DNA from: Sipunculus nudus
Taxonomy: Eukaryota; Annelida; Sipuncula; Golfingiida; Sipunculidae
NCBI GenBank assembly: GCA_026874595.1
Contig: CM049311.1
Span: 38,212,676-38,276,675 of the forward strand
DNA: 64,000 nt
Reading direction: 5' to 3'
The position numbers and the translations under genes were made by a program. Below the pieces are notes generated by a model that was not told the DNA's origin, made no database searches, and worked only from the letters and a program-made list of their open reading frames with translations. Below, one piece after another: positions 1 to 64,000 of the stretch; the first letter of the stretch is position 1; each line of letters opens with the position of its first letter.

Positions 1-157
1 AGCTCATATCCATCTCAGAGGCATTATCTGAACTTTACTTAACAGGAATTGCCAACAGCTGATTCCTATGTACACAGAGTAAACCAGAAATCACAGAACC
101 TCTACAGATAAGGCAGGTGATAATTCAGCTTTAACCCTGAGCTGGTGAGCCACTTAC

Positions 158-409
158 CCTGCGCAGCTTCTTCGCCATCTTCCTGAGCGTTGGTTCGTCG
201 TATTTACACCGATGAAGCAGGTGATGATTGGCTGCTTTCCTCAGCTGCATCAACATGGACGACATCTTTGAGGCTGCAGTACCAGCTTTATCAGCCTCCT
301 CTAGATTGCTGGTAAACTGCTGCTTTAGACTGTCATACAGCTCCTGCTGGGGGAACGCCAGAGACACAAACTCCACTTTTTCTATTTTCTCTGGCATCTG
401 TTTTATTAC
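158..409 (-). CDS. SMARCAD1: SMARCAD1 exon 16, start of the second helicase lobe
   Basis: Encodes [15 protein letters not shown] and, near its end, [17 protein letters not shown]-type sequence matching human MMQLRKMANHPLLHR. The family PLLHR is HLLHR here. Acceptor CTCTTACAG, donor GTAAGT at 157. The next exon, with the arginine-finger motifs, is beyond the left edge. Confidence 0.92.
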
Positions 410-3400
410 CTGTAAGAGAAAAGAAATCATATGAAGATTCTAATCTGTTACAATGCTATATATTATATAACAATATCAATATATATACAATGATACAATG
501 AACTAACACCTAAATAATATATAATAATCTAATCTAATACTCACTGTAATTCATGTATTAAAGGCTCTTCTGCTCTCAATTTACTGCATATAAAATGTAT
601 GCAGGACTGTATTGTAAGGGAGTAACTAAGGTCAGGCCAATCAAGGATTCAAATATCAAGTAATTGATATATATTTTTAATTTCTGTGATTTTACATTCA
701 TATAAGAATCTATATAATAATAGCGTAAGGCGATTTTTGTAATTTTCCGTATCTCCTCTGATACCACCGTACGGATTGCCGTGATTTTCGACATACATAT
801 GCTCCCGGTGTGTCCTAAGAGATTCCCCCCATTTTTATTTGCAATATTTGTGTATTACGTGCATAATTAATAATTTTAATATTTGCTCCCCCGCGGGCGC
901 CTCTTTTCTTTGTGTCTTCGGGCCCAAGTAACACAATGGGCATAGAGTGTGTGTTGGCAGAACAGAGTTTTACTCCGGTGGCCCTATCTGGGTTATTTGT
1001 ACATTTTGCGGTCACCGGCCTGAAATAATCCACTTCTCAAAAGGATGAAAGAATTGTTTGGTAGGCCTTCCTGAAACATGGGAATCGCACGAAGAGGGCT
1101 TATACCTGCGACCCCCTCACATGACCTGATATGCTTGAATGCACATGTATCACGTCCAGGGTGTTTGACAAAAGAGCGAGTCACATGCGACTAAAATTGT
1201 GTCCCGCGGTCATACAAACCAGTGTTTATCGCATTTGGTTTGTCGCACCCGTCTTTCATGTGCGTTCAAAGGAAGGCAACCATGAGGCAAAACATGACAC
1301 ATACAAGCGTCAAACAGGTGACAATAAGTCGTTTTGTCCTTTCATATTAAGATTTATGCCTGTAAACCTAAATGATATTTCATTAAAGTATAACAAATAA
1401 TTATGTTTTAATCAAATTAATGTGGGATAGGACACCCCCCCCCCCCCCACACACACACACACAAACAATTGTCCTGGCGATCATTCTTAACGCTTTATTT
1501 TGCTTCCACTTTGAATGTCACTATTTACTGCATCAGATTCATTGTTGCAATTTTTCAGTGATACATGGTAAGATGCATGTTGAGTGTCATAGACATGATG
1601 ATGCTTCCCTACAGTTATTCCCCTTCAATGAACTTTAATACTCAGATTTTGGTAATGGAAGTGAGGGCTTCCCCGATTTTATGCACATCATGAAGTGGAA
1701 TCCCCTGTGCGTTAAACGGATGCGTTCATCGCAAAAATCGAGCAGGATTCAAGGTCTGCGATAAACGCAGCTGATAATCGTTGCCGGAGGTATGTGTCAT
1801 GTGATATTGAAAATATAGTGTCAAAATGTTTACATGGATGCGATGAACGGATGCGATGAACGGATGCAAATAAAAGTTGGAATGTGTCACCACCTTTTTA
1901 TACGGTGCGATTTCGTCGCAAGAAAAATCAGAGGGCAACTTAAAATAGCGATGTTCAACATAATATATTTTCATATAAAAATGATTTTATTTATCATATC
2001 ACCTTCTCTGAAAAAAAATCTCCAACCAATACCTTGGCTTCAATAAAATTTTTTTTGCATAACACCATACATGTGTCTATATATTAATTGCGTAACATGA
2101 TTTGTGTGATTTTCCGTATCTCCTCTGATACCACCGTACATATTGCCGTGATTTTCGACATACATATGCTCTGGGTTTGTCCGAAGACATTCCATCATTC
2201 GTACCAGAACGTATTCGTCCAAGTCATCCTGACTCAGACACAAGGTCAACTCAAAGACAAAACACTTACACCAAATGTCGTCTTTAAAGAGATCTTATGA
2301 CGGTAACATTGTACAACCAAGACCTTCAACTATGAAAGACTGATTTTACATCAGAACTAACTGCTCGCCCAAAACCGTGAGTAGCACAGGTAATTGCTAG
2401 TGTTTGTATATTTCTGAAAGAATGCACTTTCATGCATGCTTCTTTTAAGTGCTGAAATTGACAAATATAACCTTAAAATTGTAAAACATCAAAATTGTGA
2501 TGTGATTACTTTAACCAAGAGAAACATATGGCAAATTTTGTGTAAAATATTAAATCCACAGCTCAGAAAAGCTATTTCATATATCTGTGTCTGTATTAAA
2601 AAAAGAAAGTAATAATTCTTGTTAAGCTGAAGCTGTCTTTATCATAAATTATATCTGTCCTGAACCAACATTTGTGAACACAAATATGAATATCTTTAGC
2701 CTGTGACCCTGAACTCTGACCTTCTAATCAAATATCCACTATAGTTTTGGTACAATATACTGTGCAAACTGAATGTACTTGTATCTTATCTTAATAATTG
2801 ATGTATTTGATTAAATACTGTAAAAATACAACAAAAACATATTCATATCTGTCATATGCTCCATGCATCTAGCCTTCTACTAAATTAAACTTCAAGTGTG
2901 TACCAATACTACCTAATTCCTAACAACTTTAGTGACAGCTTCCAGTGTTTCAGTTCCTTCTAAGTAATAGAGTTTTCTGTAGACTGTAGGGACAACATCA
3001 TGTAAGAACTCTGATATATTAATACCGGTAAACATTACTAGCACACGTAACCATTTATTTATTTTAGTTGAGCATTTGTATTTGATGCCTTTTATCTGTA
3101 TTTACTCACTTGTATTTGGTTGTTCTAACCCAGCATATTTGTATTTCTATTTGTATTTGACATTGTTCTAACCCAGCAAATTTGTATTTCTATTTGTATT
3201 TGACAAATTGCATTAGACCTAAACCCTGCATGTCATACTCCAGTAAACATACAAACCTCAGACTTAAGTCTCCTCAGGACAAAGGGTTTCATTATACTCT
3301 TGGCATGAGCGATAGTGTCTTCCTCGTATCCAGATCTCTTTCCTTCTGCTCGACCCTGAAAACACAGACCTCATGATCAAATCAACGTAGAATATTACTG

Positions 3401-6400
3401 TTTTTTCACAAACTGTGTTCTAAATTACTAATATCAACAATATATTAAACAAGATATTGAAATTATTTATTCTTAGTGAAACAATATCATGTAAACGACC
3501 ATGACAATGATATCTGGTATTTAATTAAGTTTGCAGCAGCAATACAGTGACATAAGTCCTTAAAATCTAATATCTGATAATCAGGGACATCTTTCCTGCA
3601 ACCACTATATATACTGTATTTCTTTTGTTTTAAAAGGCATTTCCAAATTAAACAGCATGCAGACTTTACCTAACTTACCGAGACTTTCGTGAACATGTCT
3701 TTGAGGTAGTCCTGTTTCCCATCAAACAAATCTGGCATGATGAAGTTAAGAAGTGACATCAGTTCCAGAAGGTTGTTCTGTAATGGTGTCCCTGTTAACA
3801 GTAATCTTCTGTGGGACTTGTAAATAAAAATTGAAATCTTATAATTAGCACTTAGTTAAACTGAATAGTGTATATATAATCAGGCTGGTTCATCCTACAC
3901 TAATGGGCAAACGCTTATGATTTAAAACCCAACACATCACCTAAAAAGGACATCTCTTAATAGTACAAAATCTCACCACTAGCAAGCACCAGTGACAGTG
4001 CTTACTACAATGCTGGGAGACAGAAGTACAACAGAAAAACAATCTAAGATACCTCCATTACACTTATGACCTGAGTGTCTGTGATTTGCTAAAAAAAACA
4101 TGATTTTTTTGTGACTGATCATGTTTCAAGATGGAGTCTGCAAAGCAGTATAAAAGAAAAAGCTAAAAAAAACATGTCTACTACAGTACCTTACATACAA
4201 TTTACACGTCTACTGCAGTACCTTGCATACAATTTGCAACTTTCTCTTTAGCTTTAAAACATATCATGCTTAAAACAAGAAATAACTGTTTAAAATAAAT
4301 TAGCCTACTTCTGAATACGTATAAATTTTTCATTTGATTTAACAGATATTTTACCAATAACTGAGTTCTCTGGCTTGTCTCAAGAAATGTACACTCAAGT
4401 CAATATACACATACAATACATATATGTCATAGAAAGATTATAATCTAGTAGGGTGGGAGTTCTACAAGTAGAAACTCCAAATGTGAACTCTGTTAGAAAC
4501 TATCATAATAAGGATATCTACTAACCTGCATCTAGTTAAAATCAATATCTCAATCTCTAATAGGAGCAATTAATATTGTTCTTTATCTACTGTTCCACAT
4601 TAAATGGAAATCCAAACAGTTGTGTTTACAAGTACAATTCATTAAAACAATTTATCACTTTTTAATTGAAACCTCTGACAGAGGGATGATTCCATCATGA
4701 TAAAATGTTCACAAATTAAATGTAAATTACACAACCAATTAGTAAATTTATTAATAGATAAAACTCATGTTAAAGCTTCAAACAACATTAGCTGATCAAA
4801 TGCTAGGAACTTACTGTCAAACTCTGGATTACAATGTAGATCTACAGGTAAGTGTCATGTAAGAATTTAACCACTCCAATAATGGACTTTGGATATAATC
4901 CACATCCATTTATTATGAATTACCTATATTTCATTAATTTGTGTACAAACTAAACTAGAAAAGGCAGGTGAATTGCTGGCTGTTATGCACTGTGAAATGC
5001 ACTAACAGCAGGGCCATTTCTCACCTTGATTTTCATTAGACTCTGATACCGCTGAGATGCCATGTTTTTCAACATATGTCCTTCATCATAAACTGCATAA
5101 TAGAACTTCAGTTTACGAAACATGGCTCGATCATCTTTGCTATTGGTTGCAATGTTGTAACTTAAAAAAAGATAAAAAAACAAAGGTTAAACTTAACTAG
5201 TTAATTAGTCAATTAAGTCATTATAAATGAACAGGAGATATGTGTATATCTCATATACATATCAAATCTTTACATATCACAGATTTCTGATTTAGAATTA
5301 ACAAACATGTGGTGCCATCTTCAGGCATTGACTTAAAATGACACATAACATCTTTTTTGCTCCTGACAAAATGCAAGCTGAATATATATATGGATATGTC
5401 ACTGTTACTTACATTGAAATTCTTTAAGAAATATTTTTTTTTCAAAAGTGAACAAACAATAAAACACAAGCTGTTCTAGCCACAACTTTTGTGCTTCCAC
5501 AGCAGATGTCAACATCTGAAGCTCATAAACAGAGAAAACAGCATTTAATGAATTTAGAGCATCAATATACAACTTAAGACTTTACAATATCTGATCTGGA
5601 TTTACACTCAAAGGTTCAAAACACAGAAAACTAACTTGTTAGACTAACAATTTTGCCTCTACAAGGAGGGCATGCATTCATCCCTGTTCGTGTGTGTATA
5701 TGTGTTTATATAGAGATGTAAGAATAGCCATAATGGTTCATTGTATAGAAAAAAGGGAACATGAATACACAGAAAAGCCAGTTCACTGCCAAAGTGTGTT
5801 TGGTTATAACATAACTCACATAATCATGAATGGAATTTCATAAAATGTTCAGGATAATTCGGTAAAGGGCCATTAAAGAAGCAATTAGATTTTTGAGTGG
5901 ATTCGGCCTGATTCAGATTCAGGAAAATCATAAATGAACATTTACCAGTGTAAAGTCACTTATGCACAAATGAACTTGGGAATATGTGCCAAATGAGTGA
6001 ATGAAAACATGGGTTGGGGAGCATCCCACCATAGGGACCCCGAAAGGGGGGAGGCTTGCATTCTAATTCTAGTCTAGTTGTTCTAAAGTCTCACTAATCT
6101 TTGGGGTAACCTGTGTGAATAGTTGCATGAATGTAGTGGTCAGTGATACCTTGTAACTACCACATGGAATTCATCCATATAGCCATCCATGATCTGACAC
6201 CTGATGTCCCGTCTTTCTTCTTGAGACCCATAATACAGCAGAACTTTAAGGTCCGGGCACCACTTGCGTAGCTCCTTTAACCAGTTATCTAAACAAAATT
6301 ATTGCACTAAATGGATCATTTGTTACACTCATGTTTGGAACTGAATATGACACAGGATATTACTTTCATATGTACTACAAAGGTACCAGAATGTACATCA

Positions 6401-9400
6401 TGAGTAATTAAAACACCTTGTTTGTTTCTGACTTGTATTTGTGTATTTGATGTAGTAGCTGTTATTGCTCAGCAAAGGAATAGTTTTTGTCAACCTTTCG
6501 AGGCCCATAACTTATTAAATAATTAAGCAGGAGCTCTGAAACTCCAAAGAGATAACAAGGACAGAAACCTGTCTTATTTAGCCATAAAACCCAAAGAAGC
6601 ATATCTTTCATGCGTATTTCTTACCACATTATGATGACTAAATAAATTGTGAAGCAGAAAAAAAGATGAAAGAGACTCAAATAAATTATTACCTGTGACT
6701 TGAACAACTTTAAATCATACAAATTAACATCACTTGCAAGAACATTTTTTTAATCAATAATTAAACAAAAATACAAGAATGTGTATTACTTATCCAAGAC
6801 TGAGTTTCTAATGGCATTCGCCATATTTAAGTGCCATGGAGTTTTTCAGGATCTCAGAACTTGTAAAGCCATCTATGCATTATTAAAAAAATTCTGAACT
6901 GTAACAATATAAGTGTTCTGAAAATCATATCAATATTTAACCATATCAGTGGTTTGTAACATAAGCAGCCACAATACTCTGAGTCCTAACCTCTGACCTA
7001 TTGATTTACATACCAATGGTTGATGTGGGTGTGACCACCAGATGGGGCCCCCTGTTGCCATGTTCCAACAAATATCCTAGCAATGCTACTGTCTGGATGG
7101 TCTTACCCAGTCCCTGAAAATAAAGGTAACATCAAAGCCAATCAGGGTGGAACAATGGAAAACTAATGAATATCCTAGGAGTTGTATACACAGTGTATTA
7201 GAGGCATATCTAATATCATCAGTATCTGTATGAAGAAATGAAGATAAAAGTAATAATTATGTTCATTCAACAAGGATATCTGGTGGCAAAACAGCTGAAC
7301 CAAAGTTTGCAAAGATCATTATGCAACTAGTGACTGTTCAACTTCCGCATATAAGCAACAAATCATCTTAGGTTACATGGTCTTCCCGTTTGTCAACATT
7401 GCTGTGTTTACTAACAGTTCATATAACCATCACAGCAGCATTATAAGAATTTTCCTCACAGGCAATACCTAGAGTACATATATATCAAACACAGGTTACA
7501 GTAAGCCAGAAGTCACATTCTATAGAAAACATAAGTGAATAGCTGACTTTAAATAACTATGACATGCCGTATCACAAATCTCTCACTGAGACTCACCATT
7601 TCATCAGCAAGAATTGAGTTAAGCTTCTGTTTGTGCATTAGAACCAGCCAGTTCAGCCCCACCATCTGATAGGGTTTCAGAGACAAGCTGAAAGCAAAAT
7701 CATCACTTGTGAAAAGGAACATCATCCCTGCAAAAAGTGTAAAGCTCAAAATAACAGCAAGTGCTCTAGAATTACTTTCTTGAGCAAAGTGAAACAAAAT
7801 CACAACATTAAATCTTAGCTGCAACTCAGACTAATTGAAATACCTGATACACACATGTGTAATATGTACATAGGACAAGACACAAAATAAATGGGTAGTC
7901 CATATTTCTTTATATGCAAATAAGGGCATATTAATTAAATACTGAACACTTGAAAATAGAAAAAAAAATGTTTATGTCCCATTCTTGTTCTTACTGGACT
8001 GAATCACAGAAGTGCTAGAGCTAAATTTGCTTTTGCTGTAACAGTAAAACAAAGCTTGATGCTTAGCTGAATTTGAAATACAATTACTGATATTATGACC
8101 CTGTGCAGTATATTTATTACACAACCTTGAAGAGGGACAGAATAAGTTCCAGAGTGCTCAGAATCATGCTTTTGCCATTAAAAAAAGTTAACATTGACTT
8201 TATTCAAGGTTTCAAAGAAGATTTTAGGGGGGCCTATCTAAATCTTAATTGAATTAGAAGTTTCCAGGGCCAATTATTAAGATTTGTGCCCGTCTGAGTT
8301 ATAGGGTTATCAATTCATTCTTTGACATAGCTTGCAAACTACTGGTCACAGTGACCTCATTTCAGCTTTCCAAAGATTTAACGCAGAATATAAATCATAG
8401 TGACATTTCTTTGGTTGTCCAACAAGACTTTACAAATGACCTCCCTTTCCATATTGTTTACAAGAAGATTCTTTAAGTGCCTGAATATAAATCTGATTAT
8501 CTTAAAAAAAACACTTCTCCATCAATGAGTTTTATAATTAAGCCTTCCTCCTAGGAAGGAAAGGCTTAAAGGGGCTTATGAGTTTATTTCTATATCCATA
8601 TTTAAACAAAATATGTTGTGGTGCAAAACCATCAATTTCATATTTTTTTCTTTTTCACTTGCTTCTGTTATTTTCTGTTTGTGCTTGATCTCCCATACAG
8701 CTGATTTTCAAAAGCTGAAATTTGGGCATACTATTAAACCTAGGTCAAAGATTTGCATCTGATATCTATTTTTTACTTCGTTCTTACTCATATGTCATAC
8801 AAGGAAGAGCCGATTCCCCATATTTGCTCAGTTGCAGGTAGGCAGTGGGGTTAGGCTTCCAGTGATTGCTGGACGATCAGATACATCATGCTCAAACAAT
8901 ACGTTTTATTTATTTCTCACTGAGCTCTCACCTGCTGTTCAGGTTACTGGGCTGTCTGGTTATCTGGACATCCGTCTTCTTCTTCGCTGATGAGGAACTC
9001 TCACTGTTTAGCGTGGTGCTGCTCATCAGCTGACCTACGACCTTCTCCATGACCTCTGATATTCGCTCACACTCCAACATCAACTTGCTGACAGCCTTCC
9101 TCAGTGACAGCAGCTCTGCCACTCCTGTGATGATACTCATCAACTTGGCTTCCATCAGCTTCTCAGCCTGCAGGATTGTCCACATCACACAATAATGGCG
9201 GGTAAAAAGGGCCTAGAGGCACAAATGGTCCCCCAACATGTATTTTACAAAAGAAGTGTGGCATCAGTGATACCAAAATATCCCCAATTTGATATTCTAT
9301 ACAAGGTTTCTAATATATTTAACTTTTTGAGCTTATTCAAAATAAATGAAAATTTTACCTTCTATATATGGATTTAGCCCACACCCTATTTCTTGTGACC

Positions 9401-12400
9401 AGCGAGGAAGCATTAGACATCAGTCTTGCAATCAAGCCAAGGTTGGCTCATAAGTGGCAAGTATATATTATTCTAGTAATAGATCTAATAGGACAGGGTG
9501 TCATGTGTAAACAAATGCATTTGCCATATATGGCATTGTTCCCAAAACTCTCGAATGAATGGGCCATATTCTGACTCAGAAATCAATTTTTCTTGTCAGC
9601 AGTCAATGGATTTAAATTACAAATTTCTCATTCCTAGATAGATTAAATGCTGTTTTGGGTATGAATTTGTTAATTTGTTAACATCCAACATCCAGATGGT
9701 CATAAGTATGACAGAAACAAGAAGGTGGCATGGCTGTTTAATTGTTGGCCATAATCTACTGAAGGACTTTGCGTGTCAAGTTTCAGCAATAATTTGCACA
9801 ACAGACACACAGTAAATCAAATTCAGAACTATGATTGGCTAAATATATCACATGGTATGGAAATCTAAGTGATAATATTACATATTTATGCATTTGAAAA
9901 TCTGAGGTGTTGGCTAGGGACTTGCCTGGTGCAGTAACAAAAAATGTTCAGAAAATCGGCTACAAATGGACTGCAGTGCCCCAAGAGGATTCTGATATAC
10001 CTACCATATCTTCCCAATCATCAAATGGACGGATAGCTTCCAGTTGGCTAGCTTTCTTTGTGGAGCAACCAGGCACAGCATCCAGCTCCTCTATTGTAGA
10101 TTCATTCAGGAATTTCAAGATGGTTAGATTCTCCTCTGAGGTATTACAGCTCTGCAAAGAAACAGCATGTATTGAAGTCCAGAGCAAAATGAAGATTTAA
10201 CCCTAAAGATGGTCAGTCACCAATAATCGATCTCATCTGAGAACATGGTAGGAACAATGTGTGTCAAACTTAATGAAAATATATTGAGTGGTTCAAAAGT
10301 TAGAGTGTTCACAAAGAAATTGTATTTTCTGCTGATTTGACTTTGAACATGAAGGTCAGGGTCACCAAATTTCGATCTCTCCTGAGATTTCAGTAGAAAC
10401 AATTTGTGTATCAAATTTCATAAAAAAATATTGAGTGGTTCAAAATTTATCTCATTCCCAAGAAATGACACAATTAGCACTGATTACAAGAATGGGAGGG
10501 GAGACATGAATATTAATTACCTCATCTTCTTCATCACTGCTCTCCTGTCCATTGTCTCCCTTTTCTGAATCAGACAATTCTATCACTTCCTGTACTGGCT
10601 TGGTCTTCTCTGAAACACACAGTTTTAAGTTTCTTATTTACACTCTGATAGCTATATAAAGTATTATGCAACTGGTTTCATGTCTTGTACATCGTTCATT
10701 TAGTCTGTAAGCTAACCTGTCTGTAACATTCTTTTAGGCCAATTTACTCCTTAGTAATATTTCTCACTCTGCATTTAAATGTAAAATTTATTTCATTGAA
10801 AAGGGCATTAAAATTACGTGTCAACTATCAGAAATTATCCAGGTTACTTCCATACAGATCAAGTGCACATGGCCATGGTAAAAATTCTTTTGCCACTAAA
10901 AGACAATTACTGTAAAATACATAATAGAAGTCGCATCCCTATTAGAAGTCACACACTGAATTTAGGGATAACACAAGGGGACAAAAAATGAGTCACAAGA
11001 GTTTCACAATTCTAACCAACAAATCATAACATTATATTTATACCACTCCAACTATTATACAGAATGCATATAAACTCACAAAATGTCTGTCTTGTAGAAA
11101 TTTTGTGAAAACAAGAAATAGGGCATTCCTAAAAAAAGGTTCTGCTTTTTTCCACAACATCTACATCACAAATTATCACTTTTATTAAGACCAACCTTTT
11201 TTTATTTCAGTAGCAGTCTTTTCATCCTCAGATAAATCAGCATACTCCATGGACTTCCTCTTCTTGGCTTGTTCACGCATCTGTTTAAAGGCTTTAATGC
11301 TCCCTACATTACTTGTCTGTGGTCCCATGCCTGATAAATAGGATAGGTATAATTTGACATTTTTGTCAAATAAAGCATTTTCTCAATTATTTATCACATT
11401 CTATTTGCAGTTGTGATGAATCCCTCCCCAGAAGGGGTAATCATAATAAGATATATATAAAATTTTAAAATTAACCATAATCACAATTTATAACATTTAT
11501 TTTAAAAAAAGTAACTTATTTTAATCAATTACTTTGCAAAGGTTAGTGCATTTGTGTCAGATCACAATAAATACTCCTAAATTTTCCTATGCTGGAATAT
11601 TTTCAATTATTATACACTTACATACTTTACATAAAGTTTTGAATAACCTCCATTTATATTAACAGTGTTTTGTTGGATTCTGTTTGTTTTTGTTTGGTTT
11701 CTTTCAGTGAGTGGATGTCATTTCCATCTCACCAGCCTTGGCCATCAGTAGGTCTTTGTCTGCCACACTAAGCTCTGCCACCGCAGCTTCTACATCACAC
11801 TTGTGGTCATCAAGGACAACCAACAAGACCTGAAGAAAAAAAAAAGACTCCTTCAGATGGCTAAAAATTCACATCAGAAAACAGTGGACCCTGCTTCTTG
11901 CAACCATCCTTTCTGCCAAAGCAAAATGGCTGGTAATTGCAGGTGGTCATAAACCAAAGCCATCAAAATTGGTCAAAATTTACCAGTGTACAACTTGTTA
12001 TTTCACCAGTCAGAAATTTGAGTAATAATCATAGTATTTATGCTAAATATAACTTTATGCTAAATTTAACTTTATGCTGAATTAAACTTTGAAAAAACTT
12101 ATGGATGGGTTCTCCAGGCTGTTTGTGGATGGTTTGCCCTGTGGCAAGGAAGAATCATGCCTGATTCTGATTGTCCCTTCATGTCAGAACCTACACTGGT
12201 TATGAAATTAACATGACTAGTGCAGACATATGGAGCACATATACTGGGATCATATATACAAAACAATATACAAAACTAACAAGCAAGTATTCAGTACAGA
12301 ATAAAATAATACAACAGCAAATTTGTTTATCTGGTTCTATATTTTGGCATAACCTGTTCAAGGAATATACAAAACTATCAAACAGGAACTTACACTGGTG

Positions 12401-15400
12401 TGTGTGTATGTATTGGAAGGGGGGGGTTCGATAAGTGAAGAGCATAAATTATTAGTCTTGGTGAAGGAGTCCATTGTGTTGATTCTGTCAGGTTTCCCCT
12501 TTATGTTTCTGTTTTAAGTTGGATACACAGCATTCTATAAAGAGCCCTCTAGTTAAATTTAGAAATCATGCTACAGCCACAAACCTCTATACATCCAGTA
12601 ACACTGATCTGAATATAGCATCCTACTATACAATTTGCAGATACAGGCTTGGTCATCTCAGTGTTCCTCCAGCTTCTACTCTACAAGCTCTCTCCACTGA
12701 TAAATTCTCACCCTGAGAATGTAGTCACAGTACTTCACTGTTGTATTTCTGTGCATTTATAAAACCCCCGAGTCCCTGACCTCACAAAATTTTCAAAACC
12801 ACTCAAGTGGCTGCCATATTGTGTACAAACTAAAATGTGTGTGTCAGGAGTCACATGCTGGAAATATGGGTATAATTCTTGTACAACTTTATGTAACATA
12901 TCACAAACCTCTTTTGGTATTTCCGGAAAAGCCCCGGAAAGGAATTCCATGTGAGAGTTGAGAGCTTCATCCTCTTTTGTTTTTTCATCTTCTGTATCTG
13001 GGTCATCCTGTCTTTTACCTTGACCTTTGGTTTGGCTGTTCTCCTGTGTGCTGGTCTCCTGGCTGTCATCAGACAACAGAGGTCGGGCTCGTTTTTTAGG
13101 AGGTTCCAGTATTTCTGATGAACTGCTCTCCTGACTTTCAAGCTTTATAATTCCTGATGAACTGGGTTTTGAACCTGCCATTAGTAAAACAATGCATTAT
13201 AGATGACAGCTATTTCTCATAAAACTTTTCTTTTCAAGTCATGTGCTGAAAGCTCAAGCATAATTCTGTCATATTTTTTACAATAATTTGTTTGTGTTGA
13301 TAACAGCAGTCAGAATTGGTTGAAAAATAATGTTTGATTATTGAAAGAAAACAACCAACCAATGATCAATTATTAATCCATAAATTGAAAAAAAAATGTA
13401 ATTGAATTAAATGATTGATAATTAATTGGTCATCTTATGTACCTTCTACATTAGTTTATATCATCGTTATATTTATACCTGTAATATTAACCTAGTATAT
13501 AAGTCTGACTTGTACACCACGCTGAAAGGTAAAGGTTATGGCCAAATTGCTGACACTTGTTCACTGCACAAGGTTCAGTGTCAACACTGTTCGCTACTTT
13601 TTGTCCCGTCTTTCTTATTTCTCTGAATGGATTTGAATACATTTTCTGGTTAACATGACTTCTTTGCATAAACATGCATAATAATTTGTGACAAATTATG
13701 CAAAAATGCATATCGACTAATCAATTATGAAAGAAAACAACTAATCATCAATTAATTAGCACACCACTAGCTGACACCTCCAGGAATTTAGTCATTGGAT
13801 GGATGAATGACAAATTTAAAAAGATATTTACAAAGTTTAACACTGATATGTGTTTACAAGGACTTTCATCAAATTCATTAAAAATATTAGTGAAAACACA
13901 AAGATTTACTTGTTCTTCTCAAGCATTCACTTGTTACCGAGTACCAACACATTTTGATATTGACTACCTGATGTGGAATACATTCTTTAATCATTTTTCC
14001 CACTGAGTTGAAGAGAATGGGGAAGAAAATGACTCTTCAGTTGTTGAACTTGTGTAGTGTTAATGTTAAGATATAAATCTAGAAATTATTTGACCTTTAT
14101 GTGCAATACTGTTTTCTCATGCGGTCTACCTAGATGAAAAACCACAAAAATTAAAAAATACAAATTTTATGACTCTCACACACCAAAAATTAACTCATCT
14201 GGCATACTACTTGCATTAAGTATTTTCATACACACCACTGGCACACACACATACAACTGACCTTTTTTGTGTCTACTCAGGTATTTGCCTTCCATGATCC
14301 AGTCGATTGCATTTTCAACGTTACCCGTTTCATTCAGAGCGTCAGTGAACAGCTGCTCTCTCATGTTAGGAAACATCGCCTTGAGTCTACGTTTTCCGAT
14401 CATCATCTCTCTGTCATCCATGGAGGATGTCTTACTTGTACTGAAAGATAACATAACTACATACACAGTGTTGTGAACCTCACTAAAACTACAAGTTTGC
14501 TGGTAACTGCAATATCTATAGTAGAATTGCTTTGTTTTTGCAGTAGCAAAAACAGATATATGTCTCCACCCATCTCCATTAAGACCCCTATCCCAAAATG
14601 GTCTCAACATAATTAAACTCTTTAAGGGTATGTTAACCTATTCCACATGTGTTTGTTGTGTGAATGGATGATTTCATCCAGATCCCAGACTTTGCCCTGA
14701 TTTGATTGGCTGGTACACATCATGTGACATCATGGACTGAATTTTATCAACAACTCAGATCTACTAATGCATGTTGTTTTCATTCTCTGCAGAAATTTTG
14801 GGACTGACAGTGGCAGACATACTGTGCTTTTACTGAGATCTAGAATTTTTAATCACAGGGGATTTCCCAGTGTGTGACATCACTGCCAAGTTGACAGTTC
14901 TCATTGATGTGCCAATAGTTATTGAACAAATCACACAACCTCATGTTTTTAGTGGAAAAATATATATAAAAAATGTTTTTCCTCCAGGAATTGGACTCTT
15001 TTTATGTAAAACCTATATTAATTTTTTTTCATAACCAATAATGTTATATGATAATATGGAATATGTTTGCTTGACCTTAAGGAAATGAATGTCTATGGCT
15101 GCATGAACCATATTTTTTAAAACTGTGGGGCAGGTTGAGTCACAAAGCCAGCCTTGTGAGCGTACCTGTCATGTTTAGCGTTTGCTGAGCTCCCGTTCAT
15201 GGTGGCGATGCCTTGCTCCTTGGAGAGCCACGGGGATGACGCTGCTGAATTCTGAGTCTGTGTGTCATCGTCTGATTCTGACTCGCTAATCCGTGGTCGC
15301 TTGTACTTCTTCATGCTTTTCTTGAACACTGGGCTTGGGCTACCTGCTGCTGATACTAAATCAGATTCTGAGGTTTCAGGGATACACTGTAAACCTGAAC

Positions 15401-17299
15401 AAAACATTTTATAAAAATCTTTATGACAGGTTAAATTCTTAATCTCCTTTTGTCTCATCAACACTTCGTACCAATAACTAAAGTATACACCTGTTTTCTT
15501 GGCTTTTTTTTGGGGGGGGGGGGGTGTTCTTAGATGGGCATGGAAGGTCAAATAAAATAGCATTAAAGAATCATGAATTAATCCATAGTTTTTGTCTTAC
15601 AACTTCTTTCCAGAAATCTAAGTCTGACAGGTCAAATGCGGCCCTGCAATACTGTTTAAGCGATCTTTGGTTTAGCTGATTTTTTTTTGGGGGGGGGGGG
15701 GGGGGGTATTTATGTTACATTGTTCTACCTGCACACATTGTAAAGTGACTATATTTGCATGTGACCAATGACCTTGGCTAGTATCAGTTTTATTGAAATG
15801 TTGTCCTGCAAAGACTGTTTTCTAAATTTCATTTAAGGTAGCATCCCTTGCGAACACAACTCCATTTTAAATCAATGCAGAAGCTGTAGACAATAGTATC
15901 ATGTATTATATTTTATCATATTAAACCTGGTGCTAAGTTCTCTGCTTTTTTTGTTTTTCCTTGGCTATGTTTTATTCTTGTTCAAAGATAAATTTTTATT
16001 TTTTTAAACAAAATTTAAAATTCAAGTGATGTGATGTTGCTCATGCTCAAACAATGATTTGCATACTTAACAGAAGTGCATTTTCTTCTCTATACATAGA
16101 TAAGTACTCCAAAGTTTGTTAAAAATATTATGAAATCTGGCCAATATAACATGGTCAAAGTATTTAAATATATATATTTACAAACTCTTTAAGTCATAAA
16201 TCTCAACAAGACCTATTTATAAATGTATAATACTTTCTATATGCACATAAACATTTAAGAGCTCTGTAGTCACAAAGAGTGGGAAAAAAGTTATCTCAAC
16301 TGCATGACTGATACAGGCATGAGAAGTAAGATCCTCATTAATAAAACAAATAGTTATAGGCAACAAGGAAAAAAAAAGAGATGGTCCTAGGGCTCCAACA
16401 TTATGCCTAAATCACAAAGGTTTGTCTGTTTTGAGAGAAAAAGCATGCTGCTGCAAGTTTTCACCAATTTGGCAGTTCTCCCTTCAAAATTTACCTTACA
16501 AGTTTCATTTGGCAGTCAGAGATTTCCACTTAATCAACAAATTTTATAAAAGCACACATTTACTGGAAATGTTTTAAAGTGGTATATCATATAATAGCTT
16601 ATTCTGCCATTATCAGAAGTGGATACCAGTACCGTTTTTAAGATACTGTTTTGCAAATGAAACATTAACAGATGGACAGAAAAACTGATCACAGTACTTC
16701 ACTTTCTACTGAGGCAAGAAAATAATGATTTCTGGATAATACTAAACCTTTTCTCTCCATATTCATTTTGGCAGGAGAATGAATATATGTTTGTGTTAAC
16801 CTTAAGATCCTTCTTAAGTTTTTTTTTATTTTCACAAATTTATAACTTTGCCGCACAACAAAATCTGAAAATATAAGTCATTTTCAGAATTGTAAGTTAA
16901 ATTATCATTTATCATGCATTCTCATGGTTTTATAAACTTCTAAGGTGGGCATAGTCTGAAAGAATTTAAAGTACTCAAACAGGGAGGCAGTTCAAACAGA
17001 ACTGCACTCGCCCCAACAGAGTATTTTGATTCACCTTGGGTGAGTGGGTTAACGTTGATGTCAAACCCTGGCTTTTGGAGAAAAAATTTGATCATTCTGT
17101 CCATTAGCCAATTAGAGTCTGCAGTTGGTTAGTTACAGGAACATCTCAAGTGTGACTGTAGGGTTCAGTTTACACTATCTCACCTACCATTCACTAAAGG
17201 TTTATCAGCAGAATTTCCTGTGCTGCCACGTGCTTTGGGCAGTTTATTTTGATCTTTCTTCTCAAATCTAAACTTCAACAGATTATTGACTGAGGCCAT
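158..17299 (-). CDS. SMARCAD1: SMARCAD1 ortholog, SNF2-family chromatin remodeller (16 coding exons, 3' end outside window)
   Basis: ATP-dependent nucleosome remodeller of the Fun30/SMARCAD1 family, a nuclear protein known for roles in heterochromatin maintenance and DNA-end resection. Coding exons, 5' to 3' on the minus strand: 17299-17188, 15394-15166, 14440-14262, 13174-12909, 11829-11733, 11330-11196, 10609-10521, 10151-10005, 9167-8932, 7687-7597, 7113-7014, 6288-6150, 5160-5025, 3816-3679, 3355-3257, 409-158. All borders are GT-AG and the phases join into 815 codons without a stop. Order of parts: N-terminal LLKFRFEKK (human FRFEK motif), acidic and serine-rich linker, CUE1 (about 125-165), CUE2 (about 246-286), hairpin-helix region (about 370-410), SNF2 lobe 1 with GLGKT (528-532), DEGH (632-635), LTGTPLQNN (659-667), and the start of lobe 2. 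The human protein is 1026 residues, so roughly 200 C-terminal residues should lie left of base 1. The start is the first ATG after a good acceptor at 17306, so at least one 5' non-coding exon exists. Confidence 0.95.
1429..1462. repeat. C-run followed by (CA)n microsatellite
   Basis: About fifteen C at 1434-1448, then ACACAC repeats. Similar homopolymers in the window: G-runs near 15514, 15689, 34846 and 50387; C-runs near 27666, 34937, 35911 and 41098. Confidence 0.8.
1714..1867. repeat. Inverted repeat with tandem GGATGCGATGAAC
   Basis: ACGGATGCGTTCATCGC at about 1718-1734 is the inverse of the tandem GCGATGAACGGATGC motif at about 1839-1867. The loop is about 105 bases. It could be the end structure of a small DNA transposon. 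Confidence 0.45.
3257..5160 (-). CDS. SMARCAD1: SMARCAD1 exons 13-15, DEGH box to lobe junction
   Basis: Exon 13 (5160-5025) holds the Walker B box in [14 protein letters not shown]. Its acceptor ends in AAG rather than CAG or TAG. Exon 14 (3816-3679) has motif [23 protein letters not shown], also after an AAG acceptor. Exon 15 (3355-3257) ends with [18 protein letters not shown], the conserved brace before lobe 2. All catalytic motifs are intact. Confidence 0.92.
3817..5024. other. SMARCAD1 intron without recognisable content
   Basis: About 1.2 kb of A+T-rich intron between exons 13 and 14. It has a short local duplication of CTACAGTACCTT(A/G)CATACAATT (about 4180-4230). No exon, RNA gene or repeat family was recognised. 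The introns at 5161-6149 and 13175-14261 are similar. Confidence 0.5.
6150..7687 (-). CDS. SMARCAD1: SMARCAD1 exons 10-12, SNF2 helicase motifs Q to Ia
   Basis: Exon 10 (7687-7597) gives [20 protein letters not shown] and ends ILADEM. Exon 11 (7113-7014) starts [15 protein letters not shown], so the ATP-binding motif DEMGLGKT is cut by a phase-0 intron between M and G. Exon 12 (6288-6150) gives [20 protein letters not shown] and GSQEERR, matching human motif Ib surroundings. ATP-binding residues G530, K531 and T532 are present. Confidence 0.93.
8130..8480. repeat. Decayed body of the family-A dispersed repeat
   Basis: Shares CACAGTGACCTCATTTCAGCTTTCCAA-type wording (8348-8375) and 'TTAGAAGTTTCCAGG' phrases with 62900-63010 and with 53300-55980. 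It lies in the SMARCAD1 intron between exons 9 and 10. No intact ends were seen. Confidence 0.5.
8932..10151 (-). CDS. SMARCAD1: SMARCAD1 exons 8-9, hairpin-helix region and linker
   Basis: Exon 8 (10151-10005) encodes an [19 protein letters not shown] stretch followed by [18 protein letters not shown]. These align with human FLQDASIGELTLIPQCS and KKAQKITELRPFNSWEAL, the helix-hairpin-helix-like part before the ATPase. Exon 9 (9167-8932) is a helical, charged segment that ends just before the LSLKPYQ start of the SNF2 domain. Confidence 0.9.
10217..10445. repeat. Two tandem ~145-bp repeat units in a SMARCAD1 intron
   Basis: TCACCAATAATCGATCTC at 10217 recurs as TCACCAAATTTCGATCTC near 10362, and TATTGAGTGGTTCAAAA closes both units. 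The unit type is the same as at 57290-57850 in a TIPRL intron. Confidence 0.6.
11733..13174 (-). CDS. SMARCAD1: SMARCAD1 exons 4-5, second CUE domain split by an intron
   Basis: Exon 4 (13174-12909) carries a low-complexity serine/glutamate linker with a basic PPKKRARP patch, a likely nuclear localisation signal, and ends in the first CUE2 helix ([14 protein letters not shown]). Exon 5 (11829-11733) completes the fold with a [16 protein letters not shown] helix. The phase-0 intron between them (12908-11830) is about 1.1 kb. CUE2 is more divergent than CUE1, but order and spacing fit the family. Confidence 0.85.
14262..14440 (-). CDS. SMARCAD1: SMARCAD1 exon 3, first CUE domain
   Basis: Encodes a three-helix ubiquitin-binding-type CUE fold: a [11 protein letters not shown] first helix with the FP pair, and a closing [11 protein letters not shown] helix. 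In the human protein CUE1 is the contact to KAP1/TRIM28. The acceptor is TTATCTTTCAG and the donor GTCAGT. Entry phase is 2 and exit phase 1, matching both neighbours. Confidence 0.9.
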
Positions 17300-17305
17300 T
17301 TTCAC
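17188..17305 (-). CDS. SMARCAD1: SMARCAD1 first coding exon
   Basis: The ATG is at 17299-17297, six bases after a pyrimidine-rich acceptor (TTTCTTTTCACAG), so 17305-17300 is 5' UTR spliced from an upstream exon. It encodes 37 codons plus one base, starting [17 protein letters not shown]. The FRFEK motif is conserved at the human N-terminus. The donor is GTAGGT; phase 1 joins exon 2. Confidence 0.85.
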
Positions 17306-20300
17306 CTGTGAAAAGAAAGCTATCATTATTTCATGTCAGAATTCCAATTTTAAGTTAAGCATACCTGAAGATAGATCTTTTGTATTTGTTTATCATTAAT
17401 GATTGTGCTGAAATAATTAGAGAGATAACAATCAAAACTTTACCATAGATCATTATAGTCTGTTCCACTACCCTTTCCACCTGATTTTTCTAGAGATTAT
17501 CTCCACATAAGACAAAATTGCGAAACATGGTTTGCACCAATGGCAGAGAGAGGAAAGGTGCTTAATTTTTGGTACCCTACCTGCTTACAATATAAATATT
17601 ATTCACTTTACAGCCTGTTTGACATGTATCATATACATTGGTGGTTCACGGCATCCTTAACAAGTGACCATTGTTTATCCTCCTTGGATATGGATATAAA
17701 TTAATGTGACGTAACAGTGAAGCGTGTGCACAAGGAGAATACAAGTCTCACTGTGCACAAGTGTCGGCAGCTCTTGACTATTGATTGAGTGGCTTTTTTG
17801 TGGGTCACATTTATTAGATGTCATCACTGTTCCCCGGGATGCCCATTAGATTGACTGTGTTGTGATCTGTAGGAACTCATTTCTGTGCAGTCATTGTAGT
17901 TTTTTGTTTCTTATGCATGTGTAGTAGTAGTAGTTTTTGTTTCTTTCTTTGTAGGTGATATGTTCAGTTTTCTGATGATTAAAGCCCTCGCTAGGGTTCA
18001 AGAGTGAATTTGAGTTATCCTTGCTATCTTCTCAATCACCACAGATTGTATGCAAGATGTCGCTACAGACTATTTACTCATAAATAGTTTTAAATTGTTT
18101 ACAGGAAAATGACATGAGGTAGGTTTTCATTTCCAAAATAGTTAATTACGCATTTTCCTCTTTCTGCTCTAGAAGCAAAAAGTTTTGGCGTTCTTCGACT
18201 TGTGAATAAATTATCACGAAAAAACAGGTGGACAGGGGTGGTGGAAAAGACTGCATAGTAAAGAACAGTACCTTAAATGTTGATTGGCATAGTGTTGTTA
18301 TATGTCAAGCTACAGCTGTATTACTGTGGTTGGTCTCCATAACTGAATATAATAATTTTAAAAGCACCCAAACATTAACAATATGACGATGACCTAGAAG
18401 AACAACAAAGGAGTGGAAAGTCCTATTCATTATTTTTGACAGCTAATATGAAATGTTTGATATTCACAATATGATATCAAGCATTGCTAAGGGGTAACAT
18501 AAAGGATGTGCTGTATTTAGTATTGACAATATTAATCTTCAGCCTTTTTTCCTGTGATCCGCTCACATGAACAGTCATTTTTCAGCGCACTAGAGCGACC
18601 GGGATACCTGTACTTGGTCACAGGAAGAGACGGGCTTCGTGAAACAGGGGTCTATGATCGTAGTTAATTAACACTTATCACTACACATTGAACACAGGGG
18701 TTAGGAACAGATTATATGTTTGTATGTGTAACACTTAATAATTCTTGTGTGGATTGTCACAGGAACATGATGAAAGTCAGTGAACTAGTTGATAAGCAGT
18801 GGTCTTAAATCTGTCCAATTTATGTAAACATAACCAGTTACCAGTATTATATACATATAAGCAACCCCAGTCGCTAGAATCAACATCTGCACTTGCTGTC
18901 ATGGCTATCTTCAGTATTCTTACTTGGTATAGGTCAGTAGCAGGCCGATGCTTGGCCATTATGACCACCTCGAAGTTGTGTTAGCCTTATGTCATGCATG
19001 TTAAGAATGCAACCATGGAGGTCAGACCCCTGTCACACAAAGATTAAATACTGCTACACAGGAAGTCAGACCCCCGTTGCCTACAGCACTGCATTAATTT
19101 TATTAAAATTACAAAGTCTTACCACAATACTCCACTAGTATTCTCAACAGACAATAAGGTATGATTTTACAATAGGTGTGACACCAGTATTAAGATCAAA
19201 TGGAAATGCCTGGCGCCTAAAAATGGTGATTAATAATGTTAAAAGTTTCTCTTCTATCTCATGTGATACATTCTTTAGTCCATTCCACCAACCATGTCTC
19301 TTATTTTTCGCGATATTTTGAATAGGAATTAACACAGAACAAAGACTTTTGGTAAGGATTTAAATTAGAATGCAACTAATGTTCACACTATGTTTTATGT
19401 AAAAAGGCCTATAATGAAAATAACCATTCACAAAAGCATGAAGCACCTGTAACATCAACAACTGATTTATTTGTCTAGAGGAAATTGTTGCATTAACAGC
19501 ACGGCAGACATCTTGCATTCGGTGGCAGTCCTGCATAATGCTTTTGGGCTGTGTACTATAATGTTCATATTTTCACTTCCTTGGTGCAAAGTAGTGCCTA
19601 TAATATAAGAACAGTAATGATTTTCAGTGGTCAAATGTACAATACACATAGATGTACAGAACATTAATCAATGGATATATGTTAAATCTAACAGTTATGT
19701 AAGGAGTGTTATAATCACTGATAACTGCAGGGGCAATCTACGGACTCCACATTGCGTCAGTCATGATGTAAGTTATTTTACATCAATTTCCGCTAACTTC
19801 ATACAAAATTAGGTCTTTTTTTATCAGCATTTGCCGTACTTCAGGTGTAAAAGATGTAGAGAAAGGGACTGTACCCCTGAAAGCTTGTGTCAAGAGTGAC
19901 AACACCAGCTAGTCTACATTAAGGTATCATATGTCTACTTCACTTACTCATATATACAGACTAGCACGGCAATTCAAACCTTATATACTGCTATGAACAC
20001 ACATTGGAAATCCAGGACGCGAGGTAGAGAAGAAAATGTGAAAAAACATAGCGACACGTTTGGTGGAATGGAGTACAGTATATCGCTAGTACTTGCTTTG
20101 TTTTTCTCTAGCCCAATCCTCTTTACTCCCTTTAAACAGTTTATTAAACCAAGGAGTTTACAGGACTTGAGTGTAAACTGTCAGAAGCCCCGCCAGGCCC
20201 CGAGTGTCAGTTGTGTGCTAATTGCAATTAAGACCTGATAAGCCCATTAACTCTATTGTGTGTCCATTGTGCCGCAGTGTCAGCCCAGCGGCGGCATGGC

Positions 20301-22185
20301 CTTTGATAAAGCGAGTCTGCTAGATGTTTCTTCCGATGTCCACTGTAGCTCGCTGAAGCGGAGAGGAAAATATATCCAGTAACTGAGCAGTAAATCACTG
20401 GAATAACATTGATCGGTATTATGAATGCGCAAATGGTTTGTTTTGTCAAGAATTATGCAAAAGAAATATATCTAGAGAGGTCTCATGTTGAGGAATCACT
20501 GGATCGATTTTGGCATAGATGCGGTCACTCTGCATCAACTTCTACCGAAATTCATGACAGATGACCGGTAAGTGTAAACCTTACTTTCCTTGAAAAACTT
20601 CCGAATTATAAAATTTTGGGTAACATTTCACACTTCTGACAGGATGACTTTCATTTTAATGGATAACAGTGAGCCATCGCCCGCTGTCACTGTCGGTGTT
20701 GTTCTCTTATTATCGCCCATGCTATAGCTGAAGCATCATTAGCAACGACAGCTACACACACATTTCACACACAAATGAAAATATGGTGTAAAATCTTACG
20801 ATTGTTCTAATATTTACATTAAATAGATTAAGTACTACCGGTGAAAACTCAGATATTAGACACAATGGGGGTCTCCAAGAACTAACGAGCTGTTCCGAAG
20901 TCACCCCGAAGGTGGGTCTCTCACGCTGTATCAATTAGTGCCGGGCTTATCAGGGGCATCTGTTTTTGCCTTAGAGCAGCGAGTTTTATGACCCCCGTCA
21001 GCAACATCAGACACCAGTGGACACGGCCAGACTCTCACTTGATACTCCACTGATCCCTGTAAACTCCTTGATTGAGCCATATATTATGTCCACCTATTGT
21101 AAAATAATTTATCAATTAATGGCATTTTCTAGCTTCAAATTATAAGTTAAATGAGTTTTTCGTCATAGATACCAAACACACTGGTGTTTCGTGGACCCCA
21201 GGTCACAGAACATTGGGACCACTGTTTCGTCTTGCCTTGGTGCAAGGCTGAGAATTACACACCAGGTGACCCGGGCTCCATACTCAGCCTTGAGTATGTT
21301 CTTACGAAATATCGTAGCGGTCCTTCTGATGTATCAGAAGGAAAGAATAAAAGAGTAATTAAGAATAAGATGCAGCTTAAACTATGTTCACTCTACCTAT
21401 ATATCCTTTATATATCAGTTTCCATACATGTGGAGTCTCCTGTTTATGTTATATATGATATAACAGCATTTTATCATGAAGAGAAAAGCAGAAGACCATC
21501 ACTGACACAGCCATGTTGCTGAGGCATGAACTCTGGTCACCCATGACCTGACCTGTGACCTGACCTCTGGTGTACCAGAGTAATTTATTGCTAATAAATC
21601 TATTAAAAAAATCTTATTTCATGAATAATACTTATGAGTAAATGATAATATATGGCTTCAATAAGTCCTTTATAAGTTTATGGCTATATCATTTAAGGTT
21701 TTAACAAATTTGCCTATGGAAGTTATGGAAACAATATTTACTATAATTTATTTGGAACAATAATCAGAGGACAACTTTTCTCATATCAATAAGGTCAAGG
21801 ACAGGGTCATGTGACAAAAGATAAACATGTCCGCATGGCAAGCTAAAAAAACCCACAGGAGTTGAAATCTTAACAATTACCTTATAAGGGCACTTCTACA
21901 TAATTTATTTTACTCCAGAACAGGTTATTAGCCATTATTGGTAAGAAATTTGCTAAATTGCCTCCATTTTCTTTGTTTATTTTGCAAATATCCCAATATA
22001 CCCCTGCTACGCTTTTCCATAAGAGGATCCCCATAACTGAAATCTCATTTCAGTTATGAACCCATAACAATGTTTCGTCTTGGTTTAGACGTAAATGATA
22101 TGATATATTCAAGCCAACATGTAAGCCCATGACTTACTCTTACCTTAGTTTCAACATAATAACAAAGATAACTGACTATACGTAC
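17306..22185. other. Upstream region or first intron of SMARCAD1
   Basis: No coding exon with a continuing frame was found on either strand. The sequence is moderately A+T-rich, with short open frames only. It is probably the first intron if the 22186-22310 exon is real; otherwise it is upstream DNA. Confidence 0.4.
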
Positions 22186-22310
22186 CGGTATGGTCTCTCG
22201 GTTCACTAGATATGGTCCTTCTAAGATTTTGACATGCCGCGAAATGTGCGAGCTAAGCAAATGACCGGTGGGCGATATTTAGGGAATCCGTACGCACTGC
22301 AACCGGAAGA
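22186..22310 (-). promoter_or_regulatory. Candidate SMARCAD1 promoter and non-coding first exon
   Basis: On the minus strand a CTTCCGG (ETS-type) motif at about 22302-22308 is followed by about 115 bases with locally higher G+C, ending in the strong donor ACCG|GTACGT at 22186/22185. It could splice to the 17305 acceptor over a 4.9-kb intron. No cDNA is available; other upstream donors could serve equally well. Confidence 0.3.
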
Positions 22311-22928
22311 CACGAGAGAAAATTATCCTTAATCTATGATTTATACATTTACCACTTAATTAAGGTAAATAAATGATAAAACAGAAAACTGTTAAATTAA
22401 ACTTCCTTGAGCCAAAAAAAAAAAATCCGAAGACAATGGTGGCGCATTCACTAACCTTCGGGATTTTTTTTTATCAGAGGCAGGTATGGTACCGAATGGT
22501 ATCAATAGTGTTTCCACGAACTGTAGTGAATCTGGTTTCTAAAACAGACACACCGTGGCGCTGCTTCACCCACCAATTGGCCACCCTTCCATCAGAGGTG
22601 TTTCTAATCAAACAAACCTTTTTCAGTTACACACTTTGGGACGGCCGGGACTACTTATCTCAACTGTCAAACTTTAAAAAAAATTCACATTTCAAGGAAA
22701 CTCCTTCACTTTAGATTTCACACGTGCATGCTTACAAAAAAAAATACTTATTCCGTAGAACCCTTACCATAAAAAACACCCAGAACAACAGCGTGGATAT
22801 CAGATATGGTGTTATAGAGTCCTTCTTTAATGACTCAAATCAACAAATCTAAATTAAGTATTGCCATCCAAATGAGTAGTCTCCTGAACATTTTGCATCA
22901 AGCTAAACGAGTCCAAAATATTCAGAAA

Positions 22929-23238
22929 TTAAGATTCAAAGGAGTCAGTAGATTTGTTTACATGGATGTTAAAGTCAAACGTATACATGATCAATAACTG
23001 CAAGTCTAACTGCGCATGTATTATTCTCTGATTTAAGAAGAACCTCAACCAGTTCGAAAGGCCAGTATGGTGAAATTGAGACTGGTTTTGATAATGATGG
23101 TAATGCCACCTCCTTTCCGACCAGACCTGAGAAATGAAGTACACATAACCACTGAGGTGGCGACAATTCCTGTACATGGTCATACTCCTTCAACCATAAT
23201 AGTTCTCTTTATGGCCATGCAGTCAATATCATTATCAA
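22929..23238 (-). pseudogene. LINE endonuclease fragment (3' side of an interrupted copy)
   Basis: The minus strand reads RSGRKGGGITIIIKTSL after DNDIDCMAIKRT, in the style of the apurinic-type endonuclease of jockey/CR1-like LINEs (an arginine-rich GGG turn followed by a strand). In-frame stops show decay. The matching endonuclease start lies at 25225-25330, on the other side of an inserted repeat. Confidence 0.45.
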
Positions 23239-23499
23239 CTTGGATGTCTGCAGCGTAAACATGAATGTAGGTGGAAGCACCTGTCATAAAATCAAGAAAG
23301 CTGTCCAAGATGTATAAATTTAAGGTGGATAAAGGCCAAAACACACTGGCACGGGCGGCACGCGGGTGGCAAGCGGTCACGCAGCAGGTACGCGGCAGTT
23401 TTTAAACACACTGACGCGGGCGGCAAGCGGCAATTCCAGTTCGAGTGGAAGACCTCGATGAAGGTCATATATTTGGCCTACATACATAAGATAGGAAGG

Positions 23500-23610
23500 A
23501 TGAACAACAGTCCGGAGCCTGAATCAAGTGATGAGGATGACATACTTCTACCATATCTAATCCGATTAAAATCTATGCAGAAAAGGAAACAATTAACATT
23601 TTATATATAA
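23500..23610 (+). pseudogene. Start of a Harbinger-like transposase gene, truncated
   Basis: 36 codons beginning MNNSPEPESSDEDD and continuing with leucine- and lysine-rich sequence, typical of the N-terminus of HARBI1-like transposases. TAA follows. The catalytic part is absent, so this element cannot move by itself. Confidence 0.4.
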
Positions 23611-23639
23611 ACATTAACATTAAATACAGTGGGGTCAAT

Positions 23640-23739
23640 TGTTCTTCCAGGGTGGGGGGGATGACTTTGTTTATATATACAGACACGCATATACATGTAT
23701 ATATATATACCTTTTTCAGTGCCCCCGAGTTACATTCAG

Positions 23740-23791
<52 letters not shown>

Positions 23792-24070
23792 GTAACATAT
23801 ATATAATTATTATATATAAAACTTAATCTTATTTCAAATAATTATAATGATTTAGAAATAAGTTTTTTTTTAATTCTAAGCAAGGTTAAGATATAACATC
23901 TTTTAATAAATGGATCCAAAGCCTTTTAATTTTGTTTTTTAATTTATTTTATATGCAATATTATAATATTATTCTCTGAAAAGTGGGGGGGATGATTTCA
24001 TTGACCATCCCCCCCTTGCCAAAAAGTGGGGGATATATATACCCCCCATCCCCCCTATATTGACGCCCCT
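23640..24070. repeat. (AT)n microsatellite and flanking insertion inside the Harbinger element
   Basis: A pure AT run covers about 23736-23785. It is flanked by GGGGGGGATGA near 23657 and 23986 and by C-runs ending ATATTGACGCCCCTGA near 24057-24072, an end type common to small A+T-rich insertions. Confidence 0.55.
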
Positions 24071-24152
24071 GATTAAATATATTGCTGTCCACATGCTGCT
24101 TTTGGAACCGGTTTGCTGCACGGCAGACGGAGTACACAGGTTACATACTTAC

Positions 24153-24333
24153 CAGACACACCTAATTCTGTACCAATGGCGTTCCATATATTCACTGCCT
24201 TCCCTACGTCTCGGTAGGAAGGGTCCTCGCAGTTACATAAGGAAGGTCTCTTTTGGACCTCAATAATTAATCTGTCAATCGGAACATTTGACATCTTCCC
24301 CACGTGTCGATGTGACGACCTTGTTGGTAACAC
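24153..24333 (-). pseudogene. MADF/SANT-like exon of a Harbinger transposon
   Basis: The frame contains IDRLIIEVQKRPSLCNCEDP, then SYRDVGKAVNIWNAIGTELG, the tryptophan-bearing helices of the MADF (Myb/SANT-like) DNA-binding domain. It ends in a clear donor CTG|GTAAGT at 24153. This is the second Harbinger protein, which helps the transposase enter the nucleus and bind the ends. The start is either of two in-frame ATGs (24333 or near 24293). Confidence 0.65.
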
Positions 24334-25224
24334 GTGACTAGGAAAACCCTATTTTTCTTGTAATGTGACGTCAGTATCGGAAATCCCCCACGCGACAAGC
24401 GCGCGGCAAGCGGCAAAAATCGCTCCGGGAGCGATCGCAGACACTCGCCGCGTGGCCGCCTGCGTGCCGTACGCGTGCCGCACGCGCCAGTGTGTTTTGT
24501 CATAAGTCATATATAGGGAAGCGATTTTTGCCGCCCGCATGACGCACGCGTGCCGCCCGCGCCAGTGTGTTTTGGCCTTAAGTCAAACCAATGCCAAGAT
24601 ATGAGTGATTTTATCCCAAGGCAGATGAACAGATGGACGCTGAACAAAAATGGTTGCAGGTGGCGCCACCAGTTTTGCGTATGATAAAGAGCTATACACA
24701 TGCAAAATTTCGGCCCAATCGGTCAAACGGTTCCCGAGATATGAGCTTGGATGTCTGCAACGTAAACGTGAATGCAGGTGGCGCCACCTGTCATAAAATC
24801 AAGAAAGCTGTCCAGGATGTATACACATGCAAATTTCAGGTGGATAAATCTAACCAATGCAGAGATTTGGCAGATGAACAGATGGACGCTGTGCAAAAAT
24901 GGTTGCAGGTGGCGCCACCATTTTAGCGATGTTATAAAGCTATCCAAGGGCTACATTTGTGCAAAATTTTTAGCCTGATCGGTCAAACGGTTCCCGAGAT
25001 ATGTGGGTTTATGTGTGGAAAAAGACGCATAAATGGACGCTGGGCAGAGAGGAAAGGTCAGAGGTCAACCAAAAATTAGGGCGCAGCAGTTCACATCTGA
25101 CCCTATCATAATTCCGAATTTCAAAAAATTCTGCCCAGTGGTTACGGAGGAATTCTCCGGAAACCTTTGCGGCGGCGTCCGACTGAAAACATAGTATCCG
25201 CAAAACTCTGCTTTGGCGGATATA

Positions 25225-25680
25225 ATAATAGACCTAAAATCAGTCAGGAGATCCAGTTCATTTCGCACAGACCTAGCATTTATCAAACAGAAAGAAAGGG
25301 GATGAAAAATCGCGTTTATCATGACAATGACTATTATTACTTCTATTTGTGATTCTAACCGGGATATTCCTAAATCTTGTTATACCAGTAGCGGCCCCTC
25401 TATGGCTAGCCGGAATTCTGTTCATTTTGATAGAGATCGACGTAACTTACTCATAACTTCTGCTGGTAATTTCAAGTCCGCAGCAGTCACTGATTCTCTG
25501 ACGCTCCTCAGGAATATGGTGATATTTGATGTAATACGTTTCGCAGTGGCACTGTCGCATAATGAAACCGTGATCCAAACCCCACGAGCAATAGTCCGCC
25601 GTGTAGGTTAGAGGTAACACTTGAGTGAACGTGAATAATATCGTCGAAAATCCATTCATGGTCACAGCTCAAATTCTCGG
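25225..25680 (-). pseudogene. LINE 5' end and start of endonuclease
   Basis: The minus strand reads INARSVRNELDLLTDFRSII, the conserved opening of LINE apurinic-type endonucleases (LNARSxRNK). It stops abruptly at the family-B hairpin end at 25224. Bases 25330-25680 are presumably the LINE 5' region. With 22929-23238 it forms one split copy. Confidence 0.5.
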
Positions 25681-25927
25681 GAAATTTTAGATGAAAACAT
25701 AAATACTAAAGCCCTGGTAGGGCTATATGGCAACCCATGCCATCAATCCTTAGTTATGTAAGGGTTTGGTTCCTTTTCGTCCTAAATTGACTGTTTCAAG
25801 GGAGATAAACGGACGGTGGCTCGTATAGGACACACAGGAAATTGGTTTTATCTTGTTCCCACTCGATAATTATCCCGTTCCTACGCGATAGTGTCTACGC
25901 GATAGAATCTCGTTCGCACGCGATACA

Positions 25928-25944
25928 TACATATACATATATAT

Positions 25945-26015
<71 letters not shown>
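25928..26015. repeat. (TA)n microsatellite
   Basis: Almost pure TA run of about 85 bases. Just upstream, 25865-25925, are loose repeats of CGATA-ending phrases (TTCCTACGCGATA, TCTACGCGATA, CGCACGCGATA). Confidence 0.85.
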
Positions 26016-26442
26016 GACAATACAGTAAGACCTGCATCTTAAATCTTTAAGGCATGTTCATATTTCTCTACATTGGAATAAGATTGAGGTCGATTTAATT
26101 GCAAACATATGGATCGGGCATTTAAACGCTGAGACCTTAAAGCGTGCAACAGCAACCCTTACGACACTAATTGGCCATGTTTGCTTAGAGAATGTGTGGA
26201 CGGGGTTAAAGGAGTAGGGATATAACATATGCCAAACTAAATTTTCATACTATCAGATGCAAAACTGAAACATTATTGAGGAAAGATCTGAGGGGGGGAA
26301 ATTGAGCAATTTGCTCATAATCGCCATTTAAAAAAAAACAATATATTCCCCGAAAGAGTGTGGGGAAAAAGGTACTTGGTGGCTCACTACCTCCCCTTGA
26401 AAAGAGAGAGACTCTCTACAAGGAAGCAAAAAGAACCAGACA

Positions 26443-26961
26443 TGTTTTATGACAACCAGGAAGAATGGGCAGATTTTAAGGTTTATTTTGAAACCATTGC
26501 GGAGTGGAATGGCTGGACGGAAGCCGAGAAGGCCTTGCAACTGGCTACATGTCTGTGGGGTAAAGCACAGAGGATACTTAGTGAAGTATCTGTGGAGAAA
26601 CGGCATGATTACTCGGCCTTAAAGGATGCTTTGGCTAAAAGGTTTTGTCCACCTGGCAAAGAGAGAGCGTTTCGGGCGAGGTTCTGCGAGCGTATTAGAG
26701 ACACTAAAGAAACCTAAATGGACAACAGAAGTGAGGTCTCTCGTCTTGCGCAGAGGGCATACCCAGCGTTTGGCTGTGATGTCAGCTCGTTCGAAGCCGA
26801 AAGTGGTCCATGTGGATCAATTGAGACTGTATCCACAGGGGAACGACGGAGAAGACCCTGTAGATTGGAGCAAACCATCCTACGACCAAGTGGTGCTTGA
26901 ACAAGAGATGAGTGGAGATGAATCCGACCTGGGCTCGGAGTCGGGCGATGAGTTCATGTGA
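26443..26961 (+). pseudogene. Deleted Gypsy-type LTR retrotransposon: Gag core joined to integrase tail
   Basis: Frame one (26443-26716) reads EEWADFKVYFETIAEWNGWT and LKDALAKRFCPPGKER, the capsid-type retrotransposon Gag fold; it ends in TAA. Frame two (about 26720-26961) contains RSKPKVVHVDQLRLYPQGN, the short motif at the C-terminus of Gypsy integrases, then an acidic tail and TGA. Protease, reverse transcriptase, RNase H and the integrase core are all missing, so some 3-4 kb of pol was lost by internal deletion. The 3' side continues as 3' UTR and LTR-like DNA to about 27660. Confidence 0.75.
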
Positions 26962-27395
26962 TAGGGAGACTCCCATTAGTCCTAAAGAGGTCAACGTGAG
27001 AGATGCGTGAGAGGAGTTAGGGCGAGGTAAATGTTATTGGAAGCCTCTGGAACGCTTAGACTTATAGAGATTAGGGGCCTCCAGATCATAGTTGGTTCCT
27101 CTCTTATGTTGTAGACTTGTGATGATAGACTGGCAACCCTAGGAGAGTGACTGGCTGCAGAGACTGGGCTACCGCTGAGGATTAGGTCGGGAGTAAGGAT
27201 CCAGGATCCAGATGTGACTCAAGGAACACCATGGATCCGCATGGATGAGACACCCTTTGGAGTCACAAAGGACACTCGATGTGTTAAAAGCTGTTTTATG
27301 GACTTGTTTTATGTGTGAACTAATAATGTTAAATGAGTAATGTTATTTATTAGATGATTTCTGATCGGGGACGAACACTCTATAAAAAGGGGGGA

Positions 27396-27660
27396 GTTGT
27401 AGCGTATTTGGGGAAGGGACCGGGGAGGGGAGAGAGAGGCCAGTCCACACGGGACGTTGAGGTAACGCACTAGTGAGCCAGGAGACGGGTTGAGGAACGC
27501 AGGCAGCTCAAGACAAACTGTTTTGGTGGACATGTGTAGTGAGGTAGACGACAGAGCAGGCTGCTGTGGAGCAGCTGTGTACTTGATAAGCTAGGTATTA
27601 TGTTGTTGCATTAAACTTATTGTTACAGTTGATCTGTGGTGGTTGTTTCTGCCTTCGCCA
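27396..27660 (+). mobile_element. Probable 3' LTR of the deleted Gypsy element
   Basis: A purine-rich AAAAAGGGGGGAG tract (27384-27396) is followed by TGTAGCG, as expected for a polypurine tract at the LTR start. The G+C-richer stretch continues to about 27660; the exact CA end is unclear. No matching 5' LTR was found upstream of 26443, so borders cannot be proved. Confidence 0.5.
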
Positions 27661-27979
27661 AGAACCCCCCCCCCCCCCCCCATAATTTCGTTCAGCCCGA
27701 GTTATCGTCCAGCCAGATGGCTTACGAGGATATGTACCTTCCCAGGAATTAAAGAATAGGCTTGGGAAGTCGGTAACAAGGTACACCCCCTTAGCCTACA
27801 ATGAAGTTTTTGCTGTAAGCTTTTCAAACAAAGACATAGCACAAAGCGACAGGTTGTTTTTCTTAACCCTAAACTAAAATATGTAAGAATTTCCTGGAAT
27901 ATAAAATACAAAGGGACATGTACTCTGAAATTTAGAAAGCATTCAGTGCATCCACGTCCATGGCCGAACCACCCACACT

Positions 27980-28140
27980 CTTATCTCAAATGGTTTTCTG
28001 GGTTCTTTTTGGGGTGATACGGGTTCTTTACGGAACCCTTTGTGACAACAGAACATCAAGGTACCTATATCGGTTTTAAAGGTTTCTAAAGCCTTCTTTG
28101 ACACCAATGAGGGTTCGTTATACTGCAAATATGGGGTTCT
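27980..28140 (-). repeat. GGTTCTT-rich repeat, fragment 1
   Basis: Repeated GGTTCTT and GGAACCC words on the plus strand, i.e. AAGAACC on the minus strand. The same style recurs in opposite orientation at 34120-34370. It is possibly a decayed miniature inverted-repeat element family. Confidence 0.45.
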
Positions 28141-29323
28141 TTGAAGAATCAGGAGATGTATGAATTATTCATATTGAGATTTACAGAAAAGAATACAATA
28201 TATTTAATATATTAAACTACAACAGGTTATTATGATCAATATAATTATTTCAATAAAATCAATAATCTTTTTCTTTTTTACCCCAGGAATTTATATAAAG
28301 TTTTTTAACTGTGTTATATGTACATAGTAATAAACTGATCCAATTAGCCAATCACAAGGCAGTGGATTTTAAACTGCCTTCTACAGCTAGTATTAAAATG
28401 GGGGTTAATTGAGTTATTCTCTCCCTTGGAATCGAGCAGTGGACCTTGAAGGCTGACGCAGCCCTCTGTGGCAGCCAGGGTATAGCTTTATTCACCAGGG
28501 TCGGTTAAGCCTGTGTCTACTACCTGGTGCGGCCACCAACTTAAAGCAGCAGTCATTAATTTTTTTCTAGCTGGGTATGTACATTTCCTACCTCATATTT
28601 AACTAAATCAGAAACATTACAGTTTTGATCATTTGAGAGATTAGAGTTTAAATTATATTTCAGTTAAACAGTGTTATTTTATTTCCTTTAATTATGCACA
28701 CACTGTTCAGTCCCCATTTCCCCCCAGAATTAGAAAGCAAACTACACTACAACAGGCGCGTGGACCTAAGACCAGGCGGACCCTACCCTTCAGCGACTGG
28801 CTGTATAGTAAAAGGGGTGTAGGACAAAGGCCCACCCTGACAAAAGCCCACCCAGACAAAAGCCCACCGGACAAAAGCCCACCCCAAAAAGTGCAGATCT
28901 GGACAAAAGCCCACCCATGACTTAAATATATAATTAAATAATTTTACAATGTTCTTCTAAAGTTTTTTTTAAATACTACTGTATCATTTTCTAAATGTAT
29001 ATAACATTTTTTATATTAATGATTTAATTAAATAATAATATAATTATATAATTTTACAATGTTTTTCTAAAGTTTTTTTAAATACTACTACTTCATTTTC
29101 TAAATGTATAAAACATTTTTTATATTAATGATTTTAATATGTTACATATTTTATTAGTTTATGTGTTCATATACATGCTTATATATTTATTATGAAGTTA
29201 TCTGTGTTATATGTCTGTGTAGCTTGATAAAACATATATATATAAGTATATATATATATATGTGTATATATATGTTATATTTATATTTTTTATAGATCAT
29301 TTAATAGATCAATATATAATATT

Positions 29324-29509
29324 GTTGAATATGCCCTGCGAGTATTTCGCACATTCAAAACACGGTACTAAGGACACAAGAGCAGCTTTAAAAACGAGAA
29401 ATACAGAAACAGCATCACGTTCAGCCAGTATGTATGGACCCTGAAGGACGAAAAAAAAACCATATGCCATCAGTTGGAAAATACTCGCGAAACGCAGGGC
29501 ATATTCAAC
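29324..29509. repeat. Inverted repeat made from nuclease coding sequence
   Basis: GTTGAATATGCCCTGCG at 29324-29340 is the perfect inverse of 29493-29509. The right arm lies inside the GIY-YIG coding sequence, so the left arm is an inverted duplicate of it. The loop is about 150 bases. Confidence 0.75.
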
Positions 29510-29600
29510 CACTACTAAGAAATGTAATTTATGCAACACGGAGAAATATTTCATCATACGAGACCGTAACAGAGCACATTAACTAATAGAAGCAAACTGA
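29345..29600 (+). pseudogene. Penelope-like GIY-YIG endonuclease fragment
   Basis: The plus strand reads GHKSSFKNEKYRNS, then FSQYVWTLKDE and, after a one-base frame change at an A-run (29451-29459), SWKILAKRRAYSTTTKKCNL and CNTEKYFIIRDRNRA. This is the KSSF...LS.YVW.LK...W.I......KKCNLC.TEK pattern of GIY-YIG nucleases in Penelope-like and related retroelements. An in-frame stop (RY*GHK) and the frameshift make it non-functional. Confidence 0.65.
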
Positions 29601-31069
29601 CCTCCACATGTAAACACAGGGCCAAGCACCTGCTGTGTAATATCAAGTAATCCTACAAATCCCCACCAAATAAACACAACAGCTACCTGGACCACGAAAA
29701 CCTTAACGAACCCAATAACCCAAGCTTAATCCAGCTAATTTAAACGGACAAATTTCACACATTATCATTTCAGATTGTACCTGAGGAGAGGGCCGGCTAG
29801 CAAGCTGAACCCACAAAACAGTACTGTAGTGCATCATGAAATGAAGCAAACTATACACATAGTATAATATTATTAATGCTCCCCGTACGGTAGAGCATTT
29901 TCACTGTGATGTATTGAACCTTAATGTATTATATTGATTATATTCATGTATATATATATATATTATATTGTATATATATAATATATAATGGTGTATATTT
30001 CCTGCAAATACAATAATGTGAATAGGCTAAGCAGTTATAATATAAATTATTTGTTAATCATAATAATATAATTTATATTTTAATTATAATTATATATAAT
30101 CTTGATCATTAAGTTCAACACAGGCTCATATACCACACACAGGGGAATGTGACACCAATCTCTTGAGCAATAATCAGGGTAATGAGCTAGCTAGTTTCTG
30201 ATGCGGGTCTCCACAGCTAAAGTTGTGCAATCAAAACAAACACAAACATCAAAGAGATTACCTGGGGTTCTCCTAAACTATTAACTTCATAGTTAAAAGA
30301 AATGTTAAATATATTTTATATATAATATATTATATATTATAAAATAATATAATCATAAAAGAATGATAATTGTACAAAGCGTATATACATGTAATTAAAA
30401 ATCCAATATATTATACATGTATATTTAAGTAAAATTACTATATTAATTATAATTAATATAGAATATTAATATATAATATAATGTATATATATTTCCTGAA
30501 AAAACAATAATAGTAGTGGGTTTTTAGGTAATAGGTATAACATACACTTAAGTTATATATATATATATACTTTTTATATCTGTTTTAGCAGGTTGCAGAC
30601 AGATATATAACAGATATATAAGCATGTATATGAGCACATAAACATATACAATACTTGCCTTTAGTATAAAAAGTGTTATATAAATGATAGAGTAGTATCA
30701 AAACAGAAAAACATCGCAAAATCATTTAGTTTTATATTTTAGTCAAGGGTGGGCTTTTGATCATGGAGGTCTGCGCACTTTTAGGGGTGGGCTTTTTTCC
30801 GGTGGGCTTTTGTCTGGGTGGGATTTTGTCTGTCGCCCCCGTTGACAGAAAGCAATCTGGGTCAAATACACTGCAGCTTTTTCATTCTGCAGTCCCCTGC
30901 TTTAGCTCCAGGCAGTTTTTACAAATCGAAATCATGTTTGTACTCAGAATTTCTGTTCATTATACATCACAACCTTAAGAACAAATTTGCAAAAGCTCGA
31001 CCAAAGATAAATTTAATTTTTTTTGCAGAATGAGATGACACTGTCATATTATTTCCAAGGCGAACACAG

Positions 31070-31810
31070 GAACTACAATCTGGAGTAGATAGCATAGCAG
31101 AATGGTTTGCTAAAAACCGACTTGCAGTCAATATTGAAAAGACATATCCTTTATTGTTTAGATCACGTCATATGCAGAGTAATAGTGTTTAATACTTATT
31201 TCTTGTATTAAATGAATATTTAAATTGAGCAGAGCAAACCGAACAGATATCAAGTGCATCATCTTCTAAAATCGGTGCATTATTCAGAATCAGCAGATTC
31301 CCACCTATAAGGATGTACTTCTTAAGATCTATAAGGGCCTGATTCAGCCAACTGTTGACTATGGCATGACGATATGGGGGGTAACAACTGCTTATTTATT
31401 TTAACAAAATGCAGAAATTTCATAATTGTGCCCGTTCGTATTATCAGCCAAGTATTTGATTATGAATGTAATGTTAATGACCTTAGAATAATGCTGGGTA
31501 TATTCAATCATTAGAAGAACGACGCAAATGCCTTACCTGCTTGTTGGTTTTCAAACGTTTAAACAATAAGTACCCTTCATACATAACTGACCAATTCACA
31601 TATATACGCGGAGTGTACATACATATTGCACCAGGTCACATTCGACAGGGGCACTCCGTTTACCGATGACCCGGACAGACTATTTAAGAAATTCATTTAA
31701 ATTCATGGGCCCCAAACTATGGAATAGTCTACAAATAGAAACTAAAGAAGACCTTTCCCTACATACATTTAAGAAACGCATCAAGCACTTGATATCAGAG
31801 GGTCACTAAC
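31070..31810 (+). pseudogene. LINE reverse transcriptase C-terminal fragment
   Basis: Degraded plus-strand frames read AEWFAKNRLAVNIEKT, KIGALFRISRF, LIQPTVDYGMTIWG and LWNSLQIETKEDLSLHTFKK. These correspond in order to the end of the RT palm (N-KT motif), thumb and the conserved C-terminal LWNSLP motif of non-LTR elements. Several stops and frame changes are present. Confidence 0.65.
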
Positions 31811-32836
31811 GAACATGTGACATCTAGAATTTCTACTGAAATCATCTGATATTTTAACTTATATTACATGTTGCACGCATGTACTCAATTTTACCTCATT
31901 TCATATTCTGATAGTTTTACAGCTATTGTCTTTTTAACCAGGGCCATGTGGATTCGAAGGTCAGGCTATGCCTGAATATGTCACCCTTTATAAACATTTG
32001 CTTATAAATAATAAATTTGCTGTTAATAAATAAGCGTTGCTGAAGATAAGTGCTGTCGAAACACATTCATACATGTAAGTAAAGTTATTAAAAACTTATT
32101 TCCATCATTATATGATGTAAATCATCAACCATTTTTTAAACTTTTTAGATAAATGATGTCATCATTGACACCATAGAAACGATGTGATTTTTAATTTAAT
32201 GGGTAAATATGCAAAGTTTCAAAGGAAATATAAATTCGGAGTAAAATCTCAGATAACAGCTGCAAAATAAAATAGAGAATTAACCATGAGGATTAATCAT
32301 GCTTAATTCTTATTACGTGACAACATATATACTATTTTTTACATTTGTAGGAGGCAGACAGCTGTGTGGCAACCAATCTTCAAAAAAGGGGAAGAACACC
32401 CGCTTAAATCTAAGACAGCATCTTTGGCCATGGACAGAGTTCTCATTGTGGAAGAAACAGACACCGATATCAGTTGCGGTATACCGTGTCCTTACTCTTT
32501 GCAGCCTAATTGTAGTTTTATACTGCGTGTATGTGATCAAATATAAGCTGCGTGTGCACTTAGAATAACGCTTATCATTACAAATTATCCTGAAATTTAA
32601 TATGGTCTTTTCTTCTAAGTCTGTTGTTGAGTTGAAATTAAAATTGTTGCATGAACGTGATCGAAAAAGATTAGAAATGACACATTGCATTAGATTTCCA
32701 TCTTGCACCAACGGACTAAAAAAAACAGGGCAAAGCTACACATGGTACTTCATTGACGGATAAACCGTCATGTTTTGCAAGTTTCAATTAATCTTCCTTG
32801 CATCATACCAACAATTCACTGCAGTCTCATATTTGT

Positions 32837-33250
32837 TGTAACGGGTTGACATGAAAGCGGACCGAACTGTCTCGCTAGTGAAGCGGTTGGTACGCCAGAC
32901 TTGTGCGCCACCGTTATGGGTTCGAATCCCGGATCGGCCCAATGTTTTCCCCTGAACAATTTGTCTTCGTTACAAAACGGGGGCTCGTCCGGGATGACGG
33001 TAAAACTTTGTGGCCCAGGGAATAAGCTTACCAAAGTGTGACTTATGGGATAATTAGTCTTGTTCTGATAGCAGAACGCTTTTAAGAAGGGGTGTGTTAC
33101 GGTGTGCCATGAAAGCGGACCGAACTGTCTCGCTAGTGAAGCTTGCTTTACTGGCGAAGCGGTTGGTACGCCGGACTTGTGCGCCACCGTTATGGGTTCG
33201 AATTCCGGATCGGCCCAATGTTTTCCCCTGAATAATTTGTCTTCGTAACA
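32837..33250 (+). mobile_element. Miniature LTR retrotransposon (TRIM-like) with tRNA-like LTRs
   Basis: Two direct repeats (32837-32974, 138 bp; 33095-33250, 156 bp) flank only 120 bases. Both start TGT.ACG and end CGT.ACA; TTGT flanks both sides (32833-32836, 33251-33254). Three bases after the left repeat, CGGGGGCTCGTCCGGGAT (32978-32995) matches 17 of 18 bases of the primer-binding site complementary to tRNA-Pro, as known in several LTR elements. Before the right repeat is a purine tract AAGAAGGGG (33084-33092). There is no Gag or Pol. The LTRs differ by about eight substitutions plus an 18-base insertion. Each LTR holds a tRNA-like block with a Pol III B box (GGTTCGAATCC in the left copy); the right copy also has TGGCGAAGCGG, an exact A-box consensus. 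Confidence 0.8.
32978..32995 (+). promoter_or_regulatory. Primer-binding site, tRNA-Pro type
   Basis: CGGGGGCTCGTCCGGGAT differs from the complement of the 3' end of tRNA-Pro only at its first base (C for T). It lies three bases inside the left LTR, the expected position for minus-strand priming. Confidence 0.75.
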
Positions 33251-33257
33251 TTGTTCA

Positions 33258-33860
33258 ATGATCAAATTGAGCAAACAGAGTCCATATAGCGTATATATAT
33301 ATATGCTGAGGATGGTCAGATACGAAAATGCTAATGAATATCTGGCTGAATCACGCTTGCCTGCATTTATAAATAAATGGGCTTCCGGCTGTGCCAGCCA
33401 GTGTTTTTTCACCTCCATTTACACGAGAAACTGCTTGCATTGGCGATATCCCGCATTAAAAACACAATGCAGCTCCTTAAACATTGTATATACTGTGTTG
33501 CTGTGCTCAGGATGCATAGTCACTTGGCAATGGGTCTTAATTCATGACACATTTTCACTTCGGAAGGGTAATGTTTTCATGGACACATTAATTAATTTAG
33601 AAATATTTCAACAACCTGATGATCCGTATGAAGTTGAACTTATTAACAGATCGAAACCATGCTTAATATTTTTTCTCCTGTCAAGGAAACAAAAAATATA
33701 TAAAGATATATGCTCCTTGAGTCAGAAGTTTCTTTCATATTGCTATTGTAATAATTCACATAAACACACTATGTTTGAACTATGTTTATATTTACATACT
33801 ATATTAGTTAACATGTTTGAAGGTTTTGTTATAAACAGGAATTGCTTGACTGTAAGCTAG
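33258..33860 (+). CDS. Unrecognised 200-codon open frame after the TRIM element
   Basis: An open frame with ATG at 33258 and TAG at 33858-33860, long for such A+T-rich DNA. The product is rich in Cys, Tyr, Ile and Leu, with a hydrophobic stretch VYTVLLCSGCIVTWQWVLI and a basic RKQKIYKD patch. No family was recognised and no splice-site signal was identified. It could be a relic mobile-element gene or chance; no Kozak-like or promoter signal supports it. Confidence 0.2.
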   Translation: MIKLSKQSPYSVYIYMLRMVRYENANEYLAESRLPAFINKWASGCASQCFFTSIYTRNCLHWRYPALKTQCSSLNIVYTVLLCSGCIVTWQWVLIHDTFSLRKGNVFMDTLINLEIFQQPDDPYEVELINRSKPCLIFFLLSRKQKIYKDICSLSQKFLSYCYCNNSHKHTMFELCLYLHTILVNMFEGFVINRNCLTVS

Positions 33861-34119
33861 TTGAATGATTTTAAACCATTCCTGTATTTTGTATCTCCTT
33901 CACTTGTTTTAAGTCACTTTTATTGGAAGGAGTACTTTGATGATGCCATCTTTATTTCACGTATTAGAAATCATATAGACATTGAGTCACATTAAAAAAA
34001 ATATTTACTGATATACATTGTAGTTGCTTATAAATGTAAACTTCAGAAACTAACTGAAAATAAACCCCTGATAAGAATACAATCTCCGTGTTATTTTGGT
34101 ATTTTGCTATATTTTATGG

Positions 34120-34375
34120 AAACCTGAGACACCTGAAAAAAAACAAAGAACCATATAACGATCATAAAATGGACCATTTAAGAACCCCATTAAGAACCTT
34201 AAAGATACCTAAAAAGAACCAAAAAAAACCTTTTAATAACCCTAAAGAATCCTTTGATTGTAATGCAAAGGTTCTTGAAGGATCTCTGAAGAACCATTCA
34301 AGAAACCTTCACAAGGTTCTTTAAAAGAACCCCTGGATACGGCTCTTTAAAGAACCCGTAGAAGTTCTGCTATTG
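34120..34375 (+). repeat. AAGAACC-rich repeat, fragment 2
   Basis: More than ten AAGAACC or GAACCTT words in 250 bases, inverted relative to 27980-28140. The two fragments might be ends of one 6.4-kb decayed element or separate copies. Confidence 0.5.
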
Positions 34376-34839
34376 GGACAAGCCAAAGATTCCTTAGACT
34401 GGCCTAGAGGTCTCATAATGAACCTTTCCTACCAAGAGTTCATTGCCTGCACCCTTGCACAAAGTTTTATCATCTTGAGGCAAATGTTGTAGTTACACTT
34501 CATTACAGGATCCACGCCAGATGTGCACTTGATTTATTGGATCCGTACAAACTATAAGCAATTGTACCTATATGTGAACGTCAGTATAAGTAACTTTTAT
34601 TCATGGAGTCAGATTAATACACACACATTGCCTATGTCGATCTGTCGTCTGTAAATAAAGAGATAATTCCTTGGACCTATTATAAAATTTGACCAGAAAA
34701 CTAACGCCGATCAAATCGTACACAGCCTGTTCGTTTTGACAAAACTTTTCTTATATCCACGTCAGTGACGTATTTGAATTATATATACAATGTATATATA
34801 AAGTTTATTGATTATATAATATTTTATTGTCCTACGCAG

Positions 34840-35045
34840 AAGCGGATGGGGGGGGGGGGGGAGAGGGGGTCCAGGGGTCCCCCTTTTAGACCGAAGCTAC
34901 CATTTTTAAGGGTTTCAGACTAATTTTGCGGCCAGGACCCCCCCCCCCCCCACTTCCCGGACCTGAGGACCTTTTTAAGGTTTTATCATAGTCCTCCTAG
35001 GTTGGACCCCTCCCCCTTTTCCTTAATCCTGGATCCGCCCCTGCT
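34840..35045. repeat. Small G/C-run insertion with GCAGAAGCGG / CCGCCCCTGC ends
   Basis: CGCAGAAGCGGATGGGG at the left is roughly inverse to GGATCCGCCCCTGCTTCG at the right, with G- and C-runs inside. A related body (CCGGA..T...GACCTTTT...AGGTTTT) occurs at 38640-38735. Probably a miniature transposon. Confidence 0.4.
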
Positions 35046-35198
35046 TCGTATAATTATTACGTAATATATTAAGCCTTTTGAAAAGATAAATAATTTTTTT
35101 CTTTACCAAAAATAATAGTATACAGGACACGATGTCCCCCTCTCATATTGGTAATTTTTTAATATGCAAAGAGGACATTTTGAGGCACTTTTCACAGA

Positions 35199-35660
35199 AA
35201 CAAGTGACCCAGGGGTCATGACGCTCAGCCGACTAGGAAGATATTCACAAAAGTAGTTTAATCATCTGAATGCCATATTTTGTAGCTGGTATCCCCTTTC
35301 AACTGAAGCATAGCTCTGAGGATATGGGTAACAGAGACCTAATTTCAGCTTTCCAAAGAGATTTTTCATGGACCTTCCTGGATATCAAATAGGAAGATTC
35401 TTTGTGCAATGGTTACAATGTGTGCCCTGTTAACAGACGACAGTATCTTTCAAAGTATCAGAAATAGAGAAAAAAATTCGAAAAAATTCGAAAAATACAG
35501 GTGGCGCCACCAGCTTGCACGAACTTACGAAACACTCAATGATCAGTACATGCATGCAAAGAATTCTGGTGATCAATGCATTACTTGTTTAGATACTGAA
35601 GCTTTTGCATCAATTTTCAATTTTTTTTTTCAGGTTTCCTAGGAGAGTTTTTATGGACCT
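35199..35660 (+). repeat. Family-A element head and body
   Basis: Starts CAAGTGACCCAGGGGTCATG then ACGCTCAGCCGACT, the family-A head. The body phrase GATATGGGTAACAGAGACCT is shared with 53338 and 55330. One perfect palindrome GGTGGCGCCACC lies at 35500-35511. Confidence 0.7.
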
Positions 35661-36024
35661 CCCTGGAGGTAATACCATAACATAACAATCTTTATTTTCT
35701 GTCGGTTTTAAAAACAAAATTACATTAGCCAAAGGCTATTGATCACCGACCTGAGCATAACCCATACAAGCATACACACATAAAGAATGTATAAAAAACA
35801 TAAAATATGTGATGAATTAATAACTGTATGCAGAAATACATGTAACTTATTTTCAGAACATACAAAAGGAAATATAACTAGATATTTCTTGTTCTTATCC
35901 CTAGACAATTACCCCCCCCCCCCTCTTTAGAGTATAGGCCATCCATCTTCAGCAGCATATACTGACACTTGGCAAGCGACTTTGGTTTTTTCCATCTATC
36001 GTCTAGAGAATCAATATTTCCCCC

Positions 36025-37335
36025 AAATATGGGGGCCAATACGGTGAATCACCCTTGAGAAAAGGGGATTTATTCATACTATAAAAATTGTAAGTTAGGT
36101 GGCGCCACCTGTCTGGTTGACGAGAAAACTCTCTAAGATGGATGTACATGCCAAATTGGAGACCAAAACATTGAACGACTCTTCAAATATAAGCAATTTT
36201 CACCTTAAACAAATGGACAGATGGACGCCACGGCAAAACGATTGAAGGTGGTGCAACCATTCTTGAGTACAAGATCGAGGAGTTTAAGATCTATGGCTAT
36301 GCACAATTTCAGGCCAATGGGCAAATCACTCCTCAGAAAAGGGCATTGATTTATCTACAATAACGGGGAGGTAGGTGAAGCCATCTTCTGGTTTACGAGA
36401 AAACATTCATAGATGGATATCCATGCCAAATTTCACACCAATACCTTGAACCACTCCGGAGATATGAGCAATTTTCACCCGAAGCAAATGTAGAGATGGA
36501 CGCCACGGCAAAACGTTTGCAGATGGCGCACCATTCTTAAGTATAAGGTGGAGGAGACCATCAATTTCATCCCAATCTGTGCATTATTTTTAGGCTTATA
36601 ATGCTCACAGTACTGTCAAGTGGCAATGATGGGATATTAAAAGGCGCGAAAACAAGTAAAAAGACAGAAGGTGGCGCCACCTGTCTTCCGCATAAGATAA
36701 AGCTTTCCAAGATCTTCGGTCAATTTGATTTTTGGACCAAACCATGCATCCCTCTCCAAGATATTTATGATTTTGTGCGATTATTGCCATATATGGCAAT
36801 ATTCAAGGGGGCAAGGCCACGCTCATAGGAAGGGGCATGACCCCAATTTAAATATACATCATTCCATAATCCATGTCTATGTATCTGCATGATATGAAAG
36901 AAATCTGTCAAATAGTTTTTGACGTATAATGCTCACAGACTGTTAAGTGGCAATGATAGGGGTATTAATCGGCACCAAAACAAGAAAAGGATACTGGGTG
37001 GCGACACTAATTTCCGGTACATGACAACACTATCCAAGATCTTTAGTCAAGTTGAGTTTTGTATCAATCCATACAAGATTTAAAGATAATTAAGAATTTG
37101 TGTGATTTTCTCCCAAAATGGACCTATTCAAGGTCAAGGTCACTGTCCTTTTTAAGGCCATGACCCTATTTTTAATAGGCTTCGTCCTCTGAGCCATATC
37201 TATGCACATTTCAAGTTTGGTAAAGATCCATTAAACATTTTTTTGAGTTATAGAGTCCAAACGAAATCTCGGCGGCGGCGGCGCGACCGTGCTTAAACCA
37301 TAGTATCCCAACTTTGTCTGGGGATACAATTATAG
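36025..37335 (+). repeat. Variant palindrome-unit element ending in a hairpin
   Basis: Palindrome positions at 36098 (exact), about 36248, 36373, 36519 and 36670 (exact), i.e. steps near 150, 125, 146 and 151. A second unit type of about 328 bases starts AATGCTCACAG at 36600 and 36928. It ends with GTATCCC..GGGATAC (37306-37326), a shortened form of the family-B end hairpin, just after a GGCGGCGGCGGCGCG stretch. Confidence 0.65.
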
Positions 37336-37339
37336 TGTT

Positions 37340-37985
37340 TACGCATATAAGTGAAAAAGGCATAAAGTCAAACTCCTTTGACAAGTCCATCAGTACAGTA
37401 CCGATGTAACTGCCTCTGCATGTCAAGTGCCTGTCGCCACTCCTCCGTCAGTCGCAGGAGGACAGACTGACAACCATGTTTCTTTCTGAATGCTGTAATA
37501 AATGGATGGAATATTTGACTTTGAAACGTTTCTAGCTGATTTGCTATCAGTTTTTCAAAAACCTTTGAGATAGAAGTCAAGTAACTGACCGGACGTTAGT
37601 TTTTCTTCATAAGAGGATTATCCTTTTTTAAAAAAAAACCGGTGCGACATTTGCATATTTTTTTTTATCAAATTAGGAAAGACACTGCTTCTAATTCAGT
37701 TATTGAACAAAACAGTGAGTGGAATATGCAAAATAGGATCGGCAATCTTAGGAACCTTAGCAGATAGGCCATCATAACCAGTGGCCTTCTTAGAATCTAG
37801 GTTTGTTAATAGTTCCATCATGTTATTATATTCGATATATGAGAACATAAAATCATTACACATGGTAAAATCATTTTCAATTACATTTATGCTCTGGTGG
37901 TTACTAAAATATGAAATTGACTAATCTATAAAACCTTTGACATCATAATCATATTCAGGGACACTAAAATCTCCTCCAATGTGGG
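37340..37985 (-). pseudogene. LINE reverse transcriptase fragment
   Basis: Minus-strand frames read LTNLDSKKATGYDGLSAKV, then YLTSISKVFEKLIANQLETF, ITAFRKKHGCQSVLLRLTEE and GTVLMDLSKEFD. These are the ordered fingers and palm motifs (KA.G.D, S...K..E, F...S....L, D.SKAFD) of jockey-like LINEs. Stops and frameshifts are present. The endonuclease part of what may be the same copy is at 40060-40790. Confidence 0.75.
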
Positions 37986-39309
37986 CAGCTATATTATTAT
38001 AAACAAGGCCTACAGGCCTAATGCGAACCTGTGCAATGGTTTATACACCAGGTATAATGCTTCGATTCTGGGCCATTACTTTACAAGTAGGCCTACATGT
38101 CTTGTATACGACGAAGGTATCAGAGAAGTATACATATGCCCTATTTCAGGCTGATATCCCTTCCTGAGAAATAAGCAGGGACATACACTGTGCAAAAATT
38201 ATTGTAGGTGGTGCCACCAGTCTTGTTTACGACAAAGCTTTACGATATGTAATAATTTGCCCAATTTAAGCTGACATATGAAGTCGCAACCGTTTTTAAT
38301 CGTTTTGTATTTATTTTGTGGTGTTGTGCTCGTGGCAAGAAATTCATAAACCGGTATTTTTACTTTGAAGACTAAATTGGTGAGTAATGTTTACATTTGC
38401 GAACCAGAATGGGGCGCGGGGACATTCTGTAGTTCGATTATCTTTGACTGGATACGATTGCAGGACGTACAAAGAATAAGTTGATGTGAGGAAGACATGA
38501 ACGATGGATTAAATGTACGTTTTAAGGCAAGAAAAATATTCCTGAAGAAAGATACGGAAACATGCATACCTCGTTAGTAGCAGAAGGGGACCCAAATGAA
38601 GTCGAAACCGTTTTTAATCGTATCAGACCAATTGTGAGGCCTGGAAACCCCGCGTCCACCTATCCTCACCCCTGTTCCGGAAATTTAGACCTTTTATTAG
38701 GTTTTGTCATTAATCCCCCTTGGTTGAACCCCTTCTTTTCATAAAGCTAAAGTCATGTGTTTTTCACATTTACCGACCACGTGGGTCAGAGCCAAACATG
38801 CTTAAATCCCTAACTGTAAGAGAGTAGGGTTATTCACATACACCATAGACCTTAATTTAAGCCGCTTAATTGCGTGCTTGAGGGATTGTTGTGAATAACA
38901 AAAAGGTCGCATTCCGGTCTTTGCCAAAGGAAGTTCCGATGCTTTTGTTACATGGTACTCTCCCCGAAATATGGAAATCAGGGAATATCACTGAAAACTT
39001 TGTGTACATGAAACATTATTGATTGTCATCGCGGCCATGTCACTGCGGGAATAATAACCTTTTAAATGAGGTATGGCACAGTGTCATACGCAGCGTGGTT
39101 CTAGAGAACATTGCGAACAAAGGTGAAGCAAATTCCTTTTATAAGTATTACATATTTATATTTAAAATGTTTTGCAGGTTTATAACTCATATAGGCAAAT
39201 ACAGCAAACTGGCCAAGTTCAGCTTCCCGTAACTCAGCTAAAAAGCATTGAAACAAAACCACAAACTAGAATTATCATTATCAGAGGATAATTAATGTGT
39301 GAGATTTAA

Positions 39310-40066
39310 GAATTTGAACCAGTGGTTTCTGAGAAGAAGATCTTTGTAGCCTCTGAGCTAAAATGTGCTGCTATTGCATATGACTATATTCAACTACTCA
39401 TTACTCAGCCAAAAGTCACTAAACAGAGACCATTTGAACAAACTTCAGAAAGCTCTACCCTAGGATCATTTCTGTGTGATATTAAACAGTTTGGCCATAT
39501 GGTTTCAAAGAAGAAGTTCTTTGTAGTCCTCAGTATGATACAGGCACTGATGACCCCCGTACAAAAAAAGGCCGATGCAGGTGGCGCCACCAATACCTCA
39601 ATTTCAGATATGATTCATGTGACCAACATTGGCATAAAACTTGGTGATGATAGCTCCAGCCGTTTCTGAGATTGAACTTTTTGTATGTTTTTTTTTTTTT
39701 TTGACAGATGACGAAGTTCAACTTCCTGTAACTCAGCAAAAAATCATCGAACTGAAACCCTTCGAACAAACATGAGAGAGATGGTATAAGCTTATTTCTG
39801 TGAAATATTGAACAATTTTGCTGGACCGTTTTGAAGGAGAAGATTTTTAAAGTTTTTTTTTTTTTGCTTTTTCCCTTCAAAATCTAAGAAAATATAGTTA
39901 GCCAAAAAAAATAAGCAAAATCCGATATAGTTTTTCATATGGCTATTTTTTTTTTTTTTTGTATAAAATTTCGTGATGCTAGCACCTGTCGTTTTTTAGA
40001 TAGTATGGGTTAACGCACAGACGACGGACGACGCCACACCATCGCATTAGCTCACAGGTTCGCTAA
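39310..40066 (+). repeat. Family-C dispersed repeat
   Basis: Shares AAGAAGATTTTTAAAG, AAACAGTTTGGCCATATGGTTT-like and the tail GACGACGCCACACC..TCGCATTAGCTCACAGGTT with 61621-61982. Contains an exact GGTGGCGCCACC at 39580-39591 and long T-runs. Confidence 0.55.
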
Positions 40067-40790
40067 AAATGTTCGTAATGCCAGATACGTTTTTAGGGTC
40101 AGTCACAACACCATGATCATGTTCAATCAAGAGCTCCTGTGCACAGGCACCTCCTTTGTTTGTCATAAGCGATTTGCTTGTAAGCCAGAAGTCTACATTC
40201 TGGGGCCCATTTTATGTTTTGACCTTAAAATAATCTTTAATAGACTTCCTTTGAGATCTGTACGCTTCCCAAGTTTTGGGATTTGGACATTTCTTGTAGG
40301 GCCTCCAGAGTCGCCTCTTGTTAAGTATGGCTTGCTTAAGAGTACTGTTCATAAAAGACTTGTACCTTCTTTCTTTCGTGGGTATCCAAAACATCTGACA
40401 GTAGTTTAGATATCACCCAGAAGCTATCGTCACCATCAGTGACAACTTCTAACCCTGGGGGCACTGCATATCATCGCAGTATAAACCAGCATGTGCCCAT
40501 CACTGATATGAGTAGGCCTATTCACGGTTCCAGCGTGAAGAAAACGGGATATATGATTGGTAAGTATCACATCAATAGGCGATTTACCAGTTTTACGGTA
40601 AAACGTTGGATCATCAACTAAATTTGTTGAATCACATTAAATATCACATAAATCATGTAATTCAATGTTTGCATTTCCTTGTAACAGATTAAAATTAAAG
40701 TCACCAATTACTAGTACATGTTCAAAAGTTAAAAATAGACTGTCTAAAATAGAAGTAAGATCATTAAAGTTTCGTTGCGACACACTTGGT
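40060..40790 (-). pseudogene. LINE endonuclease C-terminus and linker
   Basis: The minus strand reads HVLVIGDFNFNLLQGNAN (the GDFN endonuclease motif), DDPTFYR..SPIDVILTN and, downstream, KERRYKSFMNSTLKQAILNK with WEAYRSQRKSIKDYF, the linker helices before LINE RT. About 2 kb of other repeats separate it from the RT piece at 37340-37985. Confidence 0.65.
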
Positions 40791-40799
40791 TATTCAATT

Positions 40800-42400
40800 G
40801 TAGCTACACAGGATGATGTATAGTCCTAGCTCCCGTGCTCTCTTACAACGCTACGCTGTGCGAAAGCCCTAGAAGATGATTTGGGGAAATTGGAGACATT
40901 CCACATGACAAATAAATTCTTATATTTCGTCTGAAAATTTCGTATTCGTTATAAAATAAAGATATTATTATCAAATGTGCATATAACATACTACTTAAAC
41001 AGGGTTTGCCCACTTTAAATGTTGATTAGAAGAATACATATTGTCCTAATAAACGGTGATACGCATGGAACGATGTCTGCTCTGGGGTCCCCCCGGTCCC
41101 CCCCCCCCCCCCCCCCCCCCCCAAGCCACGGCTGGCCGGCAGCGGCCTGTGTAACCAGTGGTAACGGGGCGTGTTGGCTCAGCGAGCAAAGGCCACGCAG
41201 TTCATTACTTCAGATTCTGAGACCATTTCAAGCGCCAGGGTTGCAAAGTTTAAACAAGGGACCCATGGGTCACGGCGCTCAGCTGTAATATATGATAAAT
41301 ATTATATAAATATATGATTTAGAAATGAGGCAAATGCTTGTTTTGTGTGGAAATAAATAAAAGCTGTATTATGAGTTGTGGGTGTTTAGCTTATGTATGA
41401 TTTTGATAGTGTCTTTGGAGACAGGGAAGAGGACTGATTTCATTTATTGTATTAACAAATGGAGTGCTATTGTCACACAGATTTTGACTTGGCCATATAA
41501 CTTATAAGCAGAACATATAATATAAGAGTTTAACTATTTATTAAAAATAATTACAAATTGTCCCAAATATAATTTTATTTAAAATAGTAAGCGAATCGTA
41601 TGATTTTTGAAAAATAAAATACAATTGAAATGATTATTAAAATAATATCAAAGAATATATTCATGAATGCATTCATGAATACGTTTTGAAAGTATTTGCA
41701 CTGGTATTCATATACTTTCATTTTTACCTGAATTCCCATTCTTATGCAAGAAATTTTATAATGGAGTACATATTCATATTCGTATTCAAATACATTTGCA
41801 AAGTATTCGCACCATGTGTGGTATTTATTCAGTTTTCACCAAACAAAGATGTTGAGAATCCAGAAAATACAAAATTCACACATTTAAATAATGATCATAA
41901 GTACCTGGTTTTATGGCTTTTATTCATATTAAAAAAAATAAATGTAATATATTCATTTTGGACTAATTTCACATCAATGTACACACTAGACACAGCAGGA
42001 ATCTATAGATTAATTTTAACAACTGCATCTTTGTCTATCATTAATTTCCTTCATATGATCCCTAATGATTAGTAATGAATGATATGATTTATTTTTTTAT
42101 CATTAAAATTGAACTGAAAAATACCATAGGTGACTGCATGGTGTTATTTGGAATACGTGACATTCTATCAATCGAAACAAGATTCTTATATCATCAGTAA
42201 CTACAAGTTAATTTCCTGTTATTATCAACTAACAAATTCCTTTTCCATTTTTCTTTAATTTGTTGATATAAACCAATAAAAATTTATTAATTTATTGTTT
42301 ATTGTTATGTTGTTAGTTAAAACTACTAGATGAGTTGGGTTGGACACCTGGATCAACTGTGGCCGGCCATAAGCTGTCTGGCTGCCCCAGTTTATGCCTC
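40800..42400. other. Gene-free A+T-rich stretch
   Basis: Contains a C-run at about 41098-41122, a family-A head (41252-41288, CAAGGGACCCATGGGTCACG) without its body, and a series of TATTCATATTC-like repeats (41660-41820). The open frame at 41686-42072 looks non-coding (only Phe, Ile, Tyr and Leu dominate). Confidence 0.5.
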
Positions 42401-42479
42401 CCGTCAAGCGTGCATAATTTGATGAAAGGTCAACAAGGTCAACATACAGGTGACTCAAGAGGGGCTGGGGAGAGCTAAG

Positions 42480-43680
42480 GTCTGACATGGTCTCATAAAA
42501 ACATTAATAAAAGCTACAATTTTTTGCCAATTTCTTTCATCTTTCTAAACTAAAAAGCTGAAATCCCTATGTGTGCATGATATGAAAATTATATCAACAG
42601 TGCTCACAGGAAACAAACGTGGCAAAATTTAAGGTACTAATTTTATATTTATACTAATAACTTATAAAATTTGAAAAATTCAGAACTTGTTTTGGATAAT
42701 CAATTGAATCTTGATAAAATAATGTTACATCCCTGACAAAAAATCTCTCGCTTCAGCAATCCTCTTGTTAAGGGAGTAAATATATTTCTTGATTTTTTAC
42801 AAAGTGCATTATGTTTGGGCCCATAACTTAAAACAGTTTTGGAGACATCAAATTATATGCCAAATTTTAGGAACTGAGAGCTGAAGCTGGGGAGCTGAGC
42901 TCTTGCAAACTGCATAATACTAGCTTGATGTAAACAATATGTTACATGGTGCTTGAAAACTTGAATAAAATCTACAGTTTTTGATCAACTGGTTTCAAAT
43001 TTTTGGTGTTAACAGACAAAATGCTAATAAAAACATGCTGTGAAAATTAAATCCACAGTACTTACAGGAAAAAAACGTGCCATGGTCAAAGTTGGGCGAA
43101 CTTTAAGGTACCAAATTTTTATTTTTGTTAATATTTCAAAAAATTTAAAAGATTTTGATCTAATTTTGGGTATACAATTTAATTTTGATAAATTAAAGTT
43201 ATATTACTGGAAAAAAGTCCATAGCTTTAACATGTTTTGTGTTAAGTGATCAAATATCTTACCTGATTTTTTTTACAAAATGCATTATGTTTTGGCCAAT
43301 AACCTTTTTAAATTATATAATACAGACATAATTTCTGACATGTACATAGGAACTATATAGGGGAATATTTATAGTAAATATGAGGGAAAAAAGATGAGTA
43401 GTTTTGATATTAGGCAGTCCTGAATAGTGAAAATAGGTTTTTAATAAAAAAAATTAGGTTTTTCCTTAATTTCTCAAAGGAACGGAGTCGCAAAGACCCA
43501 GTTTATGGCTTGGTAGGAGATCTTGGGGACATCTAACATTATGCCGAATTTTGGATTCCTAGGTCTAACGGTTTCAAAACGTGCCACATCTACGGACGGA
43601 CGGACGGCAAGACGGACGGACGACGGACAATGGACCACGACTATAGCTCAGATGACTTATAGTCAGCTGAACTACAAATG
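42480..43680 (+). repeat. Family-A copy with ~450-bp internal duplication and ACGG tail
   Basis: CACAGTRCTTACAGG/CACAGGAAA and TACAAARTGCATTATGTTT recur about 440-480 bases apart (42595/43058; 42799/43272). The 3' end has the microsatellite-like GGACGGACGGCAAGACGGACGG (43590-43620) and the hairpin tail CTATAGCTCAG..TCAGCTGAA (43640-43672). Confidence 0.65.
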
Positions 43681-44049
43681 AGTTTTGTTTACATAAAAAA
43701 AATCATAATATTTAGCTGAATTTTAGCTGATTTTCTTGGTCATCCGAATTAATTACTATATCTTCCTTAGATTACTTAGTTTCCTTGTCATGAACGCAAT
43801 ATTTGATTTTACACGATTTTTTTCCCGACAAGGGTTTTAAGTTCTACAGTTTTCTCTGAAGCTTTTAATGCGGCGGTATCCAGGATCCGGGATATCGCCG
43901 CATTTAATGCAGTTAGATGATGTATTGTAAGCTACAATGGTATACATTCAATGTGGTTAAACGTTCATTCTGTAAGCACCCTACATGGCAAATCAAGTTA
44001 AAAGATTCCAAGTCCAGCGGTTACGATTTAACCCGGTTAAGGGACATCA

Positions 44050-44117
44050 GGGGGACAGCAAGACGGACAAAGAGTGATCGCTATAGGTCGGATGACTTTC
44101 ACTCAGAGCTAAACAAC
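44050..44117 (+). repeat. Family-A tail fragment upstream of the five-exon gene
   Basis: AGACGGACAAAGAGTGATCG then CTATAGGTCGGATGACTT, followed by CACTCAGAGCTAAAC, is the standard tail (compare 56017-56060 and 43622-43675). It explains why an apparent open frame here is not coding. Confidence 0.7.
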
Positions 44118-44338
44118 CAGTTCGTGCTGCCATCTGACGACCATCATGCACATTACAGGTACCCGTAACTTTTGAGACTTCCCCGCAAGCACCTGGCCAC
44201 CAGAGCGGAAGTTGCCAGATCGAGGCCGGTTGCTACCCTGGAAGCGTCGTGTCGCGAAGTGACCTGCACCCGTGTCCCAAAAATATAAGGACTTCAATTG
44301 GACCAAAATAAACAAGAACGTGACAGGCACCCAGGACG
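44118..44338 (+). promoter_or_regulatory. Probable promoter and 5' UTR of the five-exon gene
   Basis: A locally G+C-rich stretch between a repeat tail ending about 44117 and the start codon. It has an ETS-like GCGGAAG (44205-44211) and two GTTGCYA half-sites of the ciliary RFX X-box type (44211-44217, 44229-44235). The half-sites are direct repeats 18 bp apart rather than the usual palindrome, so RFX control is only a suggestion. Confidence 0.35.
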
Positions 44339-47300
44339 ATGTTGGCAGCAGAGCGACCCCATCCGTTTCGACCCTACGATGTCCCCCTGCAGAGCATGTC
44401 CAACAGCGTCCGAAATGATATCGGTGACATGAGGACTGGGAGGGACTTCTATGTGACTCCCGAGGTTGACCGTCAGCTGGACCGGCTGGAACGTGGAGTC
44501 GCTCACATGACTCTGGACAGTAACCTTCTCCAGTCCTCGCCACAGTGGGCGGCATCGTTTAACCAGGGGAGCATATCAGCAGAAAAGACAGGTAATTAAG
44601 ATATAATCTGATAATTCTGTTATGTGCAGCTCGTAATTACTTGAGGTCACTTCAACTCCAATTACTCACATTCCTTGCCAAAAAAAGTCAATGAGCCTAA
44701 ATATTGAAGGATGGAGGTTGGCTATTCAGATTCTGAATACTCCTCCGTTGCACCAAAGACCTCTCACTTTCCGTGCCACTTCCGATATCTGTCTAGAAAA
44801 AAATGCCAAAATTAATTAATTTATGATTTACTTAATAGTTCGTCCCAGAACCCTTGGTTACATCTATTTTCATAATAACTGTTTAGCAAATATACTTTTA
44901 AAATAATATTTGTCTTAACACACATTTGCAGATGTTTTGCTAATTTTGTGTAAAGTAATATTTCAATTAAAAAGTTTATACCTTGCGACCCTGTTGCATT
45001 AATTATGTCCATGCCCATGGGTTGATTATGGCATCTGTCTGATAGAACTAGGCAGTTGGTTCCTCCATGAAGTATACTTTTCATGTCATGTCTTTGGTTC
45101 CAGGAGCTGTTTATAATACAGAAATATAAATGATGTCACAAAGACATCATAATTAAAGGTCTGTCACATATGATGTTGCATTGTTTGATGTCATCAGCTG
45201 GAATGGTATTTTACTTTTTCCGTTCACGGGTGATGATTATGTTGCAAACACTGATGACTGTTCTGTCATATTTTGGATTATTTGTCTCAAACAAATTCAG
45301 GGCAAGGTGAGACATTAATTTTCACTTACCAGTAATTGGTCAACAGAATAGCTCCTGCCACCTTTTGCACAGAGATTTTCATACTGTCTCACATATGTAA
45401 ACAATCATCCTGGAAAAACATGCGGACACCAGTGCTGGGATGGACTAGTCCAGAACTAGACGCTGACAGGTTCATCAACATCCCCCTCCCCAAAACACCC
45501 CTCTGGACCTTTTGTCACACAGATGCTCTATACTTTTGTGAGGAATAAACAAGTATAATTTTAAATACAGAGTTGGGTTTGGGATGTTCTCAGTTTTTCA
45601 TATCATGACAATGACACAAAAATTTATTGTGATATATCATGATATCATAAGATCAAAATCTCTCAGTATTGCACTTGTCTTCATGTGTCAGTTGTCAGTA
45701 CTTTCCCCCATGTTTCTCGAGTTTCTTTTAAGCTTGAAAATACTCATTTACCTATATATTTTTTTATGTTATAATGATAACTTTTGCATAGAATTTCATG
45801 CAGTTCATTAAATCAAAGAATATCTTTGAAAAAAATTAATGATTTTCTAAACACAAAAAAACCTGGTGATGCCATTATCTGTAGTTAATAATCCTAAAAT
45901 GAAAAGTTTGTGTACTAAACCTGTGGACAGAAACACATCATGATAATTAGGAAGTTAACAATACCATTATCACAGCTGTCACATATGATGATAATAATCT
46001 TAGATTTCAGTTATCATCCAAACCCTACACAGAGTTGTCAAATTTATCTGAAAGCTAACATTTTTTCCACGGATATGGACTCACCAAAATATTTGGATTT
46101 TTCAGGAGCAGGTCAGGCAGTGGACAGAGCAGCTGCTGTTGTGAGCAATGTAAAAAATCAGATGACGAAACACAATGTCAGCAACATGCAGGACAACCAA
46201 GTCCGTGAGATGCACCAGTGGGCGATGTCCAGTCTCCAGAATGCTGAGCAGGTAAGGCATCTCATACACAAACTAGAAGTATGCATTCTAAGGAATTCAC
46301 TTATACCCATGGTCATTTGTGCATAAGTGACTGTACCTTTGTGAATATTTCTTGATGTTTCTGAATCTGGATCATGTGCTGAATCCACACCAGAATCTAA
46401 TTCTACCTTGGCCCATTCCTGAATGCCCTGAAAATTTCATAAGATTCCATTCATGAATGTGTGAATAGTGTTGTGAAAAAAACATGCATTAAAATACACA
46501 AACAAGGATGAAGGCATACCCCCCTGGCAGAGGCAATAAATACAGTCAATACAGTCAGTACCACCATGTGTATTTACAATGAACATTTGCATTAATGATT
46601 ATCATAATATTCTAAACTCTCTAAAAATTAAAATTTATGCAATCCATCCACAGGTCAGTATTAAAAATTTTAATTTATAGTCGTTATTAAAATTTTGTTA
46701 TGTATATCTTTTCCTCATATTTTGATTTAAAAGTACTTCAGGATATTAACATGAGATATTATGCATTTTCTTTGAGAAAAATAATCTTTGCCAAAATATG
46801 TATTCTGGTTAATATATTTTCAAACTGAAAGCCTCACAGAAAGGTGGTTACAAATTGTACATAAATGGAATATATATTCTAGATATAAATTATAATCTAA
46901 TGATTTGTATTAGAAATGTCAGACAATGGTTGAAAAAAGTATAATATATTTATGTATTTACTTTTTGCTAAGGATCTTGACCCTTACAAGACCAAAGCCG
47001 TGGAGAGAATCAGTCAGTTCTGTGATCGTGTTGGTGTGACAGATCGTTTCACAGGATATCGTCACAACCTGAACAGAGGTCGACTTGAGCAACCAAAACT
47101 TGGAGTTTATGACAGAAATGGTTTCACCAAACCTCTAAGTGTGTCCTGGGCCCCACAGTTATCTGCTTCAAATGGTAAGTTTTATTAGCTCAACTGGCGA
47201 TCATCCCTAACTTTACTTGCCCGTGTTTGCCTTTCTCAACAATAATTGGTACCATAAAGCTAGAAATGCCAGGTCAGCAAGGTCACATTTGGCAAGATGA

Positions 47301-49705
47301 CAGATCTTATCATACTCTTCATATATTCTTCTTATAAGATTGAAAATAGGGGACCATGCATTTATTTTTGTTCATTATGAGCACTTTTAAAAAGTTCATT
47401 TCAATTACTACAGAAAAAAACTTAACTGAAGTTTGTACATTACAGCATTTTTTTATCATCTCTCTTGGAGAACGGCAGCTCCAGCTATTTTTATGCAGGT
47501 TTTGTTTTTAAAAAACATGTTTCAAACAAATAGGCTTCTTTGCTCTATGGGTAGAGTGCAGAACTCCAAGTCAGGGGATGGTATGTTGCAAATCTCAGCA
47601 AAGGAGTAGTAGATTTTTTACTGTTGGCCCCCACCCAGGGTGAGAAAACTGCAGGCTTAATGAGAAGACTGTGCCCCACAGCCAGGTGTCACTCATAAAG
47701 TGTGCGTCTTTTGGGGGGTTCCTCAGTGTTATGACTCAGCAGTGGGGAAGATTGCACACCCAGCACCCTCTGGTTGGGCAAAACCATGATATAAAATGAC
47801 AGAAAGCAAGAAATGGAACTCTGCAGATATATTTACTTAGTTTACGAATTTGTCAACATTAACATAAAGGTGGTTACCTCCACAAAAGATATTTCTTATA
47901 AAAAACCATCATTAAATTTTATAGCTTTATTTTGTACTTAAAAACACCATATTAACATTTCTGTAATATTCTGAGTCAATTTTTACATTCTGTGTAAAAA
48001 TATTTTAATTCATGTTTACAGCTGATAACTCTTATTGATTTCTATTAACTGTAGGGGAAGTACTTTTCAATGGTAAATCTAGAATATAAAAGGGATGCCT
48101 TTCAGCTGTGCATGCAGCATTCTTTATTTGTCAGTGATTTACTTTACCTTGAGTAACTGCCATGATGGAAATTCTGTTTTGTTTACTCAACAGAACATTT
48201 TCCAGCACAACTGAAACTCTTCTTATGAATATGTTATTATGCATAATAAAACTGAACAGAACCAATCAAAAGTGACTTGTGACCTCAGGACTGGAGCTGA
48301 TGTCAGAGAGTAAATGATTCTGAGTTATTTGTTGTTCATGGAACCCTGAAACTGGTCAAAACCCTTGTGGAACCCTTGAGGTTGTGAATATACAAGGCCT
48401 TACTTAATTTAGAAGATGTTAATAAACACTGCTTTACTATTGAAGACAAGGGCAGCTATTTTGCAAACATTATTTCTTTATGTCACATTACAAGTCACAT
48501 TGTATGGCCCTGGAGGCGTGTGAATAATTTAACACATTTCAATCACATTTTCATTACAGACTATCATTCCACAAGACCAAGCACAGCTGCAAACACTTAT
48601 GAAGGTAAGACTATGCACAAGATCACCCAGCAGCACATTTAGGTTGCAGCATATGTACTGGTAGTTTAATAAGCAGCACACTTCATACTTCAGAAGTGGG
48701 CAAAAAGTCCAGAACTGGACACTGATTGTACGCTGTCTATCAGGGCTAAATAATTCTGATATAGATCTATACTAAATGACAATTATACATAAAGGAGCCA
48801 GAAAACAACCAAATAGTTACACTTTATTACAGAAAAAGTTTCTAAAAATAAAATCTTTCAGTGAGTGGGATTATCTTTTTTGACTAAACAAAACATATAA
48901 ATATGAATAAATATTTTACTAATGGTTATGGTGGAAATTACATATGTTACCAGTTGGCACAAGTTGCATATTCATAAGGAAATCCTATCAACATAAATAG
49001 CAAAATTCAGGGAAATGGATGCATGTTTATTGAGAAATAGTTGCCTTTTGTGTTAAGATTTACACAGAAAATAAACTAGTTCAGGTGAAATTTCACAAAT
49101 GCTTGCTCATAAGAACCTTGACCCTTAGTCAAGTCATTATGATGTGCTGAGGAGCTAAACATTAAACGGCATAAGGGAAAACCTCTTAGAGGTATCCGCC
49201 GCAATTGTATAGCTCTTGAATTATCATGTTTAGCTCAAAGACTGGCTGTATAGCATGCTTCAGCTTAATAATAATTATTCTAAAATAGGACATAGTGTTT
49301 TGCTTGTCAGTTTAAAGATAAACTGCTGTGTTGCTGTTTTAAGTGGGAGTAAGAATTATGATTATTGTATATAATTATATTATTTTTTTTGCAGCTCCTG
49401 GTGAGAAGCTGCTGTCATTGCGGAAGTCGGTATCTCAAAGTGCTCCAGTATCCAGCAGGTGCATCCAGGAACGCTGTGGGATCAATATGACATTTCCTGG
49501 AAACACAGAATACCAGAAACGCTACGTAAGACCACCCTTTGACCAACCCACCAAAGGCTTCATCGTAAACCCCATCCCGGATTACACATTACAAGGAAGA
49601 CCACTGGCCAAAGCATCCTTTGAACGGAGTAACACTGAATATAATTTCCGTTATGAATGGCCTGATGGGAAGAAGATTGTAAAACTACCCTGGCTAAGAA
49701 AGTGA
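44339..49705 (+). CDS. Unrecognised five-exon gene, 318 residues
   Basis: Exons 44339-44591, 46106-46251, 46973-47174, 48560-48604 and 49395-49705 have GT-AG borders and phases 1, 0, 1, 1. They join into 319 codons ending in TGA. The ATG at 44339 is chosen because an in-frame TGA lies six codons upstream (44321-44323). I do not recognise the family. The first 130 residues are probably helical and polar (DRQLDRLERGVAHMTL, VREMHQWAMSSLQNAEQ). The last 100 are rich in Pro, Tyr, Phe, Arg and Lys in short extended motifs (RPPFDQPTKGF, YTLQGRPLAKASF) and end EWPDGKKIVKLPWLRK. There is no signal peptide or membrane segment. This composition recalls microtubule inner or associated proteins of cilia and sperm tails, but that is impression only. 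Exon 4 is only 45 bp. Exons 3 and 5 are the best supported because of acceptor quality and codon continuity. Confidence 0.8.
47532..47800 (+). repeat. tRNA-derived SINE-like element in an intron
   Basis: The head resembles a tRNA gene: TTTGCTCTATGGGTAGAG as A box, AACTCCAAGTC near the anticodon arm, and a decayed B box GTTGCAAATCTC 35-40 bases later. A body unrelated to tRNA follows (CCCCACCCAGGGTGAGAAAA, GTGTGCGTCTTTTGGGGGG). It lies between exons 3 and 4 of the five-exon gene. Confidence 0.5.
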
Positions 49706-52589
49706 ATATTCTACATCAGAACATGCACAAGCTGATGTACTTAATGATTCTTATCTACAGAAATTTTTGAGTGCATTTCCATATAGGAGTGAATCTGTTA
49801 GGTACATATTTTATAAGGTATATTTTCAAACTGACTGTGCCCTAAAGCCATATGTGCAGTATTGTCCAAAGATCAGCTTGTTATCCCAGGTTTATTATAA
49901 AGTTTAAATATGTAGGTATATTTATTATAAATGTTTTATAACAAATCCTTGCATTTTTTACATAATCCAAATCTTTGCCTTACTAAGAAGTATTAGTCTC
50001 TTTTCATTTTCATTTAAACATGATGGTATTTATAGCTTATACATGCTTATTATAAACTACTTAAAATTATGGTGGTCTTGCTGTGAAATATTGTTACTGT
50101 ATTTTTCATGTTATATGATATATTAATCCTGCATTTGTTTGCCTGTGATACTTTGTATATAGTTAGTAGGGAGTATTTCTGCTTATGCAGGTGTGCATTT
50201 ACCTTATGAACTATTGTCATACAGAATTTATCAAACCATCATGAATAGTCTTCCATAAAATAACCTCTTCCTGTCATTTAATGTCCTGTTATCTTCATCT
50301 CCTTACATTCATCTGTATGTGATATCCAAATCTAGTGACAAATATTTTCTATCTGTGGACCAGGGCCATAGTCAGGATTTTGGACAGGGGGGGGGGAATG
50401 GGGAAGAATTTTGGATTGTCAGATTTTCTGCGGAGAATGCTTTTTTTGTAATTAACCTAACGACCACCGCCCCTTTGACATAATAATGCAAATAAGCATC
50501 ATGACACTTCTACTCAGAACACTTTTCATGTGTATGGTTGTGAGAGCTGTTTATATTATTAGACAATAGTACCTTCACAATGAAGTCACAAAGGTCTTTC
50601 GCGTATGACTTCACATTGACTGACATCATCAGCTTAAATTGCATGTTTATATCTCTAGCGATATAGTGATATATCAAAATCATTGTGAAGTGTTTTGTCA
50701 TATTTTCGATTATATGTCTCATACAAATTCAGTGCAAAGTGAGACATAATTTTTCACTCACTGTCAGTGGAATATCTCCTGCAACCTTTCAGGAAGCAAT
50801 TTTTGTACTGTCTTACATCCCAAACTATATCGGTCCTGTTGATTTTGGGAGAGTCGCCCAAATTGTGTAAATTTTGGGCTTGTCCAAGTAGTTGCCAAAA
50901 TTATGTAAATTTTCCGTTTGTCAAGTGATAGACTGTTTACATTGCAAAAGGTAACCTGTTGCTCTGCTCATGATTATTCATCTAAGTTGGTAATAAATAT
51001 GCTATTGTGGTCATGTATATTTCATGGTTAGGTCAATTGCTGCTTGGATGGGATGCGCCTTAAAGAGCCTGACTGAAGTTTAAAAAGTATATTAATATTT
51101 ATAAATGACTATAAAAGGGTAATGTAAGCACTAGTTAAAGTAATGCCCATGATTCAAATATGTCACTGTTATACATGTTTTTAATTGATCTTATACCAAT
51201 GGTTGTCAAGAGATCACTCGTTATACATTGTCTAACAATATTAAAATGTTATATTAATTTGTAAAGTTAATCATGCTTTTTGAGATGTCATTAATTTTAG
51301 CCATAGGGTAAATATTTAAATTTGTAAAACCCTTGCAAGTATATTGAAAACATTGTTACTGATGTGAAAGTTGAACACTTATCATTTCATGTTTTTAGGT
51401 ATCATACCAAGTAAAACTGTCACTTATCAGTATTACACTTTTGCAGTATTAAAGTTAAGTGAAAACAGTGTTTCTGGGTTTGTTCAAAATACAAATAAAC
51501 TTTCATAAAGAACATCCACTCTCCTGTAACAATTTGTTTTCAAGAGGTTTACAGCAGGATTAATTTACAAGGAAAATTTCAATATTAACATAATTCAAGC
51601 ACTTTCAAAAACATTGGAAATTAAATAAAATGTTTCAAGGATTTTTAAATATTCAAGGAAAGTTCAGGGAACCTTTGGGAATATATCTCATATGCATTAC
51701 AAATAGTAAAAGCTTTGACGTTTAACCTGTTAATAAAACTCAAGAAACCACACCATCACTTTCAGTATATCATTTAATTTCACAGATGCATAATATTGTA
51801 CATGTTTGTTGTCATGCTTTGCACACAAAGAAATTTTTATTTGCTTTGAACATTACACTCAAGAAATTATGTACAAATGATTTTTCCATTGCAGAGAACT
51901 TTAAGCAGGAGGGCATAACAGGCATTCTTATTAAACAATACAAAGTGTGATATATCTGTCCTTTAACCTTTTTACTCATCCAAATGAGGGCATACTTCTT
52001 AGATAAAGGTTTACCACAGGCTATATGCAGAAGAAGATATCATATGAAGAAGAATGGCATGTTGTTCTGTGACCTGCCAGTAGTGGTGTGCCTGTTAATT
52101 ACTTTATTGATAGTCATTTTCTTTCACATTTGATTAAATTGAATGCATTTATATAAATGACTGTGTGCACACATCCAAAGAAGTCATATGATCAAGATAA
52201 TTCTGCCATAGACAGCTCACAAAATCTGTGAACAGCATTATTAAATCTTTACCTTGTGCAATGAATAAGTGTCAACAAGCAGGATGTAGAAGACTTAATT
52301 TACTTGGCAATTATTTTACACCTTCCTATACAGTAGATTTCATGGTATTACAGAAGATTCATAAAATGATTGATAATTGATCATTGGTTGTATTTTATCT
52401 TTCAGTCATCAAATATGATTTTATAACTGTTTCCTACCATTTCCATCTAGCATGAAGCACCTTGCCAGTACAGGGTTAATCTTTGGAAATGTAAATTTAA
52501 ATTCACAACAAGGACCATCAAATTAAAGGCACATACAAACATTAAATAATACGGGGACTATCTCATGCTGTCAGTTCATTTGGCTGAAT
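49706..52589 (+). other. 3' UTR of the five-exon gene and intergenic DNA
   Basis: No coding exon is visible. AATAAA signals at about 50990 and 51494 are candidate polyadenylation sites. A G-run with flanking GGACCAGGGCCATAGTCAGG (about 50360-50400) matches an end type seen near 34850-35045 and 38620-38740. The remainder is A+T-rich and unassigned. Confidence 0.4.
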
Positions 52590-55500
52590 AACAAGTGACC
52601 CATGGGTCATGACGCTCAGCCGACTGACATGTTGATAATATGTCCTTGCACAGACAACTAATTAAGATAGGTGGCATCATTGTTCATGCATATTAGCTTA
52701 AGTTCATCAAGACCCATAAGCACAACAAATTTGATGACAATCCAACCAGCCTTTCATGAGGAATCTGGTAATTTGAGTGTATTTTGCATTATTTCTGGGG
52801 TGCTCAAACATACCCCAAAACTTTGAGAATATAGGTCACTGTGACCCAATTTCAGGTTTCTGGGGAGAACTTTTGAGGAACTCTCAGCATGTCAAGTTAG
52901 AAGAATCTGTGCCCCATGGTTATGATTTGTGCCCTACTTTAGTATCAAATTTTCAATTATTCTGAGGGGTGCTTATAAGCCCTATAGCTCAGAAAATATG
53001 GGTAACAGAGACCTAAATTCAAGTTTCAAAGGAGACTTTTCACAGATCTCCCTGGTTATCAAGTTTGAAGATTCTAGGACAGATGTTTAAAATTTGAGCT
53101 CTGTTAAGGGATGACCGCATCTTTGAAGGTCTCAAAAATAGAGAAAAAAAATGTGTTGAAATTTTAGAAAAATTAAGGTGGTGCCACAAGTCCGCAAGAA
53201 CTGATGAAACACTCCATGATTCATTGGCATGCAAAGAATCATGGTGATCAATGCAATAGATATTTAGATAATGGAGCTTTTGTATCAAATATTTAGTTAT
53301 TCTAGGAGGTACTTCTAAGCCCCATAGCTCGGAGGATATGGGTAACAGAGACCTAATTTCAGTTTTCCAATGATTTTTTTATGAATCTCCCAGGATGTCA
53401 AGAAAAAAGATTCCAGGTCAAACAGTTTTGATTTGTGCCCTGTTAACAGACGACCACATCTATGAAGGTCTCAAAAATTAATGATGAAAATGCATAAAAA
53501 CTCAAAGAAGTCCAGCTGGCACCACCAGTCTGCAGGAACTGATGAAACCCTCCATGATGCATATGCATGCAAAGAATAATGCCAATCAATGCACTAAATG
53601 TTCAGATACCAGAGCTTTTGTATAAAACTTGATGGCATCTTTTAAGGTCTCAAAAATAGAGAAAAACTAGAATATGGGTAGTCGACAAGGGACTGTGTAT
53701 CCGCCAAAATGGGAGTGGAACAGGTGAAGTGAGGCATGGATTGAGTGGCAAGAGGAAATAGAGTGAGGTGTGTTGCACATTAGCATGGATGTATGTGGCT
53801 GAAATGTGTATGTAGGTTGCACCACCTACCACAAAATCCAGAAAGCTGTCCAAGTTGTATACATATGGAAAATTTTAGGCAGATAAGTCAAACCACTACA
53901 TGTATATGAGTGATTTTAGCCCACAGCAGACAAACAGAAGGACTTGTATGAAAATTGTGGCAGGTGGCGCCGCAAATTTTGTGTATGATTAAGAGCTGTG
54001 AGATCCATACACATGCAAAATTTCAGGGGGATATGTTCAACCAGTCCTGAGATATAAACCTGAATGTCTGCAGCTTTAACAGAAATGTAGGTGGCACCAC
54101 CTGCCAAAAAAATAGATATAATGTATAAACATGCAAAATTTTAGGCAGGCAAGTCAAACACTACTGAGATATGAGTGATTTAAGCCCGCGGCAGACAAAC
54201 GGACAGACACTGTGCAAAAATGGTTGCAGGTGGCCACTCCAGTTTTGTGCATGTTAAAGAGCTATGTGAGATCTATACACATGAAAATTTTTGCCCAATC
54301 GGTCAAACGGTTCCCGAGATGTGAGCTTTGATGCAGTGTAAACTAGAATGTAGATGGTGCCACCTCTCATAAAATCAAGAAAGCTGATCTAGATGTATAA
54401 AACTGCAAAATTTTAAGCAGATATGTCAAACCACTGCCGAGATATGAGTGATTTTATCCCACGGCAGACAAACAGATGGACACTGTGAAAAAATGGTTGC
54501 AGGTGGCACCACCAGTTTTGCGTATGATAAAGAGCTGTGTGAGATCGATACACATGCAAATTTTCAGGAAGACATGTCAAACCAGTCTGGAGAAATAAGC
54601 ATGGATGTCTGCAGTGTGAACATGAATGTAGGTGGCGCCACCTGTCATAAAATCAAAAAAGCTATCCAGGATGTATATGCATGCTGAATTTCAGGTGAAT
54701 TAGTCCAACCACTGCAGAGATATGAGTGATTTTAACCCAAGGCAGATGAACAGGTGGACACTGTGCAAACATGGTTGCAGGTTGAGCCACCATTTTTTTG
54801 TATGTTATAAAGAGCCACCATTTTTTTGTATGTTATAAAGCTATCCAAGGGCTACATTTGTACAAAAAATTTTTCCTGATCAGTCAAATGGTTCCTGAGA
54901 TATGTGGGTTTATGTGTGGAAACGGACACACAAATGGACACTGGGCAGAGAGAAAAAGGTCAGAGGTCAACACCAATTGGTAAGGCACCAGTTCACAGCT
55001 GACCCAATTCTTGGTGTAAGTTTTGGAAAAATCAGTCCAGTAGTCTCAGAGGAGTTCTCCAGAAACATTAGCGGTGGTGGCAGAGGCAGAACCCGGTCAA
55101 AAACATAGTATCCGCAAAACTTTGTTTTGGCGGATACAAAAATCGTAATAAAAATCGAAAAATACAGGTGGCTCCACCATTCTGCAAAAACTGATGTAAC
55201 ACCCCATTATCAATATCCATGCAAAGAATCACGGTGATCAATGCATTAGTTGTTCAGATACTAGAGCATTTGTAACAAATTTCTCATTATTCTAGGGGGT
55301 ACTTCGGAGCCCCACAGCTTGAAGAATATAGGTAACAGAGACCTAATTTTATCATGGACCTATCTGGATGTAAAGTTAGAAGATTCCAGATCCAGCATTT
55401 ATGTTCACAGATGATGGCATCTTTTAAGGTCTCAAAATATATAAAAAAATTGTAAAAAAAAAAAATACAAGTGGCACCACCAGTCTGCAGAAACTGATGA

Positions 55501-56062
55501 AATACTCCATGATTAATATCCATGCTAAGAATCATGGTGATCAATGCATTAGTTGTTCAGATACTTAAGCTACTGTATCAAATTTTTCATTATCCTGGGG
55601 GGTCCTATAGCTTGAAGAATATGGGTAACACAGACCTAATTCCAGGCTTCCAAGAAGACTTTTCATGAACTTCTCTGGATGCAAAGTGAAAGGATTCCAG
55701 GTTCAGCGGTTATGATTTGTGCCCTGTTAACAGATGACGGCATCTTTTGAGGTCTACAATTTTTTTTCTCTATTTTTTAGAGAAAAAAAATTGTAAAATT
55801 TGAAAAAATACAGGTGGCGCCACCGGTCTGCAGAAACTGATGAAACTCTCTATGATCAACATCTATGCAAAAAATCATGGTGATCAATGCATTAGTTGTT
55901 CAGATTCCAGGTTTCCAAGGAGATTTTTCATGGACCTCCCTGGATGTAATGTTAGAAGATTCCAGGTCCAGTGGTTATGATTTGTGCCTTGTTAACAGAC
56001 AGAAGGCCGGAAGGCTGACGGACAAAGAGTGATTGCTATAGCTCATATGACTTCATATGTTC
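52590..56062 (+). repeat. Long family-A composite element with tandem ~305-340-bp units
   Basis: Head AACAAGTGACCCATGGGTCA then TGACGCTCAGCCGAC at 52590-52625; tail GACGGACAAAGAGTGATTGC then TATAGCTCATATGACTT near 56017-56054. The body is a tandem array whose units each carry GAGCTTTTGTATCAAA, GGTAACAGAGACCTA, GGTTATGATTTGTGCCCT and a GGTGGCGCCACC-like site (about 53176, 53515, 55166, 55472, 55813). A family-B element (53667-55137) interrupts one unit. No coding frame was found. Confidence 0.75.
53667..55137 (+). repeat. Family-B palindrome-unit element, copy 2, with both ends
   Basis: Starts CTAGAATATGGGTAGTCGAC then AAGG, with GTATCCGCCAAAAT at 53698-53711. Internal palindrome sites lie at about 53814, 53963, 54090, 54228, 54354, 54500, 54631 and 54779, so steps alternate near 147 and 128 bases. 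It ends in hairpin GTATCCGC (55108-55115) / GCGGATAC (55130-55137). The 5' GTATCCGCC is the inverse of the 3' GGCGGATAC. Confidence 0.8.
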
Positions 56063-56932
56063 CAACAAAGACTTAATATTTCAAATTTACCCATTTAACA
56101 TGTTATGGTCCTGTGTGTGAGTAAACAAAGTCCACATCTGTCAGTTTACCATAACATGACTTTACAACAGGAAGGCAAATCTTTCACATGCTCAACAACT
56201 CCCAAACAAGAATAAACATGGACATACTAAGTTGTGAAACACTAGTTGGAAGCTTTAGAAATTACTGTACATGAAATTGGGTGGTATAGCTAATAGGTGA
56301 TGTGCGCTCTATGTTTGTATTTTGCGCCACTGATTGTGTCCAGGGCATTTATATTTAACAAGAGTGCAGAAGTGAGCAATCATTTTAGAATAAAATGTTG
56401 CCAAAATATTTCCATGAGAAACACTATAGGTCATGTTTACTGGATATACCCGGAAACTAAATATGTATGTTTAAAATCAAGTGTTTTTTACCACTCTCTC
56501 ACAGGTACCTTTGGTCATTTAGCAAGAGTATATCCTAGACAAATGTACTGTGATTAGTAAAGCAACTGTCATGTCCAACTTCATTGTAAACTGGTGTAAC
56601 AGATTGCTGATGCACTGGTTGGCAAGTGGAGTTGACATTCAGATATGAGCCACATGGTCAACTGTGAAATATTAACTGGTGCTGAACATTTCTTAAATGT
56701 ATCTCTCTGCAAAAGCTTAAGCACTCATTCTGTCTGATGTTTGGTGCTCCCTGAGAAAAGAAGGCATAATTATCCAAGCAAATTTAGTTCTGTATCCGTG
56801 TCACAGCAGTTGTGTACAGGATATTTTTTTGGTAAATTAAATGTGAGCCTCCGATGAGAGAAGTAAAAGATGAGCTCTCAGTCTATGATCATAAGTCTAT
56901 GATTTAAATAGTACTTGTAATGTAACAGCAGG
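56063..56932 (-). other. Region downstream of TIPRL, probable 3' UTR
   Basis: Directly 3' of the TIPRL stop codon on the minus strand. I see no clear AATAAA on that strand and no further coding frame. The short plus-strand open frame at 56297-56557 has no support. Confidence 0.35.
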
Positions 56933-57061
56933 TCACCTGATCACAGATGGTGATTCTGATTGGTTTGTTTGTTCAGGAAACTCCAGTTTCTCTAATCTTT
57001 CTTCCTTGAGAGTTAAGTATTGAATTATCTCATTTTGGTCTGTGAGTATGTGTAATGGAAC
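56933..57061 (-). CDS. TIPRL: TIPRL terminal exon
   Basis: 42 codons and [23 protein letters not shown] matches human VPPSLFTEPNEISQYLPIKE, then KLEFPEQTN. The polar C-terminal tail is not conserved, as is usual for the family. Sequence to the left (56063-56932) should hold the 3' UTR. Confidence 0.93.
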   Translation of the reverse strand, partial: VPLHILTDQNEIIQYLTLKEERLEKLEFPEQTNQSESPSVIR

Positions 57062-60000
57062 CTGAAAATAGAAAATACAAGGAAGTTATTACTCTTGTTT
57101 CAACATACTACATAAGTCTAAGTATGCAATAAGTTTTTGTCCTACCAAAATCAACTGACAAAAGGGTAATGATGCTCAGCTGACTAGCATGACATTATAG
57201 GCTAATATTCACCTCAGAAATTTTATCATCTGAAAACCAAATTGAGATTAACTTCAGATGTGATCTTGACCTTAGACCTTCTAAAATCCAAAGTTGTGGG
57301 TTCTTTCTCAAGCAATGGGTCACACATATATATAGAGTGAATCGAAATCATGACTGGTCTATAAAGATATGCAATACTTCATATGTTATGGGGTTTACAA
57401 TAATACTGTATTATTTGGCTGATTTGACCTTGAAGATCAAGTTATGATCACCAGTTCTTGAACTCCCCTGAGAAATTGGTTGAAACAATTTGTCTGTCAA
57501 ATTTGAGGAAAATATGCCATTCTTCAAAACACAGACAGTTGAAAATTGGGGGTCACAATCCTATATTTCAACTGATATGACACTGAGGATCATGGTTTTT
57601 AAATCATATGAAAACTTGTAAAAACAATTTGTGTGTATTCAATGTGTGGGAACAAAGATGCAGTACTTCAAAAGTTATTTGTTCACAAGAAAACCTATAT
57701 TTTTCAGGATCAGACCTTGACAGTCAAGGTCATCAGTTTTCAAATTCATCTGCAATACTGACTGGAGCAAACTTTGAATCCAATTTGAGGAAAACATATG
57801 CACATCTTCAAACATTGTGTGACTTCCATGGTGCTCAAAAGCATGTTTTTGCTGTATAGTTCGCAGAAGATAGGTCACTTTGGGTGTCTTATGAGATTTT
57901 ACCAAGATCTCCCTAGATTTTTAGTTAGGAGTTTCAAGGTGTAATGGTTATGATTTGTGCCCTGCTAATGGATGGTTGGATGATCAGTCAGTCAGACATT
58001 TGGACAGGAGGAGAACGGACAAAGACCCATTGCTAAGGCTCAGCATGAAAAATTCAACTAGCTAAAAAACTAGAATACGGGTAGTCGACAAGTGACTACA
58101 TGTATCCGCCAAAATCAGAGTAGGACGGGTGAAGTGAGGCATGGATTGAGTGGCAAGGGGAAATAGAGTTACATGTGTTACATATTAGAATGGATCTGTG
58201 CAACGTAAACATGATTGTAGGTGGCGCCACCTGTTATTTGAATACACATGCAAAATTTCAGGTGAAAAAATCAAACCAATGCAGAGATATGAGTGCTTTT
58301 AACCCAAGGCAGACAAACAGATGGACGCTGTGCAAAAATTGCTGCAGGTGGCGCCATCATTTTTGTGTATGTTATTAAACTTTCCAAGGGCTACATTTAT
58401 GTAAATTTTTTTTCCTGATTGGTCAAACAGTTCCAGAGATATAAGCATTAATGTCTGCAGCATGAACGTGAATGTAGGTGGCGCCACCTGTCATAAAATC
58501 AAGAAAGCTATGCGGGATGTATACACATGCCAAATTTCAGGTAATTTGGTCAAAAGACTGCAGAGGTATGAGTGATTTTAACCCAAGGCAGACAAACAGA
58601 TGGACACCGTGCAAAACTGGCTGCAGGTGGCACCACCATTTTTGTATATGTTATAAAGCTATCCAAGGGCTACATTTGTGTAAAATTTTTTCCCTGACTG
58701 GTCGAACGAGTCCGGAGATATAAGCATGGATGTCTACAGCGTGAACGTGAATGTAGTTGGTGCCTCCTGTCATAAAATCAAGAAAGCTATGCGGGATGTA
58801 TACACATGCCAAATTTCAGGTAATTTGGTCAAACCACTGCTAAGATATGAGTGATTTTAGTCCAAGGCAGCCAAACAGATGGATGCTGTGCAAAAATGGC
58901 TGCAGGTGGCGCCACCATTTATATATATGTTTTAAAGCTATCAAAGGGCTACATTTGTGTAAATTTTTTTCCCTGACTGGTCAAATGGTTCCCAAGATAT
59001 GAGCTTGGATGTCTGCAGCATTAACTTGAATGTAGGTGGCGCCACCTGTCATAAAATCAAGAAAGCTATCTGGGATGTATACACATGCCGAATTTTAGGT
59101 GAATTAGTCAAACGACTGCAGAGATATGAGTGATTTTAACCCAAGGCAGATGAACAGATGGACACTGCAAACATGGTTGCAGGTGGTGCCACCTTATTTT
59201 GTGTATGTTATAAAGCTATCCAAGGGCTACATTCATGTAAAAAAATTTTCCAGATCGGTCAAAGGGTTCCCGAGATATGAGGGTTTATGTGTGGAAACAG
59301 ACGCACAAACGGACGCTGGGTAGAGAGGAAAGGTCAGAGGTCAAGGCCACTTGGTAAGGCACCAGTTCACATGTGACCTGATAATTTGTGTAAGTTTCGG
59401 AAAAATCCGTCCAGTAGTCTCAGAGGAGTTCTCCGGAAACGAACGCCGCCGCTACGGCGGAACCCGGTCAAAAACATAATCATTTAGTGGTTTCACAAAG
59501 ACCATTACTGCATATGCACAATGAATGGATGAGTCTACATGTGTGTTACTTTGTTGGTACAAAATCATTATCAATGCCTTTGTTTAAGAGTAAGCCTGGT
59601 GCTCACTAACTTTAAATGCTTAAGATTTAGGGTGCTTCTCTATATACCAGTACGCTTTATGCCATGCCTTTGCTGCACAGTAAAAATCCAACCAGTTAAT
59701 AAGCCATGTTATATCTCAATGAGTGTGTATGCTGCACGGCAAAGGCATACAAATGTTTGTATGGGAAAAGACTGGCCATGCAGCAAACACATGCATTTGC
59801 AGCACAGCAGAAACTGCAACATACATGAAAAAAACCAGCCTTTCTCCTAAGGAAGGTTGCTGAATACCATAAAACCTACTGATATAATTATCATTAAGAT
59901 GGTCTAAACAGTTAACCATTTACTTTATTAGACTGAAAGTAATAATTTCTTTTGATCCATTCCATACTTAAATATCCTACTAGTCGAAGGATAGTTAAAG

Positions 60001-63000
60001 TAACATGACTAACATAAAAAGTTATATTTAACTGACCTGTAAATCTTTGACAAGTTTTTCTTTGCTGGTGAACTCCCTGAGAATGTATGGCTTCCCACCC
60101 TGTAAAAGGCATGATAAGAAAACAGAAAATGTCTACTGCTGAACAGTTAACACACTTGGCTAAAGCTGGACCAATAAATATGATGCAAACAAGGGACTGA
60201 TGGGTCATGGCACTCAGCTGAATTTGTCAGTGACAGAAAAAATATCAAATCCTGGGGCACAGAAAAGAGGTTATAGTTTTTGTTATGTTGTTGCACTCCA
60301 AGTCCTAACCCTACAGACTTAGGCATTATTATTAATCATTTTTAGTTTGGTGGGAGAACTTAGGGACATTTAGCTGTATTTCATACTTTGGATTTGTATG
60401 TCCACCAGTTTCAATGTGTGCTGGCCAGTCTAACAGATGGACAGACAGATGGACAAAGAATCATTGCAGAAACTCAGATGACTTTAAGTCAGCTGGGCTA
60501 AAAATAGCTCACATTGAGTTTAAAACAGGCTGATACTGCACCAATCACTTACATATTATTTATTTATGTTATAATGTAAAAGGCAAGCCTATGCTTAAAG
60601 TCAGTATGTATGCGAATGTATGAAAGAAATTATAATGAAACAGATAAATAAATACTTGAAACCTCAAATTAATATACACTAGAACTCCTGCGTATGGTCA
60701 CTCCTCAAAAACAATCAGAGTTTCTAAAACAGCCAGATTTTCTGATTATATTTCATATTTGTTTGCTTGTCAATAGCAGCCACTCCTCTATTCTGTATTA
60801 TGGCTAGATCTCCCAATTCTGTAGGCCAGTAGGTGAGGCAAATACAATCAGTGGCCAAGTCAAGCTTCCACCGCTGACATTACATTGTCCTGTCTGTTAA
60901 TGAGTGCCTCGATAACAGTCAACCATTCAACCATGACTGAGTTGTTTGATATGTAGCAATGTTGCTATACACTGCTCAGCCTGATTAGTGTGCTCAAGGA
61001 CAATGGGTCACCCCTGCATTTGTTGTCTGGTGCGAGTAGGATCTGATTTGCAAGTTTTTTTCAATAAATTAATGAATAAGAACCAGCATGTCCCAATTAA
61101 AATGTCACATAACCACTTCAAGGCAAACTTTAAGCCTTTTTTTCTTTCTTTAATGTATGTGTGATCACATGAATATCAAACAAAAACAATGCGGCGAACT
61201 TTGCACAACTCACCCAACCTGAATAATTAAGGATGCAAAATAAGCATCACAGCAAACTCCATCCTGATCACTTTAACTAGTATTGCTACAAGTAAAGACA
61301 CGAACTTGCTCTCAAAGTAAAGGTAGAACTAACCGGGAAGAGCAATGGGAAAGCAACTGACTGCAGAAATCTATGGTGGACCACACATGGGACATTATGG
61401 AACAGTATGAAGAAAACGCAAATAAACTGATACGTCTACATTTGTATGCAAGGCCTACAGGCTTAATGCAAACCTGTGCAAAGTTTGGGAGTATGAATGG
61501 AGGTTTACTTTTAAAATTTGATATTGATCCTCTTATGTCATGCATATCTGAATTAGTCATTATGATTTCAGCAAAATGGATGTTTTGGACCTGCAAGTTT
61601 CGGACTAGAACATTTTAAAACTAGAATACGGGTAGTCGACAAGCGACTAAACTCGGCCAAAAATCTCTGAACTGGAACCATTCACACAAACTTGGGAGAG
61701 ATTGTTCTAGGGAACATTTCTGTGAAATTTTGGACAATTTGGCTGTACAATTTCAGAGAAGAAGATTTTTAAAGGTTTTTAAGCTTTTTCTCTATAAAAT
61801 CTAAATAATTGCAGCTACCCAATAATAAGCTCTAGGGCTCCAAGTTTCCCATGTGACTAATTCTTTCATGTAATTTGGAGCTGCTTGCTCTGACGGTTTC
61901 TGACTTACAGCAATGGACGGTGGACAGCCAACCTTGGATTGCGGACGGAAGACGCCGCGCCTTCACATAAGCTCACAGGTTAATAATGTTGGTAATAGTG
62001 ATAAATATAATCATGTATGCTGTTGATTGTAATAAACACTAATTTTTTTATGTTATATTTTAAACCTCCCGTCACTCCTGGTCAACTCTTGCATTACAGC
62101 CACTCCTGTATTATGGCCACTCTTATCCAGTCCCAATGGTGACCGTTATACAGGAGTTCTACTGTACTGATTTAACATTAACATGATGTGTTTGTAATCT
62201 TCATATTACAAACTCACAAAAGCCATGATGTTAGGAACACATTACATTGCACTAAATGTCATACACAAATATATTTCCTGACTTGAAACAGAACACTTGG
62301 AACTACAGAACTGCACTTAATTTTTCACCCATACAAGGCTGACCATTATTCTCATTATAAAGATCTTTATTCTACTTTTTACAGAGAGTAACTGGTGCCT
62401 GACCTCGTGGTAGAGTCTTGTATCATTGACCTTGATGAGAACATTGTCCACCCTCAAATAGAATCTCAGCAGGATGAAGAAGCTGGAGGGCATCACTCTC
62501 TGTGTGCATAAAACACATACTCTCAAAACTCATTCACATAAAATTCATTATCTGGGTGCAATAAACATAATCTCAAAACATGTTCACATAAAATCATTCA
62601 CTTGATGCATGAAACAATGTCAGATCATAACAAGTAGCCCATGGGCCATGATGCTCAGTTGAATATGACATACAGGTGATGTATGTATTAATTATTAATG
62701 TTATGTTCTGGAGGGAAAATATATGTTAAGAAAACTTGAACAATGGATAGAATGACTTCCCGAGTGCTCAAAATCAGGGTTTTTTTTTGTCCATAAGCCT
62801 TAGAAAATAGGAAAGAGCAACCTTATTTGGGGTTTCCATGTCCAACTGTTCTACCTCCAACTGCTAAAATTTGTGTACATTTAACTTATCTGATGCTTAA
62901 TACTCACTGAATATGGGCCACAGTGACCTCATTTAGGGTAACTAAGAAGATTTTACAGGGCCCTCCCTGGATCTTGATTAAATTAGAAGTTTCTAGGTCC

Positions 63001-64000
63001 AACTGCTACAATTAGTGGCCTCCTGACAAATAGGGTGCTGAAATTATGTTATATCACATAGCTCAGAGACTATAGTCCCAGTGACCTTATTTTGGTTGTC
63101 CAAGGAGACATGACAATAAATTTTTTTATCAAACATATAAGGTTATGGCCATGCCTGACTTTCTGGGTGCTCAAAATTAGGTTTTCCTCTCGTACCTCAC
63201 AGAATATAGGGCATCATGAGCTGATCTCGGGTGTTGAAGGAGATTTGCCCATGACCAGTTTAAATTTTGAGTATGGAGGACCAACCAATATTATTTGTGC
63301 TCATCTGACTTTTACAGTACTAAATTCAGGGGCACAGCCAGGAGCTAAAAATCATTACACTCCTTACACAGCAGTTAAATAGTGCAGTCGTTGCAGATCT
63401 CCTTCGTTTTAACCGCTGCTTTGTATAGCAAGATTCTCCAGGTTTTACCACCAGGGCTCACACAGAGCAAAGAACTGTAATCAGACCAATGACAGCATGG
63501 TATCGCATGGTACATCCAGCTCGAAGTTTTAAACCTGCAACACCCCCTTACCTTGCTCTGGTTCTTGGCCCTGTGCCAGTACAGGTGTACTTAGACCATT
63601 GCGAGCTGGGTGTCACAGGTTTAAACTTTGTGTACAAAACATACAGTCTTATACTTCATCCACATGTATAAAACACATGAACTTATACAAGTCACTCTGG
63701 GTGCATAAAAATAATGGGTAACAGCAGCTTGCCTGCATACAAATACATGTATACAGAGTTGGGTAAGGAAACAATTTGGTTCTGTATAAAGACTTAATAC
63801 CTCATATATTAAAAGAAAGTATCACCAATGAGTGAACAAAAATGAAGGCAAAACAGGAAAGAGTGTAAGAATTATGTACATTAGAAACTGCTCCTGCATT
63901 CTTCATGCAATGTCAAAATCCATGATGGAGGTCCTTACTATTTTAACACTGAGTGTGGAGCAGCCATTGTCTGCAAGCTCATCCTCAAACAACAAAATGT
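56933..64000 (-). CDS. TIPRL: TIPRL (TIP41-like) phosphatase regulator, 3' half
   Basis: Cytosolic regulator that binds the catalytic subunits of PP2A-family phosphatases (PP2A, PP4, PP6); the yeast homologue TIP41 acts in TOR signalling. Visible exons on the minus strand: 64000-63939 (cut by the edge), 62499-62404, 60099-60037, 57061-56933 (TGA at 56935-56933). All borders are GT-AG, and every visible junction is phase 0. Diagnostic motifs: [20 protein letters not shown] (human LLFEDELHDHGVSSLSVKI), [38 protein letters not shown], and [20 protein letters not shown] near the end. The last exon closes with a 42-residue tail. By comparison with the 272-residue human protein the window covers about the last 125 residues; the N-terminal half is to the right. 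The introns are filled with repeat elements, including a 1.4-kb tandem element at 58070-59480. Confidence 0.95.
57157..58063 (+). repeat. Family-A copy with ~143-bp units in a TIPRL intron
   Basis: Head CAAAAGGGTAATGATGCTCA then GCTGACTAG; tail GAACGGACAAAGACCCATTG then CTAAGGCTCAG. The body has units with GATCACCAGTTCTTGAACTC, GAAACAATTTGT and TACTTCAAAAGTTAT words, at a spacing near 140 bases, as at 10217-10445. Confidence 0.65.
58070..59480 (+). repeat. Family-B palindrome-unit element, copy 3
   Basis: Head CTAGAATACGGGTAGTCGAC; internal palindrome sites at 58220, about 58348, 58477, about 58626, about 58757, 58905, 59035 and about 59182. From 58477 on, steps alternate near 148 and 131 bases. 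The 3' end has lost the hairpin and stops after AACCCGGTCAAAAACATA. It lies seven bases after the tail of a family-A copy. Confidence 0.8.
60037..60099 (-). CDS. TIPRL: TIPRL penultimate exon
   Basis: 21 codons, [20 protein letters not shown] then Q, aligned with human DKTYMLREYTSRESKISSLM. Acceptor CCTTTTACAG, donor GTCAGT, both ends in phase 0. Confidence 0.92.
60188..60507 (+). repeat. Short family-A copy (320 bp) with both ends
   Basis: Head AACAAGGGACTGATGGGTCA then TGGCACTCAGCTGAA; tail GGACAAAGAATCATTGCAGA then AACTCAGATGACTTTAAGTC and AGCTGGGCT. There is no tandem core, so this may be close to the minimal element. It lies in the TIPRL intron right of the penultimate exon. Confidence 0.7.
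61621..61982 (+). repeat. Family-C element sharing the family-B head
   Basis: Begins CTAGAATACGGGTAGTCGAC then AAGCGACT exactly like family B, but continues with the family-C body (GAACCATTCACACAAACTT, GAAGATTTTTAAAGG) and ends GACGCCGCGCC..CATAAGCTCACAGGTTA. The shared head on a different body suggests modular exchange. Confidence 0.65.
62404..62499 (-). CDS. TIPRL: TIPRL exon with MPSSFF motif
   Basis: 32 codons, [20 protein letters not shown] through NDTRLYHE, the most conserved block of the TIP41 family. Acceptor ATGCACACAG, donor GTCAGG. This exon alone identifies the gene. Confidence 0.96.
62628..63260 (+). repeat. Family-A head and body in a TIPRL intron
   Basis: Head CAAGTAGCCCATGGGCCATG then ATGCTCAGTTGAA. 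The body repeats GTGCTCAAAATYAGGTTTT (62763, 63167) and CCCTGGATCTTGATTAAATT, matching 8230-8270. No tail was recognised. Confidence 0.5.
63939..64000 (-). CDS. TIPRL: TIPRL exon cut by the right edge
   Basis: Ends with codons for [17 protein letters not shown], then donor GTAAGG at 63938. The edge falls after the first base of a codon, so the frame is known only from the 3' side. It matches the human segment just before the MPSSFF motif. Confidence 0.92.

Follow-up and report, generated by a model that had tools for sequence, protein, structure and literature searches.

A Helenus-type miniature LTR element of Sipunculus nudus, its candidate Gypsy-like helper and inverted derivatives joined within a primer tRNA-Pro homology

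Introduction

The 414-bp element located in the window, i.e., in the whole stretch of 64,000 nucleotides of Sipunculus nudus DNA analysed here, is quite probably an old copy of a Helenus-type miniature LTR element (TRIM), whose RNA would be made by Pol III, moved with the help of a longer element called element B, primed by host tRNA-Pro and occasionally converted into foldback derivatives. The class of the element was already described in 2024, and the new part consists of the link with a helper and of the inverted derivatives. With respect to the TRIM itself, the family offers a well-documented case, provided with a candidate helper, for a class whose name dates only from 2024. Of greater interest are the inverted derivatives, as they look like natural integrated products of the copying of a primer tRNA past m1A58, a process otherwise encountered here only in retrovirus biochemistry. 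They also provide a concrete reason why the resemblance of a Pol III promoter to the primer tRNA might be hazardous or formative for an LTR element, and the Helenus families in which the B-box region matches the T-arm of the primer are predicted to bear foldbacks, the other families being predicted to have none.

The Helenus elements (TRIMp3) were introduced by Kojima in 2024 as TRIMs with a tRNA-derived sequence in their LTRs; they are distributed in six animal phyla, with bivalves among the hosts, and measure 311-1263 bp (PMC10886601). According to the same description, the animal Helenus elements are associated with 4-bp duplications and with PBS types common to Gypsy elements, the primers of the bivalve Helenus include tRNA-Pro, and tandem arrays are noted for LTR-11_DR (PMC10886601).

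Structural Organization of the Window Element

The element consists of a 5' LTR of 138 bp (32837-32974), an internal domain of 120 bp (32975-33094) and a 3' LTR of 156 bp (33095-33250; TGTTACG...CGTAACA), all read on the forward strand, as are the other features given below. A target-site duplication TTGT, to which no strand applies, frames the element at 32833-32836 on the left and 33251-33254 on the right. The LTR ends are of the TG...CA type and form a 7-bp inverted repeat. The internal domain carries near its start a tRNA-Pro primer-binding site (PBS; CGGGGGCTCGTCCGGGAT, 32978-32995) and near its end a polypurine tract (PPT; 33084-33092), after which come TG and the 3' LTR. The element lies at the coordinates stated in the first-pass annotation, with the TG...CA ends, the TTGT flanks, the internal domain of 120 bp and the purine tract noted there, and its 17/18 match of the PBS to tRNA-Pro was reproduced; the length of 138 bp that it gives for the repeat holds for the 5' LTR and fails for the 3' LTR.

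The difference in length between the two LTRs corresponds to a single 18-bp block, present in the 156-bp form between two A-box-like repeats and missing from the 138-bp form. The first of these repeats (33134-33144), as read from the sequence, is an additional A-box-like repeat of the long LTR form with one mismatch, and the second (33152-33162) is the A box of the 3' LTR; the short form looks like the result of a deletion between the two. The LTRs of the window copy diverge by 7.2%, and none of the 10 ORFs of the window gave a Pfam match above the cut-off.

The Putative Pol III Promoter of the LTR

In the 5' LTR, the A box TAGTGAAGCGG (32876-32886) is exact to TRGYNNARNNG and the B box GGTTCGAATCC (32919-32929) is exact to GGTTCGANTCC, the latter lying in a 16-nt stretch, GGGTTCRAATCCCGGA (32918-32933), which is common to the LTR and to the T-arm of the host tRNA-Pro. 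A TTTT that resembles a Pol III terminator (32945-32948) is proposed as the R/U5 border. The 3' LTR similarly exhibits an exact A box (TGGCGAAGCGG, 33152-33162) and a TTTT of the same type (33221-33224); a B box had been annotated in each LTR, and the one of the 3' LTR (33195-33205) differs from GGTTCGAATCC by one mismatch. A scan of both strands of the window yielded a single place where an exact A box precedes an exact B box by 20-70 nt, and 100 simulated sequences of 64 kb yielded none. No intact tRNA was recognized in the block, either by ARAGORN with default settings or by Rfam above its cut-off, the best weak Rfam match being tRNA-Sec with 15.4 bits vs. a cut-off of 47; when the ARAGORN threshold was lowered to 50%, matches were called on either strand, and this run was disregarded as uninformative.

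Of the 85 family LTRs used for the statistics on the promoter boxes, a set to which L036 belongs, 67 have an exact A box and 56 an exact B box, the distance between them amounts to 43 nt in 79, and a TTTT occurs 3' of the B box in 79. By inspection, the columns which distinguish the subfamilies fall outside the A box, the core of the B box and the TTTT. From these features we infer that the block is a Pol III promoter, with the TTTT as a terminator that would set the R/U5 border.

Alternatively, the tRNA-like block could be a passenger, the relic of a SINE insertion, in an LTR from which the RNA is made by Pol II, a reading that appears doubtful while keeping some chance of being right. It agrees with the block not being called as a tRNA, with the position of a TTTT inside the 5' LTR, where a Pol III transcript would be truncated, and with the loss of the A box region from one LTR in L017 and L033; in addition, CATAAAAG, which occurs near the LTR start in 56 of the 85 LTRs and is represented by CATGAAAG in both LTRs of the window copy, could be a TATA box. 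However, the regular spacing of the two boxes, the frequency of the exact boxes and of the TTTT, and the position of the subfamily-variable columns all argue against a mere passenger, as does the rarity of AATAAA (3 of the 85 LTRs). A Pol III promoter is accordingly kept as the preferred reading of the block, and the miniature LTR element with tRNA-like promoter boxes in its LTRs, as proposed in the first-pass annotation, is backed both by its structure and by its copies in the genome.

Element B, a Candidate Helper

In two loci (L028 and L070), the end of a longer LTR, designated LTR-B, replaces the 5' LTR and is joined to the tRNA-Pro PBS and to the TRIM internal domain, and a third hybrid (C1:106342186) is recognized by its B-type spacer letters only. 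A search with LTR-B gave 3998 first-look candidates, of which 40 were scored; seven of the eight loci fetched downstream of a 5' LTR-B possess a common 5' internal region which starts at a tRNA-Pro PBS. A 3-kb slice taken 2-5 kb inside one copy of element B contains Integrase_H2C2 (2e-13) and rve (1e-8), followed by RVT_1 (2e-25), together with Integrase_p58_C (2.6e-5) and RNase H (2.7e-4), both below the cut-off. This location of the integrase upstream of the reverse transcriptase was seen in slices of a single copy, in which nesting could produce the same order. Motif TATAAATAG occurs in three of the four stretches upstream, and AATAAA within LTR-B. LTR-B is regarded as a Pol II-type LTR and element B as a long Gypsy-like element. 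The domain order seen in this one copy recalls that of the Gmr1-like Gypsy elements.

Hybrids joined at the PBS imply that the RNAs of element B and of the TRIM were copied in the same particle, which makes element B the best candidate and the likely helper of the TRIM. None of the 30 loci obtained with the internal-domain query contained an autonomous element sharing the whole TRIM internal domain.

A three-part chimera of the TRIM and element B was also distinguished by eye (L101/L130; G000:C12:52331150-52332562), in which an LTR of family A (LTR-A) passes, a short distance beyond AAATGG, into sequence similar to the part of LTR-B just past its TATA box, the order continuing with LTR-B, a PBS and an inverted LTR-A.

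The Primer-Binding Site and the Primer tRNA-Pro

The host tRNA-Pro genes carry a 3' end that matches the PBS, and GGGTTCRAATCCCGGA is common to tRNA-Pro and to the LTR. Letter counts on 92 family internal starts gave T as the first base of the PBS in 80; 49 of them have an exact 12-mer at bases 2-13, where no other form is common. Bases 14-17, which still belong to the 18-nt primer copy, represent the sole block with two common forms, namely GGGA, the tRNA-Pro complement (44/92), and AACG (26/92). Base 18 is a T in 91 of the 92 copies, at a place where the search pattern favoured T, and it is at this base, adjoining position 58, that the ordinary copies depart from the tRNA complement. A survey of 84 LTR-PBS junctions, taken from loci that were not picked by the tRNA pattern, yielded 49 GGGAT, 29 AACGT, three junctions that extend past position 58 (L037, L071 and L108, the last assigned by eye) and three others.

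A search with the T-arm and acceptor of tRNA-Pro resulted in 165 matches with at most two mismatches, including 29 exact ones. Twenty-eight of the exact matches and eight of the 45 listed one-mismatch matches, hand-picked away from tRNA clusters, were fetched, i.e., 36 loci; the remaining exact match belongs to the DNA flanking L037. The 36 loci include four tRNA-Pro genes (L120, L128, L153 and L156), one with an AGG, one with a CGG and two with a UGG anticodon. Clusters of tRNA-Pro-like sequences were observed at G000:C14:19081324-19319683 and C5:41589675-41699110, many of the C14 copies being spaced by about 3.65 kb.

The Inverted Derivatives

Inverted loci account for 28 of the 36 fetched matches, or 26 distinct loci once two local duplicates (L145 and L147) are removed. 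In all of them the PBS is followed by GGGATTYGAACC or a close variant and by the reverse complement of a TRIM LTR, which reads from the B box toward the first base. All 26 junctions are located in one and the same 16-nt homology between tRNA-Pro and the LTR, with the PBS running past its normal 18-nt end. The inverted arm extends to LTR base 1 in 17 of the 26 loci, and in L113, L146 and L151 it runs on into a reversed internal domain. Directly across the PBS, a forward family-A LTR is found in 20 of the 26, and the forward LTR is LTR-B in L118, L130, L131 and L146 (the last by eye); in L122 the LTR end is broken, and a forward LTR is missing beside the PBS in L160.

Two candidate ends could be recognized in nine of the 26 inverted loci. 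Four of these possess exact outer 4-bp duplications (L112, L115, L117 and L157, with TGGC, CCTT, AGGA and ATAT, the ATAT lying in AT-rich DNA), L125 matches at 3/4 positions, and four match at 1-2/4 positions; the ends are poorly placed in L146, L148 and L155 (1-2/4), and L116, with its left side in an array, shows no duplication. The other 17 loci yielded no two ends; in most of the inverted loci, at least one end is decayed, missing or in an array. Counted as exact matches over the whole genome, the LTR end followed by the PBS and the ordinary internal start GGGATGACGG occurs 116 times and the PBS followed by an inverted LTR 14 times (two of them forming a local duplicate pair, and all among the fetched loci), two counts that are not directly comparable since the inverted pattern is longer than the ordinary one; the PBS followed by tRNA-Pro letters occurs once. 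In L124, L127 and L159 the PBS runs into the tRNA-Pro complement itself, and for a shorter distance in L154, where the DNA on the left is not clearly LTR.

One may ask whether the inverted elements belong to a single transposing foldback family instead of resulting from repeated accidents. L112 and L122, which have the closest inverted arms (5.2%) and the same TTTGAACC variant and local motif, as well as the two locally duplicated loci L145 and L147, speak in favour of such a family, which nevertheless seems unlikely: the inverted arms of different loci, which cover LTR bases 1-115 only, diverge by a median of 12.7% (n=13) vs. 10.1% among ordinary LTRs, they carry different subfamily letters, and the left LTRs derive from A and, in the four loci mentioned above, from B. 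Given this divergence, most of the inverted elements look like separate births. Within the same element, the inverted arm differs from the other arm by 5.0-14.8% (five cases). L112 and L122 also exhibit the A57-type T-loop letter of tRNA-Pro(AGG), which is only suggestive of an origin from this tRNA, as the same letter could result from mutation within the LTR.

An origin at the DNA level, either by head-on insertion of one TRIM into another or by recombination at the palindromic B box, is unlikely, in spite of the large number of TRIMs, with their arrays and nested insertions, of the occurrence of some inverted loci in arrays (L116 and L151), and of L095 and L119, which fold back at the B-box palindrome without any PBS. 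If a whole element had inserted into another, a further duplication would be expected at the junction. The 26 junctions all fall in the same homology, after a PBS extended by tRNA-Pro letters which are absent from ordinary copies. Moreover, the outer ends of L112, L115, L117 and L157 are U3 starts bordered by the 4-bp duplication, and L124, L127 and L159 run on into tRNA-Pro itself. A misdirection of reverse transcription is thus retained as the likeliest source of the inverted elements, for which the junctions and the outer duplications are observed and the order of the steps is proposed below.

Other junctions were noticed in the same loci. In L095 (80-181) and L119 (246-345), two LTR arms face each other at the TTCGAA of the B box and are not separated by a PBS; the B box is self-complementary and can fold on itself, and a tRNA is not the sole route to inversion at these two loci. 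In L124, at about 350-450 in the orientation of the PBS, a tRNA-Pro copy running toward the 5' end joins LTR-B at a common CCTAGAC, a junction that may correspond to a second kind of template switch. As judged from titles and the openings of abstracts, inverted elements of the type described here are absent from the papers found in the open-access PMC literature, to which the search was directed.

Proposed Mechanism of Replication and Inversion

According to the mechanism proposed here, the A and B boxes in the 5' LTR would recruit Pol III, which, by rule of thumb, would start upstream of the A box, at about LTR base 45 in the long form; it would leak through the first TTTT and end at that of the 3' LTR, so that the RNA would begin and finish with R. 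As a non-coding element, the TRIM would be moved in trans, its RNA being packaged with that of element B and reverse transcribed from host tRNA-Pro. Integration of the product would then duplicate 4 bp of the target, which is often an (AT)n tract, both the duplications and the targets being observed features of the family.

Occasionally, the plus-strand strong-stop DNA would copy the tRNA-Pro primer beyond position 58. Owing to the complementarity of its end, ...GGGATTCGAACC, to the B box, this DNA could anneal to the B-box region of the TRIM's own RNA and prime there, and priming at the PPT would define a second U3 end, leading to a foldback with U3 at both ends. Such a product could be integrated because the LTR ends are inverted repeats.

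In HIV-1, the plus-strand strong-stop DNA normally stops before m1A58, the stops at pseudouridine 55 and m5U54 correspond to minor products, and an unmodified tRNA is copied to its end (PMC13191261). The inverted derivatives resemble in this respect the HIV-1 strong-stop DNA copied past primer position 58, either as a minor product or without m1A58, but the read-through of HIV-1 is known from biochemistry and cell culture, whereas that considered here is deduced from integrated genomic copies (PMC13191261). We somewhat favour the view that the tRNA-like promoter has acquired a second, physical role in replication and that the genome holds a fossil record of primer-tRNA read-through; as the B-box region and the primer's T-arm are identical in sequence, a strong-stop DNA extended past base 58 would land on the TRIM RNA. 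This record would include L127 and L159, which both stop (by eye) just before G37, a commonly methylated position that is typically m1G in human tRNAs (PMC5939049).

Distribution of Family A in the Genome

The assembly searched amounts to 1.43 Gb, nearly all of it carried by 17 chromosome-sized contigs of 61-111 Mb, whereas the longest of 18 further contigs inspected measures 1.29 Mb. With the 414-bp element as a query, 46 matches were obtained from 40 scored among 3868 first-look candidates, and 40 of the 46 cover at least query bases 13-412. Forty-one loci were fetched, 39 of them distinct, since L041 is the same as L007 and L036 arose by duplication of a segment of L035. The LTR-internal-LTR order occurs in all 41, a result for which a full-length query selects, and several of these loci consist of LTR-internal-LTR-internal-LTR arrays. 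Depending on the part of the element used as a query, other samples were obtained: the internal domain alone gave 963 candidates, of which 40 were scored and 30 loci fetched (6 overlapping the first sample), with a family-A LTR on the 3' side in 30/30, and the LTR alone gave 3320 candidates, of which 40 were scored, resulting in 31 new places, 20 of them fetched. A PBS, an internal domain or a PPT adjoins the LTR in 17 of these 20, two are solo LTRs, one of them with an ATAT duplication, and one (L101) is ambiguous. The genome copies thus follow the LTR-PBS-PPT order that the first-pass annotation had suggested looking for, and its SINE alternative, according to which a lone repeat with a SINE-like tail and no PBS should prevail, fails in these 17 places.

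Exact 4-bp target-site duplications were found in 18 of the 32 elements with both ends placed, 7 of the 39 having been dropped for unclear ends; when the flanks were shuffled 5000 times, 2.8 were obtained on average and never more than 8. An (AT)n run of 10 or more lies at most 24 bp from the junction in 10 of the 32 elements, whereas the share among random sites is 0.7% in the window and 1.6% in the locus flanks. A chance arrangement of two tRNA-derived SINEs on either side of 120 bp would account for the SINE size of each repeat and for its A and B boxes, but can be dismissed in view of the genome-wide order LTR-PBS-internal-PPT-LTR, the 4-bp duplications outside the pair, the TG...CA ends with their 7-bp inverted repeat, and the only two clear solos among 20 LTR matches, one of them with the ATAT duplication expected of a solo LTR. 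A tRNA-derived SINE in the sense of a single Pol III unit with a tail is similarly ruled out by the LTR pair, the PBS and the 4-bp duplications.

The two LTRs diverge by 8.8% on average within an element (35 two-LTR elements) vs. 10.6% between elements, a value as low as 8.8% being reached in none of 2000 permutations, and only 2 of the 35 LTR pairs are mutual best matches. As judged from these divergences, the family-A copies are old, and some pairs combine LTRs of two subfamilies, which requires recombination; L012 possesses LTRs of two subfamilies and yet a clean ATTA duplication. An apparent surplus of shortened 5' LTRs in the first sample was dropped as an ascertainment effect, since the 5' LTR of the query is itself short, and in the internal-only sample LTRs of both sides are affected by shortening. 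In L025, L030, L035 and L036, a truncated TRIM is included in a longer multi-copy repeat, with flanks that are alike at 85-100% over about 1 kb upstream and at 88-100% over at least about 450 bp downstream.

Relationships with Known TRIM Families

Family A exhibits the examined structural features of animal Helenus and is assigned to this group by its described features. The first-pass annotation had considered the element as possibly undescribed, an idea that does not survive the description in 2024 of TRIMs with tRNA-like LTRs under the name of Helenus (PMC10886601). The likeness to Helenus includes the non-coding two-LTR structure, with a size that falls within the range of the group, and the A and B boxes of the LTR, which are tRNA-like here with no particular source tRNA assigned (PMC10886601). 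It extends to the tRNA-Pro PBS, the PPT, the 4-bp duplication (18/32 exact) and the tandem arrays, and to the existence of Gypsy elements with a matching PBS, to which the Gypsy-like element B, with its common PBS and its hybrids, may correspond here (PMC10886601). In contrast, the hybrids tie the present TRIM to one Gypsy-like element, a link absent from the part of the Helenus description drawn on here, which does not mention either inverted U3-U3 derivatives seeded at the B box or (AT)n targets (PMC10886601). For Helenus, no complementarity of the tRNA-like block to the PBS is reported, whereas the block of family A matches the T-arm of the primer, just beyond the PBS (PMC10886601).

The analogy with Cassandra drawn in the first-pass annotation is backed by the structure and the genome copies: Cassandra is also a TRIM whose LTRs both contain a Pol III promoter and terminator, and it forms long tandem arrays, but it belongs to plants and its promoter derives from the 5S rRNA (PMC7215508, PMC10853983, PMC10886601). 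Cassandra transcripts begin within the 5' LTR and terminate within the 3' LTR (PMC10886601). The window gave no Rfam match above the cut-off, and the region 32830-33260 no 5S match at E up to 5, which speaks against a 5S rRNA-derived LTR.

The biv-TRIM elements from bivalves resemble family A as animal TRIMs with solo LTRs, arrays of the TDRx-I(x-1) type and discordant LTRs attributed to recombination (PMC6934838). They differ by LTRs of 202-218 bp, internal domains of 77-80 bp and a PPT which is mostly GGGGAGA, and their description, in the part used here, includes no clear PBS, no partner and no tRNA-like LTR (PMC6934838). Membership of family A in biv-TRIM is ruled out by its lengths of 156 and 120 bp, its AAGAGGGGG-type PPT and its clear PBS (PMC6934838).

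Other Repeats of the Window

Inverted copies of a 16-bp minisatellite, GGACAAAAGCCCACCC (six copies, and three of its complement), occur at 28822-28916 and 30785-30832 of the window and flank about 1.9 kb with many AT-rich repeats, the whole of which looks like a foldback-type or MITE-like element. Tandem arrays at 53810-54815 and 58242-59242, located 3.4 kb apart, consist of 3.7 and 3.6 copies of similarly reading units, which measure 278 and 279 bp.
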